64,000 nucleotides of DNA, from NCBI RefSeq assembly GCF_013409935.1, contig NZ_JACCCO010000002.1:744001-808000 (forward strand), in the 5' to 3' direction. Position 1 is the stretch's first letter. Each line of letters begins with the position of its first letter. The DNA is from Streptosporangium sandarakinum. Lineage in GTDB: Bacteria; Actinomycetota; Actinomycetes; Streptosporangiales; Streptosporangiaceae. The notes beneath the pieces were generated by a model that ran no database searches, had not been told where the DNA came from, and saw nothing but the letters and a program-made list of their open reading frames with translations. Positions 1 to 64,000 of the stretch are shown here, in pieces. Both the position numbers and the translations under genes were made by a program.

Positions 1-1247
1 TTGATCTGCCCGGCCCAGTGGGAGTGGACGTCGCCGGTGAGCACGACGCCGTTGCGCCGGTTGTCGGCGATGGCGGCGGCCAGCCGGTTCCGGCTGGCGA
101 CGTAGCCGTCCCAGCCCTCGTTGGAGTAGCCCTTGGCGGGGCCGTTCGTCCAGTCCATCTCCATCATGAACACCTGCTGGCCGATCAGGTCCCAGGTGGC
201 CCGCGACTCGCGCAGCTCGCCGGTCAGCCACGCCTCCTGCTCGTCGCCCAGGATGGTGCGGTTCGGGTCGAGGCGCTCGGCGCAGTCCTCGCCGACCGTG
301 CCGCTCCTACCGGTGCAGGCGTACAGGTCGCGGTACTGGCGGGTGTCGAGCAGGTGCAGGTTCGCCACCGAGCCCCAGCGCAGCGTCCGGTACAGCCTCA
401 GCGACGGCCCGTCGGGCCGCTGCGCGCGCCGCAGCGGCATGTTCTCGTAGTACGCCTGGAACGCGGCGGCCCGGCGGGGCAGGAACGGCGGGTCGGGCTG
501 CTCGGGCACGTCACCGGCCCAGCCGTTCTCGATGTCGTGGTCGTCCCAGACCACCACCCAGGGCGCGACGGCGTGGGCGAGCTGCAGCTCGGGGTCGGCC
601 TTGTGCTGGGCGTGCCGGAGGCGGTACCCCGCCAGGTCGAGGCACTCGCCGCCGGCCTGGTCGCGCACGGGGTACTTGTAGTCGCCGTACTCGTAGATGT
701 AGTCGCCGAGGAAGGCGATCAGGTCGGGCTCGTCCTCGGCCATCCGGCGGTAGGCGGTGAACCAGCCGGTCTGGTAGTCGGCGCAGGAGGTGAACGACAG
801 GTTCAGGTCGCGGCCGCGGGTGCCGGGCTCCGGCGCGGTGCGGGTCCGCCCGGCCGGGGAGATCTCGCCCTCGACACGGAACCGGTAGAAGTACTCGGCG
901 CCGGGGTCGAGGCCGTCCAGCTCGACGTGGACGCTGTGCGCCTCCTCGGGCCGGGCCGTCTCGGCGCCACGCCGGACGATCTTGGTGAACCTCTCGTCGG
1001 TGGCGAGCTGCCACTGGACGGGAACCGGCCGGTTCGGCATGCCGCCGAGGCCGTCGGGGGCGAGCGGGTCGGTCGCCAGGCGGGTCCAGAGCACGACGCC
1101 CTGGGCGTCGGGCTCGCCGGAGGCCACGCCGAGCTGGAAGGCGTCGGTCAGCGGGGTACGGCGGGCCGCCGCGCGCGCGGGTGAGCCGAGCGCCGCGGCG
1201 AGTCCGAGACCCGCGCCGCCGGCCAGGAGAGTACGCCGGTTGATCAT
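1..1247 (-). CDS. phoD: PhoD-type alkaline phosphatase/phosphodiesterase, Tat-exported (partial)
   Basis: Partial: the 3' end lies beyond the left edge. The product is a secreted metallo-phosphoesterase of the PhoD family, which releases phosphate from phosphomono- and diesters outside the cell. The N-terminus MINRRTLLAGGAGLG is a Tat-like leader. A PhoD N-terminal domain follows (QLGVASGEP, VVLWTRL), then the metallophosphatase core with SFTSCADYQTG, FLGDYIYEYGDY, WDDHDIENGW and, near the cut, LTGDVHSHW. The ATG at 1247 is preceded by GAGGAG. The gene lies 58 bp after the solute-binding-protein gene on the same strand, so it may be the last gene of the sugar operon. The family call is secure; the operon link is inference. 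Confidence 0.9.
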   Translation of the reverse strand, partial: MINRRTLLAGGAGLGLAAALGSPARAAARRTPLTDAFQLGVASGEPDAQGVVLWTRLATDPLAPDGLGGMPNRPVPVQWQLATDERFTKIVRRGAETARPEEAHSVHVELDGLDPGAEYFYRFRVEGEISPAGRTRTAPEPGTRGRDLNLSFTSCADYQTGWFTAYRRMAEDEPDLIAFLGDYIYEYGDYKYPVRDQAGGECLDLAGYRLRHAQHKADPELQLAHAVAPWVVVWDDHDIENGWAGDVPEQPDPPFLPRRAAAFQAYYENMPLRRAQRPDGPSLRLYRTLRWGSVANLHLLDTRQYRDLYACTGRSGTVGEDCAERLDPNRTILGDEQEAWLTGELRESRATWDLIGQQVFMMEMDWTNGPAKGYSNEGWDGYVASRNRLAAAIADNRRNGVVLTGDVHSHWAGQI

Positions 1248-1305
1248 GGGGGAACCGCTCCTCAGGGGGGTGCCTGCGGGGAAGGGGGGGACGGGGCCGG
1301 GCGGG

Positions 1306-2640
1306 TCAGCCGATGCTCGCGTTGCCCTCCTGGACCGCCTGGTCGGCGGCCTGCCTGGGGGTGATCCGGCCGAGGTACATCTCGTTGAAGATCTGCACCA
1401 GCTTCGACTCGTAGCCGGGGAAGCCGGTGACGACCGGCATGCCGTACGTGGTGCCCTTGGACTCCTCAAGGAAGGGCGAGACGTCGAGCTTCTTGCTGTT
1501 CTTCCAGTAGTCGACGTAGTTCTGGCCGAACTCCACCAGCGCCGGGAAGACGTAGCCGCCGTCGGCCATGATCTTCTGCGCCTCGGGCGAGCCGAGGAAG
1601 GCGGCCAGCTTGTTCGCCTCGGCCGGGTGCTCGGTCTTGGCGTAGACCGCCTCGGACAGGCCGTTGAGGTTCACCGAGCGCCCCTTGGGGCCCTCGGGCA
1701 TCATCGCGATGCCGATCTCAAAGTTGATCTCCGGGGCGACGAACGGCAGGAGGGCGTTGTTCGCCGGGAACATGGCGACCTCGCCCCGCTCGAACATCTC
1801 GGTCATCTTGCCGGTCGGCAGGTTGGTCTGGGCGGCCGGCGGCGCGACGTGGTACTTGTTCACCAGGTCGACGCCGAACTGCAGTGCCTGGACGGAGGCG
1901 TCGTCGTTGAAGGTGTAGTGGCCGAAGTTCTTGTCCACGAGCTTGCCGCCGTTGGACTCCACCCAGTTCATCCACTGCGTCTGGTAGTGGTTCCAGGAGC
2001 CGAAGCCGTACTGCTCGACCTTGCCGGCGTCGAAACCGGGCTCGCCGGGGTGCTTGCCGGCCTCGTCCACGGTGAGCTTGCGGGCCGTCTCCAGGAGCGT
2101 GCCGGAGCCGTCGGGCGCCCAGGTCAGCTTCTCCGGCATCTCGACGCCCGCCTTCTTGAAGGCGTCCTTGTTGTACAGCAGGCCGACGATGCCCCAGTCC
2201 TTGGGCACGCCGTACAGCTTGCCCTGGTAGGTGTAGGCGTCCACGACGGTCTTGTGGTACTTGCTCGTGTCCAGCTTCAGCGGGCTGAGGTCGGCCAGCA
2301 CGCCCTTGGTGACGAACTCGGGGAAGTAGGAGGTCTGCATCCAGAAGACGTCGGGCGCGGTGCCCGCCACCGCGTCGGCGGTGAGCTTGGTCCAGTACTG
2401 GTCCCAGGGCAGCATCTCGACGGTGACATCGATGTTCGGGTTGGCCTTCTCGAAGGCGGCCATCACCTTCTCGTAGCCGACCTTCTGCTGCTCGTCCCAG
2501 AGCCGGTAGGTGAGCGTGACCTTCTCGCCCGACCCCCCGGAGGAGGAGCCGGAGGAGTCGGAGGAGCCGCAGGCGGAGACGGCGGTGAGGAGCGCGGCGC
2601 CGGCGAGCGCCGCGGCCCAGCGGATGCGGGGGGTGTGCAT
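1306..2640 (-). CDS. Sugar ABC transporter solute-binding lipoprotein
   Basis: An extracellular binding protein of the family-1 (MalE-like) type that delivers a sugar to the two permeases encoded just upstream. It is 444 aa. The N-terminus has an Arg, a hydrophobic stretch and a lipobox ending TAVSACGSS, so it should be a lipid-anchored protein on the outer face of the membrane, followed by a Ser/Gly linker. I chose the ATG at 2640 (MHTPRIRW) because GAGAGG sits 7 nt before it; a GTG 15 nt upstream is possible. It is fourth in a run that begins with a GH36-like glycosidase, so an alpha-galactoside such as melibiose or raffinose is the likely ligand. That ligand is inferred from context only. 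Confidence 0.93.
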   Translation of the reverse strand: MHTPRIRWAAALAGAALLTAVSACGSSDSSGSSSGGSGEKVTLTYRLWDEQQKVGYEKVMAAFEKANPNIDVTVEMLPWDQYWTKLTADAVAGTAPDVFWMQTSYFPEFVTKGVLADLSPLKLDTSKYHKTVVDAYTYQGKLYGVPKDWGIVGLLYNKDAFKKAGVEMPEKLTWAPDGSGTLLETARKLTVDEAGKHPGEPGFDAGKVEQYGFGSWNHYQTQWMNWVESNGGKLVDKNFGHYTFNDDASVQALQFGVDLVNKYHVAPPAAQTNLPTGKMTEMFERGEVAMFPANNALLPFVAPEINFEIGIAMMPEGPKGRSVNLNGLSEAVYAKTEHPAEANKLAAFLGSPEAQKIMADGGYVFPALVEFGQNYVDYWKNSKKLDVSPFLEESKGTTYGMPVVTGFPGYESKLVQIFNEMYLGRITPRQAADQAVQEGNASIG

Positions 2641-2658
2641 GTTCTGGCCTCTCACTGT

Positions 2659-3540
2659 TCATTTCAGGCCGGTCAGGACCACCGACCGGACGATGTACCG
2701 CTGGAAGAAGATGAAGATCAGGAGCATGGGCAGCAGCGCGATCAGGCCGCCGGCCATGATCAGGTTCTGGTCGACGCCGATGCCGTTCCTCAGGCCGGCC
2801 AGCGCGACCGTGATGACCTTGGTGTCGTCACCGCTGGTGATGATCAGCGGCCACAGGAAGGAGTTCCACGAGGAGATCACCGTGATGATCGCCAGCGTGC
2901 CCAGGGCGGGCCGGCACAGCGGCAGCAGGACGCGCACCAGCACCGTCAGGGGCCCGGCGCCGTCGATCCGCGCGGCCTCCTCGATCCCGGCGGGCAGGCC
3001 GCGGAAGAACTGCCGCATCAGGAAGATCCCGTACGGCGTGCCCAGCAGGTGCGGGAGGAGCAGGCCCCACCAGGTGTTGATCAGCTCCAGCTCGCGCATG
3101 ATGAGGAACAGCGGGATCACCGTGACGGCGCCCGGCACCATGAGCGTCGCCAGGTACAGCCAGAACAGCGCGTCCCGGCCGCGGAAGCGCAGCCGCGCGA
3201 AGGCGTAGGCGGCGAAGGTGGTGAAGACGAGCTGGCCCGCGGTGAGCGCGACGGTCATCAGCAGCGTGTTGCCGAGATAGCGGGGGAAGTCCGACGCGAG
3301 CAGCGTGGTCAGGTTGGCGGTGGTCGGCGGGAGACCCGGCAGCCACGGCTCGGTGGAGTTGAGCTGGCTCCTGCTCTTGAACGCGGTCAGCACGACCAGC
3401 AGGTAGGGGAAGACCGTGACGAAGGCTCCGGCGGCGAGCACCGCGTGCAGCAGGATCCGCCGGGCCCTCCTCCGGGGCTTCTTCCCGGCCGGCGGTCCGG
3501 GCAGCGCGCCGGTCGCCGTCTTGGTCGCCGTCATCGTCAT
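2659..3540 (-). CDS. Carbohydrate ABC transporter permease, MalG type
   Basis: An inner-membrane permease of the binding-protein-dependent sugar importers (293 aa, about six membrane segments). The EAA loop that docks the ATPase is visible as EEAARIDGAGPLTVLVRVLLP. It begins after a basic N-terminus (KKPRRRARR) and ends 18 bp before the binding-protein start. Its partner MalF-type gene ends 9 bp upstream. No ATPase gene is in the operon, so it presumably uses a shared MsiK-like ATPase encoded elsewhere, as is usual in actinomycetes. Confidence 0.93.
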   Translation of the reverse strand: MTMTATKTATGALPGPPAGKKPRRRARRILLHAVLAAGAFVTVFPYLLVVLTAFKSRSQLNSTEPWLPGLPPTTANLTTLLASDFPRYLGNTLLMTVALTAGQLVFTTFAAYAFARLRFRGRDALFWLYLATLMVPGAVTVIPLFLIMRELELINTWWGLLLPHLLGTPYGIFLMRQFFRGLPAGIEEAARIDGAGPLTVLVRVLLPLCRPALGTLAIITVISSWNSFLWPLIITSGDDTKVITVALAGLRNGIGVDQNLIMAGGLIALLPMLLIFIFFQRYIVRSVVLTGLK

Positions 3541-3549
3541 CGTCGTCCC

Positions 3550-4572
3550 TCAGCTCAGGTCGTAGGTGGTGCGCTTGGCGAAGAACCGGACCTGGACCAG
3601 CGTCACGGCGAGGATGACCACGAAGAGCAGCATCGACAGCGCCGAGGCGTACCCGAAGTCGAACTCCCGGAACGCGGTGCCGTAGATCTTGAAGTTGATC
3701 ACCTCGGTCCGGTGGCTCGGCCCGCCGTCGGTCATCACGAAGACGGTGTCGAAGACCTGGAAGGCGCCGATCAGGTTGGTCACCAGGACGAAGAACATCG
3801 TGGGGTTCAGCAGCGGCAGGGTGACCCGGAAGAACCGCTGGACCGGCGCGGCGCCGTCCACGGCGGCGGCGTCGTAGAGCTCGCGCGGGATGCCCTGCAG
3901 ACCGGCGAGGAAGAACAGCATGTTGTAGCCGGCGTACTGCCAGACGTTGACCAGGGCGATCGCGGGCAGCGCCCAGGTGGGGTCCGACAGCCAGGCGGGC
4001 CCGGTGACGCCGAACAGGGCGAGGACGTTGTTGACCACGCCGTCGCGCGGATCGAAGATCCACTTCCAGGTCAGGCCCAGCACGATCGGGGTGGCCATCC
4101 ACGGCACCACGTACAGCGCGCGGTAGAACCGCACGCCCGCGAGGCGCTGGTTCAGCAGCAGGGCGAGGACCATGGCGAGCACGGTCTGCAGCGGGATGCA
4201 CAGCAGCACGTAGCCCACGGTCACCAGCAGCGAGCGCCACACGCCGCCGTCCCCGGCCATCCGCCGGTAGTTGTCCAGGCCGACGAACGTGGGATCGGAC
4301 AGCAGCTCCCAGTCGAAGAAGCTCAGGACCAGGACGATCAGGACCGGCAGCAGCAGGAAGGCCAGCACGCCGAACAGGCTCGGCGCGATGAAGAGATAGG
4401 CGTGCAGGTCGCCGAGCCCGCGGAGTCCGCGGAGCCCTCGCCGGGGCCGCCGCGCGGGGCGGGAGTCCGCCGTGCCCGTCGGTCCGGCGGGGGCGGCGGG
4501 CCCCTCGACGTCCGGGGCGGGGGCGGGGCCGGGGTGCGCGCCGAGGCCGGCGCCGGAACGGGGGGCGGTCAC
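3550..4572 (-). CDS. Carbohydrate ABC transporter permease, MalF type
   Basis: The other half of the membrane channel (340 aa). A Pro/Arg-rich cytoplasmic N-terminus precedes the first membrane helix (AYLFIAPSLFGVLAFLLLPVL), and the EAA loop reads ELYDAAAVDGAAPVQRFFRVTLP. The start is a GTG at 4572 that overlaps the stop of the upstream glycosidase gene by four bases (GTGA), indicating translational coupling. Longer frames reading upstream are shadows of the glycosidase gene. It works with the MalG-type permease and the binding protein downstream. Confidence 0.93.
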   Translation of the reverse strand: MTAPRSGAGLGAHPGPAPAPDVEGPAAPAGPTGTADSRPARRPRRGLRGLRGLGDLHAYLFIAPSLFGVLAFLLLPVLIVLVLSFFDWELLSDPTFVGLDNYRRMAGDGGVWRSLLVTVGYVLLCIPLQTVLAMVLALLLNQRLAGVRFYRALYVVPWMATPIVLGLTWKWIFDPRDGVVNNVLALFGVTGPAWLSDPTWALPAIALVNVWQYAGYNMLFFLAGLQGIPRELYDAAAVDGAAPVQRFFRVTLPLLNPTMFFVLVTNLIGAFQVFDTVFVMTDGGPSHRTEVINFKIYGTAFREFDFGYASALSMLLFVVILAVTLVQVRFFAKRTTYDLS

Positions 4573-5903
4573 GACGGCTCCGTGGCGGTGGGGACCATCA
4601 GCTCCCTGGTGGTCCGCAGCCCCCACTCGTCCAGCGCGGCGATGGGGTCGCTCGACCCGCGCAGGCCCCCGGTCGCGGCGATGTGGGCGGCCCACTCCTC
4701 GCGCGCCTCCACCTCCGGCCGCAGGATGACGCAGTCGGGGTCGTTGACCCACCAGCGGGCGTGCAGGAACTCGCGGGCCGCGCCGGTGAGCCGGGCGCCG
4801 AGCTGGGACGGCTGGCTGATGTCGCCCGAGCGGGGCATCAGGTTGGGCGCCATGTCAGGGCTGACCCGCATGATGTCCACCAGGCCGATGCTGGGCAGCA
4901 GCGGGGCGCCGCAGCCGTGCAGCGTGGCGTCCGGGCCGGCTCCGGCGCGGACCAGCTCCAGACCGCGCCGGTAGGCGGTGATCGGGTCCACGTCCTCGTG
5001 CCGCGCGCCGGCCAGCGCCCCGGCGTAGCAGTAGTCGAGCTTGAAGTGGGTCACGCCCAGGCGGGCCAGGCCCTCGAAGACGCCGATCAGGTGGGCGGCG
5101 GCGTCGGGGTGGGTGACGTCCAGCACGGCCAGTTCCTGGTCCCACATGCGCCCGGCGCTCACCGGCCCGTCCGGGCCGCCGACCAGCCAGTCGGGGTGCT
5201 CCCGGAAGAGGCGGCTGCCGTGGCCCACGAGGTACGGCGCGACCCAGATGCCGGCCCGGCGGCCCGTCCTGACGACGGCGTCCACCGCCCGTTCCAGCGA
5301 GCCGAACCCCGGCCGGATCTCCAGCCAGTCACCGATGCCCGCCTCGTAGCCGTCGTCGATGAGGAACATGTCCGCGTCGATGCCGTGCCGGGCGGCCAGG
5401 TCGAGGTTGTCGACGATGTCGTTCTCGGTGACCCGGTCGAAGTAGCCGTACCAGCTGCACCACATCGGCGGCACCGCCGGGAAGGCGGCGGGCGCGTGTC
5501 CCTCGGCCATGGTGCCGGCCCAGCCGCGCAGCGCGGCGTCCAGGCCGCCCTCGGCCAGCCAGTGCCGTACCGGGCCGTCCGCGGAGATCACCAGCCGTCC
5601 GCCCTCGGCGCGGGCCCTGATGGAGGGGACGGTCAGCGGGTCCGGCGCCGACCAGACGGCGACCGGGCCGCCGTCCCCGGGATCGACGGCGAGCAGTCCC
5701 TCGCCCTGGAACGTCCCGGCCGGGACGGGGGTCTCCGGGCGGTAGCAGATGAGGTGGATGTTGTCGTCGGCCGGCCGGGGAGGCGTGCCGTCGAGGGGGT
5801 GGGCGCCGGTGGGGCTCCAGGATTGCCAGCCGTGCTCGAAGACCCGCGCCCACCGGGGGTCGCACGTGGTCTCGCCCACGTCTGTGAAGCCGGTACGCGG
5901 CAT
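4569..5903 (-). CDS. Alpha-galactosidase-like glycoside hydrolase (GH36-like)
   Basis: A 444-aa cytoplasmic glycosidase with no signal peptide, probably cleaving the imported sugar. Features of the GH36/melibiase TIM barrel are visible: PPMWCSWYGYFDRVTE, MFLIDDGYEAGIGDW, the nucleophile strand THFKLDYCYAGAL (Asp in KLDY) and a downstream acid/base-like Asp in DIMRVSPDMAP. It is shorter than full-length GH36 enzymes (about 700 aa) because the large N-terminal beta-domain is reduced. The ATG at 5903 follows GAGGAAG. It heads the operon and is divergent from the ROK regulator. The fold and clan are secure; exact specificity (alpha-galactoside or a related glycoside) is not. Confidence 0.85.
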   Translation of the reverse strand: MPRTGFTDVGETTCDPRWARVFEHGWQSWSPTGAHPLDGTPPRPADDNIHLICYRPETPVPAGTFQGEGLLAVDPGDGGPVAVWSAPDPLTVPSIRARAEGGRLVISADGPVRHWLAEGGLDAALRGWAGTMAEGHAPAAFPAVPPMWCSWYGYFDRVTENDIVDNLDLAARHGIDADMFLIDDGYEAGIGDWLEIRPGFGSLERAVDAVVRTGRRAGIWVAPYLVGHGSRLFREHPDWLVGGPDGPVSAGRMWDQELAVLDVTHPDAAAHLIGVFEGLARLGVTHFKLDYCYAGALAGARHEDVDPITAYRRGLELVRAGAGPDATLHGCGAPLLPSIGLVDIMRVSPDMAPNLMPRSGDISQPSQLGARLTGAAREFLHARWWVNDPDCVILRPEVEAREEWAAHIAATGGLRGSSDPIAALDEWGLRTTRELMVPTATEPS

Positions 5904-5979
5904 CGAGCTTCCTCGCTCTCGCTCAGTTACGAAGGAGTCCATCATTATTAACACCGCAGCCATCAGCGGGCAATGGCCG

Positions 5980-5992
5980 TTTTCCAGGAAAA
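5980..5992. promoter_or_regulatory. Candidate ROK operator (perfect 13-bp palindrome)
   Basis: TTTTCCAGGAAAA is a perfect palindrome around A5986, in the 165-bp gap between the divergent GH36-operon and ROK genes. Its position suits a repressor controlling one or both promoters. Assignment to the adjacent ROK protein is inference. Confidence 0.5.
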
Positions 5993-6068
5993 GTCCGGCC
6001 CGATTCCCTCTGCCCAGGGCGGGGATCACTGGCATACTTGGGCTTTAAACAGGAGACCTACATTAGGG

Positions 6069-7250
6069 ATGGCGATGTCGAATCCCCCGCCGAGCGGCGG
6101 AGACCTCTCCCGGCTCCGGCAGCTCAACGCACTGTCGGCGATCAGGGCGCTGCGCGGGACCGAGCCGCTCCCCCTGTCGGCCATCGCCTCCCGCACCGGC
6201 CTGTCGAGGCCGTCCACCAAGGAGGTCGTGGACGAGCTGATGGGCCTGGGCTGGGTCGAGGAGGTCCCCCCGACGCCGGGGACGGTGGGCAGGCCCGCCC
6301 GCCGCTACCGGTTCCGCTCCGGCAGCGGCTACCTGGCCGGGGTCGACATCGGGGCGCACAACGTGCGCGCCGCGGTCGCCGACCTCGACGGCAACATCGT
6401 GGCCGAGACCCGGCAGGCGGTCCGGCCCGACACCCCCGTCGCCGACCGCCTGGCCGTGGTGGAACGGGCGGTCGCGGGCTGTCTGGCCATGAGCGGACTG
6501 ACCGCGGGGAACCTGTGGACGGTCGTGATCGGCACCACCGGGCTCGTCGACCGCGACGGCCGGGTCATCTTCTCCGCGGCGATCCCCAACTGGAGCGGCC
6601 TCGACCTGGCCGGCCTGCTGGGCGGGAAGTTCCCCTGCGACGTGCTGGTCGAGAACGACAGCCGGCTCGCCGCGCTGGCCGAGACCCGCCGCGGGGTGGC
6701 CCGCGGCTCCCGGGAGGTCGTGTTCCTGCACATCGGGCGCAGGATGGGCACCGGTCTGATCATCGACGGCAGGCTGCACCGCGGGTTCGGGGCCGCGGCG
6801 GGCGAGATCGGCATGCTGCCGGAGACCCGCTGGAAGAGCGCGATCACGCACCTGCACGGCTGCGCGATCGTGCCGGAGGGCACGCCGCCGGAGGACGCCG
6901 CGGGCTACGTCCTGGCGGCGGCGCGCGCCGGCGACCCGGCCGCCGTGGCGGCCGTCGAGCGCTACGTCGACGAGCTGGCCGTCGGCGCCGCCGCGACCGT
7001 GCTCACCCTCGACCCGGAGCTCGTGGTGCTGGGCGGCGGCTTCTCCCGCTCCGCCGACGTGCTGCTGCCCCCGCTGCGCAGCAGACTGGAGGCGGTCTGC
7101 CTGCGCATGCCGGAGCTGCGGGCCTCCACGCTGGGCGACGAGTGCGTCGTCCTCGGCGCGATCGACTACGCCGCCGACCACCTCGACCGGCAGCTCTTCG
7201 CCGCCGACACGGGACCCGCCCTGCCGCTCCCGCTGTCCGTCACCCGCTGA
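6069..7250 (+). CDS. ROK-family transcriptional repressor
   Basis: A sugar-responsive repressor (393 aa): an N-terminal winged HTH (residues about 20-75, ALSAIRAL..ALPLSAIASRTGLSRPSTKEVVDEL-like) fused to a ROK sugar-kinase fold (GVDIGAHNVRAAV, GTTGLVDRDG, GTGLIIDGRLHRGFGAAAGEIG). The ROK zinc motif CxCGxxGC is absent; the corresponding stretch reads LHGCAIVPEG. The ATG at 6069 is preceded by AGGAGA; an in-frame ATG at 6075 is the alternative. It is divergent from the glycosidase/ABC operon, which it very likely controls. Confidence 0.9.
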   Translation: MAMSNPPPSGGDLSRLRQLNALSAIRALRGTEPLPLSAIASRTGLSRPSTKEVVDELMGLGWVEEVPPTPGTVGRPARRYRFRSGSGYLAGVDIGAHNVRAAVADLDGNIVAETRQAVRPDTPVADRLAVVERAVAGCLAMSGLTAGNLWTVVIGTTGLVDRDGRVIFSAAIPNWSGLDLAGLLGGKFPCDVLVENDSRLAALAETRRGVARGSREVVFLHIGRRMGTGLIIDGRLHRGFGAAAGEIGMLPETRWKSAITHLHGCAIVPEGTPPEDAAGYVLAAARAGDPAAVAAVERYVDELAVGAAATVLTLDPELVVLGGGFSRSADVLLPPLRSRLEAVCLRMPELRASTLGDECVVLGAIDYAADHLDRQLFAADTGPALPLPLSVTR

Positions 7251-7310
7251 CCGTACGGCCACCGGCCCGCACGGCCGGCCGTACGGACCCCGGCCCCGGT
7301 CTCGCCCGGG

Positions 7311-7341
7311 TTGACCTCGACTTTGGTCGAGGTTGCAGGCT
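7311..7341 (+). promoter_or_regulatory. MerR/SoxR-type promoter-operator of the NmrA-like gene
   Basis: A -35 TTGACC (7311-7316) and a -10 CAGGCT (7336-7341) are separated by 19 bp, the long spacer typical of MerR-family activated promoters. The spacer overlaps a perfect 8+8 inverted repeat, ACCTCGAC-TTTG-GTCGAGGT (7314-7333). The CCTC...GAGG arms resemble SoxR boxes. The regulator itself is not adjacent. Confidence 0.65.
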
Positions 7342-7378
7342 GATCTCAGCACTTCCACCGAGGAAAGAGATCAATCTC

Positions 7379-8227
7379 ATGATTCTGGTCACCGGGGCGA
7401 CCGGCAACGTCGGCGGGCACGTCGTCTCCCAGCTGCTGGACAGGGGCGTCGCCGTACGCGCGCTGACCCGCGACCCCGCCGCGGCGGCCCTGCCGGACGG
7501 CGTCGAGGCGGTGCGGGGCGACCTGGCCGACCCCGCCTCCCTGGACACCGCGCTGGACGGGGTGGAAGCGGTGTTCCTGCTCTGGCCCACGCTGGCGGCC
7601 GACCACGCCGCCGCGGCCGCCGTCGAGAGGATCGCCGGACGGGCGCGCCGCGTGGTCTACGTCTCCGCGCGCGGCGTGTCCGACGACCTGGAGCGGGCGC
7701 CGGGCTCGATCCTGGGCTCCCACGCCTACCTGGAGCGTCTGATCAGGGGGGCCGGCGTGGAATGGACGTTCCTGCGTCCCGGCGGGTTCGCGGTGAACAC
7801 CCTGCTGTGGGCGCCGGAGATCCGCGCCACGGGCGTGGTCCGCAGGTCCCACGGGGCGGCGGGCCGGGCGCTGATCCACGAACGGGACATCGCGACCGTC
7901 GGGGTGCTCGCGCTGACCGGGGACGGCCACGCCGGGGCGGTCTACGAGCTGACCGGGCCGGAGACCCTGACCCAGGCCGAGCAGGCGGCCGCCATCGGCG
8001 AGGCGATCGGCCGCCCGGTGCGCTGGGAGGAGGTCCCCCCGGAGAACACGCTCAGGGACCTCGTGGCGGGCGGCATGCCGGCCGCCATGGCCGAGGGCAT
8101 CGTCGCCGCCCACGACGCGATGGTGACGTCACCCGAGACGACCACCGCCACGTTCGAGAAGGTCACCGGGGTCCCGGCGACGCCGTTCCGGCAGTGGGCG
8201 ATCGACCACGCCGGCGACTTCCGCTGA
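7379..8227 (+). CDS. NmrA-like NAD(P)-binding reductase/epimerase
   Basis: A cytoplasmic atypical short-chain dehydrogenase (282 aa) with the Rossmann signature MILVTGATGNVGGHV, then an NmrA-like body (AVRALTRDP, VRGDLADPASL, FLRPGGFAVNTLLW). There is no clear SDR catalytic YxxxK, as is common in the NmrA group, which may act as quinone reductases or redox sensors. The start follows GAGGAAAG. Streptomyces SoxR regulons include a gene of this type, and the MerR/SoxR-like promoter upstream supports induction by redox-active compounds (inference). Confidence 0.85.
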   Translation: MILVTGATGNVGGHVVSQLLDRGVAVRALTRDPAAAALPDGVEAVRGDLADPASLDTALDGVEAVFLLWPTLAADHAAAAAVERIAGRARRVVYVSARGVSDDLERAPGSILGSHAYLERLIRGAGVEWTFLRPGGFAVNTLLWAPEIRATGVVRRSHGAAGRALIHERDIATVGVLALTGDGHAGAVYELTGPETLTQAEQAAAIGEAIGRPVRWEEVPPENTLRDLVAGGMPAAMAEGIVAAHDAMVTSPETTTATFEKVTGVPATPFRQWAIDHAGDFR

Positions 8228-8342
8228 CCACCGCCCTCCCGGACACCGTCCTCCCAGGCTCATGCCCACCGGGGGCGGGCACGAGCCTGGGAGGATGCCG
8301 GCCGCGCCGGGTCCGTACCCGTCTCCCGCGCCCCGGCCACCG

Positions 8343-9584
8343 TCAGGCGGTCACCGCGACGCCGACCGGTTTGGCGGGCCCGGCCGGCTCGGGGACGGCG
8401 GTACGGCGGGCCACGGCCGGCCCCATCGCCACGACCGCGATCCCGGTCGACACCCCCGCCACCAGGGCCGACCACCAGAGCACGGCCGGGTCGAAGCTCG
8501 TGTAGACCGCGGCGCCCACGGTCAGCGCGATGAACCGGGCCAGCCCCCACGTCCACTGGAAGGCGCCCTGGTAGCGGCCGCGGGCGTGGGCCGGCGCCAG
8601 GTTCGCGACGATCGCGGCGGCGATCCCGCCGACGCACGCCTCCCCGACCGACCACAGCAGCACGGTCAGCGCGTACTCGACCGGCCGCTCGGCCACTCCG
8701 GTCAGTGCGACGCCGACCGCGATCAGCACGCTCGCCGCGCCGAGCACCGGAAGCTGCGGAAGCCGGGTGAGCAGGCCCGTGGCGACCGGCTGGAGCACCA
8801 CGACCACCACCGCGTTGACCATGGCCATGAAGCCGTAGACGGCCGGGGACAGCCCGTCGTCGCGAATGGCGAGGGGCAGGGCGACCTCAGTGAGCGAGTA
8901 GACCAGGAGTTGGACGCCGAACAGCGGCAGCAGGGCGAGCAGCAGCCGGTCGCGTAGCACCACCCCGTAGCCCGCGCCCTCGGTCTCCGGGGCCCGGCCC
9001 GAACGGTCGGCCGGCAGTAGGACCGCGATGACGAACGCGACGGCGAGCGAGGTGGCGGCGTCCACTCCGAACAGCAGCCAGTACCCGCGCTCGGCCAGGA
9101 ACCCGCCGAGCACCCCGGCGACCGCGGTGCCGACGTTGATCCCCCAGCCGAACAGCGAGTACGCCGCCCGGCGCCGCTCCGGCATGACCGTGTCGGCCAT
9201 CATCGCGTACACCGCCGGGGTGACCAGCGCCCCGGCCGCGCTGAGCAGCGCCGCGGCGAGCGCCAGCGTGACCAGTCCCGGCGCCGCGAACAGCGCTCCG
9301 GCGGCGGCGGCGTTGCCGGTCAGACCGATCAGCATCGTGGGCCGCCGGCCCAGCCGGTCGGCGAGCAGGCCGCCCAGCATCGGGCCGACGAGGTTCCCGG
9401 CGCCCAGCGCGCCCAGGACGTAGGGGGTCTGCTCGGCGGAGACGCCACGGGTGGCCAGGAAGAACACCAGGAACGGACCGACCAGGTAACCGAGCCGGCT
9501 GACGACGGTCCCAGTGAAGAGGACCCAGACGGGCCGCGGGAAGCCGCCGAACTGGACGGCCAGGGCGGAACGCAGAGAGGACAT
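8343..9584 (-). CDS. MFS transporter (drug/proton antiporter type)
   Basis: A 12-helix major facilitator protein (413 aa) with the MFS loop motif GGLLADRLGRRPTM between helices 2 and 3 and a second-half loop HARGRYQGAFQW. It probably exports a small molecule. I used the ATG at 9584 (MSSLRSAL); 20 more codons upstream are open, but that start lies inside the operator region. It is divergent from the DUF5937/ArsR regulator. The same gene pair recurs at 34.1-36.5 kb. Confidence 0.88.
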   Translation of the reverse strand: MSSLRSALAVQFGGFPRPVWVLFTGTVVSRLGYLVGPFLVFFLATRGVSAEQTPYVLGALGAGNLVGPMLGGLLADRLGRRPTMLIGLTGNAAAAGALFAAPGLVTLALAAALLSAAGALVTPAVYAMMADTVMPERRRAAYSLFGWGINVGTAVAGVLGGFLAERGYWLLFGVDAATSLAVAFVIAVLLPADRSGRAPETEGAGYGVVLRDRLLLALLPLFGVQLLVYSLTEVALPLAIRDDGLSPAVYGFMAMVNAVVVVVLQPVATGLLTRLPQLPVLGAASVLIAVGVALTGVAERPVEYALTVLLWSVGEACVGGIAAAIVANLAPAHARGRYQGAFQWTWGLARFIALTVGAAVYTSFDPAVLWWSALVAGVSTGIAVVAMGPAVARRTAVPEPAGPAKPVGVAVTA

Positions 9585-9622
9585 GGCGCAGATCCTGCGC
9601 GTTCCGCTCGAAGGAGACCATT

Positions 9623-9644
9623 GATTAAGCTGAGGCTGAATCAT
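9623..9644. promoter_or_regulatory. Imperfect inverted repeat between MFS and ArsR genes
   Basis: TGATTAAGC-TGAG-GCTGAATCA has 9-bp arms with one mismatch. It lies in the 80-bp divergent gap between the exporter and its presumed regulator, suiting an ArsR-type operator. Confidence 0.45.
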
Positions 9645-9664
9645 CGGCCACCGGAGGAGCGGGC

Positions 9665-10726
9665 ATGCGGACCGAACTGGCCTTCTCGACGGGCGACCTG
9701 GCGCACACCCGTTTCGCCGTGTCCCCGATGTGGGAGGTCGTGACCAGCTTCCGCGTCCTGGCCGGGCCCTCCGTGCCGGAACCGCACCGGCCGTGGGCCG
9801 AACAGGTGCTGCCCCGGCTGCGGGCGGCGGGCCTGGACCGCGGCCGGCTCGCCCGCCTGGTCCCCGCCACCGGCTACCTCGCCGACTTCCTCACCCCCAC
9901 CCCGGCCACGCCGTTCCCCACCCTGGAGGCCGAGCTGGCCGCGATCCGGGCGACCTCCGCCGAGCAGGCGCGCCGGGACCTCGCCGTCCTGGCGGCCGAG
10001 CGGACGCGCCAGGGACCCGGCCACCCGGCGGTGAAGCGGGACCCCGGCGACCCGGCGGCGGGACGGCCGCGGCGGGGTTCCGGCGGTCCGGCGGTCGTGC
10101 CGTCCCGGCGCGACCCGGCCGAGGACCTCGACCGGGTGACGGCCGAGATCGAGACCTATTGGGAGCTGGCCCTCGCCCCCTACTGGGCCCGCATCCGCGC
10201 GACGCTGGAGGCCGACGTCTTCCACCGGGCCCGGCAGGTGGCCGAGTACGGCGCCGCCCACCTGCTCAACGACCTGCACGCCTCGGTGAGCTGGGGCGAC
10301 GACACCCTGCGGCTCGTCAGGCGGCACTGCACGGTCACCCGGGAGCATGCCAGCCCGGGGCTGGTCCTACTGCCCTCGGTGTTCTCCTGGCCGCACGTAC
10401 TCACCAGGGTGGCCGCGTCCGAACCGCTGCAGATCGCCTACCCGGCCCGCGGGTTCGGGTCGGTCTGGGAGCGACGCGTGGGCGCGGACGCCGACGCCAT
10501 GGCCGCCGTGCTCGGCCGGTCCCGCGCGCTGCTGCTGGCCGAGCTGGAGTCGCCGGCCTCCACCACCCAGCTCGCGCGGCGGTCCGGGCTGTCGGCGGCG
10601 GGGGTCTCCCAGCACCTGACCGTCCTGCGCGACGCGGGCCTGGTCACCGCCCACCGGGCCGGTCGCTCCGTGCTGTACGCCCGTACGGCGGTGGCCGACT
10701 CCCTCCTCGCCGCCGCCCCCGCCTGA
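9665..10726 (+). CDS. DUF5937/ArsR-type transcriptional regulator
   Basis: A 353-aa two-part regulator. The N-terminal about 270 residues are a DUF5937-like domain beginning RFAVSPMWEVVTSFRVL. The C-terminal about 75 residues are an ArsR winged helix (LLLAELESPASTTQLARRSGLSAAGVSQHLTVLRDAGLVTAHRAGRSVLY-like). A Pro/Arg-rich linker around residues 115-145 is not shared with its paralog at 35520. The start at 9665 follows GGAGG. It is divergent from the MFS gene, which it probably represses. Confidence 0.87.
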   Translation: MRTELAFSTGDLAHTRFAVSPMWEVVTSFRVLAGPSVPEPHRPWAEQVLPRLRAAGLDRGRLARLVPATGYLADFLTPTPATPFPTLEAELAAIRATSAEQARRDLAVLAAERTRQGPGHPAVKRDPGDPAAGRPRRGSGGPAVVPSRRDPAEDLDRVTAEIETYWELALAPYWARIRATLEADVFHRARQVAEYGAAHLLNDLHASVSWGDDTLRLVRRHCTVTREHASPGLVLLPSVFSWPHVLTRVAASEPLQIAYPARGFGSVWERRVGADADAMAAVLGRSRALLLAELESPASTTQLARRSGLSAAGVSQHLTVLRDAGLVTAHRAGRSVLYARTAVADSLLAAAPA

Positions 10727-11238
10727 CCCGCCCGCGCAACCGAAGAAGGCCCAGATCGGCATGCCGACCCGGGTGTTCTTTCCGTGCACCGCCGGGGACT
10801 CGAACCCCGGACTCGCTGCTCAGGAGTCAGTGGTTCGTCCTCTCGTGCCACCATGCCTCGTCGATCGGTGCTGGACTGTACGACTTTCAGCCGGTTTACG
10901 TGCCACCCAAGGCCATGCCATGACACCCCATTCCGCGGCATCGGGCGACCCCCGAGCAGCCATGGGGCCACGAAACCTGTCACAAGAGGCCGGGGTGGCG
11001 GGCAAGGCATCCGCAGAAATCACCGATGATGTGCTTCGAACTGCGGAAACGCCCTCCGCAAAATGCGGCGACCAACAAGCCGGCGAAGAGCTTTTGATGG
11101 TCAGGGCACCAAGCGGTAACGTACGGGCAGGTAATAGTTCCCGAACAACCTTGTTCGAGCCCGGCTCACATATGTTCTGCCCGTAAATGACAATTTGAGG
11201 CTTAAATAACCTTCCAGCCGCTCTGCGAAGGAGATTAG
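10727..11238. other. Intergenic region at the left edge of the island
   Basis: 512 bp without a convincing gene. It holds the 47-nt tRNA-Lys-like remnant at 10784-10830. From about 11150 to 11215 it becomes A/T-rich compared with its surroundings and probably carries the promoter of the next gene. Confidence 0.6.
10784..10830 (-). repeat. tRNA-Lys 3'-half remnant (att-like direct repeat)
   Basis: 47 nt matching 16422-16468 (3' half of the intact tRNA-Lys) at 41 of 47 positions, ungapped and in the same orientation. It includes the T-arm (GGGACTCGAACCCC on the plus strand) and anticodon arm, but the D-arm and 5' acceptor strand are missing. It cannot fold as a tRNA. The layout is that expected of the distal att copy left by an element integrated at a tRNA 3' end. 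Confidence 0.65.
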
Positions 11239-11652
11239 GTGGACCCTCTTATCCTGACATTCGGGACGGCTCTGGTAACGGCGATGGCCACCGACGCCTG
11301 GCAGCAGGTCCGGTCAGGGGCCGTGGCGCTCTGGCAGAAGGCGCGTCCGGACCAAGCCGACGTCGTCGAGCAGGAGCTGACCGATGCCCGCACGCTCGTC
11401 CTCGCCGCCAGGGACGAGGGCGACACCGACACCGAGCGGGCGCTGGCAGGTTCCTGGCAGATCCGGTTGCAGCAACTCCTCCGTGACGACCCCGCGCTCG
11501 CTCAGGAGATACAGCGTGTCCTCGACGAGGTACTCAAGCCGGCGCTGGCCCCGGCGTCGCCGCAGGGCAGAACCGTCACGATGACGGCCACCGCCCAGGA
11601 CCAAGGGCGCGTCTACCAGGCTGCGGGCGACCAGCACTTCACCGAGCATTAG
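11239..11652 (+). CDS. Small VYQA-motif protein preceding an nSTAND ATPase
   Basis: A 137-aa protein of unknown function. The N-terminus (MDPLILTFGTALVTAMATDAWQ) could be a weak amphipathic or membrane-associated helix. The middle is acidic and helical (DVVEQELTDARTLVLAARDEG), and the C-terminus ends TAQDQGRVYQAAGDQHFTEH. The terminal VYQA..DQ.F motif is echoed near the N-terminus of the next protein (NSRVYQAEVQQFF), suggesting a shared interaction element. The GTG at 11239 follows GAAGGAGATTAG. It ends 26 bp before the nSTAND gene, so the two are probably cotranscribed. I recognise no domain with known activity. Confidence 0.75.
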   Translation: MDPLILTFGTALVTAMATDAWQQVRSGAVALWQKARPDQADVVEQELTDARTLVLAARDEGDTDTERALAGSWQIRLQQLLRDDPALAQEIQRVLDEVLKPALAPASPQGRTVTMTATAQDQGRVYQAAGDQHFTEH

Positions 11653-14637
11653 GCGGACAGGAAGGGTCTTGGGCGGATGTGTCCGACCATCGCATGAGCC
11701 GCGCGCAACCGCCGCTTCCAGAGGAGGAGGCGGCCGGTTCGGGGATGGTGCGCGCCGGGGATGAAGTAATCCACTTCAACGTACGGGCCGACGGTAACAG
11801 CAGGGTCTACCAGGCCGAGGTCCAGCAGTTCTTCCTGACATCCGGGAAGGCGCCTCCGGGCGCCGTCTCCACGATCACCACCTGCCCGTATCCCGGCCTT
11901 TCTGGCTTTGACCGACGGTACGCCGACTGGTTCTTCGGCAGGGGTTCCCTGCTCTCCGAGCTCATAGCCCGCCTGGACCGCCGGCAGGTGTCCGGCGGCA
12001 TCCAGGTGGTCGAAGGGAAATCGGGAGCGGGCAAGAGCTCACTGCTGCAGGCCGGTCTCCTGCGCGAGCTCGACCTGGATCGCGTCCCGGGGTCGAGCCG
12101 ATGGCACAAGTGCGTGTTCACTCCGTCCAATCGGCCGGTAGAGGCGCTGACAGAACAGCTCGCGCAGGTCACAGGCACGGAGGATCCGGATGAGTGGACG
12201 TGCCGGCTCGCCGCCGCGGATGGTCCGCGCCTGGTGGTGGTCATCGATCAGTTCGAGGAGCTGTTCACGCTCTGCGACGACGAAGAGCAACGGCGGCGCT
12301 TCGTCCAATTGATCGTCGGCCTGTCCGGCTGCCGGGACGGCCGGCGGCCTGCCGCGCTCGTCGTGATCGGCGTGCGCGCCGACTTCTATCCCGCCCTCAG
12401 CGACCATCCCGAGCTGCGCTCCGCCTTCCACGATGGGTCGCTGCGCGTCGGGGCGATGTCGGAGGCCGAACTGCGCGAGGCCGTCCTCCGCCCGGCGGAG
12501 AAGGTGGGACTGAGCATCGAGCGCGGCCTCGTCGAGCTGCTCTTCGCCGATCTGGGAGTCACGTCGGGTGAGACGGGGCCCGGCTCATACGAGGAAGGGC
12601 GTCTCCCCCTGCTAGCGCACGCACTGCGTACGACCTGGCAGCAGAGGGACGGCGACACGCTCACCGTGGACGGCTACAAGCAGACCGGACGCATCTACGG
12701 AGCCCTGGCCAAAACCGCCGACCAGGTCTACGACCGACTGCCCCCGGAGGGAGGCCGACTGGCCGAGCGGCTGCTCGTCCGGCTGGTCAAGGTCGGGGAG
12801 CAGAGCGAGGACGCCCGCCGCCGCATCCTGTACGACGAACTGGTCGCAACCAGTGGTGATCCCCCGCTGGCCGCGGCGGTGGTGGACCAGTTCACCTCTG
12901 CCCGGCTGCTGACCCGCCACCGGGACACTGTCGAGATCACACACGAGGCACTCCTGCGCGACTGGCCCCGGCTGCATACGTGGCTCAACACCGACCGCAT
13001 CGGCCGGCTGAGCCGGCAGAAGCTGGAAGAGGCCGCGAGCACCTGGGAGAAGCAGGATCGGGATCCGTCGTTCCTCTACCGTGGCGCGAACCTGGAACAG
13101 ACGCGGGAAATCGACCCTGCCGAACTCAGCACCGCCGCGCGGGCATTCCTGACCGCCTCCCGAGAGAGCGATCTCCGGGAACGAAGGATCCGGTTCGCAG
13201 CCAAGATCACCATCGCTGTGCTCGTCCTGATCCTGCTCGCCACGACCGGTGTCGTCATCTGGCAAGGGCTGGAAGCAGCGCAGCAGCGAGACATGGCCAG
13301 AGCCAGCCGGATCATGGTTGAAGCGGATCGTCAGCGCGAGTCCGATGCGTCGCTTTCCGCGCAACTCGCCTTGGCTGCCCATCGTGTGAAGGCGGACGAC
13401 GACACATTCACGCGGGTGATCAGCGAGGCGAACAGCGCGTTGCCCACACCGCTGCTCGGGCACGCGGATGTGGTCAACTCGATCACGTACAGACCCGACG
13501 GCCGCGTGCTCGCCAGCGCGGGCGACGACCTGACGATCCGGCTGTGGGACCTGTCCGACCCGGCCCGGCCCGTCCCGCTGGGCCGGCCGATCGGTGTGCC
13601 CGGCGCCGCACGCAGGGAGCGCTCCCCGCAGCCCATGGTGTTCAGTCCGGACGGGCATACCCTCATCGGCTCCGCTGGTGACGAGACGATCCGGGCGTGG
13701 GACGTTTCCGACCCGGCCCGGCCCGTCCCGCTGGGCCGGCCGATCACCGGTAATGGCCGCGGCGTCACCGCCATGGCCCTCAGCCCTGACGGCCGCACAC
13801 TCGCCAGCGGAGACGACGTGGCGATCCGGCTGTGGGATGTCACCGACATGGCCCGTCCCCTTCCGCTGGGCCGGCCGCTGACCGGGCACGCCCACGTGAT
13901 CGACGCCCTGACCTTCGTGGCGGACGGACATGCTCTGGCCGGCGCCGACGGCCAGACGATCCGGCTGTGGAACCTCGACCGCCCGGCCAGACCCACTCTG
14001 CTGGGAGTGATGAAGCACACCGGTGTCAAGGACCTGGCCTCGGTGGGAGAGACGCTGGCCAGCGCGGGCGAGGACGAAACCATCCGGCTGTGGAACATCT
14101 CCCGGCCGGAGCGTCAGCTGATCACCGAGGCGGGCCGGCTCACCGTCGAGGGGCCCGGCGGTCCCAGCGCGATCGCCTTGTCTCCCGACGGCCGCACACT
14201 CGCCGTTGCCGACAGCGGCAGCCGATCCATCGTGCTCTGGGACGTTTCGGACCCGGCACGTCCCACCCGCCTCAGTCCGTCGCTCACCGGCCATACGTCG
14301 GGCGCCTCGTCCCTGGCGTTCGGCCCGGACGGGCGGACGCTGGCCAGCGCGAGCTACGACCGATCGCTTCTGCTGTGGAACCTGCCCGGCTCGCGGCTCG
14401 CCATTGAGGGCAGCGCGATGGCGTTCGGCCCGGGCGGGCGGATGCTGGCAAGCCTGCATGACATAGGCTCCCTCCGGCTCTGGGATGTACCAGATCAGGG
14501 CAGCCCACGTCCTCGAGGCCGACCACTTCGGAGCCAGGCACGCGGTATCGATGCCGTGGCGATGAGCCCTGACGGACGGATGCTCGCCATCTGCGACAGC
14601 GACGGGCACACCGTGTTGTGGGACCTCTCCGACCCGG

Positions 14638-15530
14638 CTAAGGCGTGTCTGATAATTCGGCGTGGCGGAGCCAGAGCAGCAGGGAAGCGATGGTGACGCC
14701 CGCGAGGTAGCGGCCGGCGAGCTTGTCGTAGCGGGTGGCGACGGCTCGCCACTGCTTGAGCTTGGCAAAGCACCGCTCCACCACGTTACGCCCCTTGTAG
14801 GCCGCGGCATCGAAGGCGGGCGGGCGGCCTCCGCGGCTGCCCTTGCGCTTGCGGGCGGCGATCTGATCGGACCGCTCAGGGATGACCGCGCCGATGCCGC
14901 GCCGCCGCAGATGCAGGCGGATCTTCCGAAAGGAGTAGCCCTTATCCGCCACCAGCCGGTCCGGCCGGGTACGGGGACGGCCGATGCGACGGCGCAGCCG
15001 GAAGGTGCCCATCACCGCTTCGAAGGCGGTGCAGTCGTTGATGTTGCCGCCGGTCAGGTGCAGGGCAAGCGGCAGGCCACGGGCTTCGGTGATCAGATGG
15101 AGCTTGGTGGTCAGCCCGCCCCGGGATCGGCCGAGGGCTTGTCGTCTTTGGGAGGCTTTCGCGTCGATCGTCCCTCCGCCGTCCCCCTTTTTCGGGCGCC
15201 GGCAGCGTGCTGGTGGGCTCGGGCGATGGTGGAGTCGACGCTGACGACCAGCTCCACCGCACCGAGGGAGTCGTCTTTGACCTGCATCTCCTCCAGCAGG
15301 CGGGTCCAGGTGCCGTCTTCCTCCCAGCGTTTGAACCGCTCGTAGCAGGTCTGCCAGGGACCGTAGCGCTCCGGTACGTCGCGCCAGGGCGCTCCGGTCC
15401 GCAACCTCCACAAGATCCCGTTGATGACCGCGCGGTGATCCCGCCAGGGCCGTCCCCTGCCATCCTTGGCGGGCAGCAGGGGCTCGATCCGCTGCCAGGC
15501 CTTGTCAGTCAGCTCACCTCGTCGCACCAC
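14638..15530 (-). CDS. IS5-family transposase, two frames joined by -1 frameshift
   Basis: A DDE transposase in two overlapping frames. OrfA (15530 to 15111) starts MVRRGELTDKAWQRIEPLLP and has the first Asp in VVSVDSTIARAHQH. OrfB supplies the second Asp in LVADKGYSFRK and the Glu in GRNVVERCFAKLKQWRAVATR. The frames meet at A5G5 (15183-15192 on the minus strand), where a -1 slip on AAA-AGG gives a continuous product of about 297 aa. Frameshift expression is typical of the IS427-like part of IS5. The final stop TAG (14638-14640) is made by the flanking target TA plus the host G, not by the element. Confidence 0.9.
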
Positions 15531-15577
15531 GAGGAATCATCTAACCGCACCACCGAGATCATTTATCAGACACGCCT
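14641..15577 (-). mobile_element. IS5-family insertion sequence, 937 bp
   Basis: Terminal inverted repeats are perfect for 15 bp: AGGCGTGTCTGATAA at 14641-14655 and its complement at 15563-15577. The element is flanked by a duplicated TA (14639-14640 and 15578-15579). It carries a single frameshifted transposase and sits inside the WD40 part of the nSTAND gene. IRs, TSD and transposase all look intact. Confidence 0.95.
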
Positions 15578-16382
15578 TAGCCCCAGACCCTTGAGCTCAC
15601 CGCTGCCCGCACCGGAAACAGGGGCACTCTCGGCGGCGTTCGGCCCAGACGGTCGAACCCTGGCCGTGGGGAGCGGCCAGGGAACGGTACGGCTGTGGGA
15701 CGTCTCCGATCCGGCCCGCCCCGTGCCCCTAGGACAGCCCATCACCGCCCCCGCGCAGATGGTGTACGCCGTGGCGTTCAGCCCGGACGGCGCCACCCTG
15801 GCAGCCGCGGCCGACGAGCTGATGGGGACGAGCATCGATCAGTCCATAGCGCTCTGGCGGGTCTCCGATCCGGCCCACCCCACGCCCTGGGGCAGACCGC
15901 TTCCCGGCCACACCGGCTCCATCCTTACGTTGGCGTTCAGCCCGGACGGGCGAACGTTGGCCAGCGGCGGAGACGATGGAGCCATCCATCTGTGGGACGT
16001 CTCCGATCCGGCCACGGCCGCGCCCAAGGGCGAACCGATTCTCGGACACGTCGGCTCCATCACCGCGGTGACGTTCAGGCCAGACGGACACACCTTGGCC
16101 CTGACCAGCTCGCACCGGGAGACGTCACTGTGGTCTTTGGACGTGGATCTGGCCGCCCGACGCATCTGCGGCATCACAAAGGGGAGTCTCACGACCGCCA
16201 AATGGCGGGGGTACTTCGGCGACGACATTCCGTACACCGCAGCGTGCCCATGACGGTGATCGGAATCACGGACGCACATCGATCATGACGCTGACAAGAT
16301 CACGAAAGACGGGCAGCCGACGAGCGACCATCGTGATCAACGCCGGGCGCGAGGCGCCGTCGAGGTGATCACCGAATGGAGA

Positions 16383-16413
16383 AACCCCAGGTCAGTGATA
16401 CTGACCTGGGGTT
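16383..16413 (-). terminator. Hairpin downstream of tRNA-Lys
   Basis: A perfect 14-bp stem (AACCCCAGGTCAGT / ACTGACCTGGGGTT) with a 3-nt loop, 10 bp beyond the tRNA 3' end. There is no strong U-tract. Confidence 0.75.
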
Positions 16414-16422
16414 CCTCGCTGG

Positions 16423-16496
16423 TGCGCCGCCAGGGACTCGAACCCCGGACCCGCTGATTAAGAGTCAGCTGCTCTAACCAACTGAGCTAGCGGCGC
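16423..16496 (-). tRNA. tRNA-Lys (anticodon CUU)
   Basis: A 74-nt cloverleaf read on the minus strand: acceptor GCGCCGC/GCGGCGC with discriminator A, D-arm GCTC..GAGC, anticodon arm GCTGA-CTCTTAA-TCAGC (anticodon CTT), T-arm CGGGG-TTCGAGT-CCCTG. CCA is not encoded. Its 3' end faces the nSTAND island, where a degenerate copy of its 3' half lies at 10784. An identical tRNA is at 24639. Confidence 0.97.
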
Positions 16497-16924
16497 CCGA
16501 CTTCGACAAGACTACCGGATTCGCGGCAGTGGTCCGTACCCGAAGTGCCCGCACTCGTCCGTCACCACCGGCCCGGGACCGCCGCGCGGCCCCTGACCCC
16601 ACTGGCAAGCCATCCCAGCCCTCGTAGATTCGCCTAGACATGCGCATAACTGGCGAAATAAGTGCATATCTACACAAGCATCTCCCATGCTTTGAATTCC
16701 ATCGGCAAGCAACGTCTCGCCCCGAGGTGACATTTCGCCGCCGGGCTCCGATCGGCAGCCCCGCACCGCCGTACGCCCATCCCCTGGTCGAGGTCGATGA
16801 TCCTCTTCCTCGGGGAGGGAAAGCCGTTTCCCCGGTTCTCCCAGGCGCCGCCAGGTCTCGTTTAGGTCTCATTCCCCGGGTAGCAGGGTGGAGTCCGGAG
16901 AACCGACCAAGGGAGACAGACACC
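16497..16924. promoter_or_regulatory. Intergenic region with a SigB-like promoter for the PRC-barrel gene
   Basis: 428 bp without a convincing gene. GTTT at 16860-16863 and GGGTAG at 16878-16883, 14 bp apart, match the actinomycete general-stress sigma (SigB/SigF type) pattern, about 42 bp before the start codon. A moderately A/T-rich patch lies at 16640-16700. Confidence 0.5.
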
Positions 16925-17293
16925 ATGCAGCCTGATCTCTGGAACTACCGATCCGACATCTACGGTGACGACAAGACCCTGGATCTCGCGGGCTATCACG
17001 TCGAGGCGACCGACGGGAAGATCGGCTCCGTGGACGAGGCGACCTACGACGTCGGTGAGAGCTACATCGTCGTCGACACCGGCCCGTGGATCTTCGGCAA
17101 GAAGGTCATGCTGCCGGCCAGCACGGTGACCCGGATCGACCCGCAGGAGCGCAGGGTCTATCTGGCCCGTACCAAGGAAGAGATCAAGAACGCTCCGGAG
17201 TTCGATGAGGCGACCTTCAAGGAGCCGACCTACCGCAAGACGGTGGGCGACTACTACGGCCGCTTCCCCTACGACGGGCCCGGCACCTTCTGA
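16925..17293 (+). CDS. PRC-barrel domain protein
   Basis: A 122-aa cytoplasmic protein with one PRC-barrel fold (residues about 20-80: LAGYHVEATDGKIGSVDEATYDVGESYIVVD, then KKVMLPASTVTRID-like) and an acidic/aromatic tail (YYGRFPYDGPGTF). PRC-barrels occur in RimM and photosynthetic reaction-centre H subunits; in actinomycetes stand-alone forms of this size are stress-linked but uncharacterised. The ATG at 16925 follows GGGAG. Frames beginning upstream at 16640 include non-coding leader. A strong terminator follows. Confidence 0.88.
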   Translation: MQPDLWNYRSDIYGDDKTLDLAGYHVEATDGKIGSVDEATYDVGESYIVVDTGPWIFGKKVMLPASTVTRIDPQERRVYLARTKEEIKNAPEFDEATFKEPTYRKTVGDYYGRFPYDGPGTF

Positions 17294-17316
17294 CCTGGCC
17301 GCGGCGAAACACATGA

Positions 17317-17346
17317 AAGGGGCCCCGCCTGATGGCGGGGCCCCTT
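17317..17346 (+). terminator. Rho-independent-like terminator after the PRC-barrel gene
   Basis: A 13-bp GC stem AAGGGGCCCCGCC / GGCGGGGCCCCTT with loop TGAT, 23 bp after the stop. It may serve the convergent nucleotidyltransferase gene as well. Confidence 0.8.
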
Positions 17347-17380
17347 CGCGTGGCGGACCGGCCGGTCCGCCACGGGGAGT

Positions 17381-17977
17381 TCAGGGCCACGAGGAGTCGC
17401 CCGTGGCGTCGACGGGGCCGGGGATCACCTCCAGGCGCTCCAGCAGGGTCAGGAAAGTGGAGGCGTACGGCGAGACCTGGGCGACCGACGCCACCCGGTC
17501 CCAGTCGACCTGCTCACGCAAAGCCCTGACCTGCGGAAGAAGCGAGCCGTAGTCGCAACTGTGCTCCGACAGCGGCAGGAGCCAGGAGATCACCAGGTCG
17601 GTCGCCTCCAAGACCGGCACGATGACGGCCGAGGCCTTCATCTGCTCGGACCGCTCAAGTAGCTCCGGGGTGACCGGGTTGCCGCAGATGTTGAAGATCA
17701 GATCTACCAGTCTGCCCTCGTCGTAGGCCTTGACCAGCCAGTCCTCCGGGGGCTTGGCCGTCTCGAAGCCCAGCTCGCGCAGCGCTTCCAGGGCCGTCGG
17801 CACGTCCTCCTGGGGCAGGACGAAGTCGACGTCGTGCAACGAGGGCGCGGCCCCGCGGGCGTAGGCGGCGCACCCGCCGGCGAGCGCGAACCTCACCTTC
17901 GCGTCCTTCAGGGCCGTACTCGCCCGCTTCAATGTCTCCAGGATCGAATCCGTTACCTCATGGCTGTGACTTCCCAT
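17381..17977 (-). CDS. Nucleotidyltransferase-fold protein
   Basis: A 198-aa protein with the minimal nucleotidyltransferase core: helix-turn RFALAGGCAAYARGA followed by the metal-binding strand SLHDVDFVLP (DxD), then GRLVDLIFNICG. It resembles stand-alone NTase-like proteins related to the MNT and AbiEii groups. No HEPN or AbiEi-type partner lies beside it, so a toxin-antitoxin role is not supported here. The ATG at 17977 has only 66 bp separating it from the divergent DUF6328 gene. Confidence 0.75.
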   Translation of the reverse strand: MGSHSHEVTDSILETLKRASTALKDAKVRFALAGGCAAYARGAAPSLHDVDFVLPQEDVPTALEALRELGFETAKPPEDWLVKAYDEGRLVDLIFNICGNPVTPELLERSEQMKASAVIVPVLEATDLVISWLLPLSEHSCDYGSLLPQVRALREQVDWDRVASVAQVSPYASTFLTLLERLEVIPGPVDATGDSSWP

Positions 17978-18043
17978 GGGACTCGCTTACCCCGTGTCTC
18001 CGCAGGTAGGCATGGCAATCTTTTACCAGGGCATTGGAATGGC

Positions 18044-18559
18044 ATGATTCAGCCGGAATTTGTCCAAAAAGAGTCGACCGAGGAGGATCCCCAGCCGAAC
18101 GAGAGCCACAAGGAACGGGTGGACCGGGAGCTCGGAGAGCTGCTGCAGGGACTGCGGGTCGCCGTCACGGGCGTCCAGGTCCTGTTCGCGTTTCTGCTGA
18201 CCCTGCCGTTCGCCAGCGGTTTCCACAAGGTGGACTCGTTGGGCCGCTGGCTGTTCTTCATCGCGTTGCTGAGCGCCGCCCTCGCCTCCGTCTGCTTCAT
18301 CACCCCCGCCGCCCAGCACCGCCTGCTGTTCCGGAGCGGACTGAAGGAGAGGATGCTGCACCGGGCCAACGAGCTCGGCATCGCCGGGGCCATCGGGCTC
18401 GCGATCGCGATGACCACCTCGGTGGCGCTGGTCGCGGAGACGGTCATCAACGCCTGGCCGGCCGCGCTGTTCGGCGGCGCGATCGCCCTGTCCAGCGTCT
18501 GGCTGTGGATCCTCCAGCCCATCGTCGATCTCTACCGGAGCAAGGATGTTAAGCCGTGA
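18044..18559 (+). CDS. DUF6328-type four-helix membrane protein
   Basis: A 171-aa inner-membrane protein. An acidic cytoplasmic N-terminus with RVDRELGELLQGLRVA leads into a first helix (VLFAFLLTLPFAS), with three further helices around residues 68-88, 120-135 and 140-160. This is the pattern of the actinobacterial DUF6328 family, of unknown function. The start is the ATG at 18044; longer upstream frames overlap the divergent gene. The GPGG-motif gene starts 22 bp downstream, so the two are probably cotranscribed. Confidence 0.8.
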   Translation: MIQPEFVQKESTEEDPQPNESHKERVDRELGELLQGLRVAVTGVQVLFAFLLTLPFASGFHKVDSLGRWLFFIALLSAALASVCFITPAAQHRLLFRSGLKERMLHRANELGIAGAIGLAIAMTTSVALVAETVINAWPAALFGGAIALSSVWLWILQPIVDLYRSKDVKP

Positions 18560-18581
18560 AACGTGAGGGCAGTGCATTGTC

Positions 18582-18731
18582 ATGGCTACCTTGCTCTGGA
18601 TCATCGCAGTCGTTCTCGTCATCGCCGGGATCTACGTCATCCTGGCCCGCCGCGACCTCCTCTGGGGGATCGTCCTCATCGTCCTCGGTTTCCTGGTCGG
18701 CCCCGGAGGCGTGAGCATCTTCAATGTCTGA
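18582..18731 (+). CDS. GPGG-motif small membrane peptide
   Basis: A 49-aa hydrophobic peptide: helix ATLLWIIAVVLVIAGIYVIL, a basic turn ARRDLLWG, a second helix and the ending GFLVGPGGVSIF. Short two-helix proteins with this GPGG ending are widespread in actinobacteria and have no known function. The ATG at 18582 lies 22 bp after the DUF6328 stop. It is below many gene-calling length limits and easily missed. Confidence 0.8.
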   Translation: MATLLWIIAVVLVIAGIYVILARRDLLWGIVLIVLGFLVGPGGVSIFNV

Positions 18732-18801
18732 TGCGGGCTTATGAGCCCGCGCACTGAACAACCGAACACGAAGTCGCCCCGAATTCCAAACAAAAGCATC
18801 G

Positions 18802-18827
18802 GCGGGCCGGGTTCACACCCGGCCCGC
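18802..18827 (+). terminator. Terminator after the GPGG gene
   Basis: A 10-bp stem GCGGGCCGGG / CCCGGCCCGC with a 6-nt loop, followed by the pyrimidine run TTCTTCTTTCCC. Confidence 0.82.
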
Positions 18828-18900
18828 TTCTTCTTTCCCTGACGGCTTCTTACCGGTTCCTCTCCCCGGCGGGGGTTCTCTCAGAGGCGGAGCGGCCCAC

Positions 18901-18993
18901 GGCCTCAGGGCGGGACAGCTCAGGGCCTCAGGGCGGGACAGCCCACGGCCTCGGGGCAGGACAAGCTCAGGGCCTCAGAGGCAGTACAGCCCG
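18901..18993. repeat. Four degenerate 23-24-bp tandem repeats running into a gene end
   Basis: Copies start at 18901, 18924, 18947 and 18971; the core is GGCCTCAGGGCGGGACAGC. The fourth copy forms the last codons and stop of the metallophosphoesterase gene, suggesting the array grew outward from the gene's 3' end. Confidence 0.75.
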
Positions 18994-19688
18994 TAGGCGC
19001 GTTTCAGCACCGGCAGCGCCACGTTGCGCACCCGGACGCCGCCGGGCGTCTCCCCCTTCTCCGTGCCCGCGTGCGCGTGCCCGTGGATGATCAGGTCGGC
19101 GCCCTCGCCGTCCACCGCCTCGGCCAGCAGGTAGCTGCCGAGGAAGGGGTAGATCTCCAGGGGCTCGCCCTCAAGGGTGTCCTTGACCGGGGAGTAGTGC
19201 GACAGCACCACCTTGCGGTCGGCCTGGAGCTCCTTCAGCGCCACCCGCCAGCGCTCCGCGATCCGCTTGGTGTGCCCGACGAACGCCTTGATCTCGGGCT
19301 CGCCGAAGTCGCTGGCGCACTTGCCCGCGTACCCCCCGCCGAACCCCTTGCCGCCGACCACGCCGAGCCGTACCCCGTCGATGTCGAGCACGGTCGAGTC
19401 GTCGTGCAGCACGGCGATCCCGACGCTCTTCAGCAGGGCCGCGATCTCCCCGGGAACGTCGGAGTGGTAGTCGTGGTTGCCGAGCACGGCGATAACCGGG
19501 ACCGGCAGGTCACGGAACTCGTCTGCCACCACCCGCGCCTCCTCGATCGTGCCGTGCCGGGTGAGGTCACCGGCCAGGAGCAGCACGTCGGCGTGGTCGG
19601 CGAGGTCCTCCAGCCGCTCGCGGTAACGGCCCCGCATGCTCTCGTCCAGGTGGACGTCCCCGACGGCCGCGATCCGCAGCTCTCTCAC
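18975..19688 (-). CDS. Calcineurin-like metallophosphoesterase
   Basis: A 237-aa cytoplasmic two-metal phosphoesterase. All blocks are in order: AAVGDVHLD, LLAGDLTRHG, VLGNHDYHS, VVLSHYSP and IIHGHAHAGTEKG. It may act on a phosphodiester such as a cyclic nucleotide or nucleotide derivative; the substrate cannot be read from the sequence. The GTG start overlaps the BON-protein stop by four bases (GTGA), so it is translated in coupling with that gene. Confidence 0.93.
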   Translation of the reverse strand: MRELRIAAVGDVHLDESMRGRYRERLEDLADHADVLLLAGDLTRHGTIEEARVVADEFRDLPVPVIAVLGNHDYHSDVPGEIAALLKSVGIAVLHDDSTVLDIDGVRLGVVGGKGFGGGYAGKCASDFGEPEIKAFVGHTKRIAERWRVALKELQADRKVVLSHYSPVKDTLEGEPLEIYPFLGSYLLAEAVDGEGADLIIHGHAHAGTEKGETPGGVRVRNVALPVLKRAYGLYCL

Positions 19689-19930
19689 AGCTTCTCCCTC
19701 TCCCCGGGTTCCCTGACGTCCATGACGGCGATCTCGTTGCGAACCGTCAGTCCGGGAGCCGCCTCGCCGGCCACGTCGGCGATCAGCGAGCGTCGCTCGT
19801 CACAGGAGACCTGACCGTGCAGGAAGATCTGGTCGCCCCGGACGACCACGCGGATGCCCAGCTCGTTGGTCCTCTCGTCCTCCGCCAGCGCGCTCTGCAC
19901 GCGCGCGGCGACGTACTGCGGAGCCTCCAT
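19685..19930 (-). CDS. BON-domain protein
   Basis: An 81-aa single BON domain (VAARVQSALAEDERTNELGIRVVVRGDQIFLHGQVSC-like, then APGLTVRNEIAVMDV). BON domains bind phospholipid or surface partners in osmotic-stress proteins such as OsmY, but this one has no signal peptide, so it is cytoplasmic. The ATG at 19930 follows AAAGGAG. It is first in a two-gene unit with the metallophosphoesterase. A SigB-like GTTTGA-N13-GGGAAA lies upstream, with a weaker -10 than the PRC-barrel promoter. Confidence 0.85.
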   Translation of the reverse strand: MEAPQYVAARVQSALAEDERTNELGIRVVVRGDQIFLHGQVSCDERRSLIADVAGEAAPGLTVRNEIAVMDVREPGEREKL

Positions 19931-20082
19931 CGCCTGAACTCCTTTCGTCCAAAACGCTCGCTTTCCCGAGAACGCCGAGGTCAAACGCGTTTAAAGAGCC
20001 CGTGGCCGGGGAATTACCTCCGATTGGATGCCTAGGACGCAGGCACGTTCCCTGTCGCATTTTCCGCCACGGAGCCGTGCCC

Positions 20083-21303
20083 ATGAAGATCGCAATGGTG
20101 TCCGAACACGCCAGCCCTCTGGCGACCGTCGGCGGCGCCGACGCCGGGGGCCAGAATGTCCACGTCGCCGCCCTCTCCCGGGCACTCGCCGAGCGGGGGC
20201 ACGACGTCACCGTCTACACCCGCCGGGAATGTCCCTTTCAGCCCTCTGAGGTGGCCTTCGCCCCTGGCGTCACCGTGGTCCACGTGCCGGCCGGCCCGGC
20301 CGTGACCCTGCCCAAGGACGACCTGCTGGCCTGGATGCCCGACTTCGGCCGGTGGCTGGCCCGGCGCTGGGAGGCGGCCCCTCCGGACGTCGCGCACAGC
20401 CACTTCTGGATGAGCGGGCTGGCCTCGCTGGCCGCCGCCCGGGACACCGCGGTGCCGATCGTGCACACCTTCCACGCCCTCGGCGCGGTCAAGCGGCGCC
20501 ACCAGGGGAAGGCCGACACCAGCCCGCGCGAACGGGTGGGCGCCGAGACGCTCGTCGCCCGGCAGGCGGACGCGGTGATCGCCACCTGCGCCGACGAGGT
20601 CGCCGAGCTGGTCCGGATGCGGGCGCCCGAGCGGGCGGTACGGGTGATCCCCTGCGGTGTCGACCTGGCGGCGTTCACCCCGGACGGCCCCGCGGCGGAC
20701 CTCGGCCCCCGGGACTCCGGACCGGTCCTGCTGGCCATCGGCCGGGCCGTGCCGCGCAAGGGGGTGGAGACCACGATCCGGGCACTGCGTCATGTTCCGG
20801 ACGCCACCCTCGTCGTCGCGGGCGGCTCCCCCGGCGAACCGGAGCCGGCCCGACTGATGCGGATCGCCCGCATGTACGGCGTGGCGGACCGCGTCCGGTT
20901 CATCGGCCGGGTGACCCGCGAGGACGTCCCCGCGCTGATGCGCGCGGCGGACGCGGTGGTCACCGTCCCCTGGTACGAGCCCTTCGGGATCGTGCCGCTG
21001 GAGGCCATGGCCTGCGGGACGCCGGTGGTCGCCTCGGCGGTGGGCGGACATCTCGACACGGTCGTCCCCGGCGTCACCGGCCTGCTGGTCCCGCCGCGTG
21101 ACGTTGCCGCACTCGGCCAGGCCCTGCGCGAACTGCTCGCCGACCCGGCACGGCTCGGCGCGTACGGCGCCGCCGCGGCCGCGCGGGCGAGGTCCGGCTA
21201 CGGCTGGGACGAGGTGGCGGACCGTACCGCCGCGGTCTACGCCGAGGTGCTCGCCTCGCAGGGGTCGGCGGCGGGGGCCTTCCGGGGCACGGGAGCCGCC
21301 TGA
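20083..21303 (+). CDS. Glycosyltransferase family 4 (GT-B)
   Basis: A 406-aa GT-B glycosyltransferase with an N-terminal acceptor domain (MVSEHASPLATVGGADAGGQ, DVAHSHFWMSG, VHTFHALG) and a C-terminal nucleotide-sugar domain with IPCGVD, AIGRAVPRKGVETTIRAL and the EX7E motif in PFGIVPLEAMACGTPVVAS. The N-terminus resembles MshA and sucrose-phosphate-synthase-like enzymes, so a UDP- or GDP-sugar donor is likely; the acceptor is unknown. The ATG at 20083 is preceded by a weak GGAGCC. Confidence 0.88.
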   Translation: MKIAMVSEHASPLATVGGADAGGQNVHVAALSRALAERGHDVTVYTRRECPFQPSEVAFAPGVTVVHVPAGPAVTLPKDDLLAWMPDFGRWLARRWEAAPPDVAHSHFWMSGLASLAAARDTAVPIVHTFHALGAVKRRHQGKADTSPRERVGAETLVARQADAVIATCADEVAELVRMRAPERAVRVIPCGVDLAAFTPDGPAADLGPRDSGPVLLAIGRAVPRKGVETTIRALRHVPDATLVVAGGSPGEPEPARLMRIARMYGVADRVRFIGRVTREDVPALMRAADAVVTVPWYEPFGIVPLEAMACGTPVVASAVGGHLDTVVPGVTGLLVPPRDVAALGQALRELLADPARLGAYGAAAAARARSGYGWDEVADRTAAVYAEVLASQGSAAGAFRGTGAA

Positions 21304-21484
21304 CGGCGACGGGAACGCGGGAGGCCCCCGCTGAGGACCGTGGAAAACGCGGGGGCCTCCCGACGACGGCGGGGACGCGGGAGCCCCCTGTTGAGGACCG
21401 TGGAGAACGCGGGGACCTCCCGACCACCTCGGAGACGCGGGAGCGCCCCGGCCGCACCGGTGGTCCGGTGCGGCCGGGGCGCTC
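21301..21484. repeat. 60-bp tandem repeats with nested hairpins after the GT gene
   Basis: Two full copies and a half copy with an exact 60-bp period (21301-21360, 21361-21420, 21421-21450), differing at scattered positions. Each full copy contains an inverted repeat such as GGGAGGCCCCCGC / GCGGGGGCCTCCC. The last part merges into a near-perfect 20-bp stem (GGAGCGCCCCGGCCGCACCG and its complement, 21439-21484). It probably terminates the GT and DUF4235 transcripts. Confidence 0.8.
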
Positions 21485-21492
21485 CGCGAGGG

Positions 21493-21744
21493 TCAGCGGC
21501 CGGTGGCTCGATGGATCTTCCCCGTGGCGGTCCGGTCGATCACGGCCTTGACCACTCCGAAGATCGCACCCTGGATGGCCGCCGCGACCAGGATCTCCTT
21601 CCAGCCGTACTGGTCGGAGGTCGGGTCCGGGGTCTCGTCCTTGCCCGAGGCGAGCTTCCAGACCTGCTTGAAGATGGCTCCGGCGACGGCGCCGCCGACC
21701 AGGCCGGTCACGGCGCCGGTACCCTTGGATACGATCTTGCTCAA
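21493..21744 (-). CDS. DUF4235 membrane protein
   Basis: An 83-aa small membrane protein of the DUF4235 family: glycine-rich helix GTGAVTGLVGGAVAGAIFKQVW, a polar loop KDETPDPTSDQYGW and a second helix EILVAAAIQGAIFGVVKAVIDR. Function unknown; common in actinobacterial stress regulons. The start is TTG at 21744, chosen because GGAGGA lies 8 nt before it. Confidence 0.85.
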   Translation of the reverse strand: MSKIVSKGTGAVTGLVGGAVAGAIFKQVWKLASGKDETPDPTSDQYGWKEILVAAAIQGAIFGVVKAVIDRTATGKIHRATGR

Positions 21745-21781
21745 CTTCGCGTCCTCCGTTCGCGTTCGATGGGGGCCGCGC

Positions 21782-21806
21782 CTACCCGGTACAAACCGCC
21801 GTTAAC
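21782..21806 (-). promoter_or_regulatory. SigB-like promoter of the DUF4235 gene
   Basis: On the minus strand GTTAAC (21806-21801) and GGGTAG (21787-21782) are 13 bp apart, about 38 bp before the TTG start. The -10 element is identical to that of the PRC-barrel promoter. Confidence 0.4.
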
Positions 21807-21869
21807 GGTGCATACCAGAGGAGCGGACGGCAGCGAGGGGCGACGTCCGCGCCCGGGAACCGCCTCGGA

Positions 21870-22133
21870 TCACACGACCGGCGGGTCGTCGTAGTTGCGC
21901 TCCTCGTAGACGCGACGCTGGGTCACCGGGTCCTCGATCACCGTGGTGGTGGGAGGCTGCACGACCCGGCGTGCGACGCGGAGCCGGTAGAGCGCGAACA
22001 GCAGCCACACGAGGCCGCCGAGCATCAGGATCACACCGACGACGTTGATGTCGAACCCGGCGATGTCGAACTCGACCGCCCAGGTGAGAATCGCGCCGAG
22101 CATTATGAGGATGATGCCGCCTGCGATGGTCAT
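21870..22133 (-). CDS. DUF6458-type membrane protein
   Basis: An 87-aa protein with two hydrophobic helices (TIAGGIILIMLGAILTWAV and INVVGVILMLGGLVWLLFAL) joined by EFDIAGFD, and a cytoplasmic tail ending EERNYDDPPVV. This is the actinobacterial DUF6458 pattern; function unknown. The ATG at 22133 follows a near-ideal GGAGGT 6 nt away. Confidence 0.83.
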   Translation of the reverse strand: MTIAGGIILIMLGAILTWAVEFDIAGFDINVVGVILMLGGLVWLLFALYRLRVARRVVQPPTTTVIEDPVTQRRVYEERNYDDPPVV

Positions 22134-22209
22134 GGGATTACCTCCTTCGAGCCAACGCCCCATCCCCTATCCCACCCACGGATCTCAAACGTCCCTCGCG
22201 GGAGGACAC

Positions 22210-22728
22210 GTGAAATATGACCCCCCGATCGTCGTCACGGGCCTGATGGGGGCGGGCAAGTCGTCCGTCGCCCGGATCCTGGCCCGCGAACTAGGCCGGC
22301 CGCTGCGGGACAGCGATCCCGACCTGGCCGCCCGGTACGGCGGCGCGACGGCGGCCGAGACCGCCGCCCGGGAGGGCGTGGGCGTGCTCCACGAGCGGGA
22401 GGCCAGGCATCTGCGCGAGGCCCTCGCCGAGCGGCCCTCGGTGGTGACGGCCGCCGCGGCCAGCGTGGTGGAGAACCCCGCCTGCCGCCGGGCGCTGGCC
22501 CCGGCGCTGGTGGTCTGGCTGGACGCCCCGCCCGCCGTGCTCGCCGTGCGGATGCTGTCGAGCGGGCACCGCCCGCACTTCGAGCCGGACCTCGCGGCCA
22601 TGCTCACCGAACAGCGCGCGGTACGGGGGCCGCTGTTCGCCGAGGTCGCGGACCTGACGTTCGACGTCTCGGCGCTGACCGCCGACGAGGTCGCCGCCCG
22701 GGTGCTCGCCTCGCTCGAAGGCCGCTGA
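22210..22728 (+). CDS. Shikimate-kinase-like small-molecule kinase
   Basis: A 172-aa P-loop kinase: Walker A GLMGAGKSSVARIL, DSDPDLAARYG, RGVGVLHEREARHLREAL-like and TAAAASVVENPACR, the layout of shikimate and gluconate kinases. The genuine AroK motif pieces (GxGK in the P-loop, DxD) are present, but the usual shikimate-binding GGG is TAAAAS here, so the substrate may differ. The GTG at 22210 is preceded by GGGAGGA. It stands alone, divergent from the DUF6458 gene, not in an aro operon. Confidence 0.75.
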   Translation: MKYDPPIVVTGLMGAGKSSVARILARELGRPLRDSDPDLAARYGGATAAETAAREGVGVLHEREARHLREALAERPSVVTAAAASVVENPACRRALAPALVVWLDAPPAVLAVRMLSSGHRPHFEPDLAAMLTEQRAVRGPLFAEVADLTFDVSALTADEVAARVLASLEGR

Positions 22729-22805
22729 CCCGCCGGGCCGGACCGGCCGCCGGACACGCCGTCGAGTGCACCGCCGGACGCGCCGTCGGACGCACCGCCG
22801 GGCGG

Positions 22806-23438
22806 TCAGCGGCCGAGCAGTGCCAGCATCCGCTGGATCTGCGCCGTACGGGACGCCTCGATCCGCCCCGCCAGCGCCCGCACCTCGGGGTTCACCCCGT
22901 TCATCGCCTCCAGCCTGGCCAGCTGGATCGCGTCGTCCTGCTGGGCGATCACCATGTTGAGGAACCTGCGCTCGAACTCGGCGGGCGGCGCGTCCGCGAC
23001 GGAGCCGATCTCCGCCTCGGTCAGGCCCGGCATGCCGCCGTGGGCGGCGTGCTCGCCGGGGTCGGCGGTCAGGGGCCGCCCCCACGCCCTCAGCCACCCG
23101 GCCATCGTCGCGGTCTCCGCCTCCTGGGTGGTGGCGATGGCCGCCGCCAGGATCCTGACCTCCGGGCGGGCCGGGCGGTCGCGGGCGAGCCGTGCCAGCC
23201 GTACGCCCTGGCCGTTGTGCGGGCCCATCATCTGCAGGAACATCACGTCGACGGCGTCGACGTCCCCGGGCGGGGTGGTCACCGGGACGACCGCCGGAGC
23301 GGACACGGCGGCGTTCCCCCCGCCGTGCGCCCCGTGGCCCGGGCCGGTGCCGTAGAACTCGTGGGCGTCGGTGCCGCACCCGGCGAGCAGGGCGGCGCAC
23401 AGGGCGAGGCCCGGCACGGCCCAGGCGATGCGCTTCAC
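22806..23438 (-). CDS. DUF305 lipoprotein
   Basis: A 210-aa exported lipoprotein (lipobox LCAALLAGCGTD) with a ferritin-like four-helix DUF305 domain. Characteristic pieces are VMFLQMMGPHNGQGVRLARLA, EIGSVADAPPAEFERRFLNMVIAQQDDAIQLA and a His/Gly-rich entry segment (GHGAHGGG). DUF305 proteins have conserved His/Met residues and are often linked to copper; here the usual HHxxA motif is altered to HNGQG and QQDDA, so metal binding may be weakened. The GTG at 23438 follows GGAGGT. Confidence 0.83.
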   Translation of the reverse strand: MKRIAWAVPGLALCAALLAGCGTDAHEFYGTGPGHGAHGGGNAAVSAPAVVPVTTPPGDVDAVDVMFLQMMGPHNGQGVRLARLARDRPARPEVRILAAAIATTQEAETATMAGWLRAWGRPLTADPGEHAAHGGMPGLTEAEIGSVADAPPAEFERRFLNMVIAQQDDAIQLARLEAMNGVNPEVRALAGRIEASRTAQIQRMLALLGR

Positions 23439-23503
23439 GGGAGACCTCCTCGGCGAGGGCTGCGGCGGGCCGGGACGGCGTGGCGTCCCGGCCCGCCGGC
23501 GGA

Positions 23504-24379
23504 TCAGGCGCGGGTCCAGAGCGAGGAGGCGTTCGGCGGCTCCCAGCCCGGCAGGGAGGTGTGCGCCTGCAGGCACCGGTAGGCCAGGCCACCGTAGGTG
23601 ACGCGCGCGCCCACCGCGTAGGCGGTGTTCGCCTTCCACGCGTCACCGGGCTGCGGCGTGGTGGTCGCCGTCGGGGTGGCGGTGGGCGTCGCCGTGGGGG
23701 TCACGGTGGGGGTCACGGTCGGCGTGGGCGTCGGGGTGGGCGTGGTCCCCCCGCCGAAGTCCACGTCGGAGCAGGTGTAGAACGCCTCGGTGCTGCCGAC
23801 CACCCGCTGCCAGATCGAGTAGATGAGCTGACGGCCGGTCCGCTGCGGGAGGTTGATGGTCCAGTTGGTGAACGTGGTCGGGTTCTGGTTGGTGAAGGTC
23901 TTGATGGGCTCCAGGTCCGACCAGCGCAGCGGCTGCGTCGGGTTCCAGCTCTGCTTGGTGATGTAGAACTCGAAGTTGCTGTTCGAGTGCGGCGCGGTCG
24001 CGTGGTAGGTGATCGTCAGCGGGCCCGGGGAGACTCGCGTGGCGGGCCAGTCGGCCCGGGCCAGGTCCAGGCCCCGGTACTTGTCGCGTCCGGCGCTGCA
24101 CAGCTTGCCGTCCGGGATGATCGCGCGGTGGTTGCCCCCGGCCTCCAGCCGCGAGACCTCGTGCCAGTCGTAGAACGCCTGGGTGCCGCCGGCGGCGATG
24201 GCGGCCTTGCAGGCGTCCGACCTCGGCGTCTCCGGGCCCTCCAGGTGGCAGACGTAGGCGCGGCTGGGCGGGTTCGACATGGAGCCGTGGGCGGCCGCCG
24301 GGGTGGAGGGCAGCAGGACGACCAGGGACGTGACGATGAGCGCGGCGGCGCCGGCGGCCGCCTTGTGTCGCAGGAGCAC
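23504..24379 (-). CDS. Secreted AA10 lytic polysaccharide monooxygenase with CBM5/12
   Basis: A 291-aa copper enzyme that oxidatively cleaves chitin or cellulose. The signal peptide ends STPAAA before His, giving a mature N-terminal HGSMSNPPSRAY, the first half of the histidine brace; the second His is in TAPHSNSNFEFYIT. A Thr/Pro linker (about 30 residues, PTPTPTPTVTPT) joins a C-terminal CBM5/12 (AWKANTAYAVGARVTYGGLAYRC, ending GWEPPNASSLW). The GTG start at 24379 follows GGAGGA. An A/T-rich stretch at 24435-24475 (AGTAA-ACC-TTACT) is a likely promoter or operator zone. Confidence 0.95.
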   Translation of the reverse strand: MLLRHKAAAGAAALIVTSLVVLLPSTPAAAHGSMSNPPSRAYVCHLEGPETPRSDACKAAIAAGGTQAFYDWHEVSRLEAGGNHRAIIPDGKLCSAGRDKYRGLDLARADWPATRVSPGPLTITYHATAPHSNSNFEFYITKQSWNPTQPLRWSDLEPIKTFTNQNPTTFTNWTINLPQRTGRQLIYSIWQRVVGSTEAFYTCSDVDFGGGTTPTPTPTPTVTPTVTPTATPTATPTATTTPQPGDAWKANTAYAVGARVTYGGLAYRCLQAHTSLPGWEPPNASSLWTRA

Positions 24380-24597
24380 GTGGACTCCTCCTTCGGGGAA
24401 TGGAGGCGGGCATGTCCAACGGCCGACGGATAGCACGTTATTAAAAGTAAACCTTACTAACAATTAGTATCACCGCGCCAGACATTCCCACGTGTTCCCC
24501 GCGGCTCCCTCGGCTCCCGCCCGGCGGCATCGTCCCCGCTCGGCCGCGGCGCCGGTCCACGTGATGGCGCGCGCCGCCGGAACGCCCGTCGATGAGG

Positions 24598-24630
24598 AAA
24601 GCCCAGGCCGGATGATCCGGCCTGGGCTTT
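24598..24630 (-). terminator. Hairpin downstream of the second tRNA-Lys
   Basis: A perfect 15-bp stem AAAGCCCAGGCCGGA / TCCGGCCTGGGCTTT with a 3-nt loop, 9 bp past the tRNA 3' end. Confidence 0.8.
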
Positions 24631-24638
24631 CCCGTCGG

Positions 24639-24712
24639 TGCGCCGCCAGGGACTCGAACCCCGGACCCGCTGATTAAGAGTCAGCTGCTCTAACCAACTG
24701 AGCTAGCGGCGC
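24639..24712 (-). tRNA. tRNA-Lys (anticodon CUU), second copy
   Basis: 74 nt, identical base for base to the tRNA at 16423-16496, with the same loops and anticodon CTT. Each copy has its own, different, downstream hairpin, so they are separate transcription units. Confidence 0.97.
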
Positions 24713-24851
24713 TTGCGACGGACGTAACTGTAGCAGCAGCCGCGGGGCCAACGCACATCAACCGGGCGGGGACGGGCGGTACGGCCCGCCGTACGGATGA
24801 CCCCGCGAAAGAACCCTGGACCCGCCGCACAGAGCCGGACCTTCGGCGGAC

Positions 24852-24914
24852 GGAGGACGGAGGACGGAGGACGGAGGACGGAGGACGGAGGACGGAGGAC
24901 GGAGGACGGAGGAC
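24852..24914. repeat. Heptanucleotide microsatellite (GGAGGAC)9
   Basis: Nine perfect, contiguous 7-bp units, then a partial unit. The strictly repeated unit suggests slippage expansion and possible length variation between isolates. Confidence 0.9.
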
Positions 24915-24955
24915 GGACGGTTCCCCGGCCCCCGAACGAGCGGCCCCGTGAAAGA

Positions 24956-24993
24956 GCCGGGGCCCGGCGGTCAGACGACCGCCGGGCCCCGGC
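24956..24993. terminator. Very stable GC hairpin
   Basis: A perfect 17-bp stem GCCGGGGCCCGGCGGTC / GACCGCCGGGCCCCGGC with loop AGAC. No U-tract. It could be a bidirectional terminator or RNA structure. Confidence 0.6.
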
Positions 24994-25392
24994 AGAGCGG
25001 AGGCCGGACAGCCCCCCAACCGTCCGGCCTCCCATCGGCCAGGTGGGCAGTCCCCCAACTACCCGAACCCAGCCTCCTCGCGGGCCCTTCCTTCGTCTCC
25101 CCCAAGACTCGGGCGGCTCCGCTCGGGGACGCGATCCCCCTCGCGTCCTTATCCGGTGAAAAGTCTCTGCAACGCTCCCCCCGGGCTTCGCAGAACCCCT
25201 TGACCTGCTACAACAGTACAGAACCGAACGTAAGAAGCACGTCATACGCGGGTTGTTTTTGGACCTACATCCACGCTTGACCCGGTATAGCCGAACGGGT
25301 CCGTCCGCCCTCCGCAGCGGACTCGGTCAACCGCAGGAAAGCCCCCGCGGGCCCGGGGATCCCGGGTGCGGAGACGGCGCGGGAAGCGCCCG

Positions 25393-25791
25393 TCAGGCGG
25401 GCAGTTCGAGGACGACCTCGCTCTTCTCCCGCAGCGCCCGGCTCACCGTGCAGTATTTGTCCTCGACGCGCCGGGCCACCGCGCGGAAGACCTCGTCGGC
25501 CTTCTCGTCGCCCTCGGGCAGCTCCACGTCGTAGGTGATGGTGATCGGCCCGAGCAGCGTCGGCTCGACCTTCTCCGCCTGGACGGTCATGGCCAGCCGG
25601 ACCAGGCGGTGTCCGCGCTGGGCGGTGAGCGGCTCCACGGTGACGATGTTGCAGCCGCCGAGGGCCGCGAGCAGCAGCTCGACCGGGGTGAAGACCCCCT
25701 GCTCGTCGGCGCCGCCCATGGCGACCTCCGCCCCGCGATCGTTGCGGGCCACGAACCCGTCGTCGGTCCGCTCCACTCTCACCTGCGCCAT
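25393..25791 (-). CDS. OsmC/Ohr-family protein
   Basis: A 132-aa OsmC-fold protein with both redox cysteines, in LLAALGGCNIVTVEPL and VEDKYCTVSRAL. The family reduces organic or lipid hydroperoxides with dithiols, or acts in osmotic and oxidative stress. It is of the YhfA/OsmC-like subgroup rather than classical Ohr, judging from the GGADEQGVFTPVELLLAALGG start. The ATG at 25791 follows GGGGAGG. It is a single-gene unit. Confidence 0.87.
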   Translation of the reverse strand: MAQVRVERTDDGFVARNDRGAEVAMGGADEQGVFTPVELLLAALGGCNIVTVEPLTAQRGHRLVRLAMTVQAEKVEPTLLGPITITYDVELPEGDEKADEVFRAVARRVEDKYCTVSRALREKSEVVLELPA

Positions 25792-25935
25792 GGCGCACCT
25801 CCCCGGCTACGCCGCTCACCCTATCGAAACGGGCCGGGCTCCGGGCCCCGGACCGGGGCCCGGAACCCGGAGCCCCGGGCCCGGAGCCTGTTCTGCGGAC
25901 CGTCCCGCCTGGCGCGGGGACCCGCGGAACGGAAC

Positions 25936-26211
25936 CTATGCCTCGGGGTGCCTGGCCAGGTACTCGATGTAGAACGGGCGCAGCGCCTCCCCCAGCTCGC
26001 CCTCGCCGGCGGCCACCGCGTCGCTGAGCAGGGCCGAGACCCGGCTGAGCTCGTTGGCCGTCTCCTCCTCGTTGCCCGTGGACGCCTCCGCCGCGGGGAT
26101 CATCTTGAGCAGCTCCCACAGGAACGCGAGGTCCCCGTGGTGAACCGCGTAGCGGACTGCGCGGTCGTGCAGTTCCTGGGCCGGCAGCGCCTCCAACTCG
26201 TCCGTTTCCAA
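25936..26211 (-). CDS. Small conserved acidic helical protein, function unknown
   Basis: A 91-aa acidic, helical, cytoplasmic protein (ELHDRAVRYAVHHGDLAFLWELLKMIPAAEA..., ending FYIEYLARHPEA). I do not recognise a characterised family. I chose a TTG start at 26211 because GGAGG lies 8 nt upstream; the in-frame GTG at 26220 abuts that ribosome site with no spacing. It lies 46 bp downstream of the MDR reductase gene on the same strand and may be cotranscribed with it. Confidence 0.65.
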   Translation of the reverse strand: METDELEALPAQELHDRAVRYAVHHGDLAFLWELLKMIPAAEASTGNEEETANELSRVSALLSDAVAAGEGELGEALRPFYIEYLARHPEA

Positions 26212-26256
26212 CCGTCCCACCTCCTCACCGCGCCTTCTGCCCTCCGATCACGCTGA

Positions 26257-27315
26257 TCATGCGTGGTCGGCCGCCAACCGGACGATCATCTTGCCGACAT
26301 TGGCGCCGCCCAGCATGTCGATGAAGGCCCGGGGCGCGTTCTCCAGGCCGTCGACGACCGTCTCCTGGAAGGTGATCCGGCCCTCGGCGAGCCACGGCGC
26401 CACCTCGGCGAGCATGTCGCCCATGCGGCCGGCGTGGTCGCCGGCGATGAACCCGCGCAGGGTGAGCCGCCTGCCCACGGCGAGGAAGAGGTTGCGCGGC
26501 CCCGGCGGCGGCTCGGGGGCGTTGTAGACGGAGATCGCCCCGCACATCGCGACCCTGCCGTACGTCCGGAGCGCGCCGATGGCGGCCTCCAGGTGGTCGC
26601 CGCCGACGTTGTCGAAGTAGACGTCGATGCCGTCGGGGGCCGCCCGCGCCAGCAGGTCGTGGACCCGGCCCTTCTTGTAGTTGAAGGCGTCGTCGAACCC
26701 GAGCTCCTCGATCAGGTAGGCGACCTTCTCGTCCGAGCCCGCGCTGCCCACCACCCGGGAGGCGCCCTTGAGACGGGCGATCTGCCCGACCAGGCTGCCC
26801 ACGGCCCCCGCCGCGCCGGAGACGAACACCGCGTCGCCCTCCTTGAAGGAGGCGATGTCGAGGAGACCGGCGTAGGCGGTGAGACCCGGCATGCCGAGCA
26901 CACCGAGGTAGGCCGACAGCGGTATCCCCCGCAGCCGGTCGATCCGGCGGGCCTGCCCGGCGTCGAGGACGGCGTGCTCGCGCCAGCCGTACCTGTGCAG
27001 GACGAGGTCGCCGGGCGCCAGGGCGGCGACCCGCGAGTCCACGACCTCGCCGACCGCGCCGCCCTCCAGGGCCTTGCCGAGCTCGAACGGCGGGACGTAG
27101 GACTCGCCCTCGTTCATCCGGCCCCGCATGTAAGGGTCGACGCTCATGAAGAGGTTGCGGACGAGGACCTGGCCGTCGCGGACGTCGGGCGGCCCGGCGT
27201 CGGCCATCTCGAAGTCGTCCTCGGTCGGCCACCCCGAGGGCCGCGAGGCGAGCCGGATCTCACGGAACATCGTGCCGCCCGCGAACCGCGGGCCGTCGGA
27301 CGTCTGGTCTGCCAT
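26257..27315 (-). CDS. NADP-dependent oxidoreductase, MDR family (alkenal/prostaglandin reductase-like)
   Basis: A 352-aa zinc-free medium-chain reductase. N-terminal GroES-like part (LFMSVDPYMRGRM, typical of leukotriene B4 12-hydroxydehydrogenase/CurA relatives), then the nucleotide-binding domain with FVSGAAGAVGSLVGQIARLKG and YFDNVGGDHLEA. Such enzymes reduce alpha,beta-unsaturated carbonyls using NADPH and detoxify reactive aldehydes. The start is ATG 27315 after GAGGGGG. The long frame extending to 27849 is not coding. Confidence 0.92.
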   Translation of the reverse strand: MADQTSDGPRFAGGTMFREIRLASRPSGWPTEDDFEMADAGPPDVRDGQVLVRNLFMSVDPYMRGRMNEGESYVPPFELGKALEGGAVGEVVDSRVAALAPGDLVLHRYGWREHAVLDAGQARRIDRLRGIPLSAYLGVLGMPGLTAYAGLLDIASFKEGDAVFVSGAAGAVGSLVGQIARLKGASRVVGSAGSDEKVAYLIEELGFDDAFNYKKGRVHDLLARAAPDGIDVYFDNVGGDHLEAAIGALRTYGRVAMCGAISVYNAPEPPPGPRNLFLAVGRRLTLRGFIAGDHAGRMGDMLAEVAPWLAEGRITFQETVVDGLENAPRAFIDMLGGANVGKMIVRLAADHA

Positions 27316-27679
27316 GTTGAAGCCCCCTCGGCCTTTGCTCCTTCGCCGGAGGCGTTCTGCGTCCGGCGCACGGGACCATCCCCACATCCGGGCGGATCTC
27401 TCATCTCTGTGACCGAACACACCGCCCCCGGCCTGCGGTGACGCCCGTACGGCGCGGCCCCGCGGGGCGCCGCCCCCTCCGGGGGACGCCCCGTCCCGGG
27501 AGGCCGCGCGACCTCCGTACGGCACCGCCGCCGCGGCCGGGCGCCGCCGGAGTCCCTCGGGGACCTCGTCGTGGTGACGGGGTCGTGACCGCCGTCGCGG
27601 GTGCGGAGTGGCTAGGGTCCGGGTAGGCCCGCGCGGCGGGCCTACCGTCCGTCCGACTCTCCTGCGAGGATGCCCAGGC
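27316..27679. other. GC-rich intergenic region
   Basis: 364 bp between the divergent MDR and holin-like genes. I see no gene, repeat array or strong hairpin. Two CCGTACGG octamers occur at 27445 and 27515. It should contain promoters for both genes, but none stands out. Confidence 0.5.
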
Positions 27680-28048
27680 GTGAGAATCATCATCAAGATC
27701 GTGGCCGTGGCGGCCGCCCTGTGGGTGGCCACCCAACTCGTGCACGGCATCACGGTGTCCGCGTCCACCACCGCCGGAGAGGTCGGCACGCTGCTCGCGG
27801 TCGCCCTGGTGTTCGGCGTCATCAACACGGTCCTCAAGCCGATCATCAAGACCGTCGGCTGTGCCTTCTACGTGCTCACCCTCGGGCTGTTCGCCCTGGT
27901 GGTGAACGCCGGCCTGCTGCTGCTCACGAGCTGGATCGCCAAGCAGTTCCACCTGGCCTTCCACGTGAGCGGGTTCTGGGCGGCGTTCTGGGGCGCGATC
28001 ATCATCGGCCTGGTGAGCTGGCTGCTGGACCTGGTGTTCGGCGACTGA
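27680..28048 (+). CDS. Phage-holin-family (Mycobacterium phage holin 4-2-like) membrane protein
   Basis: A 122-aa four-helix membrane protein beginning MRIIIKIVAVAAALWVATQLVHGI, with the family's VINTVLKPIIK loop, then helices CAFYVLTLGLFALVVNAGLLLLT and FWAAFWGAIIIGLVSWLL. The name comes from a Pfam family seeded on phage holins, but chromosomal copies like this are ordinary membrane proteins. No other phage gene is nearby. The GTG start at 27680 has GAGGATG upstream. Confidence 0.85.
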   Translation: MRIIIKIVAVAAALWVATQLVHGITVSASTTAGEVGTLLAVALVFGVINTVLKPIIKTVGCAFYVLTLGLFALVVNAGLLLLTSWIAKQFHLAFHVSGFWAAFWGAIIIGLVSWLLDLVFGD

Positions 28049-28072
28049 GCGACCCGCGCCGCCGGGCGGGGC

Positions 28073-29062
28073 TCAGCCGACCGAGCCCCGCTCGCGGAGC
28101 TGCGGGGACTGGACGATGCGCCGGTGACGGGTCTCGCCGTCCGCCGCGTCCACGACCGCGCCGACGGCCGCCCGGACGATGCGGTCGATGTCCCAGTCGA
28201 CGGTGGTCAGCGGCGGGGTGAGCAGCCCCGACATCGGGTGGTCGTCGTAGCCCATCACCGAGACGTCGAGCGGGATGCGCAGGCCGCCCGCGACGGAGGC
28301 GGCGTAGACGCCGTAGGCGATCGAGTCGGAGAAGCAGAAGAACGCCCGGTGCCCGGCGGCGAGCGCGCCCCGGGCGACGCCGGTGGCGGCGGCCGGCGAC
28401 TGGGGCGCGGTGATCACCTCGATGTCCAGCGCCAGCCGTTCGGCCTCGGCCAGGACGTGCACGTCGGCGGGGCGGTCGGGGGTGCTGGCCCGGGTGGGGG
28501 TGAGGACCGCCAGCCGCCGGTGTCCCCGGTCGCGCAGGTGCTCCAGCGCCAGGGTGACCCCCGCGCGGTTGTCGAAGACGACCTCACCCGCCGTACGGGC
28601 CCCGGCCAGCGCGTCGCCGATCGACACCACCGGCAGGCTCTCGCACAGCTCGGCCCAGAACGGCGCGGCCGGGTCGACCGGCTGCACGATCAGGGCGTCC
28701 ACCCGCTGGTCCCGGAGCTGCCGGGCCAGTGTGCGTTCCCGCGCCGGGTCTCCCACGGCGTCGAGGATCAGCGCGTAGCGGTCGTTGTCCTTCAGCGCCC
28801 GGCCGATGCCTACGGCCAGGGCCTGCTGCCAGAGGTCCTCCAGGGATCCGCAGAGCAGGCCGATCATCCCGGTCCGGCCGCTGGCCAGCGCGCGGGCGAT
28901 GGGATCGGCCTCGTAGCCGAGCTCGGCGGCGGCCCGCCGTACCCGCTCGATGGTCTCTCCGGACACCTGCATCCCGCGCAGCGCGTACGAGACCGAGGCC
29001 GGGGACAGTCCGGTGGCCTTCGCCACCTCACGTATCGTCGCTCGTTTCCGTGGCTGGGGCAC
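28073..29062 (-). CDS. LacI-family transcriptional regulator
   Basis: A 329-aa regulator with an N-terminal HTH (TIREVAKATGLSPASVSYALRG, hinge RVRRAAAELGYEADPIARALASG) and a periplasmic-binding-like effector domain ending SVMGYDDHPMSGLLTPPLTTVDWD. It probably binds a sugar-like ligand. The GTG start at 29062 has only a weak ribosome site. Neighbours do not reveal its target: the convergent gene is a holin-like protein and the divergent one an amidohydrolase operon, which it might control. Confidence 0.9.
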   Translation of the reverse strand: MPQPRKRATIREVAKATGLSPASVSYALRGMQVSGETIERVRRAAAELGYEADPIARALASGRTGMIGLLCGSLEDLWQQALAVGIGRALKDNDRYALILDAVGDPARERTLARQLRDQRVDALIVQPVDPAAPFWAELCESLPVVSIGDALAGARTAGEVVFDNRAGVTLALEHLRDRGHRRLAVLTPTRASTPDRPADVHVLAEAERLALDIEVITAPQSPAAATGVARGALAAGHRAFFCFSDSIAYGVYAASVAGGLRIPLDVSVMGYDDHPMSGLLTPPLTTVDWDIDRIVRAAVGAVVDAADGETRHRRIVQSPQLRERGSVG

Positions 29063-29265
29063 CAGCCCAGGGTATGCCGCGGTCCGCCGCGGCAGGCGTC
29101 TCCCGCGCGGTATTCCGGAGTTTCACCGCGTCGCCGGGACCGGCCGGGCCCGATGGCGCCGCGCCGGAGCAGGTGATCGCCGCGGGTCGGCGGAAGCGGC
29201 CCGGCCGGGCGGTCCGGCGGCGGCCCGACACGCCATCGCAAGGTCGAGGATGCGGCCCACCCAAT

Positions 29266-29282
29266 TACCTGTATTCTAGGTA
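29266..29282 (+). promoter_or_regulatory. Candidate -10/operator before the amidohydrolase gene
   Basis: TATTCT (29272-29277) is a plausible -10 element and lies inside TACCT-N7-AGGTA, a short inverted repeat. The start codon is 25 bp downstream. Confidence 0.35.
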
Positions 29283-29306
29283 GGAAATAACAGAAGGGAG
29301 GGCCTG

Positions 29307-30284
29307 ATGGCCGTCGACGTGCACCAGCACCTCTGGACGCCCGCGTTCACCGACGCGCTCCGGCGCCGTACGGCCGCGCCGCGCCTCGACGGCTGGACCC
29401 TCCACCTGGACGGCGAGCCCCCCTACGAGGTGAATCCCGCCGACCACGACCCGGCCGCGCGCCTGGCCGCCGACCCCGGCCTCGACCTGGCGCTGGTGTC
29501 GCTGTCCAGCCCGCTCGGCGTGGAGTCGCTGCCGCCCGGGGACGCCTGGCCGATCATCGACGCGTACCACGAGGACGCCCTGGCCCTGCCCGCGCCCTTC
29601 GGCGCCTGGGCCGCGACCTGCCTGAGCGACATCGACCCCGGCGCGCTCGCCGGCGCCCTCGACCGGGGGCTGGCCGGGCTCCAGCTGCCCGCCACGGCCG
29701 TGGGGTGCGCCGCCGGCCTGGCGCGGGTCGCCCCGCTGCTCGACGTGCTCGCCGAGCGGGACCTGCCGCTCTTCGTGCACCCGGGCCCGGCCGCGCCCGC
29801 CGCACCCGGAGCCGGGCCCGGAGCACCCGCCGGGATCGCGACCGGCGCGGAGGCCCCCGCCCGGCCGGCGGCCGGCTCCGGGGTGCCCGCCGTACCCGGG
29901 TGGTGGCCGGCCGTCGTGCCGTACGTGCAGCAGATGCACGCCGCCTGGTTCGCCTTCGCCGCCTTCGGCCGTCCCCGCCATCCCGGCCTGCGCGTCTGCT
30001 TCGCGCTGCTGGCGGGCCTGGCGCCGCTCCACTCCGAGCGGCTGGCCCGCCGGGGCGGCGGCGGCCGGGGAGAGGTGGACCGCGACGTGTTCCTTGAGAC
30101 CTCCTCCTACGGCCCGCGCGCCATCGACGCGATCGTGCGTGAGCTCGGCATCGACGTGGTGGTCAACGGCTCCGACCGTCCCTACGCCGAAGCCCCGGAC
30201 CCCGCGCTCGGCGACGCCGCCCGGCACGCCGTCACGGTGGTCAATCCCAACCGCCTGCTGAACCGGAAGGAGCCCGGAAGATGA
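29307..30284 (+). CDS. Amidohydrolase-2 (ACMSD-like) family protein
   Basis: A 325-aa TIM-barrel metal hydrolase: VDVHQHLWTPAF at the N-terminus (metal-binding HxH), LPLFVHPGP in the middle and the C-terminal Asp in VVNGSDRPYAEAPD. The group includes decarboxylases and hydrolases of small carboxylates and lactones. An Ala/Pro/Gly-rich insert follows the FVHPGP strand. The ATG at 29307 has AAGGGAGGG. Its stop overlaps the next start (ATGA), so it is coupled to the cysteine-dioxygenase-like gene; a joint role in thiol or sulfinate metabolism is inference. Confidence 0.82.
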   Translation: MAVDVHQHLWTPAFTDALRRRTAAPRLDGWTLHLDGEPPYEVNPADHDPAARLAADPGLDLALVSLSSPLGVESLPPGDAWPIIDAYHEDALALPAPFGAWAATCLSDIDPGALAGALDRGLAGLQLPATAVGCAAGLARVAPLLDVLAERDLPLFVHPGPAAPAAPGAGPGAPAGIATGAEAPARPAAGSGVPAVPGWWPAVVPYVQQMHAAWFAFAAFGRPRHPGLRVCFALLAGLAPLHSERLARRGGGGRGEVDRDVFLETSSYGPRAIDAIVRELGIDVVVNGSDRPYAEAPDPALGDAARHAVTVVNPNRLLNRKEPGR

Positions 30285-30898
30285 ACCAGGTGATCACCCC
30301 GGCCCGGGAGCGGCACGCGCTCCCCGAGGGGCCGGACACGGGCGGCACGGGCTACGACAGTCTGCCCGCGCGCCCCCTCGACCGGCGCGAGCTGCGCGCC
30401 CTGGTCGAGGAGTTGGCCGCCGACCCGTCCCGGTGGGAGGGCGACGTGGACTTCCCCGCCGAGGGGGGCCGCCACTACGCCTCGCTGCACCGCGACTCGC
30501 ACGTCGACGTCTGGCTGCTGTGCTGGCGGCCCGGGGACGACACCGGCTGGCACGACCACGACATCTCCTCCGGGGCCGTCCGGGTGGTGGCCGGGGCGCT
30601 GCGGGAGTCCAACCCCAGGATCGGCGGGGAGCACGTGGAGACGCTGGTCACCGCCGGGCAGTCGTTCTCGTTCGGCCCCGACCACATCCACCGGCTGAGC
30701 GGGGCGGCGGAGGGCAGCGTGTCGATCCACGCCTACTCCCCGCCGCTGTGGCGTCTCGGCCAGTACTCGATAGACGAGGGCGGGGTCATGCGCCGCGTCT
30801 CGGTCAGCTACGCCGACGAGCTGCGGCCCGTGGACCCGGCGGAGGACCTGCCGGAGGAACTGCCGGACGCGCCGGTCGGCGAGGCCGCCCTCGCCTGA
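30281..30898 (+). CDS. Cysteine dioxygenase-like cupin (thiol dioxygenase)
   Basis: A 205-aa cupin of the cysteine dioxygenase type I family, non-haem iron enzymes that oxidise a thiol to a sulfinate. The iron ligands are visible: His91 and His93 in GWHDHDISSG and His135 (or 137) in FGPDHIHRLSG. The core is followed by an acidic tail (VDPAEDLPEELPD). The start ATG is in the ATGA overlap with the amidohydrolase stop. Bacterial members can prefer cysteine, 3-mercaptopropionate or other thiols; the sequence does not decide which. Confidence 0.85.
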   Translation: MNQVITPARERHALPEGPDTGGTGYDSLPARPLDRRELRALVEELAADPSRWEGDVDFPAEGGRHYASLHRDSHVDVWLLCWRPGDDTGWHDHDISSGAVRVVAGALRESNPRIGGEHVETLVTAGQSFSFGPDHIHRLSGAAEGSVSIHAYSPPLWRLGQYSIDEGGVMRRVSVSYADELRPVDPAEDLPEELPDAPVGEAALA

Positions 30899-30979
30899 CG
30901 GGGCCGCCACCCCTCGGTCCGGGGCGGCCGTCCCCGGCCGGCGGGACGGCCGCCCGGAGCCCGGCGGAGCCGCCCTCGC

Positions 30980-32680
30980 CTAGTGGGGACCGCCGCTTCC
31001 GCCCGTCCCGCCTTTCCGGCCGCCCGCGGGGCGGGTGGCCATGACCGCGTGCTCCTCCTCCTCTTGCTCGCGGTACTCCTCGTGGCTCTCCTCCAGCGGC
31101 ACCTTCTCGCCGCCGTAGGCCCGGCTCATCCTGGCGCGGAGCCTGCCGAACCGGCCGCGCAGCTCCTCGGGCGGGACTTCGCCGTCCCCGTCGCCATGGC
31201 CGTTCCCGTGGCCGTCGCCGAGTCCGGGCAGCATCGGGACCGGCGCCTTGCCGCGGATCCGGTCCTCGAGGTCCGGGGTCGGCGGGGCGTGCACCTCGAT
31301 GTACTCGCCGTCGGGCAGCCGCTTGATGACGCCGGCCTCCACGCCGTGGGCGAGGACCTGGGCGTCCCTGCGCTGCAGGCCCAGGCAGATCCGGTAGGTG
31401 ATGACGTACGCCAGGAACGGCCCCAGGAAGATCAGGACGCGGCCGACATAGATCAGCTCGTTCATCGAGAGATGGAAGTGCGCGGCGATCACGTCGTTGG
31501 CGGCGCTCAGCCACAGGACGCCGTAGAAGACGACCGCCGCCATGCCGATCGAGGTGCGGTGCGGGTTGTTGCGGGGCCGGTCGGCGACGTGGTGCTCGCT
31601 GCGGTCGCCGGTGACCCACTGCTCCATGAACGGGTAGAGGGCCAGGCCCAGCGTGATGAGCAGGATCGGGCCCAGTGCCGGGATCAGCACGCTCAGTGTC
31701 AGCGTGTAGCCGGCGAAGTCGACCTCCCAGCCGGGCATCAGCCGGAGCGCGCCGTCCAGGAACCCCATGTAGAAGTCGGGCTGGGTGCCGGCCGAGATGT
31801 TCGCCGGGCTGTAGGGGCCGAACAGCCAGATCGGGTTGATCTGCGCGAGGCCGCCCAGCAGCGCGACGGTCGCGAAGGTGAACATGAAGTACGCGCCCGA
31901 CTTGATCATGAAGGCCGGCCAGAGCGGCGAGCCCACCACGTTCATGTTCGTGCGGCCCTTGCCCGGCATCTGGGTGTGCTTCTGCACCCACATCAGGAAC
32001 AGGTGACCGGTGATCAGCGCCAGCAGCAGGGCCGGGATGAGCAGGATGTGCAGCGAGTAGAACCGGGCGATGATGTCGCTGCCCGGGAACTCCCCACCGA
32101 AGATCAGGAAGGTCATCCAGGTGCCCACGATCGGGATCATCTGGGCGATCCCCGCGGTGATCCGCAGGCCGGCGCCGGACAGCAGGTCGTCCGGCAGGGA
32201 GTAGCCGGTCAGGCCCTCGATGAGGGTGATCAGCAGCAGGGCGACGCCGATCAGCCAGTTCAGCTCGCGTGGCTTGCGGTAGGCGCCGGTGAAGAACACG
32301 CGGAGCATGTGGATCATCAGGCCGCCGATGAACAGCAGGGCGGCCCAGTGGTGGATCTGCCGCATCAGCAGGCCGCCGCGCACGTCGAAGCTGATGTCCA
32401 GCGTCGAGGAGTACGCCTCGGACATCATGACGCCCTTGAGCGGCGCGTAGGAGCCGGTGTAGGTGACCTCCTGCATGCTGGGTTTGAAGAAGAAGGTCAG
32501 GAACGTACCGGTCAGCAGCAGGATGACGAACGTGTAGAGGGCGATCTCCCCCAGAAGGAAAGACCAGTGGTCAGGAAAGATCTTCCGCATGTTCCGCCGG
32601 AGGAAGTTTCCCGCGCCCAGACGATCGTCCAGGAAACTGCTCGTGCTCGCTATGGGCTTCGGAACGGTTCCGCTGCTCAC
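30980..32680 (-). CDS. qcrB: Cytochrome bc complex cytochrome b subunit (QcrB type), orphan
   Basis: A 566-aa membrane protein with the cytochrome b haem-ligand pairs in QIHHWAALLFIGGLMIHMLRVFF and FYSLHILLIPALLLALITGHLFLMW, a quinol-site-like region and a long cytoplasmic tail rich in Gly/Asp/Glu (GHGNGHGDGDGE, EEYREQEEEE). It belongs to the quinol:cytochrome c reductase that feeds the aa3 oxidase in actinobacteria. Normally it follows qcrC-qcrA; here neither is adjacent, so this is probably a second, stand-alone paralog. The start is GTG 32680 after GGAGGCC. Confidence 0.92.
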   Translation of the reverse strand: MSSGTVPKPIASTSSFLDDRLGAGNFLRRNMRKIFPDHWSFLLGEIALYTFVILLLTGTFLTFFFKPSMQEVTYTGSYAPLKGVMMSEAYSSTLDISFDVRGGLLMRQIHHWAALLFIGGLMIHMLRVFFTGAYRKPRELNWLIGVALLLITLIEGLTGYSLPDDLLSGAGLRITAGIAQMIPIVGTWMTFLIFGGEFPGSDIIARFYSLHILLIPALLLALITGHLFLMWVQKHTQMPGKGRTNMNVVGSPLWPAFMIKSGAYFMFTFATVALLGGLAQINPIWLFGPYSPANISAGTQPDFYMGFLDGALRLMPGWEVDFAGYTLTLSVLIPALGPILLITLGLALYPFMEQWVTGDRSEHHVADRPRNNPHRTSIGMAAVVFYGVLWLSAANDVIAAHFHLSMNELIYVGRVLIFLGPFLAYVITYRICLGLQRRDAQVLAHGVEAGVIKRLPDGEYIEVHAPPTPDLEDRIRGKAPVPMLPGLGDGHGNGHGDGDGEVPPEELRGRFGRLRARMSRAYGGEKVPLEESHEEYREQEEEEHAVMATRPAGGRKGGTGGSGGPH

Positions 32681-33022
32681 GCGTGGCCTCCGTTCTCAGG
32701 GCCCCGGCTCCGGCGCGGTCTGTCGCCCGATGGCCGGACCGGGATGTACGGCGAAGCACGCCGTCGCCGACCAGGTCCTTCCATCATCCACAGCGGGTTA
32801 CAAGCGAATGTAAAGACAGAAGCCCACAAATAGGAATGAAAGCCCTGAAACTTATTCACCGGGCGGGCGGTGGCCACCGGCCGGACCATCCGCACGGCGA
32901 GCGGCGGCACGGCCTTTATCGCCCTTTTAACCTGCGCCGTTATCCTTTCGGGAGACGCGGCGACGAGCCGTCGCCCCGATGACAACGTTGTCGGCGAGGA
33001 GTTCCTGGGTGATGATCGGGCC
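32681..33022. promoter_or_regulatory. Divergent promoter region of qcrB and the LacI regulator
   Basis: 342 bp without a gene. A lower-GC stretch at 32795-32860 suits promoters. It contains the LacI-type operator at 32980. Confidence 0.5.
32980..32993. promoter_or_regulatory. LacI-type operator near the glucose regulator gene
   Basis: TGACAACGTTGTCG, with a perfect 12-bp palindrome GACAACGTTGTC, lies 30 bp before the regulator start. The same site is in the promoter of the ABC importer at 39702-39715. Confidence 0.75.
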
Positions 33023-34042
33023 GTGACAGACAGTGTGCGCGGGCGGCCCACCATGAAGGACGTCGCGACGGCGGCCGGGGTGGCGCTCAAGACCGTCTCC
33101 CGGGTCGTCAACGAGGAGCCGGGCGTCACCCCGGCCACCGCCCGGCGGGTCCTGGCCGCCATCGAACGGCTCGGTTACCGGCGCAACGAGAGCGCCCGGC
33201 TGCTCCGCCGGGGACGGACCGCGACCATCGGCCTGGTGATCGAGGACGTGGGCGACCCGTTCTACTCCGGGATGGGCCGCGCGGTGGAGCAGGTCGCGCT
33301 CGCGCACGGCTCGCTGATGTTCAGCGGCTCCTCCGGCGAGGACCCCCGGCGCGAGCGCGACCTCCTCCTCGCCTTCTGCGCCCGCCGGGTGGACGGGCTG
33401 GTCATCGTGCCCGCCGGTCCCGACCACGGCTATCTCCGCCCCGAGCTCGACGCGGGCGTCGCCGCCGTCTTCGCCGACCGGCCCGGCGGCCTCGACGCCG
33501 ACACCGTGCTCTGCGCCAACGCCGCCGGCGCGTACGCCGGGGTGACCCACCTGCTCCGGCACGGCCACCGCCGCGTCGCGTTCCTCGGCGACGACCCGGC
33601 CATCTTCACCGCCGCCGAACGTCTCGCCGGCTACCGTCGCGCGCTCGCCGACGCGGGGCTCGGCGCCGACGCGTCGCTGGTCGCGATGGGGCCGCCGGAG
33701 CGGGCCGGGGCGGCGCTGTCGGCGATGCTCACGGGCGGCGACCCGCCCACGGCCGTGTTCACCGGCAACAGCCGGATCACCGTGGCCGTGCTGCGCGCCG
33801 GCCACCGGCCGCCCCTGGTCGCCTTCGACGACTTCGAGCTGGCCGACCTGCTGACGCCCGGCGTGACCGTGGTGGCCCAGGACCCGATGGGGCTGGGCCG
33901 TACCGCCGCGGAGTTGCTGTTCGAGCGGATCGCGGGCGGGCGGGGACCGGCCCGCCGGATCGAGCTGCCGACCCGGCTCGTCCCCCGCGGCTCCGGCGAG
34001 CTGCCGCCCGCGCCCGGTACGGCGGGCCCCGGGCGCAGGTGA
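33023..34042 (+). CDS. LacI-family regulator of the glucose-type ABC importer
   Basis: A 339-aa repressor: HTH TMKDVATAAGVALKTVSRVVNEEPG, hinge ATARRVLAAIERLGYRRNESAR, then the effector domain (GLVIEDVGDPFYSGMGRAVEQ, LVAFDDFELADLLTPGVTVVAQD). I place the start at GTG 33023; the frame is open further upstream but there it covers the operator. A matching palindrome next to its own gene and within the importer promoter at 39.7 kb indicates autoregulation and control of the transporter 2.5 kb away. Confidence 0.88.
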   Translation: MTDSVRGRPTMKDVATAAGVALKTVSRVVNEEPGVTPATARRVLAAIERLGYRRNESARLLRRGRTATIGLVIEDVGDPFYSGMGRAVEQVALAHGSLMFSGSSGEDPRRERDLLLAFCARRVDGLVIVPAGPDHGYLRPELDAGVAAVFADRPGGLDADTVLCANAAGAYAGVTHLLRHGHRRVAFLGDDPAIFTAAERLAGYRRALADAGLGADASLVAMGPPERAGAALSAMLTGGDPPTAVFTGNSRITVAVLRAGHRPPLVAFDDFELADLLTPGVTVVAQDPMGLGRTAAELLFERIAGGRGPARRIELPTRLVPRGSGELPPAPGTAGPGRR

Positions 34043-34150
34043 CCGACCCCGGCCGCCGGGCCGGAGCCGCGGCGGGGGGCGGGGGGACGAGCCGGGTTCG
34101 GAGCCGCGGGGGACGGTGACGGTCAGGCGGACCCCGGGCTCAGGTGACGG

Positions 34151-35419
34151 TCAGGCGGGTCCCGGGCTCAGGCGACGGCGGAGCGCGAGCGAGCAGCCGA
34201 TGACCGCGAGCCCGGCCAGGGCGATCGCCAGGTGCGGGGCGGTCGCCTCGGCCACCGCGCCCGCCAGGGCGGCGGCCAGGGCCTGGCCGGTCATCACCCC
34301 CGCGCCCGCCAGGCCGAACGCCTGCCCGGCGACCGCTTCGGGCACCGCCGCCACGAACCGGCGTTGCAACCCGAGCGCGTAGGAGCCGCCGGCCATCGTG
34401 GCGAGGAGGATGAGGAGCGCGGTCGCCGCGAGCCCCGGCCGGAGGACGAAGCCGAGCAGCGGAACGCCCGCCAGGACCGCGAGCGGCAACGCCAGCCGCT
34501 CCCGGCCGGACGGGGAGGCCAGCCGCCCCACGGCGAGGTTGCCCGCCGCCAGCCCGGCCGAGGCGGCGGCGAGCGCCACGCCGGCCGTGCCGCCGAGGTA
34601 GGGGACGAGCACCGCCTCGGCCCCCGTCAGGAACGACACCGGCAGCCACTGGGCGAGCAGCAGCCCGCGCACCCGCGGGTCCGCCAGCAGCGCCCGGTTG
34701 ACGCGCAGCGTCTCCCGCACGGTCCCGCCGCCCGCGCCCCGGGTCCGCGCGCCCGCCCCGCCCGCACCCGGGCCCCGGCCCCGCGCGCCGCCCCCGCCCT
34801 CGTCTTCGCCCGCGCCCCGGGCCGGTACGTCCGGCAGGCCGAGCCGGAGCAGCACGGCGGCCACGGCGGACAGTCCGGCGGTGGCGGCCAGCGCGCCCGC
34901 GGGACCGGTCACGGCCAGCACCCCGCCACCGGCCGCCAGCCCGGCGACCTGCCCGCCGGCGGCCGTCACCGACAGCACGGACCTGCCCAGCACGAACGCG
35001 TCCCCGGGCAGCAGCGCGGGCAGCAGGGCGTTGCGGGCCGCCATGAAGACCGGTGAGAACAGGCCGCCGGCCAGTACCAGCGCCAGCATCGCCCAGACGG
35101 AAAGCCCGGCGAAGGCCAGCAGCAGGCAGGTCACCGCCCGGACCAGCTCGCCGACGATCATCAGCGTGCGGGGCCGGACCCGGTCGGCCAGGGAGAGCAG
35201 GAACGTCCCGCCGACGATGTACGGCAGGAAGCCCAGCATGTAGGCCGCCGCCGACAGCCCGGGCGAACCGGTCCTCGCGTACACCAGCGCCGACAGGGCC
35301 AGCGCCTTGACCTGGTCCCCGGCGATCAGGAGTGCGAAGCTCGCGAACAGCGTCCGGAATTCGGCGACGGCGAAGAGCTCCTTGTAGGTGGCGGCCCTTT
35401 CCCGCGGGGTGATCGTCAT
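34151..35419 (-). CDS. MFS transporter (second MFS/DUF5937 module)
   Basis: A 422-aa 12-helix transporter starting FAVAEFRTLFASFALLIAGDQVKALALSALVY, with LLSLADRVRPRTLMIVGELVRA after helix 2, the usual MFS loop position. A long central loop is Gly/Ala/Arg-rich (GEDEGGGGARGRGPGAGG). Probably an exporter. The ATG at 35419 has a weak ribosome site. It is divergent from the DUF5937/ArsR gene at 35520, the same arrangement as at 8.3-10.7 kb. Confidence 0.87.
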   Translation of the reverse strand: MTITPRERAATYKELFAVAEFRTLFASFALLIAGDQVKALALSALVYARTGSPGLSAAAYMLGFLPYIVGGTFLLSLADRVRPRTLMIVGELVRAVTCLLLAFAGLSVWAMLALVLAGGLFSPVFMAARNALLPALLPGDAFVLGRSVLSVTAAGGQVAGLAAGGGVLAVTGPAGALAATAGLSAVAAVLLRLGLPDVPARGAGEDEGGGGARGRGPGAGGAGARTRGAGGGTVRETLRVNRALLADPRVRGLLLAQWLPVSFLTGAEAVLVPYLGGTAGVALAAASAGLAAGNLAVGRLASPSGRERLALPLAVLAGVPLLGFVLRPGLAATALLILLATMAGGSYALGLQRRFVAAVPEAVAGQAFGLAGAGVMTGQALAAALAGAVAEATAPHLAIALAGLAVIGCSLALRRRLSPGPA

Positions 35420-35457
35420 GTCCGCCAGGGTGGGGCGTCCCGCCGCCGGGAGATAGG

Positions 35458-35477
35458 CTTTCGGAAATCGCCGAAAG
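35458..35477. promoter_or_regulatory. Inverted repeat between the second MFS and ArsR genes
   Basis: CTTTCGG-AAATCG-CCGAAAG: perfect 7-bp arms in the 100-bp divergent gap. Likely operator of the DUF5937/ArsR protein. Its arms differ from those of the first module. Confidence 0.5.
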
Positions 35478-35519
35478 ATCGCCACCCGACCTGCCGTGCC
35501 GGGCGGCCGGGGAGACGTC

Positions 35520-36506
35520 ATGGCCATCAGGATCGAGGTCAGCCCGGGAGACGTCGTGGCCACCAGGTTCGCCGTCTCCCCGCTCATCGTCACCAAGCTC
35601 GCCCTGTGGGTGCTGTCCGGTAAGAAGCAGGCCGGGGTGTGGCGGGCCTGGGCGGACCGGGCGCGGGAACCGTACGGGAGGCTGCTGGCCGAGCGGCCGG
35701 GGCTCGGGGCGATGGTGACGCTGTTCCGCGACCGGCGCTACAACGTCGACTTCGCCGCGCCGCCGCCGGCCGGGGTGGACACCCCGTTCGAGGTGGAGAT
35801 CGCGGCGGTGCGCGCGACCTCCGCGGCCCAGGCGCACCGGGAGATCGCCAGGAACCTGGACGGCATGCCCCGGCCGCCGGCCGCCGTGCTGGACGTGCTG
35901 GCCTCACCCGACGTGGTGACGCTCTTCGCCGACGCGCTCCAGGCGCTCTGGGAGGAGATCGTCGCCCCCGCCTGGCCGCGTTTCCACGCGATCCTGGAAC
36001 GCGACGTGATCCAGCGGGCCGGCCGCCTGGCGACGTACGGCTGGGCGGCGGCGCTCGCCGACCTCAGCCCCCGGGTGCGCTGGCACCCCGACGGGGTGAT
36101 CGAGGTCCGGGCGGAGAGTCCGGGCGAGACCCGCCGGCTCGACGGGCGCGGCCTGCTGTTCGTGCCCTCCCCCTTCCCGTCCGGGGTGGGCTCCTACCTG
36201 GAGGACGCCTGGCCGTACGCGATCTCCTACCCGGCGCGCGGGGCCGGGATCCCGCACGAGGTGCCCGACGGCCTGACCGGGCTGATCGGCCGGACCAGGG
36301 CGCGGGTCCTGCTGGAGTTGGCCGTCCCGGCGACCACCAGCCATCTCGTCGCGCTGCTCGGCCTGGGGCTGGGCACCGTCGGCGACCATCTGGGCGCGCT
36401 GCGGCGCGCGGGCCTGGTGGCCCGGTGCCGCACCGGCCGCGCCGTGCTCTACCACCGCACGGCGCTCGGCGACGCGCTGGTCAGCCCTTCAGTGCCCCCG
36501 CCATGA
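35520..36506 (+). CDS. DUF5937/ArsR-type transcriptional regulator (second module)
   Basis: A 328-aa paralog of the protein at 9665. The N-terminus DVVATRFAVSPLIVTKLALWVL aligns with the DUF5937 start of the first, and YAISYPARG matches its IAYPARG. The C-terminal winged helix reads RVLLELAVPATTSHLVALLGLGLGTVGDHLGALRRAGLV. The ATG at 35520 follows GGGGAG. Its last 26 bp overlap the end of the convergent permease gene. It presumably represses the divergent MFS gene in response to the exported compound. Confidence 0.86.
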   Translation: MAIRIEVSPGDVVATRFAVSPLIVTKLALWVLSGKKQAGVWRAWADRAREPYGRLLAERPGLGAMVTLFRDRRYNVDFAAPPPAGVDTPFEVEIAAVRATSAAQAHREIARNLDGMPRPPAAVLDVLASPDVVTLFADALQALWEEIVAPAWPRFHAILERDVIQRAGRLATYGWAAALADLSPRVRWHPDGVIEVRAESPGETRRLDGRGLLFVPSPFPSGVGSYLEDAWPYAISYPARGAGIPHEVPDGLTGLIGRTRARVLLELAVPATTSHLVALLGLGLGTVGDHLGALRRAGLVARCRTGRAVLYHRTALGDALVSPSVPPP

Positions 36507-37416
36507 GGCCCCGCATGAAGAACCGGCCCAGCAGGACGTAGACCACCATCGTGGGGATCGAGGCGAGCAGGGCCGCGGCCATCTGCTGGCTGTAGGGGAC
36601 GGTCTGCGCTCCGGCGATGTTGTTGAGCATGACCGTGGTGGGCCAGCTCTGCGGCCCGGTGAGGAAGACGGCGAACAGGAAGTCGTTCCACATCGAGGTG
36701 AACTGCCAGATGACCACCACCGCGAACGCGGGCCCGGAGACCGGCAGCACCACCGACCGGTAGGTCCGCAGCATCCCGGCGCCGTCCACCCGGGCCGCCT
36801 CGATCAGCTCCTCGGGGATGGTGACGTAGTAGTTGCGGAAGATCAGCGTGCAGATCGGGATGCCGTAGACCACGTGCGCGAGCAGCAGCCCGGGGATCGC
36901 GCCGTAGAAGACCCCCTGCGCCCCGGTGACGGCCTCGGTGATCTCGTTGAGCTTCACCAGGAGCTGGACCAGGGGGATCATGACGCCCTGGTAGGGGATG
37001 AACATCCCGAACAGCAGCAGGGTGAACAGCACGTCGGCGCCGGGGAAGCGCCACCTGGCCAGCACGTAGCCGTTCATCGAGCCCAGCACCGCCGAGATCA
37101 GCGCCCCCGGTACGGCCAGCAGCACGCTGTTGACGATGCCGGGGGCGAGCTTCTCCCACGCCACCCGCCACGGCTCGAACGTCCAGACCTCGGGCAGCGC
37201 CCAGGCCCGGCTCGGGTCGGCCTCGGTGAGCGGCTTGAAGCTGGTGACCAGCAGCACGTAGATCGGGATCAGGAAGACGACGAGGAAGGCGAGCAGCAGC
37301 GCCAGGCGCACGCCGCGCGCCCACCCCGCCCGGGTGCGCGCCCGCCCGCCGTCCCGCGCGTCCCGCACCGGGGGGACCGGGGCGGCCGGGGCGGCGGGGG
37401 TGGTCGCGGCCGTCAT
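36481..37416 (-). CDS. Glucose-type ABC transporter permease, MalG type
   Basis: A 311-aa permease with an Ala/Pro-rich start, first helix LALLLAFLVVFLIPIYVLLVTSF and EAA loop EELIEAARVDGAGMLRTYRSVVLP. The ATG overlaps the preceding permease stop (ATGA). Unusually, its 3' end overlaps the convergent ArsR gene by 26 bp. No ATPase gene follows, so a shared ATPase is expected. Confidence 0.93.
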   Translation of the reverse strand: MTAATTPAAPAAPVPPVRDARDGGRARTRAGWARGVRLALLLAFLVVFLIPIYVLLVTSFKPLTEADPSRAWALPEVWTFEPWRVAWEKLAPGIVNSVLLAVPGALISAVLGSMNGYVLARWRFPGADVLFTLLLFGMFIPYQGVMIPLVQLLVKLNEITEAVTGAQGVFYGAIPGLLLAHVVYGIPICTLIFRNYYVTIPEELIEAARVDGAGMLRTYRSVVLPVSGPAFAVVVIWQFTSMWNDFLFAVFLTGPQSWPTTVMLNNIAGAQTVPYSQQMAAALLASIPTMVVYVLLGRFFMRGLMAGALKG

Positions 37417-38300
37417 GATCGCTTCTCCCTGCGCAGGGACCAGACGAGGTAGGGGACGACGAAGACGCTCACCGCGAGCACGATGTAGGACGCGATGGCG
37501 GCGCCCTTGGCCGGGTCGTGGGAGTCGAAGACCGCGACCCACATGGAGATCGCGGGCACGTAGGTGACGATCTGCTTGCCGGAGACCGCGACGATGAGGT
37601 CGAAGACCTTCAGCGAGATGTGCCCGAGGATGATCAGCGCGGACAGCGTCACCGGGCGCAGCAGCGGCAGCACGACGTGCCGGTACACCTGCCACTCGGC
37701 GCAGCCGTCCACCCGGGCGGCCTCGCGCAGCTCCTCGGGGACGCCCCGGAAACCCGCCAGGAACAGTGCCATGACATATCCGGATATCTGCCAGATGGCG
37801 GGGATGGCCATGGCGGCCATCCCCCAGTCCTGGTCACGGAACCATCCCCACTGCAGGGCGTCCAGTCCCAGCCCGTCGAACAGCCGGTTCAGCCCGACGG
37901 CCCGCTCGTCCCGCGCGGAGTTCATCAGCCAGCGCCAGACCACCCCGGTCGCCACGAACGACACCGCCATCGGGAACAGGTAGACCGCCCGGAAGGTGCC
38001 CTCTCCCCTGATCCCCTTCTCCATGAGGAACGCCAGCAGCCAGCCCAGCGCCAGCGCCCCGAGCACGAAGACGGCGGTGAAGACGATCGCGTGGTGGACC
38101 GAGATCACCCACGGCTTCTGGCTCCACAGCGAGAAGAAGTTGTCCAGGCCGACGAAGAACCCCTCGGACACCTCGTCGTGCCTGTCGGTCATGGCCAGCC
38201 GGAAGTTCCAGCCGAGCATGCCGTACACGAAGACCCCGATGGCGACGAGCGACGGCATGACCAGCAGCAGGCCGGGCAGCCACCTGCGCACCCGCGTCAT
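37413..38300 (-). CDS. Glucose-type ABC transporter permease, MalF type
   Basis: A 295-aa permease: helix LPGLLLVMPSLVAIGVFVYGM, and EAA loop ELREAARVDGCAEWQVYRHVVLPLL. A periplasmic loop carries TDRHDEVSEGFFVGLDNFFSLW, seen in glucose/mannose-type importers. It starts 62 bp after the binding-protein gene and overlaps the next permease start. Confidence 0.93.
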   Translation of the reverse strand: MTRVRRWLPGLLLVMPSLVAIGVFVYGMLGWNFRLAMTDRHDEVSEGFFVGLDNFFSLWSQKPWVISVHHAIVFTAVFVLGALALGWLLAFLMEKGIRGEGTFRAVYLFPMAVSFVATGVVWRWLMNSARDERAVGLNRLFDGLGLDALQWGWFRDQDWGMAAMAIPAIWQISGYVMALFLAGFRGVPEELREAARVDGCAEWQVYRHVVLPLLRPVTLSALIILGHISLKVFDLIVAVSGKQIVTYVPAISMWVAVFDSHDPAKGAAIASYIVLAVSVFVVPYLVWSLRREKRS

Positions 38301-38361
38301 CCGGCACCTCCCGCGCCCCTCGACGGCGGCTTCCCGACGGTCATCGGCGGCTTCCCGGCGG

Positions 38362-39654
38362 TCACTGGCCGGAGTTCTTGGCCGCCTCGGCCAGGGAGGA
38401 CTGCAGGGCGGCCACGTCCTTGTCCTCGTGGAACAGGCCGACCGCCTCGTTGATCGCGGTCCGCCAGGCGTCGTTGACCACCACGCCGTGCTGGATGGAC
38501 CCGGCGAGCTTGTTGCTCCCCCAGTCCTTCAGCGCGTCGGCGAGGTAGTCGGTGTAGAGGGAGGTGTCGGCGTCCTTACGGGCCGGGATGGAGCCCTTCT
38601 TGGGGTTGAAGGCGTCCTGGCCCTCCTTGCTCGCGGCCACCTTCAGCCAGGCCACCGCACCGTCGCGGTTCGGCGCGCCCTTGGGGAGGGTGAAGCTGTC
38701 CGACAGCCACATGAACGTGCCGGCCGTTCCGGGCGAGGGCGCCCAGTCGAAGTCGGTCTTGGACTTCTTGCCCAGGCCGCCGTCCGGCGGGTTGTGGAAG
38801 TAGCCGTAGGCCCAGTCGCCCATGACGGTGAACGCGGCCTGGCCGTCGGCCACCTGCTTGGCGGCGGGCTGCCAGTCGTCGGCCGGGTCCCCGGCGTAGG
38901 ACAGGACGGTCTTGAAGTCGTTGAGCGCCTTGGTCATGGCCGGGCCCGACCAGTCGGCGTTCGCGGTCCACAGGGCGTTGTAGGCGTCGGTGCCGAGCGA
39001 GCCGAGCAGCACGCTCTCCAGCAGGTGGACCATCGTCCACTCCGAGCCGATCGCCAGCGGCACCTTGCCCGCCTTCTTGACCTTGTCCAGGGCGGTGACG
39101 AACTCCGGGATCGTCTTCGGCACCTCGGCGACCCCCGCCTCCTTGAGCACGCCGGGGTTGAACCACATGACGTTGGAGCGGTGGATGTTCACCGGGACGG
39201 AGTAGATGTCGCCCCGCACGCTGATCTGGTCGATGAGCTGCTGCGGGAAGACCTCCTTGAGCTTGAGCTCGTCGTAGAGGAAGTTGACCGGCTCCAGCTG
39301 CCCCGCCTTGATGTACCCCTGCAACTCGGCGCCGGCGTGGCCCTGGAAGGTGTCCGGCGGGTCCCCGGCCTGCAGCTTGGTGGTCAGCAGAGCGCGCGCC
39401 TTGTCGCCGGACCCGCCCGCCACGGCCGCGTCGAAGAACTCCAGACCGGCGTTGTTCTTCTGGAAGATCTCCCGCATGGCCTTCAGGCCGTCGGCCTCGC
39501 CGGGGCCGGTCCACCAGGAGAAGACCTCGACCTTCTTCTCTCCTCCGCCGCCCTGCGTGCCCTGCGCCGCGCCGCCGCCGTCACCGCCGCAGGCGGTCAG
39601 GGTGAGCAGGCCCGCCACGGTGGCCGCGACGGCCGCCATCAATCGTCGTCGCAC
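38362..39654 (-). CDS. Glucose/mannose-type ABC transporter substrate-binding lipoprotein
   Basis: A 430-aa lipoprotein (lipobox LLTLTACGGD). It closely resembles, from memory, the Thermus glucose-binding protein: VEVFSWWTGPGE, DPPDTFQGHAGAEL, IYSVPVNIHRSNVMWFNPGVLKEAGV and WAPSPGTAGTFMWLSDSFTLPKGA, so glucose or a close hexose is the likely ligand. The GTG at 39654 is preceded by AGGAAAC; an ATG 15 nt later is an alternative. First gene of the operon, under the LacI-type operator at 39702. Confidence 0.93.
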   Translation of the reverse strand: MRRRLMAAVAATVAGLLTLTACGGDGGGAAQGTQGGGGEKKVEVFSWWTGPGEADGLKAMREIFQKNNAGLEFFDAAVAGGSGDKARALLTTKLQAGDPPDTFQGHAGAELQGYIKAGQLEPVNFLYDELKLKEVFPQQLIDQISVRGDIYSVPVNIHRSNVMWFNPGVLKEAGVAEVPKTIPEFVTALDKVKKAGKVPLAIGSEWTMVHLLESVLLGSLGTDAYNALWTANADWSGPAMTKALNDFKTVLSYAGDPADDWQPAAKQVADGQAAFTVMGDWAYGYFHNPPDGGLGKKSKTDFDWAPSPGTAGTFMWLSDSFTLPKGAPNRDGAVAWLKVAASKEGQDAFNPKKGSIPARKDADTSLYTDYLADALKDWGSNKLAGSIQHGVVVNDAWRTAINEAVGLFHEDKDVAALQSSLAEAAKNSGQ

Positions 39655-39695
39655 AGTTTCCTGTCCCTTCGGAATCAATCCGACAGAATCACCGA

Positions 39696-39724
39696 GAGAT
39701 ATGACAACGTTGTCAGCAAGGCAA
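39696..39724 (-). promoter_or_regulatory. Promoter and LacI operator of the glucose-type importer
   Basis: On the minus strand a -35 TTGCCT (39724-39719) and a -10 TATCTC (39701-39696) are separated by 17 bp. The perfect 14-bp palindrome TGACAACGTTGTCA (39702-39715) fills the spacer, an arrangement that would block polymerase when the repressor is bound. Confidence 0.8.
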
Positions 39725-39889
39725 TCAACCCCACCGGATCGCGTCAAGGCATGCGCGCACAACCCGCGGATAACGTCTGTGCATCCCCGCCCCGGAAAAG
39801 GGTGTGGGGGCCCCGCCCCGCCGCGGGACCCCCACCAGGCGCGCCTCAGAGGCCGCGCCGCCCGCCTGTGCCATCGGCGGGCCGCGCGC

Positions 39890-40669
39890 TCACCCCTGGA
39901 CGCGCTGGATCGCGCCGTCGGGCAGCGCCATCACGGTGACGCCGAAGTCGTGGATGGTCGCCGCCAGTTCCCCGGAGGAGAGGCCGGGGGCCACCACGAC
40001 CAGCGCGCCGCGCATGAGCGCCAGGCCGATCAGCGTGGTCGTGGCCAGGACGCAGGTCAGGGACCACGTCACCAGCAGAACGTCTGACTTCTCCAGGACC
40101 GCGAGCCGGTCGAGGACGTGCATCCGGCCGATGAGGTCCTCGTGGGTGAAGACCCCGGCGTCCTGGGTCAGCAGGGCGGGCTGGACCGACGGGTCGAGCA
40201 GCGGCAGCGGCCCGGGTTCCAGCAGCAGCAGGTCGGCGAAGTCGACGGTGTCCCGCGCCTGGCCGAACGTGATCACCTGCCGGACCCTGGACGCCTCGGC
40301 CGCCCGCAGCGACGCCTCCGCCAGCTCGGGGGTCGTGATGAGCAGCCGGGCGTCCCACCGGGCCAGCAGCGTGCCGACCTCCCCGCCTCCGGGGGCGACG
40401 GGGGCGGCCACGCCTCCCGCCGCGATGACGGTGTGCACCGCGAGGGTCTGCGCGGCGGCGTCGCCGACGTGGATCCCGGCCACCTGGCGTCTGCGGGCGC
40501 CCCGCCGGACCAGGCCGGAGGCGCCCAGCGTCACCTCGCCGGCGAGGCGGCGGTAGCCGTACACGACCCCGGCGCCGAGATCGATCAGCGCGGGCCGGTC
40601 ACCCCGTTCGTACGCGCGACCGAACACCGCCTCGGTGACGGTTCCCCTGATGGAGGAGGTCGGTCTCAT
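39890..40669 (-). CDS. Degenerate AMP-binding-fold (ANL-like) protein lacking the P-loop
   Basis: A 259-aa protein resembling only the N-terminal half of acyl-CoA synthetase-type adenylating enzymes: ERGDRPALIDLGAGVVYGYRRLAGEV, then HTVIAAGGVAAPVAPG. Where active enzymes carry the phosphate-binding loop (consensus YTSGTTGxPKG followed by TH) it reads ALLTQDAGVFTHEDL, with the loop missing but the TH retained. The C-terminal lid domain is absent. It therefore should not adenylate substrates. The ATG at 40669 has a weak ribosome site. A paralog with the same defect is at 61682. Function unknown. Confidence 0.75.
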   Translation of the reverse strand: MRPTSSIRGTVTEAVFGRAYERGDRPALIDLGAGVVYGYRRLAGEVTLGASGLVRRGARRRQVAGIHVGDAAAQTLAVHTVIAAGGVAAPVAPGGGEVGTLLARWDARLLITTPELAEASLRAAEASRVRQVITFGQARDTVDFADLLLLEPGPLPLLDPSVQPALLTQDAGVFTHEDLIGRMHVLDRLAVLEKSDVLLVTWSLTCVLATTTLIGLALMRGALVVVAPGLSSGELAATIHDFGVTVMALPDGAIQRVQG

Positions 40670-41116
40670 GGCGCCGACCGTAAGGCCGGTCTGACGGTCG
40701 GGGCATCGTTCGATGTATGTAGATGAGTGTGTATTCGAGATCACCCTTTCCGAGGGGGGCGGGCCCGAGCCCTGCGCGGCTCGGACCCGCTGTCGCGTGC
40801 CCCGTGGCCCCGAAGTCCCCACCCCTCCGAGGAGACCTCGGCCGACGGGCGGGACACGCGACGCCTCCGGTGTGCCCGGCCGTGACGCCGGGGATGGTGT
40901 GGGCCCGCCGCGCTCGTGCCCCTCGCCCCGGCGGGACGATGCGGAAGGCCGGCCTCACCGGCCGGACACGAGGGAACCGTACGGCGGGCATCCGGGGCCG
41001 CGCATGCGCCGAACTGCGTATCCCGAGGTGTAGCCGTACGGCCACCGGCGCCCGCCGGGGTGTGTAGACCGGACGACGGGCGCTCCCCGGCCGCCGGAGC
41101 GCCGCGGGCGGGTCCC
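40670..41116. other. Intergenic region upstream of the ANL-like gene
   Basis: 447 bp. A moderately A/T-rich stretch at 40700-40745 probably holds the ANL-like promoter. A hairpin GGGCCCGAGCC-CTGCGC-GGCTCGGACCC-like (about 40761-40789) may end the LuxR-gene transcript. Open frames here have no gene-like features. Confidence 0.5.
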
Positions 41117-43603
41117 TCAGGCGCGGTTGTGCTCGATGACCCAGGTGGCGACCTGGGTGCGTGAGGAGAACCCCAGCTTCGCCAGGATGTTGGCCACGTG
41201 CCGGGCCGCGGTCGCCGGGCTGATCACCAGCTCGTCGGCGATGGCCTTGTTGCTCAGGCCGCGGGCCACCAGCTCGGCGATCTCCCACTCGCGGCCGGTG
41301 AGGGTGGTCAGCGGGGCGGCCACCGGGCCGCGGGCGGCCGCCGGCGGCCCGGTGGCCTGCTCGCCGTCCGGCTCGTCGTCCTGGAGGGCGTAGCGGATCG
41401 CCTGCTCCTGCGTCATCTCCTGGCCGTGCGCCCAGAGCTGGGCGACGAGGGCGTCGCCGAGGCGGGTGCGGGCGGGCTGGAGCAGCTCCTCCATCCGGGC
41501 GCCGAACCCCGACGGCAGGAAGGCGCCGCACATCGAGCCGCGGATCGCGGCGGAGGCGCCCGCCAGCCGTACGGCCCGGCGGTCGTCCTCCTCGGCCAGC
41601 GCGAGCTGCGCGAGCGTCTCGATCCGCCGGGCGACGCCGAGCCGCTGGCCGGTGCCCAGGCACAGCCGCAGGCTCTCCACCAGCCGGACGCGGGCGGTCG
41701 CCAGGTCGCCCTGGGCGAGGGCTATCCGGCCCAGCCCCGACAGGCAGGTGATCGTCTGCCAGTGCGAGGTGATGTCCTGCAGCAGGTCGAGGGCCTGCTC
41801 GTAGTAGGCGCGGGCCTCGGCCAGGTCGCTGCGCAGCCAGGCGACCTGCGCCAGGCCGATGAGCGCGACCGGCTCGGCCCAGTGGTTGTCGAGCTCGTGG
41901 GCGATGGCCAGCGCCGCCTCGAACGACCGCTGCGACTCCTTGGCGCGGCCCTCCGACAGGGCGAGGGTCCCCTCCATGGAGCGGATCACCATCTCGTGCC
42001 AGGGGTCGTCCACCTTGCGCACGGCCTCCAGCGCCTCGTCGAGACAGGCCCTGGCCGCCTCCGGCCGCCGCTGGTAGATGGCCACCCAGGCCAGGATGGC
42101 GAGCGCCCCGCTCAGCGGCCCGTGCAGGCCCGTCGTCCGGCACAGCTCGGCGGCGGCGGCGCAGGCGACCTGCGCGGTGTCGGGGTCGCCCTGGCCGAAG
42201 GCCACCTGGCCGCGCAGCGCGAGGGCGTCGCCGCGCACCCGCGGGGACAGCAGCGCGGGCTCGGTCTCCAGCAGGCGGTCCAGCCACTCGTCGGCGGGGG
42301 TGAACCGGCCGCCGGCGATGGTCGGCCAGCGCAGCAGCACCAGCAGGCGCAGCGCGCTCTCGGGGTCACCGGTGTCGGCCGACCAGCGCACCGCCGCCCA
42401 GATGTTGGACTGCAGCTCGTCCAGCAGGACCAGTTGCGGGCAGATCTCCTCCCACGTGGGGCGGGGGTGGCGGACGATCAGCCGGTGGACCCGGTCGGCG
42501 ATGCCGACCATGTGGTCGCGGTGCCGCTGCCGCAGCGGGCCCTCCTCGCCGGAGGCGTCGAGCTGCTCGGCGGCGTACTGGCGGATCGTCTCCAGCATCC
42601 GGTAGCGCGTCTCGCCCGCGGCCGCCGCGTCGGCCAGCACCAGGGACTTGTCGACCAGGCCGCACAGCACGCTGAGGATGTCCTCGGCGCACAGCCCGTT
42701 TCCCGAACAGACCTGCTCGGCCATGTCGAGCGTCCAGCCGCCGGTGAAGACCGCGAGCCGCCGCAGCAGGATCCGCTCGGGCTCCTTGAGCTGCTGGTAG
42801 CTCCAGTCGACGGTGGCCCGGAGCGTCTGGTGCCTGGCTGGGGCGGTGCGGTCGCCGGCCGACAGCAGCCGGAAGCGGTCGCGGATGCGGGCGTGGATCT
42901 GCTCCACGGTCAGCGCCCGGCACAGGGCGGCGGCCAGCTCGATGGCGAGCGGCATCCCGTCGAGCGCCTCGCACAGACTGGCGATCTCCGCGGTGTTCTG
43001 GTCGGTCACGGCGAAGCCACGCGAGGCGGCGCCGGCCCGGTCGATGAACAGCCGTACGGCCTCGCTGCCCGCCGGGTTCTGGGCGTCCGCCCCGGGCAGC
43101 GAGAGCGGCGGCACCCGCCACACCGTCTCCCCCGCCACCCGCAGCGGCTCACGGCTGGTGGTGAGCACCCGCACCTCGGGGCAGACGGTGAGCACCATGC
43201 GGCAGAACCGGGCGCACTCCTCGATGAGGGACTCGCAGTTGTCGACGATGAGCAGCAGCCGCCGGTCGGCGAGGGCGTCGATCAGCGTCTCGGCCAGCGG
43301 GCGCGACGGTTCGGCGCCGACGCCGAGCGCGGCGGCCACCCGGGGCACGATCTGGTCGCCGGGCACCGCCTCGGCCAGCTCCACCAGCCACACGCCCCCC
43401 GGGAAACCGTCGGCCACCTGGGTGGCCACCCGGACCGCCAGCCTGCTCTTGCCGATGCCGCCCGCCCCGCACAGCGTCACCACCCGGGCGACGCCGAGCA
43501 GATGGGTGAGCTCCTCCACGTCGGCCTCGCGGCCGATGAAGGCGTTGGGTTCGAGGGGCAGGTTGCCCGCGGTGAGGGAGGAGTGCGCGGTGTCCTGTGT
43601 CAT
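41117..43603 (-). CDS. Large LuxR-type regulator with NB-ARC ATPase and TPR repeats
   Basis: An 828-aa transcriptional regulator: NB-ARC/AAA module at the N-terminus with FIGREADVEEL, Walker A TLCGAGGIGKSRLA, Walker B RRLLLIVDNCE and TTSREPL; helical/TPR region in the middle (residues about 380-690); C-terminal LuxR HTH LTGREWEIAELVARGLSNKAIADELVISPATAARHVANILAKLGFSSRTQVATWV. The layout is that of AfsR/MalT-like signal-transducing regulators without a BTAD domain. I chose ATG 43603 (MTQDTAHSS). Effector and targets are not evident from neighbours. Confidence 0.9.
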   Translation of the reverse strand: MTQDTAHSSLTAGNLPLEPNAFIGREADVEELTHLLGVARVVTLCGAGGIGKSRLAVRVATQVADGFPGGVWLVELAEAVPGDQIVPRVAAALGVGAEPSRPLAETLIDALADRRLLLIVDNCESLIEECARFCRMVLTVCPEVRVLTTSREPLRVAGETVWRVPPLSLPGADAQNPAGSEAVRLFIDRAGAASRGFAVTDQNTAEIASLCEALDGMPLAIELAAALCRALTVEQIHARIRDRFRLLSAGDRTAPARHQTLRATVDWSYQQLKEPERILLRRLAVFTGGWTLDMAEQVCSGNGLCAEDILSVLCGLVDKSLVLADAAAAGETRYRMLETIRQYAAEQLDASGEEGPLRQRHRDHMVGIADRVHRLIVRHPRPTWEEICPQLVLLDELQSNIWAAVRWSADTGDPESALRLLVLLRWPTIAGGRFTPADEWLDRLLETEPALLSPRVRGDALALRGQVAFGQGDPDTAQVACAAAAELCRTTGLHGPLSGALAILAWVAIYQRRPEAARACLDEALEAVRKVDDPWHEMVIRSMEGTLALSEGRAKESQRSFEAALAIAHELDNHWAEPVALIGLAQVAWLRSDLAEARAYYEQALDLLQDITSHWQTITCLSGLGRIALAQGDLATARVRLVESLRLCLGTGQRLGVARRIETLAQLALAEEDDRRAVRLAGASAAIRGSMCGAFLPSGFGARMEELLQPARTRLGDALVAQLWAHGQEMTQEQAIRYALQDDEPDGEQATGPPAAARGPVAAPLTTLTGREWEIAELVARGLSNKAIADELVISPATAARHVANILAKLGFSSRTQVATWVIEHNRA

Positions 43604-43959
43604 CGGCTCTTGGTCGCGGTGTCCTGGTCTCGGCGGTCGGTGGCATCCGGTGGTGCGTCGCGGGGCGGCCGTCACAGAAAGTGTGACACCAATTACCGTG
43701 CCGTGCCCAGGCTTAACACCATTTCGGATCTCCGGATCGCCTGGCCGTATCCCCGCGCCGTCCCCGCGTGAGGCCCGCGCGGTCGCCGGGGGACGCGGCC
43801 GATGAGGGGGACACCCTGGGGCGGGCCCGTATAACGGTCATCGCTCATATCCCGGCGGCGCGCCCGCATAACGGTCATCGCCCGCGCTCCCCCGGCGGGC
43901 TCACACGACGGCCGCCGGCCGCGCCCGACGCGCGGGCGCGGGCCCGCGCACCGGGCGGT
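43604..43959. promoter_or_regulatory. Upstream region of the LuxR/NB-ARC gene with inverted and direct repeats
   Basis: 356 bp. It contains GTCACA-GAAAG-TGTGAC, a perfect 6+6 inverted repeat (43671-43687) 68 bp before the start. A 19-bp direct repeat with one mismatch, CCCGTATAACGGTCATCGC / CCCGCATAACGGTCATCGC, lies at 43826 and 43863, starts 37 bp apart. These are candidate regulator sites. Confidence 0.5.
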
Positions 43960-45459
43960 CTACTCCCCCGGCCCGTTCCGTTCCCCCCGGCCGGGGGACG
44001 GAAGGACCGCGCGCATGACGGCCCTGGCGATCGGGGCCGCCACCTCGCCGCCGAATCCGCCGTGCTCCACGACGACCCCCACCGCGACCCTGGGGGCGTC
44101 GGCCGGGGCGAACCCGGTGAAGATCGCGTGGTCCTCGCGGGAGGCGGCGTTCTCTGCGGTGCCGGTCTTGGCGGCGACGTCGATCCCCGGAATCGCCGCC
44201 GCCGTGCCCGTACCGCCGGGCCGGGTGACGGCGATCATCATCGCGGTCAGCCGGTCGGCCTCGTCGGCGCTGAGGACCCGTCGATACCTCGACGGCTGGG
44301 CGTTGCCGATCACCGTGCCGTCGGCGAGGCGCACCTCCTCCACCAGGTAGGGGCGCATCAGCTCGCCGTTGCCGGCGATCGCGGCCGAGAACATCGCGAT
44401 CATCAGGGGGGTCGCCCGGGTGTCGAACTGCCCCAGCGCCGACATGGCGGTCTGCGCCCGGTTCATCCGCTCCGGGTAGACGCTCATGGCCACCGGCATG
44501 GGCACGGCGAGGTCGGCGGCGCCGAACCCGAACGCCTCGGCCTGCTCGCGCAGCGCGTTCTGGCCGAGATCCAGGCCGATCTTCGCGAACGGGGTGTTGC
44601 AGGAGACCTTGAAGGCGTAGGCCAGTGAGGGATGGCCGTCGCCGCAGGCCGCGCCGCCGGAGTTGCGCACGCGCACGCGGGTGCCGGGCAGGCGGAACGC
44701 GGCGGGCGCGCTGACGGCGGTGGCCGGGCCGTACCGCTCGGAGCTGAGCGCGGCGGCGGTCGTGACGACCTTGAAAGCCGAGCCGGGCGGGTAGGTCCGC
44801 TGGATCGCCCGGTTCAGCAGCGGCCGGCCGGGGGCCCTCTGCAGCCTCCGGTCGGCGGCGTCGAGCACGGCGGCGTCGAAGGTCGCGTACAGGTTCGGGT
44901 CGTAGGAGGGGTAGGAGGCCATGGCCAGGATCGCGCCGGTGTTCGGGTTGATCGCGACGACCGCCCCGGGCCGCCCGGTGGCGCGCAGCGCCCGGTAGGC
45001 CGCCCGCTGCGCGCGGTCGTCGAGGGTGAGCTTGAGGGTGGCCCCGCTGCGGATGCCGTCCATCAGCGAGCGCACCCTGACCTCGGGGTCGCTCCCGGAC
45101 AGGGCGGGGTCCTCGGCCGCCTCGATGCCGGAGGAGCCGTAGAGCGAGAGGTAGCCGGTCACCGGCGCGTAGAGGGGGCCCCGGGGGTAGACGCGCCGGT
45201 ACCGGTAGGTGCGGTCGCCGCTCCTGCGACTGGTGGCGATCACCGTCTCGTCGCGGAGCACGATGTCGCCCCGGGGACCGTCGAAACGCTCGATCATGCC
45301 GCGCCGGTTGCGGGGGTCCCCGGCGAGCCGGTCGGCCCGGAACGCCTGGATGTAGGTGGTGTTGACCAGCAGGGCGAGCAGCATCACCTCGCACGCCACG
45401 GCGACGCGCCCGAGCGGAGCGTTCATCCGCCGCGCGCGCTGCGTCGCCACGGCCCTCAT
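43960..45459 (-). CDS. pbpA: Penicillin-binding protein, PbpA-like transpeptidase
   Basis: A 499-aa class B PBP that cross-links peptidoglycan. An N-terminal membrane anchor (VAVACEVMLLALLVNTTYIQAF) precedes an NTF2-free dimerisation region of the PbpA/FtsI type (RGDIVLRDETVIATS) and the transpeptidase with SxxK in PPGSAFKVVT, SxN in KVSCNTPF and KTG in VAAKTGTAEN. The ATG at 45459 has GGGGAGG; an ATG 33 nt in is the alternative. pbpA is usually next to rodA/ftsW and pknAB; here it stands alone, so this is probably an extra paralog. Confidence 0.9.
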   Translation of the reverse strand: MRAVATQRARRMNAPLGRVAVACEVMLLALLVNTTYIQAFRADRLAGDPRNRRGMIERFDGPRGDIVLRDETVIATSRRSGDRTYRYRRVYPRGPLYAPVTGYLSLYGSSGIEAAEDPALSGSDPEVRVRSLMDGIRSGATLKLTLDDRAQRAAYRALRATGRPGAVVAINPNTGAILAMASYPSYDPNLYATFDAAVLDAADRRLQRAPGRPLLNRAIQRTYPPGSAFKVVTTAAALSSERYGPATAVSAPAAFRLPGTRVRVRNSGGAACGDGHPSLAYAFKVSCNTPFAKIGLDLGQNALREQAEAFGFGAADLAVPMPVAMSVYPERMNRAQTAMSALGQFDTRATPLMIAMFSAAIAGNGELMRPYLVEEVRLADGTVIGNAQPSRYRRVLSADEADRLTAMMIAVTRPGGTGTAAAIPGIDVAAKTGTAENAASREDHAIFTGFAPADAPRVAVGVVVEHGGFGGEVAAPIARAVMRAVLPSPGRGERNGPGE

Positions 45460-45616
45460 GGCCCTCCCCCCGGTCCCCTTTCCGGTCTAACAGGCAGACC
45501 GGAAAGGGGCCGCCGCACAGGGGCAAAGCGGCCGTACGGCTTACGGCCCGCCGCCGGGACCCGCTCCGCGGCTCCTCACCGGCTCTCCGTCGGGGGCGGG
45601 AAACGGCGGGACGGGC

Positions 45617-45979
45617 TCAGTCCACCACGGACCGGTAGTAAGCGATCTTGGCGCGGATGGCCCGCTGCCGTTCCTGGAGGGTGGCGATCTGCGCCTCCAC
45701 CCGCTCGTCGTGGGCCTCCAGCAGCGCGATGCGGTCGCGGACCGTGTGGTCGCCGGCCCTGGCCAGCTCCGCGAAACGGACCATCTCCGCGATCGGCATG
45801 CCGGTGTCGCGCAGGCAGCGCACCATGCCGAGCCAGCCGATGTCCTCCTCGGAGAACCTGCGCTGACCGGCCGCGTTGCGGCGGATCGACGACAGCAGCC
45901 CGATCCGCTCGTAGTAGCGCAGGGTGTCGAGGCTGAACCCGGTCTCCTCGACCACCTGACCCGGGGTGTACACGCTCAC
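45617..45979 (-). CDS. MerR-family regulator
   Basis: A 120-aa regulator: N-terminal winged HTH (VYTPGQVVEETGFSLDTLRYYERIGLL, then RRNAAGQRRFSEEDIGWLGMV) and a coiled-coil dimer helix (LLEAHDERVEAQIATLQERQRAIRAKIAYY). No metal-binding cysteines, so it senses an organic or stress signal. I chose the GTG at 45979 (MSVYTPG-like) because the predicted transcription start falls on it, giving a leaderless mRNA. It is divergent from an aldo/keto reductase, and each gene has its own operator. Confidence 0.88.
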   Translation of the reverse strand: MSVYTPGQVVEETGFSLDTLRYYERIGLLSSIRRNAAGQRRFSEEDIGWLGMVRCLRDTGMPIAEMVRFAELARAGDHTVRDRIALLEAHDERVEAQIATLQERQRAIRAKIAYYRSVVD

Positions 45980-45986
45980 GTCCGGC

Positions 45987-46017
45987 AGCATCCCACCTGG
46001 AGCGCACTCCAGGTCAA
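45987..46017 (-). promoter_or_regulatory. MerR operator/promoter for the merR gene
   Basis: Minus strand: -35 TTGACC (46017-46012), 19-bp spacer, -10 GATGCT (45992-45987). The spacer overlaps ACCTGGAG-CGCA-CTCCAGGT (45995-46014), an 8+8 inverted repeat. The start site predicted 7-8 nt downstream coincides with the GTG at 45979. Confidence 0.75.
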
Positions 46018-46032
46018 GGCCGGGAGCCGGAT

Positions 46033-46063
46033 TTGACCTGGAGCGCGCTCCAGGTCGCAGGGT
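46033..46063 (+). promoter_or_regulatory. MerR operator/promoter for the aldo/keto reductase gene
   Basis: Plus strand: -35 TTGACC (46033-46038), 19-bp spacer, -10 CAGGGT (46058-46063), overlapping the perfect 20-bp palindrome ACCTGGAGCGCGCTCCAGGT (46036-46055). The ATG at 46071 is 8 nt after the -10, suggesting leaderless transcription. Confidence 0.8.
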
Positions 46064-46070
46064 TGGGCCC

Positions 46071-47009
46071 ATGACACGGATCCCCTTCGCCCTGGGCACC
46101 ATTCCCTTCGGCACCGCCCTGGACGACCGGGCGACCTTCGCGATCCTCGACCGGTTCGCCGAGGCCGGCGGCACGATCCTGGACACCGCGAACAACTACC
46201 CGTTCTGGGTCGAGGGCGCGACCGGTGACGAGAGCGAGCTGGCCATCGGCCGCTGGCTGGCCGCGCGGGGCAACCGCGACCGGATCACGCTGAGCACCAA
46301 GTGCGGCGCGCGTCCCACCGTTCCGGGCGACCGTACCCTCGACTCGATCGAGGGCCTGTCCGCGGCCGTGATCCGCCCGGCCGTCGAGGGCAGCCTGCGC
46401 CGGCTCGGCACCGACCACGTCGACGTCTACTGGGCGCACGTGGAGGACCGGTCCGTGCCGCTGGAGGAGACGCTGGGCGCGTTCGCCGAGCTGGTCGAGG
46501 CGGGCAAGGTGCGGGAGATCGGCGCGAGCAACCTGCCGGCCTGGCGGCTGGAGCGCGCCCGCGCCGTGTCGGCGGCGCACGGCCGGCCGGCCTACACCCA
46601 CGTGCAGCTCCGTCACACCTACCTGCGGCCCCGTCCGGGGACGCGGGTGCCGGAGGGCGCGCACGTCCTGGTCCAGGACGACATGACGGACTACCTCCGC
46701 TCGGAGCCGGGCCTGACCCTGTGGGCCTACAACACGCTGATGGCCGGCGCCTACACCCGCCCCGACCGGCCGCTGCCGGAGGTCTACGACCACCCGGGCA
46801 CCGCCCGGGGACTCGCCGTGCTGCGCGAGGCCGCCGACGAGCTGGGCGTGACCGTCAACCAGGTGGTGCTGGCCTGGCTGATCGGCGGGGACGTCCCGAC
46901 GATCCCGATCGTCGGCGTGAGCTCCCTGTCCCAGCTCGACGAGGCGCTCGGCGCGGTGGACCTCAAGCTCGACGACGAGCTGCGCGCCCGCCTGGAGGCC
47001 GCACGCTGA
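46071..47009 (+). CDS. Aldo/keto reductase
   Basis: A 312-aa NADPH-dependent (beta/alpha)8 oxidoreductase: GTIPFGTALDD at the N-terminus, ILDTANNYPFW (catalytic Asp and Tyr region), STKCGARP (catalytic Lys), VDVYWAHVEDRSVPLEETLGAFAELVEAGKVREIGASN, and PIVGVSSLSQLDEALGAVD near the NADPH-binding end. Substrate unknown. It is the evident target of the adjacent MerR regulator through the 46036-46055 palindrome. Confidence 0.9.
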   Translation: MTRIPFALGTIPFGTALDDRATFAILDRFAEAGGTILDTANNYPFWVEGATGDESELAIGRWLAARGNRDRITLSTKCGARPTVPGDRTLDSIEGLSAAVIRPAVEGSLRRLGTDHVDVYWAHVEDRSVPLEETLGAFAELVEAGKVREIGASNLPAWRLERARAVSAAHGRPAYTHVQLRHTYLRPRPGTRVPEGAHVLVQDDMTDYLRSEPGLTLWAYNTLMAGAYTRPDRPLPEVYDHPGTARGLAVLREAADELGVTVNQVVLAWLIGGDVPTIPIVGVSSLSQLDEALGAVDLKLDDELRARLEAAR

Positions 47010-47102
47010 ACCGCCCGGACCCCGTACGGCACGCCGCCCGGTGAACGGGTGCGAGTCGGGCGGCCTCGGGGCCGGACGCGGCGGGCCGGGAGGGGCAGGC
47101 GG

Positions 47103-47759
47103 TCAGGTGCGGGGCAGGAGGCCCGCGAGATAGCGGCGGATCAGCAGTTTGCACTCGGCGACCAGGTCGGGGTCGCCGTCGGGCCGGGTGCGGAAGGCGA
47201 GCTTGAGGACGGCGTCGGCCGCCTCGACCGCGACGACGAGCGCGCGGTCGAGGCCCGGCCCGGCGGCGCCGCCCGCCTGCTCGACGACGAGGGCCCGGAG
47301 CCGGTCGGCCACGATGGCGTTGTTCTCCAGCGCCGCGTCGAGCATCCGCTCGGTCCCCCTGATCGCCGGGCCGCCGGGCGCGGACAGCACCTCGCCGAAG
47401 TCCACGATGCCGAACCCCGGCGTGGTGCGCTTCATGGCCACGAACTCGTCGACCGCCAGATCGGTCATCTCCGCCCAGTCCGACAGCGGGGCGGCCGACA
47501 GGCGGGCCACGATCCGGCCGAGGAAGGCGTCCAGGTTGCGCAGCGCGAGCGCGCGCACCAGCGCCTGCTTGTCGGAGAAGAACTGGTAGAAGGTCCCGAT
47601 CGGCACCCCGGCCCGGCGCGCGACCTCCTTGGTGGTCAGTGCCTCGTACCCCACCTCGTCCAGCAGCCGCGCGCACTCGTCGAGCATCCGCTCGACGCGT
47701 TCCGCGCTGCGCCGCTGGGCGGGGCGGCGGCGCAGCGTTCCCCCGGCGACGTTCGTCAT
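47103..47759 (-). CDS. TetR-family regulator
   Basis: A 218-aa repressor with N-terminal TetR HTH (ALTTKEVARRAGVPIGTFYQFFSDKQALVRALA) and a ligand domain of helices that I cannot assign to a ligand. The ATG at 47759 has ATGGAGCG; upstream in-frame codons overlap the divergent promoter. It is 71 bp from, and divergent to, the GH1 beta-glucosidase. Confidence 0.88.
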   Translation of the reverse strand: MTNVAGGTLRRRPAQRRSAERVERMLDECARLLDEVGYEALTTKEVARRAGVPIGTFYQFFSDKQALVRALALRNLDAFLGRIVARLSAAPLSDWAEMTDLAVDEFVAMKRTTPGFGIVDFGEVLSAPGGPAIRGTERMLDAALENNAIVADRLRALVVEQAGGAAGPGLDRALVVAVEAADAVLKLAFRTRPDGDPDLVAECKLLIRRYLAGLLPRT

Positions 47760-47798
47760 CGCTCCATCATCTCGCACACGGGGGGACCGACGGCTAAC

Positions 47799-47813
47799 AT
47801 GAGCCGGACTCAT
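47799..47813. promoter_or_regulatory. Candidate TetR operator
   Basis: ATGAGCCGGACTCAT is a 15-bp near-palindrome (one mismatched pair) in the 71-bp gap between the tetR and GH1 genes, 18 bp before the GH1 start. Confidence 0.45.
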
Positions 47814-47830
47814 ACCACTCGGAGGTCAGG

Positions 47831-49162
47831 ATGTTCCTTTGGGGTACGGCCACCGCTTCCTACCAGATCGAGGGGGCCGTCTCCGAGGACGGCCGGGGCG
47901 TCTCGGTCTGGGACACCTTCGCCGGCGAGCCCGGCCGCGTCCGGGACGGGCACACCGGCGAGGTCGCCTGTGACCACTACCACCGCTGGCCCGAGGACGT
48001 CGAGCTGATGGCCGGGCTGGGGGTGAACTCCTACCGCTTCTCCGTCGCCTGGCCCCGCGTCCAGCCCACGGGCTCCGGGCCGGTCAACCAGGCCGGCCTG
48101 GACTTCTACGACCGGCTGGTGGACGCCCTGTGCGCGAGGGACATCGTCCCGGCGGTCACGCTGTTCCACTGGGACCTGCCTCAGGAGCTGGAGGACCGCG
48201 GCGGCTGGCTGGACCGCGACACCGCCCACCGGTTCGCCGAGTACGCCGCGGTCGTGGCCGACCGGCTGGCCGACCGGGTGCCGATGTGGATCACCCTGAA
48301 CGAGCCGTTCGTGCACATGGTCTTCGGCTACGCCCTGGGGACCCACGCTCCCGGCAGGACCCTGCTCCTCGACGCGCTGCCGGTGGCCCACCACCAGCTC
48401 CTCGGGCACGGCCTGGCCACGGCGGCGCTGCGCGAGCGGGGCGCCGGCCGGGTGCTGATCACCAACAACTGCACCCCGGTCCGGGCGGCCTCCGCGGACC
48501 CGGCCGACGTGGCCGCCGCGCACGCCTACGACACGTTGCACAACCGCCTGTTCAACGATCCCGTACTTCTCGGGAAATATCCGGACATGTCGGCGTACGG
48601 CGTGCGCCTCGACTGCGTCCGGGACGGCGATCTCGACCTGATCTCCGCCCCGCTCGACGGCCTCGGGATCAACTACTACAACCCCACCCGGATCGCCGCC
48701 CCCTCCGGCGAGGGCCTGCCGTTCACCGACGCGGGGATCACCGGGTACCCCACCACCGCCTTCGGCTGGCCCGTCGTCCCCGACGGCCTGCGCGAGCTCC
48801 TGACCGGACTCAAGGCCCGGTACGGCGACGCCCTGCCGCCCGTCTACGTCACCGAGAACGGCTGCTCCCAGCACGACGAGCCGGGCCCGGACGGCACGGT
48901 CGACGACCGGGCCCGCATCGACTACCTCGACGGCCACATCGCGGCGCTGGACCGGGCGCGCGCCGAGGGCGTGGACGTGCGCGGCTACTACGTGTGGTCC
49001 CTGCTGGACAACTTCGAGTGGGCCGAGGGCTACCACCAGCGCTTCGGGCTGGTCCACGTCGACTTCGCCACCGGGCGGCGCACCCCGAAGGCGTCCTACC
49101 ACTGGCTCCGGGAGCGGCTGGCGGAGCGGACCGGAGCGGACGCCGGCCCCCGGGAACCCTGA
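47831..49162 (+). CDS. GH1 beta-glucosidase
   Basis: A 443-aa cytoplasmic retaining beta-glycosidase: FLWGTATASYQIEGA at the N-terminus, acid/base Glu158 in ITLNEPF, nucleophile Glu342 in YVTENGC, and the aglycone/substrate residues in WSLLDNFEWAEGY. It would release glucose from cellobiose or other beta-glucosides taken up by sugar transporters. The ATG at 47831 follows GGAGGT. A TetR gene, rather than the usual LacI-type cellobiose regulator, is divergent from it. Confidence 0.95.
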   Translation: MFLWGTATASYQIEGAVSEDGRGVSVWDTFAGEPGRVRDGHTGEVACDHYHRWPEDVELMAGLGVNSYRFSVAWPRVQPTGSGPVNQAGLDFYDRLVDALCARDIVPAVTLFHWDLPQELEDRGGWLDRDTAHRFAEYAAVVADRLADRVPMWITLNEPFVHMVFGYALGTHAPGRTLLLDALPVAHHQLLGHGLATAALRERGAGRVLITNNCTPVRAASADPADVAAAHAYDTLHNRLFNDPVLLGKYPDMSAYGVRLDCVRDGDLDLISAPLDGLGINYYNPTRIAAPSGEGLPFTDAGITGYPTTAFGWPVVPDGLRELLTGLKARYGDALPPVYVTENGCSQHDEPGPDGTVDDRARIDYLDGHIAALDRARAEGVDVRGYYVWSLLDNFEWAEGYHQRFGLVHVDFATGRRTPKASYHWLRERLAERTGADAGPREP

Positions 49163-49456
49163 CGGCGGTCCGCCGATCGGCCGTCCGGGCGCCCGGATGG
49201 CCGACCGGCGGACACGCGAAGGCCGGGCATCCGGGCACACGGACGCTCCAGAACCCGGACGCCCAGTTGTTTCAGGGTAAATATCCCTTTTTCTCTACCC
49301 GCAGGGGTGTTTTCTGTACGGCCCATGGCCGTTCGAGTAGGCTCCTTGATCACCGGTGCCGCGGGCGCGGGAGGCGTCCCGTGAAGGCCACCGGGAAGGG
49401 GGCCGGGCGAAACCGCGCCGCCGCGTACGCCCCGGACGGTCGTGTGGAGGTGCATC

Positions 49457-49855
49457 ATGGCGGATCCAGACAAGCGTCTGGCCGAGGACCACAGCTGGCT
49501 GGAGTCCCAGTGGCCCGGGCTGGAGGTCAAGAAGGACCAGACCGAGCACAACCCCACAAAGATCAAGAATTGTGTGACGGAGCTCCAGGACATCCTGGAG
49601 CGCATGCAGGGCAGCGAGAAGGGCTCGTTCGGCACCGTTTCGGCCAAGACGAACGTCATGACGCTGAGCGCCCTGGCCAAGGACTGGCCGGCGGGCAAGG
49701 CCCTCGGTGAGACCCTGGAGAACGGCAACCGGGAGTTCACCCAGGTGTACCAGGAGGTCATCCAGAAGCTCCAGGCCGCCATCCTGCTGCTCCAGAGCGG
49801 GGCCGGCACCTATGACGGCGCCGGCCTCGCCAATGGCGGAACGAAGAGCGTCTAG
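49457..49855 (+). CDS. WXG100/EspC-like small T7SS substrate candidate
   Basis: A 132-aa helical protein without a Sec signal. Two long helices flank a turn LAKDWPAGKALG, and the end reads NREFTQVYQEVIQKLQAAILLLQSGAGTYDGA, the pattern of actinobacterial EspC/WXG100-like type VII secretion substrates. It starts at ATG 49457 after GTGGAGG and ends 9 bp before the next gene, with which it probably forms a dimeric secreted pair. No ESX secretion machinery is present in the window. Confidence 0.65.
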   Translation: MADPDKRLAEDHSWLESQWPGLEVKKDQTEHNPTKIKNCVTELQDILERMQGSEKGSFGTVSAKTNVMTLSALAKDWPAGKALGETLENGNREFTQVYQEVIQKLQAAILLLQSGAGTYDGAGLANGGTKSV

Positions 49856-49864
49856 GAGACCGGG

Positions 49865-51268
49865 ATGGACATCTCCAAGAAGACCCACATGATCAAGACC
49901 AGCTGCTATGACTTCTCCGTCAGGGGCGACCAGCCGGTGGCCAGGGTCAAGCAGATCATCGAGACCCTGGACGGCGAGTCCATCAAAAACGCCGGGACCG
50001 CCTACCTGGACGCCTGCTCCCTGCTGGCGGAGTGCCAGCGCGCGGTCGAGAACGTCAGCAAGACCCTGGCCGAGTGCTGGAACGACAAGGCGTCGGTCGA
50101 GGCGCAGACCGCGCTGCGGTACATCCACGCGACGGCGCGCGAACTCTCCAACAAGGGCAACATGATGGGCCGCCCCCTGGAGTCGCTCGGCGACGCCCTT
50201 CCCGCCTACAAGGAGACCGGCGAGGGCGGGTTCGCGCCCTCGTGGAGCGAGAACACCTTCACCTTCAACGACGACATCTCGGACTTCTACGACACAAAAG
50301 ACGGCGTCCAGTGGGGGTCGCAGAACCAGCTCGCCAAGGAGCACCTGGAGAAGCTCAACGCGGAGATCCAGAAGTGGCACACCCTGCTTCCCGACTCCCT
50401 GCGCAAGGAGCTGCCGAGGATCGAGCCGCCGACCGTGCCCACCCCGCCCTTCCCGACCGTGGACTACCCCGGCGGGTACCCGAGCGCGGGACCGTACGGC
50501 CCCGGCGGGACGGGACCGTACGGCGCGGGGCCCTACGGGAACGGCCCGGACGGGACGGGACCGTACGGCACCGACCCCTTCGCCACCGATCCCAACGGGA
50601 CCGGCCCCAACGGGACCGGTCCCAACGGCACGGACCCCAACGGGAGCGGAGACCTGCCTCCGGGCGCCTACCCCGGTGACGGCGGCACCGGGCTTCCGGG
50701 GCAGAACGGGCCGGGTGCGGGGATGCCCGGGAGTGCGGGCGGGAACGGCACCGACCCCACCGGCGGCCTGACCGACCCGTCCAAGGGTCTGACGGACCCG
50801 TCCGGGAATCTGACGGACCCGTCCCGGAACCTGACCTACCCCGCCGGATACGACGCCGGCAACGCGCGGACCACCGACCTGTCGTCGTTCCAGCCCCCGC
50901 AGGGCTACGACGGCATCGGGAACCCGAACCCGAACCTGTCCGGCCCGAACACCTCCACCGGCAACTCCCCCTACTCCTCTCCCACGTACACGGGTTCGCC
51001 GACGAACACCGGCACGGGGACCGGCACCGGTGGGATCGGCTCGTCCGGGTCGTTCGGCACCGCCGGGGTGCGCGCCGCCGCGCTGAACGCCGCCGAGGGC
51101 GCGGCGGGCAGCGGCATGTTCATGCCGCCCATGGGCGCCATGGGCGGCGCCGGTGCGGGCGCGGGCGAGCAGGAGCAGGAGAGCGGCAGCAACCTGTGGG
51201 AGCACGACGACGTGTGGGGCGCCAACGACCACGAGGGCGCCGTCGACGGCCACATCGGCAGCGTCTGA
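49865..51268 (+). CDS. Large Gly/Pro-rich T7SS-like substrate
   Basis: A 467-aa protein without a Sec signal. The N-terminal about 190 residues are helical (SLLAECQRAVENVSKTLAECWNDKASVEAQTALRYI, with a W-x-D turn), resembling the helical domain of WXG100/PPE-type substrates. The middle (190-390) is disordered, with GPYG, NGTGPNGTGPNGTDPNG and LTDPSKGLTDPSGNLTDPS repeats. The C-terminus ends SNLWEHDDVWGANDHEGA..IGSV, similar to the W-L-x-E-D-x-D-V-W tail common in actinobacterial T7SS-associated proteins. Probably secreted with its partner upstream; inference. Confidence 0.68.
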   Translation: MDISKKTHMIKTSCYDFSVRGDQPVARVKQIIETLDGESIKNAGTAYLDACSLLAECQRAVENVSKTLAECWNDKASVEAQTALRYIHATARELSNKGNMMGRPLESLGDALPAYKETGEGGFAPSWSENTFTFNDDISDFYDTKDGVQWGSQNQLAKEHLEKLNAEIQKWHTLLPDSLRKELPRIEPPTVPTPPFPTVDYPGGYPSAGPYGPGGTGPYGAGPYGNGPDGTGPYGTDPFATDPNGTGPNGTGPNGTDPNGSGDLPPGAYPGDGGTGLPGQNGPGAGMPGSAGGNGTDPTGGLTDPSKGLTDPSGNLTDPSRNLTYPAGYDAGNARTTDLSSFQPPQGYDGIGNPNPNLSGPNTSTGNSPYSSPTYTGSPTNTGTGTGTGGIGSSGSFGTAGVRAAALNAAEGAAGSGMFMPPMGAMGGAGAGAGEQEQESGSNLWEHDDVWGANDHEGAVDGHIGSV

Positions 51269-51313
51269 CGCCGTCACCGGGCCGCCCGCCGGACGGGCGG
51301 CCCGGCGGCGCGG

Positions 51314-52231
51314 TCAGAACACCGAGACGTGGACGTGGTCGTAGTGGTTGGCGGTGACGCCGCCCCGGTCCGACATCATCCGCCAGCCGCCGCCGGAGCG
51401 GACGTCGTAGTAGCGCTGCTGCCAGATGAGGTACATCACGCCGAGGCGCGGGCCGTTGTCGATGACCCACTGGGCCAGGCGGTCGCCGCGTTCCTTGTCC
51501 GCCGGGGACGGCATCCGGCCGCCGCCGCTCATCATGAAGTCGCAGGCCCGGCCGCTGCCGTGGTCACCGGGGTCGCCGGAGCGCAGGCAGCCGTAGCTGT
51601 AGGGCATCGGGAAGTTCCGGAGGACCTCGTTGCGCACGGTGACCATGCGGGGGGTGAGGCCGTCGCTGCCGGAGGGGGTCTCGAAGCCGTACTTGGCCAG
51701 CAGCCCCTCGATCCGGACCCGGTCCTTCTTCAGTTTGGCGATGTCGGCCTTCAGCGCGGCGACCTTCTCGTCGGCGGTCTTCTCCGCCTTCTCGGCCTTA
51801 TCGATCAGGTCCTGGAACCGGCTGAGCTGGTTGGCGCGCAGGCCGGCGAGATAGGACATGGTGGCGGCGCCGCCCAGGGCGGCCGAGACGTCGCCCTGGA
51901 AGCTCAGCAGGTTGTCGCCGTCCAGCGGGACGCTCATGTAGGAGGTCTGGGCGAAGCGCACCACGTCGGCCCGGGCGGCGGCCAGTGACCTGCGCAGGCT
52001 CTTGACGCTCGTGGTCGCCTTGCCGGCCCGCACGCGGATGTCCTCCAGGCTCTGCACCTGACCGCGGTACGCCTTGTCGAGCCGGTCGGCCTCGCGGGTC
52101 AGCCTGCGCAGCTCGGCCTCGGGGTCGGGCTTGGCCGCGGCGGGAACGGCGGCGGCCCCGGCGGACAGGAAGGGCGTCAGGAGAAGGGCGGCGAGCAGGA
52201 CGACGAGCGCGGCCGGGCGGCTCCGTCTCAC
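51314..52231 (-). CDS. Secreted coiled-coil protein with LAS-type peptidase-like C-terminus
   Basis: A 305-aa exported protein: signal peptide (LVVLLAALLLTPFLSAGAAAVPAAA), a coiled coil (residues about 35-170, LRRLTREADRLDKAYRGQ..., AEKAEKTADEKVAALKADIAKLKKDR) and a C-terminal ARB-07466-like domain with DHGSGRACDFMM and NHYDHVHVSVF, the His/Asp metal ligands of LAS (VanY/M15-type) peptidases. It may trim peptidoglycan; the coiled coil resembles the regulatory part of RipA/NlpC-type hydrolases. The GTG start follows GGAGGT. Confidence 0.82.
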   Translation of the reverse strand: MRRSRPAALVVLLAALLLTPFLSAGAAAVPAAAKPDPEAELRRLTREADRLDKAYRGQVQSLEDIRVRAGKATTSVKSLRRSLAAARADVVRFAQTSYMSVPLDGDNLLSFQGDVSAALGGAATMSYLAGLRANQLSRFQDLIDKAEKAEKTADEKVAALKADIAKLKKDRVRIEGLLAKYGFETPSGSDGLTPRMVTVRNEVLRNFPMPYSYGCLRSGDPGDHGSGRACDFMMSGGGRMPSPADKERGDRLAQWVIDNGPRLGVMYLIWQQRYYDVRSGGGWRMMSDRGGVTANHYDHVHVSVF

Positions 52232-52417
52232 GCTTCGCTCACCTCCAGAGCCGCACGGACGGAGCGAAACTATAGAAGGTGATCTTTTAAATCGCCACCG
52301 GAACGGTCGAACTCCGCCTCACCGGCGCATCGCCGCCCCGCCCCCCTTGCCATCAACGGCAGAACATGATTCCGTCTCACCACCGGGAGGGCCCTCGGTG
52401 ACAGGAGGCAGGACGAC

Positions 52418-53851
52418 ATGCGCCAGCACGACACGCTGTTCATCGGGGGCGACTGGGTGGCCCCCGCCGGCACCGGGACCATCGACGTCGTCTCGCCGCA
52501 CACCGAGGAGGTCGTCGGCCGCGTTCCCGACGGGACCGCCGCCGACATGGACCGCGCGGTGGCCGCCGCCCGGCAGGCGTTCGACCACGGCCCCTGGCCG
52601 CGCATGACGATGGCCGAGCGCGCCGCCGTCGTCGGCAGGCTCGCCGAGATCTACGCGTCCCGGCAGGAGGAGATGGCCGAGCTCATCACGATGGAGATGG
52701 GCTCGCCCATCACCTTCTCCCGGATGGCGCAGGCCCCGCAGCCGCTCGGCATGCTGCAGTACTACGCCGAGCTCGGCCGCACGTTCCCCGTGGAGGAGGA
52801 GCGCCCGGGGACCTTCGGCCCGGTGACCGTGCGCCGGGAGCCGGTCGGCGTGGTCGCCGCCGTGGTGCCGTGGAACGTCCCGCAGTTCGTCATCATGATC
52901 AAGCTCGCCCCCGCGCTCGTCGCGGGCTGCACGGTCGTGGTCAAGCCCGCCCCCGAGACGCCGCTCGACTCCTACCTGCTGGCCGAGATGGTCAAGGAGG
53001 CCGGCGTCCCCGACGGCGTCGTCAACATCGTCGCCGCCGGGCGCGAGGCCGGCGAGCACCTCGTCTCCCACCCCGGCGTGGACAAGGTCGCCTTCACCGG
53101 CTCCACCGCGGCGGGCCGGCGCATCGCCGCGATCTGCGGCGAGCAGCTCAAGCGGTGCACCCTGGAGCTCGGCGGCAAGTCGGCCGCGATCATCCTGGAC
53201 GACTGCGACCTGCCCTCGGCGATGGGCTTCCTGTCCATCGCCACGCTGATGAACAACGGCCAGGCGTGCGTGGCCCAGACCCGCATCCTGGCCTCGCGCA
53301 ACCGCTACGACGAGGTGGTGGAGGCGGTCGCCGGGATGGTCCGCGCCATGCCGGTCGGCGACCCCGCCGACCCGGCCACCGGCATCGGCCCGCTGGTCGC
53401 CGAACGGCAGCGGGAGCGGGTCGAGAACTACATCAGGATCGGCATCGACGAGGGCGCCAAGCCCGTCCTCGGCGGCCTGGAGCGGCCCCGCGACCGGGGC
53501 TGGTACGTCGCCCCCACGGTCTTCGCCGGGGCCACCAACGAGATGCGCATCGCCCGCGAGGAGATCTTCGGCCCGGTCCTGACGGTGATCCCGTACGAGA
53601 ACGAGGACGACGCCGTCCGCATCGCCAACGACAGCGACTACGGCCTGCACGGCACGGTGTGGACCGCCGACCCCGGGCACGGCGTGGAGATCGCCCGCCG
53701 GGTGCGCACCGGCTCCTACGGCGTCAACCTCCTGATGATCGAGAACAGCTCGCCGTTCGGCGGGTACAAGAGCAGCGGCCTCGGCCGGGAGCTGGGCCCG
53801 GAGGGCCTCGCGGCCTACCTGGAGTACAAGTCCATCGCCCGCCTGGGCTGA
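52418..53851 (+). CDS. Aldehyde dehydrogenase (NAD(P)+-dependent)
   Basis: A 477-aa aldehyde dehydrogenase: VVPWNVP and VVKPAPETPL (cofactor binding), FTGSTAAGR, general base Glu250 in TLELGGKSA and catalytic Cys284 in NNGQACVAQTR, ending GYKSSGLGRELGPEGLAAYLEYKSI. Closest in style to broad-range ALDHs that act on betaine-, geranial- or phenylacetaldehyde-type substrates; the substrate is not determined. The ATG at 52418 follows AGGAGG. Single-gene unit. Confidence 0.95.
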   Translation: MRQHDTLFIGGDWVAPAGTGTIDVVSPHTEEVVGRVPDGTAADMDRAVAAARQAFDHGPWPRMTMAERAAVVGRLAEIYASRQEEMAELITMEMGSPITFSRMAQAPQPLGMLQYYAELGRTFPVEEERPGTFGPVTVRREPVGVVAAVVPWNVPQFVIMIKLAPALVAGCTVVVKPAPETPLDSYLLAEMVKEAGVPDGVVNIVAAGREAGEHLVSHPGVDKVAFTGSTAAGRRIAAICGEQLKRCTLELGGKSAAIILDDCDLPSAMGFLSIATLMNNGQACVAQTRILASRNRYDEVVEAVAGMVRAMPVGDPADPATGIGPLVAERQRERVENYIRIGIDEGAKPVLGGLERPRDRGWYVAPTVFAGATNEMRIAREEIFGPVLTVIPYENEDDAVRIANDSDYGLHGTVWTADPGHGVEIARRVRTGSYGVNLLMIENSSPFGGYKSSGLGRELGPEGLAAYLEYKSIARLG

Positions 53852-54054
53852 GCCGCCGCCGACCCGGCCGTGCCGTACGGCTCTGCGGAAAACCGTACGG
53901 CGCGGCCGGAAGCGTGGATGGCCGGCCCAGCGCGCCCCCGCGTCGCTGGACCGCCGCCGCTGCGGTGGAGCATGCCCCACGTGCCCCGGCATGCGGGTCT
54001 ACGTGCCCCTTGGACGTCTCCCGGCGGGTTCAACCCATCCGTTCTAGGTAGACG

Positions 54055-54849
54055 TCATTCATCCGAGATTGGTTCGTGAAATCCGGCAAAGTTTTTTCGG
54101 AGCTCCGAACCCGGCCCGGCGGTGTCGCCCGGGGCCGCCCCGGTTTTGGCGTGGAGGACCTCGCGAGCCTGCTCGGCGGCGCGGAGGAGGTTCTCGGTGA
54201 TGAAGTCGTGGAACCGGGCGACGTTCTCCAGGCGGACGGCGGCCGGAGTGCCGGGGCCGAGGATGGCGACGCCCTGCCGCGCGGTCTCGATGAGCTGGTC
54301 GTTGGCCCGGGCGCTGCGGATCATCGACTGGTACCACAGGTCGTCGTCGACGACGTAGCGCTCGCGGCGCCGTTCGTCGCGTTCCCGGCGGACGAGGTCC
54401 AGGCCCTCCAGGAACGTGATCGCCTTGGAGACGGAGGCGGGGCTGACCTGGAGGCGCCGGGCGAGCTCGGAGGCGGTGAGGCTGCCGGCGTCGGTGGTGT
54501 AGAGGCAGCCCAGCACCCGGGCCATCATCTTGGGCAGGCCCGAGATCATGAAGACGGTGGTGAGGGCCTCCTGGTAGTCGCGCACGGCCTCGGCGTCGCG
54601 CCCGTAGGGCTGGGGGACCGACTCCGCCCCCCGGGGCGCGGCCTGCCCGCGCCGGTGGGTGCGCTGCTGGGTGGCGCGGTGGGCCAGGTCGGGGCGGTAG
54701 CCGGTGGGGCCGCCGTTGCGCATCACCTCACGGGTGACCGTCGAGGTCGGACGGTCGAGGCGGCGGGCGATCTCGGCGTAGGCGAGGCCGTCGGCCAGCC
54801 CCAGCGCGATCTGCTGGCGGTCCTGCTGGGTGAGCCTGCCTCCCGGCAT
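54055..54849 (-). CDS. GbsR/MarR-type regulator with N-terminal IS30-like HTH
   Basis: A 264-aa protein with two DNA-binding modules. Residues 5-50 (LTQQDRQQIALGLADGLAYAEIARRLDRPTSTVTREVMRN) are the HTH_38 type otherwise seen in IS30 transposases. The second part is a GbsR/MarR-like winged helix (PKMMARVLGCLYTTDAGSLTASELARRLQVSPASVSKAITFLEGLDLVRRERD) with a helical C-terminus. I chose ATG 54849 after AAAGGAGG; a GTG one codon upstream is closer to the ribosome site. It is divergent from DUF4097 and serine-hydrolase genes. Confidence 0.85.
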   Translation of the reverse strand: MPGGRLTQQDRQQIALGLADGLAYAEIARRLDRPTSTVTREVMRNGGPTGYRPDLAHRATQQRTHRRGQAAPRGAESVPQPYGRDAEAVRDYQEALTTVFMISGLPKMMARVLGCLYTTDAGSLTASELARRLQVSPASVSKAITFLEGLDLVRRERDERRRERYVVDDDLWYQSMIRSARANDQLIETARQGVAILGPGTPAAVRLENVARFHDFITENLLRAAEQAREVLHAKTGAAPGDTAGPGSELRKNFAGFHEPISDE

Positions 54850-54933
54850 CACGCCTCCTTTCCTGCCCCATGGGTGCTCCGTGGGGGTTCCCGGTGTTTC
54901 CCGACGCCTCCACCATAGCGTTCCTCTTCAGCC

Positions 54934-54987
54934 CATTGCAACGACAAGCCATCTCAGCGTTGCATTATCCGAGAGGACGTTGCAATG
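54934..54987. promoter_or_regulatory. GTTGCA-rich operator region of the GbsR-like gene
   Basis: CATTGCAACG (54934-54943) and its exact reverse complement CGTTGCAATG (54978-54987) form an inverted pair, with a third related site CGTTGCATT at 54958. The 260-bp gap is unusually A/T-rich, with further TGCA-type sites at 54993-55047. Confidence 0.5.
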
Positions 54988-55110
54988 ATTTCAATGCATC
55001 TACCTGCATGAATGTTGTTTTTAAGCAAAGATCTTGTTGCATGCATTCGGAAAGCAACGTAGCTTTCTCGTTGTCGGAAACAACGAGCCGCAAACACGAG
55101 GGAGCACACG

Positions 55111-55773
55111 ATGCACACGTTCGACACCCCCGCCCCGATCTCCGCCGTCCTTCACATCCCCGCCGGACGCGTCCGGCTCATCGCCGCCGACCGCGCCGAC
55201 ACCGCGGTCGAGGTCCTGCCCGCCAGCGCCTCCAAGAGCCGCGACGTCAAGGCGGCCGAGCAGACCACGGTCGAATACGCCGACGGCGTCCTGCGGATCG
55301 AGACCGCGGTGAAGAACCAGTACCTCGGCCCGACCGGAGCCGTCGAGGTGACGGTCAAGCTGCCCGCCGGCTCCCGCGTCGAGGCCAGGACGGCCGCCGC
55401 CGAACTGCGGACCGTCGGCCGCCTCGGCGACGTCGCCTTCGAGGGCGCGTACCACCAGATCAAGCTGGACGAGACCGCGAGCCTTCGTCTCACCGCGACC
55501 GACGGCGACGTCGAGGTCGGCCGGCTGGGCGGCCCCGCGGAGATCAGCACCGCGAGGGGCGACATCACCATCGCCGAGGCCACGGGCGGCACGGTCGTGC
55601 TCCGCACCCAGTCCGGCGACATCTCGATCACCGCCGCCGCCGGCGTCTCGGCCGCCCTGGACGCCGGAACCACCCTCGGCCGCATCGCCAACGGTTTCAA
55701 GAACAACGGCACCGTCGAACTCGACGTCCACGCCACCACCACCAGCGGCGACATCACCGCCCGCAGCCTCTAG
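55111..55773 (+). CDS. DUF4097 beta-helix protein
   Basis: A 220-aa protein of short repeating beta-strands typical of DUF4097 (LRLTATDGDVEVGRLGGPAEISTARGDITIAEATGGTVVLRTQSGDISITAAAG-type units, each around 18-20 residues). It has no signal peptide or membrane segment, so it is cytoplasmic. Function unknown; in actinomycetes it often sits beside PadR/GbsR-type regulators. The ATG at 55111 follows GAGGGAG. The serine hydrolase gene begins 76 bp after it. Confidence 0.85.
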   Translation: MHTFDTPAPISAVLHIPAGRVRLIAADRADTAVEVLPASASKSRDVKAAEQTTVEYADGVLRIETAVKNQYLGPTGAVEVTVKLPAGSRVEARTAAAELRTVGRLGDVAFEGAYHQIKLDETASLRLTATDGDVEVGRLGGPAEISTARGDITIAEATGGTVVLRTQSGDISITAAAGVSAALDAGTTLGRIANGFKNNGTVELDVHATTTSGDITARSL

Positions 55774-55849
55774 CCGTCCGGACCCGGCGGAGTCGCGTTC
55801 CGCCATCCGTCCGACGCGTTTCACATCACATTCGAAGGAGCACACCATC

Positions 55850-56995
55850 ATGTCCGTCACCCCCACCGGCCAGGACGAGCTCACCGCCCGGACCGGGCAG
55901 GACCGCCCGGAGCTGCGCAAGATCATCCAGGAGATGGTCGACTCCGGTTTCGTCGGAGTCCGGCTGCGAGTACACGACGAGCGGGGCGAGTGGGCCGCCG
56001 GCGCCGGGGCGAGCGAACTGGGCGGAGCCGAGGAGCCGCCGGCCGACGGGCACGTCCGGATCGGCAGCAACACCAAGACGTTCACCGCCACCGTGGTGCT
56101 GCAACTGGTGGCCGAGGGTCGGATCGGACTGGACACCCCGGTGGACGACTACCTGCCCGAGTTCGGGATGGACCGGCGGATCACGGTGCGGATGCTGCTG
56201 CAGCACACCAGCGGGGTGTTCAACTTCACCGGCGAGTACTTCGAGGACGGCACGTTCGTGCCGGGGATCCCCGCCACCCCCGCGGGCAAGGAGTGGGTGG
56301 ACAACCGGTTCCACAGCTACCGGCCGCAGGAGCTGGTACGGCTGGCGCTGTCCAAGCCGGCGAGGTTCGAGCCGGGCACCGACTGGAGCTACTCCAACAC
56401 CAACTACGTGCTGGCCCGGCTGCTGATCGAGAAGGTCACCGGCCGCCCGGTCGCCGAGGAGATGCAGCGCCTCATCCTGGGGCCGCTCGGCCTGACGGGC
56501 ACCGTCCAGCCGACCACCGAGCAGGACATCCCCGCACCGTACGCCCACGCCTACTACCGCTACGAGGAGGACGGCCAGACCCAGACGGTCGACGTCACCC
56601 GGCACAATCCCTCCTGGATCTCCAGCGGCGGTGACATGATCTCCACCGCCCGGGACCTGCAGACGTTCATCTCCGCGCTGGTGGGCGGCAGGCTGCTGCC
56701 GGCCGAGCTGCTGGCCGAGATGTTCACGCCGGAGTCCAAGGCCGGCTATGGGCTGGGGGTGTTCGTGCAGGAGGTGCCGGGCGGCGGCACCGTCATCACC
56801 CACAACGGCGGCATGGCCGGCCACGCGGCGCTGATGTACAGCACGCCCGACGGCGGCACGACCCTGACCGCCGCGCTGAACTACGTGGACGACACCGCCA
56901 TGTCCGTGGGTGCGGCGTTCCAGCAGGCGACGCAGCGGCTCGTCGCCGAGGTGTTCGGCGGCGGACGGGCCGACGCGGCCGACCCGGCCCGGTAG
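55850..56995 (+). CDS. Serine hydrolase, beta-lactamase/D-Ala-D-Ala carboxypeptidase fold
   Basis: A 381-aa class-C beta-lactamase-fold hydrolase. Motif 1 SNTK is in HVRIGSNTKTFTATVVLQL, motif 2 YSN is in DWSYSNTNYVLARLL, and the KTG-equivalent is HNGG in VITHNGGMAGHAA. There is no signal peptide, which argues against a secreted carboxypeptidase and for an intracellular esterase-like role. ATG 55850 follows GAAGGAG. Probably cotranscribed with the DUF4097 gene under the divergent GbsR-like regulator. Confidence 0.88.
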   Translation: MSVTPTGQDELTARTGQDRPELRKIIQEMVDSGFVGVRLRVHDERGEWAAGAGASELGGAEEPPADGHVRIGSNTKTFTATVVLQLVAEGRIGLDTPVDDYLPEFGMDRRITVRMLLQHTSGVFNFTGEYFEDGTFVPGIPATPAGKEWVDNRFHSYRPQELVRLALSKPARFEPGTDWSYSNTNYVLARLLIEKVTGRPVAEEMQRLILGPLGLTGTVQPTTEQDIPAPYAHAYYRYEEDGQTQTVDVTRHNPSWISSGGDMISTARDLQTFISALVGGRLLPAELLAEMFTPESKAGYGLGVFVQEVPGGGTVITHNGGMAGHAALMYSTPDGGTTLTAALNYVDDTAMSVGAAFQQATQRLVAEVFGGGRADAADPAR

Positions 56996-57105
56996 AGGGG
57001 GCCGGGCACCGCGGGCTCGCCTCACGGACCCGCCGGCGGGCTACGGCGGGTACCGTCCGCCCCCTCACCGGTGCCGCGAGCCTCCGGCGGGCACCGGCCG
57101 GCTCC

Positions 57106-58236
57106 TCACCGGTGCCGCTCGACCACCTCAAGGGTCTGGTGGGCGATCTCCAGCTCCTCGTCCGTGGGGATCACCGCCACCCGCACCGGGGAGCCGTCGG
57201 CCGAGATGGTCCGCTCCCCGCGCGCGTTGCGGCCCGGGTCGAGCACGATGCCCAGCCGCTCCAGCCCGGTCAGGGTCCGTTCCCGGACCGGCGCGGAGTT
57301 CTCCCCCACGCCGCCGGTGAAGGCGATCACGTCCACCGAGCCGAGCACCGCGTAGTAGGCGCCGACGTACTTGCGCAGCCGGTGGCAGTAGACCGCCATG
57401 GCCAGCTCGGCGGCCGGGTCGCCGACGGCCAGCCGCTCCTGCACCGCGCGCATGTCGTTGTCGCCGCACAGGCCCAGCAGACCGGAGCGCCGGTTGAGCA
57501 GCGTGTCGATCTCCTCCGGGGACATGCCCGCGGTCCGGGCGAGGTAGAGGAGCGCCCCCGGGTCCACGTCGCCGCTCCGGGTGCCCATGACCAGGCCCTC
57601 CAGCGGGGTCATGCCCATCGAGGTGTCCACGCAGCGCCCGCCCGACACCGCCGAGGCGCTGGCCCCGTTGCCCAGGTGCAGCACGATCACGCCGGCCGAC
57701 GGAGTCCCGGCCAGGCGGGCGGCCTCACGCGAGACGTAGGCGTGCGAGGTGCCGTGGAAGCCGTAGCGGCGGATCCTCCACCGCTCGGCCACCTCCCGGT
57801 CGATCGCGTAGGCCGCGGCGGCCGGGGGGATCGTGGCATGGAAGGCGGTGTCGAAGACCGCCACCTGCGGCAGGTCGGGCCGGAGCCGCCGCACGGCCTC
57901 GATGCCGGCGAGGCCGGCCGGATTGTGCAGCGGGGCGAGCGGGATCAGCTCCTCGATCTTCCCGACCACGTCGTCGGTGATCAGGGTGGGCTCGGTGAAG
58001 GTGACGCCGCCGTGCACCACCCGGTGCCCGACCGCGGTCAGCTCGGGCGAGTCGATCCCCAGGCCCCGCCCGGCCAGCTCGGCGCCGATCAGCTTCAGCG
58101 CCGCCTCATGGTCGGGCACCGGGGAGCCGGGCTCGCCGATCCGCTCCACCGTCCCGGACGCCAGCCGCTCGTCGCCCTCCAGCAGCCGGTACTTCACCGA
58201 GGAGGACCCGCTGTTGACCACCAGTACGCGCCCCAC
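57106..58236 (-). CDS. ackA: Acetate kinase
   Basis: A 376-aa acetate kinase converting acetyl phosphate and ADP to acetate and ATP. Signatures VLVVNSGSSSVKYRL at the N-terminus, VGHRVVHGG, FDTAFHATIPPAA, RRYGFHGTSHAYVS, LHLGNGASASAV and FTGGVGENSAPVR are all present. The GTG start at 58236 follows GAGGGAG. It is the second gene after pta on the same strand, 113 bp apart, forming the usual acetate-overflow/assimilation pair. Confidence 0.97.
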   Translation of the reverse strand: MGRVLVVNSGSSSVKYRLLEGDERLASGTVERIGEPGSPVPDHEAALKLIGAELAGRGLGIDSPELTAVGHRVVHGGVTFTEPTLITDDVVGKIEELIPLAPLHNPAGLAGIEAVRRLRPDLPQVAVFDTAFHATIPPAAAAYAIDREVAERWRIRRYGFHGTSHAYVSREAARLAGTPSAGVIVLHLGNGASASAVSGGRCVDTSMGMTPLEGLVMGTRSGDVDPGALLYLARTAGMSPEEIDTLLNRRSGLLGLCGDNDMRAVQERLAVGDPAAELAMAVYCHRLRKYVGAYYAVLGSVDVIAFTGGVGENSAPVRERTLTGLERLGIVLDPGRNARGERTISADGSPVRVAVIPTDEELEIAHQTLEVVERHR

Positions 58237-58349
58237 CGCTCCCTCTTCCCTCCCTGCTCCGCCCGCCGCCCCCGGCTCCTGCCGGAAGCCCCCGGAAGCC
58301 TCCGGGAACCGCCCGCCGGGTTCTCCCGCGCCACCGCGCGGCCCGGTGC

Positions 58350-60425
58350 TCACCTGCCCGCCGTACGGCCCGCCACGCCCTGTCCGGCACCTTCCTGGGC
58401 CTGGATGGCGGTGATGGCGACCGTGCTGACGATGTCGGCGACCAGCGCGCCCCGCGACAGGTCGTTCACCGGCTTGCGCAACCCCTGCAGGACCGGCCCG
58501 ATCGCCACGGCCCCGGCGGAGCGCTGCACCGCCTTGTAGGTGTTGTTGCCGGTGTTGAGGTCGGGGAAGATCAGTACGGTGGCCCGCCCGGCGACCTCGG
58601 AGCCCGGCAGCTTGGCCGCGGCGACCCGGGGGTCCACGGCCGCGTCGTACTGGATCGGACCCTCCACCAGCAGGTCCGGCGCCCGCGAGGCCACCAGGGC
58701 GGTGGCCTCGCGGACCTTGTCCACGTCGGCGCCCCGGCCGGAGGCGCCGGTGGAGTAGGACAGCATCGCCACCCGCGGCTCGACGCCGAACCGCCTCGCC
58801 GTACGGGCCGAGGAGATCGCGATGTCGGCGAGCTGCCCGGCGTCCGGGGCGGGGTTGATCGCGCAGTCGCCGTAGACGAGCACCCGGTCGGCCAGGCACA
58901 TGAAGAACACCGACGAGACGATCGAGGTGCCGGGGACCGTCCTGACGATCTGGAAGGGGGGCAGGATCGTGGCCGCGGTGGTGTGCGCGGCGCCGGAGAC
59001 CATGCCGTCCACCATGCCGCGGTGCAGCATCATCGTGCCGAAGAAGTTGACGTCGCCGACCACGTCGCGGGCCCGCTCCAGGGTCATCCCCTTGTGCGCC
59101 CGCAGCGCCGCGTACTCCTCGGCGAACGGCTCGCGCAGCGGGGAGGTCAGCGGGTCGACGACGGTCACGCCGGACAGGTCGAGGCCGAGGGCGCCGATGC
59201 GCCTGCGGACCGCCTCCTCCCGTCCCAGCAGGGTGATGTCCACGATGCCGCGGCGCAGCAGGACGTCGGCGGCCTGCAGGACGCGGTCCTCCTCCCCCTC
59301 CGGGAGCACGATGTGCCGCCGGTCGGCGCGGGCCCGCTCCAGCAGGGTGTGCTCGAACATCATCGGCGTGATCCGCTCGGAGCGGGCCAGCTCGATCCGG
59401 TCGGCCAGGTCGGCGGTGTCCACGTGGGCCTCGAAGTGGCCGAGCGCCGTGTCGATCTTGCGGGGGTTGTCGGCGGTGAGCCGGCCCTCCAGCCCGGCCA
59501 GCGCGGTCGCGACGGTGAAGCTGTCCGCGGCGGCCGACAGCACCGGCAGCCCCGGCGCGAGGCCGGCGGTGAGGGCCTTGACCGCCTCGGTCGGCTTCTC
59601 CCCCAGGGTCAGCACCACGCCGGACGGCCTGGCCGTGCCCGCCGCCTCCGCCGCGGCCGAGGCGAGCAGCAGGTCGGCGCGGTCGCCCGGGGTGATCGTC
59701 AGCGCCCCGTCGGCCAGGTGTTCCAGGAACAGCGGGAGCATGGCGCCGCCGAAGACGAACCCGAACACGTCGCGGCGCAGCCCGTCCTCGTCGCCCTGGA
59801 CGTACTCGGCGTCCACGGCCTGCATCACCTGGCCGACGGTCGGGGCCGACAGCGACGGGTGCTCGGGGATGGCGTAGCAGGGCACCGGCAGGCCGGGCCG
59901 TACGGTCACCCCCTCGGGCACCCGGTTGGCGACCACCGCGAGCACCGTGCCGCCCAGGTCGGTGAAGACCTGGTGGGCGGTGCGCATCTCCATCTCGGCC
60001 TCGTCGGCGCGCTCGCCGTGCGCGCCCACCACCACGATCACCGGCGCGCCGAACTCGGCGGCCAGGCGCGCGTTGAACGCCGTCACGGGAGGCAGGACCT
60101 CGGCGTCGAACGAGGCGCCCAGCACCAGGAGCGCGTCGCACTCCGGCTCCAGCGTGTGGAAGTGGCCGACCAGCCGGCTGACGAGCTCCTCGGCGCCGTG
60201 CCGGGTGTAGACCTCGGCGGCGGCCGCGGCCGTCATCCCGACCGCCGAGACCGCGGGGCGGTAGCGGGCGGTGAGCAGTTCGAGGGTGCGATCCTCCCCG
60301 TCCCGGGAGATCGGCCGGAACACCCCGGCCCGGCCCACCCGGCGGGTGAGCAGCTCCATCAGGCCGAGCTCGACGATCTGCCTGCCGTCTCCGCGGCCGA
60401 GACCGGCCACGTAGATGCTCCGCAT
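58350..60425 (-). CDS. pta: Phosphate acetyltransferase, long form
   Basis: A 691-aa cytoplasmic enzyme interconverting acetyl-CoA and acetyl phosphate. Three parts: an N-terminal BioD/P-loop-like domain (SIYVAGLGRGDGRQIVELGLMELL, with its Walker A Lys replaced, so likely regulatory), a DRTGG middle domain (about 215-330) and the C-terminal catalytic PTA domain (MMFEHTLLERARADRRHIVLPEGEEDRVL, LLSYSTGASGRG, FPDLNTGNNTYKAVQRSAGA). ATG 60425 is preceded by GGGAGGGG. First gene of the pta-ackA pair. Confidence 0.96.
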   Translation of the reverse strand: MRSIYVAGLGRGDGRQIVELGLMELLTRRVGRAGVFRPISRDGEDRTLELLTARYRPAVSAVGMTAAAAAEVYTRHGAEELVSRLVGHFHTLEPECDALLVLGASFDAEVLPPVTAFNARLAAEFGAPVIVVVGAHGERADEAEMEMRTAHQVFTDLGGTVLAVVANRVPEGVTVRPGLPVPCYAIPEHPSLSAPTVGQVMQAVDAEYVQGDEDGLRRDVFGFVFGGAMLPLFLEHLADGALTITPGDRADLLLASAAAEAAGTARPSGVVLTLGEKPTEAVKALTAGLAPGLPVLSAAADSFTVATALAGLEGRLTADNPRKIDTALGHFEAHVDTADLADRIELARSERITPMMFEHTLLERARADRRHIVLPEGEEDRVLQAADVLLRRGIVDITLLGREEAVRRRIGALGLDLSGVTVVDPLTSPLREPFAEEYAALRAHKGMTLERARDVVGDVNFFGTMMLHRGMVDGMVSGAAHTTAATILPPFQIVRTVPGTSIVSSVFFMCLADRVLVYGDCAINPAPDAGQLADIAISSARTARRFGVEPRVAMLSYSTGASGRGADVDKVREATALVASRAPDLLVEGPIQYDAAVDPRVAAAKLPGSEVAGRATVLIFPDLNTGNNTYKAVQRSAGAVAIGPVLQGLRKPVNDLSRGALVADIVSTVAITAIQAQEGAGQGVAGRTAGR

Positions 60426-60453
60426 GGGCGCCCGCCCCTCCCTTCGGCACGGT

Positions 60454-60507
60454 GCCTCGCGACGCCTCACGACGCCTCGCAAGACCCATAAGACTCATAA
60501 GACTCGC
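60454..60507. repeat. Two adjoining short tandem arrays upstream of pta
   Basis: Three copies of a 10-bp unit (GCCTCGCGAC-like, 60454-60483) run into three copies of a 9-bp unit (AAGACTCAT-like, 60481-60507), in the 106 bp between pta and the hydrolase gene. Confidence 0.7.
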
Positions 60508-60531
60508 AAGAGGAGTAAACACCCTTGGTAA

Positions 60532-61482
60532 TCAGGTCATGGCGCTGGCCCATGCGCCGATCCGCCGGATCAGTTCCGGCGTGGCCGCCGTCTCGGCGTG
60601 GCCGAACCCGGGTTCGAGCCACAGCTCCCTGGGGTCGCGGGCGGCGCCGTAGAGCTGCAGGGCGTGCTCGACGGGGAAGAAGGAGTCGGAGTCGCCGTGC
60701 ACGACCAGCAGCGGCGTCGGCGCGACCGTCGCGGCGGCCTCGTAGGGCGCCAGCGGCACCGGGTCCCAGCCTCCCTTGCGGATCCGGGTGCCCCGGCCCA
60801 CCCGCGTGGCCCAGCGGCCCAGCCGCCGCTCGATCGCCCAGTGCACCTGCCGCATCGGCTTGGTGCCGCGGTAGTACCACCGGGCCGGGGAGCTGATCGA
60901 GACCACGGCGTCGACCCGCCCGCGCCCGTCGCCGAGCGCGGTGTTCACCAGCTCCGAGCCCGGCCCGCCCCGGCCGGGGAGCGGCGCGCCGCCGTCCAGG
61001 CCCACCGGCCCGTCCATGACCGGGCTCAGCACGGCGGCTGCCTCCAGGCCGCCGCCGGCGCCGCTCAGCAGCCCGTCCCCGGCCGGGCCCACCATGGCCC
61101 CGCCGGAGCGCGTCGCGCCGCGCAGCCCCGCGTGCCGCACGACCACGGCGCCGCCCATGGAGAACCCGACGGTGGCCACGCGGGTGTATCCGATCATCCT
61201 CGTGTGCCGTACGGCGGCCTCCAGGTCGAGGACCTCCAGGTCGCCGACCGTCGACAGGCCCCCGGAACGGCCGTGCCCGCGGAAGTCGAAGGACACGACG
61301 CCGCCGAACTCGCTGAGCACATGGGTGATCCGCCGGGTGGTGAGCTCCCTGAGCGAGCCGGTGAACCCGTGCGCCACGACGATTCCCAGGTCCGCCGCGC
61401 CGCGCGAGGGCGTGTGCGCGGCGTCGATCCGGACGTCGTCCTCGGTCATGAACATCGCCGCGAAGGATGGCGCGAAAGACAT
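60532..61482 (-). CDS. Alpha/beta hydrolase
   Basis: A 316-aa serine hydrolase with oxyanion region VVAHGFTGSLRE, FRGHGRSGG, nucleophile elbow TVGFSMGGAVVVRH, acid Asp in VVHGDSDSFFPVEHA and catalytic His in GFGHAET. An unusual Gly-rich insert (GLRGATRSGGAMVGPAGDGLLSGAGGGLEAAA...) lies between the nucleophile and acid strands, roughly residues 118-175, where a cap would sit. Cytoplasmic; substrate unknown. It lies upstream of pta on the same strand. Confidence 0.88.
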   Translation of the reverse strand: MSFAPSFAAMFMTEDDVRIDAAHTPSRGAADLGIVVAHGFTGSLRELTTRRITHVLSEFGGVVSFDFRGHGRSGGLSTVGDLEVLDLEAAVRHTRMIGYTRVATVGFSMGGAVVVRHAGLRGATRSGGAMVGPAGDGLLSGAGGGLEAAAVLSPVMDGPVGLDGGAPLPGRGGPGSELVNTALGDGRGRVDAVVSISSPARWYYRGTKPMRQVHWAIERRLGRWATRVGRGTRIRKGGWDPVPLAPYEAAATVAPTPLLVVHGDSDSFFPVEHALQLYGAARDPRELWLEPGFGHAETAATPELIRRIGAWASAMT

Positions 61483-61565
61483 GTTTCGAGCTTAGAACCT
61501 GAGGTCAGGACTCCTTCCCGCGGCCGAGGCCTCACGACGCGCGGGGCGCGGGACGCCCCGCGGCG

Positions 61566-61625
61566 CCGGGGATCCCGCCCCCGGGGATCCCGCCCCCGGG
61601 GATCTCCGGCCCCGGGGATCCCCGG
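61566..61625. repeat. 15-bp tandem repeats between the hydrolase and ANL-like genes
   Basis: About four copies of CCGGGGATCCCGCCC (starts 61566, 61581, 61596 and 61611), the last two degenerate, in the 199-bp intergenic gap. Confidence 0.75.
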
Positions 61626-61681
61626 GAGGCCGACGCGGGCACCGGCTCCGGGACGGAGCCATGAGGGTTTCCCGCCCCGGG

Positions 61682-62629
61682 TCAGCCCCTGGGGATGACG
61701 AGCTCCGTCGATCGTCCGTACGCCGACACGGTGACCCGCGGCCAGCGGCTCCCGGCCGGCCGCGCGACCGCCCACGGCGGCACCGCGGCGACGGTGATGC
61801 CGTACTCCTCGATGAGCGCCCGGCACTCGCCCGGCGTGGCGCCCGGGGCCGCGACGACGTGCGCCCCGCCCATCAGCGCCAGGTCGAACAGGGCGGCCTG
61901 GGCGCGCGGCTCGGTGGTGGCGACGAGCACGCGGTCACGCTCCCTGAGCATCGCCTCCGGGGCCAGCCGCCGCAGCTCCGCCACCACCCCGGCGTGGCTG
62001 ATCACCCGGCTGCCGTCGAAGGTCAACGCGGGCGCCTCCGCGCCGCCGCGCGACCGGACGGCCGCGCCGCGCCGGGGCGGAACGCCCGGCCCGCGGCGCG
62101 GCGGTGCGCTCGGCCCCCGCTGGGGCGGCACGCTCGGCCCGCGCCGCGGCTGGGCGCCGGGGTCGCGCTGCGGCGGGACCACGGGTCCGCGGCGCGGCGG
62201 GGCCCCCGGGCCGTCGGGCCGCGGGGACGTCACCTCCTCCAGGGTGAGGATCTGCCGGACGCGGGAGTCGCCGGCGACCCGCATCGACCACTCGGCCTGC
62301 ACCCGGTCGGTGATCATCATCCGCGCGCGGCTCGCCGCCAGGCACTCGTAGAAGACGTCGCGGTCCAGGTCGGCCGCGAGCGGCACCACCAGCGCCCCGG
62401 CCGCCGCGGCGGCGTGCACGGCGAGGGGGAAACCGGGCCCCGGGGGGAGGCGGACGACCACCCGGTCCCCGGGCGCGACGCCGCGGTCGCGCAGTTCCGC
62501 CGTCGCCGGGCCGATCCGCCCGGCGAGCGCGGCGTAGGAGAGGACGTCGCCGGTGGCGGCGTCGGTGACCGCGGGTCGCTCCCCGCGGTGCCCGGCGGCG
62601 CTCAGCACCACATCGGTCCAGGTCGGCAT
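61682..62629 (-). CDS. Degenerate AMP-binding-fold protein with Pro/Arg-rich insert
   Basis: A 315-aa paralog in kind of the protein at 39890. It follows the N-terminal domain of fatty-acyl/4-coumarate ligase-type enzymes (GERPAVTDAATGDVLSYAALAGRI, GDRVVVRLPPGPGFPLAVHAAAAAGALVVPL). The phosphate-binding loop is missing: the place reads PALTFDGSRVISHAGVV. Just before it lies about 50 residues of degenerate PPRRGP-type repeats. There is no C-terminal lid domain. Start ATG 62629; a longer ATG start at 62692 is possible. It should lack adenylation activity. Confidence 0.75.
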   Translation of the reverse strand: MPTWTDVVLSAAGHRGERPAVTDAATGDVLSYAALAGRIGPATAELRDRGVAPGDRVVVRLPPGPGFPLAVHAAAAAGALVVPLAADLDRDVFYECLAASRARMMITDRVQAEWSMRVAGDSRVRQILTLEEVTSPRPDGPGAPPRRGPVVPPQRDPGAQPRRGPSVPPQRGPSAPPRRGPGVPPRRGAAVRSRGGAEAPALTFDGSRVISHAGVVAELRRLAPEAMLRERDRVLVATTEPRAQAALFDLALMGGAHVVAAPGATPGECRALIEEYGITVAAVPPWAVARPAGSRWPRVTVSAYGRSTELVIPRG

Positions 62630-62935
62630 AAGATCACGATAGAAACTCAGGTCCTCCCGCGCATGGTCAGGAATATGCAGACGGCTGACCATTTCCCGGC
62701 GCCCGCATTGTCTCCCCGGCTGTCTCCCCGGCTGTCTCCCCGGCGGTCTCCCCGAGGTCCGTGGCGCGTCCGGCCGGGAATCCCCGCCGGTAGAAGCGGC
62801 CTTCCGGCCCCCGGACCGGATCCCTCCGCCCGCGAAGCACCGCGGTGAGCGTGAGAGGGATCGGCGGCATCACCTAAAATAGGTAGGCCGCACGTTCGGC
62901 GGCCAGCCTCCACGATCAAAGAGTGAGACTCCACC
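62630..62935 (+). promoter_or_regulatory. Divergent region with 12-bp repeats and the typA promoter
   Basis: 306 bp. Three perfect copies of TGTCTCCCCGGC (62709-62744) are followed by a degenerate fourth. A plausible typA promoter has -35 GTGAGA (62851-62856) and -10 TAAAAT (62875-62880), 18 bp apart; the -10 lies in ACCTA-AAA-TAGGT (62872-62884), a short palindrome. Confidence 0.6.

Positions 62936-64000
<1,065 letters not shown>

What the first reader, a model, noticed from the sequence alone, without database searches (positions are those of the whole stretch)
10784..16496. tRNA-Lys-bounded island carrying a two-gene nSTAND module
Seen: the intact tRNA-Lys at 16423-16496 has its 3' end toward the island, and a 47-nt ungapped direct repeat of its 3' half (41/47 identical) lies at 10784-10830. 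Between them are only a small VYQA-motif gene and an nSTAND/WD40 gene with an IS inside. Known: site-specific elements integrate at tRNA 3' ends and leave the distal half copy in exactly this orientation. Inferred: the module arrived as, or is what remains of, an integrated element, and may be a conflict/defence system of an undescribed type. No integrase remains in the island.
Basis: partly seen in the sequence, partly recalled or inferred. Interest (0 to 1): 0.72.

Follow-up and report, generated by a model that had tools for sequence, protein, structure and literature searches.

The report
tRNA island carrying broken amyloid-NLR pair
An actinomycete carries, spliced into the end of a lysine tRNA gene, a small island with a two-gene sensor-and-effector pair that fits a recently described kind thought to act by amyloid signalling; here a jumping gene has cut the sensor.

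Summary
The 47-nt partial tRNA-Lys copy at 10784-10830 is the far end of an insertion. The closest congener (G001) has the empty site: the 43 nt outside the copy join the intact tRNA directly (198 of 213 alignment columns identical). None of 14 congeners with the orthologous site has island DNA in the 6 kb on that side, which differs between nearly all of them, while the other side is syntenic. One congener has other cargo at the same tRNA behind an exact 46-nt copy.

The cargo is probably not an undescribed type. It fits bacterial amyloid-signalling NLR pairs (Bell/BASS): a small protein ending in GRVYQAAGDQHFTEH, then an nSTAND1-WD40 receptor with SRVYQAEVQQFF near its start. Across 52 non-redundant pairs of this family, cognate motifs match far better than permuted ones (48.0 vs 32.5, p<=1e-4); two controls are flat. 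Partners were exchanged repeatedly.

Caveats: the window's own match is weak (131 of 20,000 shuffles); an IS5 element splits the receptor; amyloid, death and defence are untested; Bell membership could not be tested by profile or structure. Some relatives pair the effector with membrane proteins that lack a recognised NLR domain.

The parts
10741..10783 (.). ancestral 3' flank of tRNA-Lys with its terminator-like repeat, now on the far side of the island
   Evidence: 39 of 44 alignment columns identical to the tRNA 3' flank of the empty site in G001; the flank now beside the intact tRNA gives 24 of 45; alignment
10784..10830 (-). distal att-like partial copy of tRNA-Lys (3' half), decayed
   Evidence: 41 of 47 to tRNA-Lys; a congener has an exact 46-nt copy near the same tRNA
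11239..11652 (+). Bell-like effector gene (name by analogy), 137 aa, GTG start
   Evidence: over 40 homologs only three Pfam matches under E 0.01, taken as spurious; homologs next to NLR genes
11605..11649 (+). effector-side C-terminal motif GRVYQAAGDQHFTEH
11679..14696 (+). nSTAND1-WD40 receptor, 5' part; the reading frame ends inside the IS
   Evidence: PF20703 residues 70-463 E 3.9e-116, WD40 eight stretches
11799..11834 (+). receptor-side motif SRVYQAEVQQFF (residues 41-52)
   Evidence: local match to the effector tail, score 34; 131 of 20,000 shuffles reach it
14638..15580 (-). IS5-family insertion sequence (two overlapping transposase frames) inside the WD40 region
   Evidence: NF033580; five full-length, practically identical copies in the genome, this one included
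15581..16253 (+). remaining 3' part of the WD40 region
   Evidence: WD40 four stretches in 15570-16250
16379..16419 (.). flank with a terminator-like inverted repeat, brought in by the island and now beside the intact tRNA
   Evidence: 24 of 45 against the G001 flank
16420..16496 (-). intact tRNA-Lys(CTT), proximal boundary of the island
   Evidence: ARAGORN

Best explanation
10784-16419 is the remnant of a site-specific element that integrated into the 3' end of tRNA-Lys(CTT), rebuilt the tRNA, and left the old 3' half and terminator on the far side (shown by the empty site). Its cargo is a Bell/NLR-type amyloid-signalling pair (class supported by comparison; mechanism inferred). The WD40 domain of the nSTAND1 receptor would sense a trigger, the NTPase domain would oligomerise, the clustered N-terminal motifs would form a cross-beta seed, and this would template the matching C-terminal motif of the small effector. 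The effector would then damage the membrane and kill the infected or stressed cell. In this genome an IS5 copy splits the WD40 region, so the pair is most likely inactive. No integrase was found, so the island is most likely stuck.
For: Island; another cargo at the same tRNA behind an exact 46-nt copy. Pair: cognate tail-to-N-terminus score 48.0 against 32.5 (sd 1.34, best of 10,000 permutations 37.9) in 52 pairs under 70% effector identity, and 41.0 against 26.9 in 28 pairs under 50%; controls with two other 32-residue effector segments 22.4 vs 22.1 and 21.0 vs 21.3. Most nSTAND1 alignments start at residues 48-69 of the receptor, so its N-terminus is not part of the conserved domain, and the 11 nSTAND1 relatives printed, none with an effector gene in the stretch held, show no such motif where I read them. 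The partner class changes many times on the effector tree (one clade for the nSTAND1 pairs rejected, p 7.3e-5). Description of the known class: PMC7889193 section 9, passages of PMC8086366 and PMC9815663.
Against: The window's own motif pair is one of the weaker ones: score 34, and 18 of the other 41 receptors score higher with its tail; the receptor motif lacks the G and D of the usual AGRD. The best local alignment of the two whole proteins lies elsewhere (score 55). 58 of 137 effector ORFs had no P-loop partner within 1.5 kb downstream. 44 of 75 P-loop pairs pass their own shuffle test at p<0.01, 31 do not. The effector's hydropathy is modest: window maximum 1.10, mean of maxima 1.30 in 40 homologs, under the usual 1.6 for a membrane helix (recalled), and periodicity between about residues 37 and 90 is mostly not helix-like. 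No structure could be predicted. No profile of Bell or BASS1-10 was at hand. No PADLOC match for the effector or for 40 family members.
Confidence: 0.72

Rival explanations
1. The 10784 copy is an old tRNA pseudogene and the genes arrived independently of it.
For: The copy is decayed (41 of 47), and no integrase was found.
Against: In G001 the sequence outside the copy (10741-10783) directly precedes the one tRNA-Lys there, 198 of 213 columns identical over the joined flank. A tandem pseudogene would have left its own copy at the empty site. G004 has the same geometry with an exact 46-nt copy.
Confidence: 0.04
2. The pair is a regulatory or developmental module in which the shared motif is an ordinary docking peptide and the small protein an adaptor, not a killer.
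For: No toxicity or defence has been shown. Some relatives have the motif on membrane, TPR or MgtE_N proteins. The effector's hydropathy is modest.
Against: The two motifs resemble each other across 52 pairs, which fits self-templating better than docking of unlike partners. The distribution is patchy, 60 of 394 class genomes. The described class is held to be death-related (PMC7889193), though there too as a hypothesis.
Confidence: 0.22
3. The island is what is left of a larger element whose other genes were lost, and the pair was one passenger among several.
For: Only 5.6 kb lies between the repeats; DNA on the 3' side of this tRNA differs between nearly all congeners (2 of 91 pairs above 0.5 aligned); 8228-10740 is a further indel next to it.
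Against: The boundaries are defined by the repeat, and I recognised no remnant of other genes in 10831-11240 or 16250-16420 in a six-frame reading by eye.
Confidence: 0.25

Closest known systems
Bell/NLR pairs with bacterial amyloid signalling sequences (BASS1-10; Dyrka et al. 2020, J Mol Biol, not held, known here through PMC7889193, PMC8086366, PMC9815663)
   Same: Adjacent genes; short motif at the C-terminus of a small protein and near the N-terminus of an NLR; actinomycetes. The [AG]RD of the family's motif recalls the 'ARD' that PMC9815663 names for BASS2.
   Different: Carried on a tRNA-Lys island; receptor split by an IS; receptor-side motif degenerate; assignment to a BASS number and to the Bell domain not tested.
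Actinomycete integrative elements at tRNA 3' ends (pSAM2/AICE type; recalled)
   Same: Target is the 3' end of a tRNA gene, a direct repeat of 46-47 nt, reconstitution of the tRNA.
   Different: No integrase, excisionase or replication family in the four main island ORFs scanned.
Fungal HET-s / HeLo amyloid NLR signalosomes
   Same: Works like: an NLR-side motif templates an effector-side motif (PMC7889193).
   Different: No sequence homology claimed; no Pfam match of the effector family to such a domain.
Bacterial NLR-related anti-phage proteins (Avs, bNACHT; recalled)
   Same: STAND NTPase receptor.
   Different: Effector in a separate gene; no PADLOC match beyond E 0.027 to mad8 for the receptor; no phage evidence.

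Membership tests
Bell/BASS amyloid NLR pair | small gene directly beside an NLR gene | tested here: met
   11239-11652 and 11679-14696, PF20703; 75 of 137 effector ORFs, window included, have a P-loop gene within 1.5 kb
Bell/BASS amyloid NLR pair | same short motif at effector C-terminus and NLR N-terminus | tested here: met
   family level: 52 pairs, 48.0 vs 32.5, p<=1e-4; window alone weak, 131 of 20,000 shuffles
[quoted passage not shown]
Bell/BASS amyloid NLR pair | motif matches one of the BASS1-10 profiles | not testable with these tools
   founding paper and profiles not held
Bell/BASS amyloid NLR pair | motif forms amyloid that cross-seeds between partners | not testable with these tools
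   bench assay
tRNA-integrated island | direct repeat of the tRNA 3' end at the far boundary, same orientation | tested here: met
tRNA-integrated island | empty site in a relative | tested here: met
   G001
actinomycete integrative and conjugative element (AICE) | integrase and replication/transfer genes within the repeats | tested here: not met
   no such family in the four main island ORFs scanned
known anti-phage system | match to a described defence family | tested here: not met
   PADLOC: none for the effector; receptor only E 0.027 to mad8

The most novel reading that the evidence does not exclude
The effector of this pair is a general, plug-in death effector whose amyloid tail is driven by interchangeable sensors, and some of those sensors are not NLRs at all. 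In 7 of 37 non-redundant loci whose next gene has no recognised P-loop, that gene encodes a protein with the cognate motif and predicted membrane segments; four of the seven start on the effector's stop codon. An NTPase-free membrane sensor would be an unusual trigger for an amyloid signalosome, and mobile islands such as this one would spread the parts.
Probability: 0.45. Interest if true: 0.62.

Novelty: new member of a known kind. Interest (0 to 1): 0.42.

Why it matters
It turns an 'undescribed defence module' into a likely member of a class that can be tested, and gives a clear case of an amyloid-type NLR pair on a tRNA-integrated island, with the empty site in a sister species. The cognate-matching test with controls is quantitative support for motif-to-motif signalling in actinomycetes, and the membrane-protein partners in relatives, if confirmed, would widen what can trigger such effectors.

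Tried and rejected
Integrase remnants: a six-frame reading of 10831-11240 and 16250-16420 by eye showed nothing I could name. Phage or plasmid origin: no effector homolog in 50,697 phage records at E 0.001, none confirmed among 78 pattern matches in viral contigs; 10 of 72,556 plasmid records, 8 of them Streptomyces, one an 11.85-Mb Nonomuraea record that is clearly a chromosome. tRNA enrichment of relatives: 7 of 80, taken as chance from recalled tRNA density, not formally tested. A literal motif search in papers: the 15 listed of 213 looked unrelated. Herpes_UL49_2 and GspL_C Pfam matches (E 0.004-0.022) rejected as spurious. The P-loop pattern was widened twice; p<=1e-4 each time.

Full report
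Setting. The window lies in a 7.65-Mb genome of 4 contigs. One congener, G006, has a contig of the same length (1,220,526), with the effector homolog at the same place, as a record of Streptosporangium carneum, so the genus is most likely Streptosporangium (inference).

The observation. tRNA-Lys(CTT) is at 16420-16496 and a second one at 24637-24712. The copy at 10784-10830 gives 41 of 47 against both and against a third place (C2:557409) that I did not check. Between copy and tRNA are the 137-aa gene, the nSTAND1-WD40 gene and an IS5-family element. The IS has five full-length, practically identical copies in the genome, this one included, so the insertion is probably recent (inference).

The island is real. 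I located the orthologous tRNA by its neighbour on the 5' side (16925-17293, a weak PRC-barrel match) in the 15 held congeners and fetched the regions. 14 of 15 have tRNA-Lys(CTT) beside it (in G012 with about 3 kb of extra DNA between); the fifteenth, G002, gave only a 60% match without a tRNA and was dropped. In the closest congener, G001, the 43 nt outside the partial copy sit directly on the tRNA: the joined flank is identical in 198 of 213 alignment columns. The outer 43 nt match the G001 flank at 39 of 44, the flank now beside the intact tRNA at 24 of 45 (alignment). No island DNA was found in the 6 kb on the 3' side of this tRNA in 14 of 14. Among the 14, that side has a median aligned fraction of 0.00 (2 of 91 pairs above 0.5), against 0.70 on the 5' side (74 of 91 above 0.5). 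This tRNA is therefore a recurrent site of exchange. G004 shows a second case: an exact 46-nt copy 12.3 kb from the intact tRNA, enclosing other cargo (regulators, a chitinase with an NPP1 domain, a transporter), with no integrase among the 10 ORFs scanned (41 ORFs of 120 aa or more overlap the stretch). The window's island has none in its four main ORFs.

What the pair is. The small protein has no informative Pfam, NCBIfam or PADLOC match, and 40 family members give none in Pfam or PADLOC and, as a profile, none in the PDB. It is patchy: 6 of 60 relatives, own genome included (at E 0.001), and 60 of 394 genomes of the class. In homologs the C-terminal motif reappears near the N-terminus of the next gene's product and changes together with it: for example ARQYIAGRDMNIAES with ARQFIAGQDLYLTT, or HSHIIQLGQGTQSI with HASVIQLGQGTQHI.

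Test of cognate matching. One search used 134 loci: the window, L086-L092, L123-L242 and nine shorter loci, less three that duplicate others. There were 137 effector ORFs: 4 within much longer frames, 75 with a P-loop within 1.5 kb downstream, 58 without. After dropping short rows and effectors at 70% identity or more, 52 pairs remained. Mean cognate score 48.0; permuted 32.5, sd 1.34, best of 10,000 permutations 37.9. Under 50% identity, 28 pairs: 41.0 against 26.9. Controls with the last and first 32 residues of the effector core: 22.4 against 22.1 (p 0.29) and 21.0 against 21.3 (p 0.74). Two earlier versions with narrower P-loop patterns gave 46.6 against 30.1 (42 pairs) and 47.8 against 29.8 (43 pairs). 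Among the nSTAND1 pairs the effect is weaker (58.0 against 51.3, p 0.015, 13 pairs).

Results against. The window's own pair scores 34; 131 of 20,000 shuffles of the receptor N-terminus reach that, and 18 of the other 41 receptors score higher with its tail. Its receptor motif lacks the usual G and D. 31 of 75 P-loop pairs fail an individual shuffle test at p<0.01. The whole-protein alignment of effector and receptor peaks elsewhere. The effector's hydropathy maximum is 1.10, and 1.30 on average in 40 homologs, below the usual threshold for a membrane helix (recalled). Periodicity is helix-like at residues 1-36 and 79-114, but mostly not between, and beta-like in the tail; this is weak and mixed support.

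Modularity. Most nSTAND1 alignments begin at residues 48-69 of the receptor, a few earlier or inside the domain. One search printed 12 of the 20 loci: the window's own, with its effector gene, and 11 relatives without one in the stretch held; several of these look helix-turn-helix-like or caspase-like at the N-terminus (my reading, from no call). On an effector tree of 82 rows, with partners labelled by similarity to the window's nSTAND1, the 14 nSTAND1 rows need 7 changes (at least 6 forced by starred branches), and one clade for them is rejected (p 7.3e-5). The window's effector groups with that of Nonomuraea jabiensis (85/81), also an nSTAND1 pair. The tree has few columns and some long branches.

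Partners that are not NLRs. Of 37 non-redundant effectors whose next gene has no recognised P-loop, 7 (L126, L131, L134, L157, L160, L223, L242) are followed by a protein with a cognate match of 46 or more and a predicted membrane segment by hydropathy; in L134 the segments lie far from the motif (residues 287 and 328). For the 37 as a set the cognate score is 38.6 against 25.5 permuted (p<=1e-4), but part of that comes from genes that look like NLRs with variant P-loops or a second receptor gene (L153, L154, L174, L200, and L212, partly masked). 14 of the 37 pass their own shuffle test at p<0.01. Four of the seven start on the effector's stop codon (distance -1). On the tree the seven need 6 changes, at least 3 forced. 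Ten such partners, soluble ones included, were scanned: TPR in L128, MgtE_N in L129, two sub-threshold DUF matches in L157, nothing in the other seven at E 0.01.

Mechanism. Shown: island, pair architecture, cognate motifs at family level, split receptor. Inferred: sensing by WD40, oligomerisation, cross-beta templating, membrane damage. The class is described in PMC7889193 (section 9 read; passages) and in passages of PMC8086366, PMC12261475 and PMC9815663; passages of PMC12881547 only cite the founding paper, which is not held. Membrane killing by Bell is presented in PMC7889193 as a hypothesis.

Verdict. Membership in Bell/BASS is likely, but its domain and motif profiles were not testable here.

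Noticed in passing
gene after the effector in L126, L131, L134, L157, L160, L223, L242; also L192, L220, L221, L224: Effector homologs followed not by a recognised NLR but by a protein with the cognate motif; membrane segments were predicted for the first seven, and read by eye only in the other four.
   Followed up: partly
L253:5145-17555 (congener G004): An exact 46-nt tRNA-Lys copy and the intact tRNA enclose 12.3 kb of unrelated cargo at the same tRNA; no integrase in the 10 ORFs scanned.
   Followed up: partly
window 8228-10740: MFS transporter and DUF5937/ArsR-type regulator are absent from the closest congener between the same flanks: a second indel just outside the island. The best regulator relatives (83%) lie on other contigs than this tRNA in G009 and G011.
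   Followed up: partly
L285 (G000:C4:5500-11000), IS at C4:7686-8626: A practically identical copy of the IS sits inside a long repeat array with 61-nt spacing that looks like a CRISPR array; next to it a stretch of 181 nt, about three units, is duplicated exactly.
   Followed up: partly
window 24539-24712 and L254 (G001): Second tRNA-Lys(CTT); in G001 the alignment ends at 24539 and its tRNA lies about 1.6 kb further away than in the window, a further length change beside a tRNA-Lys.
   Followed up: no
L086:10475-13011 (congener G006): A decayed effector homolog, with its motif in a shifted frame that runs on into an NB-ARC-like protein (RVYQTSGDQHINEH; label by reading), facing a second, intact effector gene.
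   Followed up: no
L083 (congener G012), 7614-10996: About 3 kb of extra DNA between tRNA-Lys and the PRC-barrel-like gene, on the side that is syntenic in most congeners.
   Followed up: no
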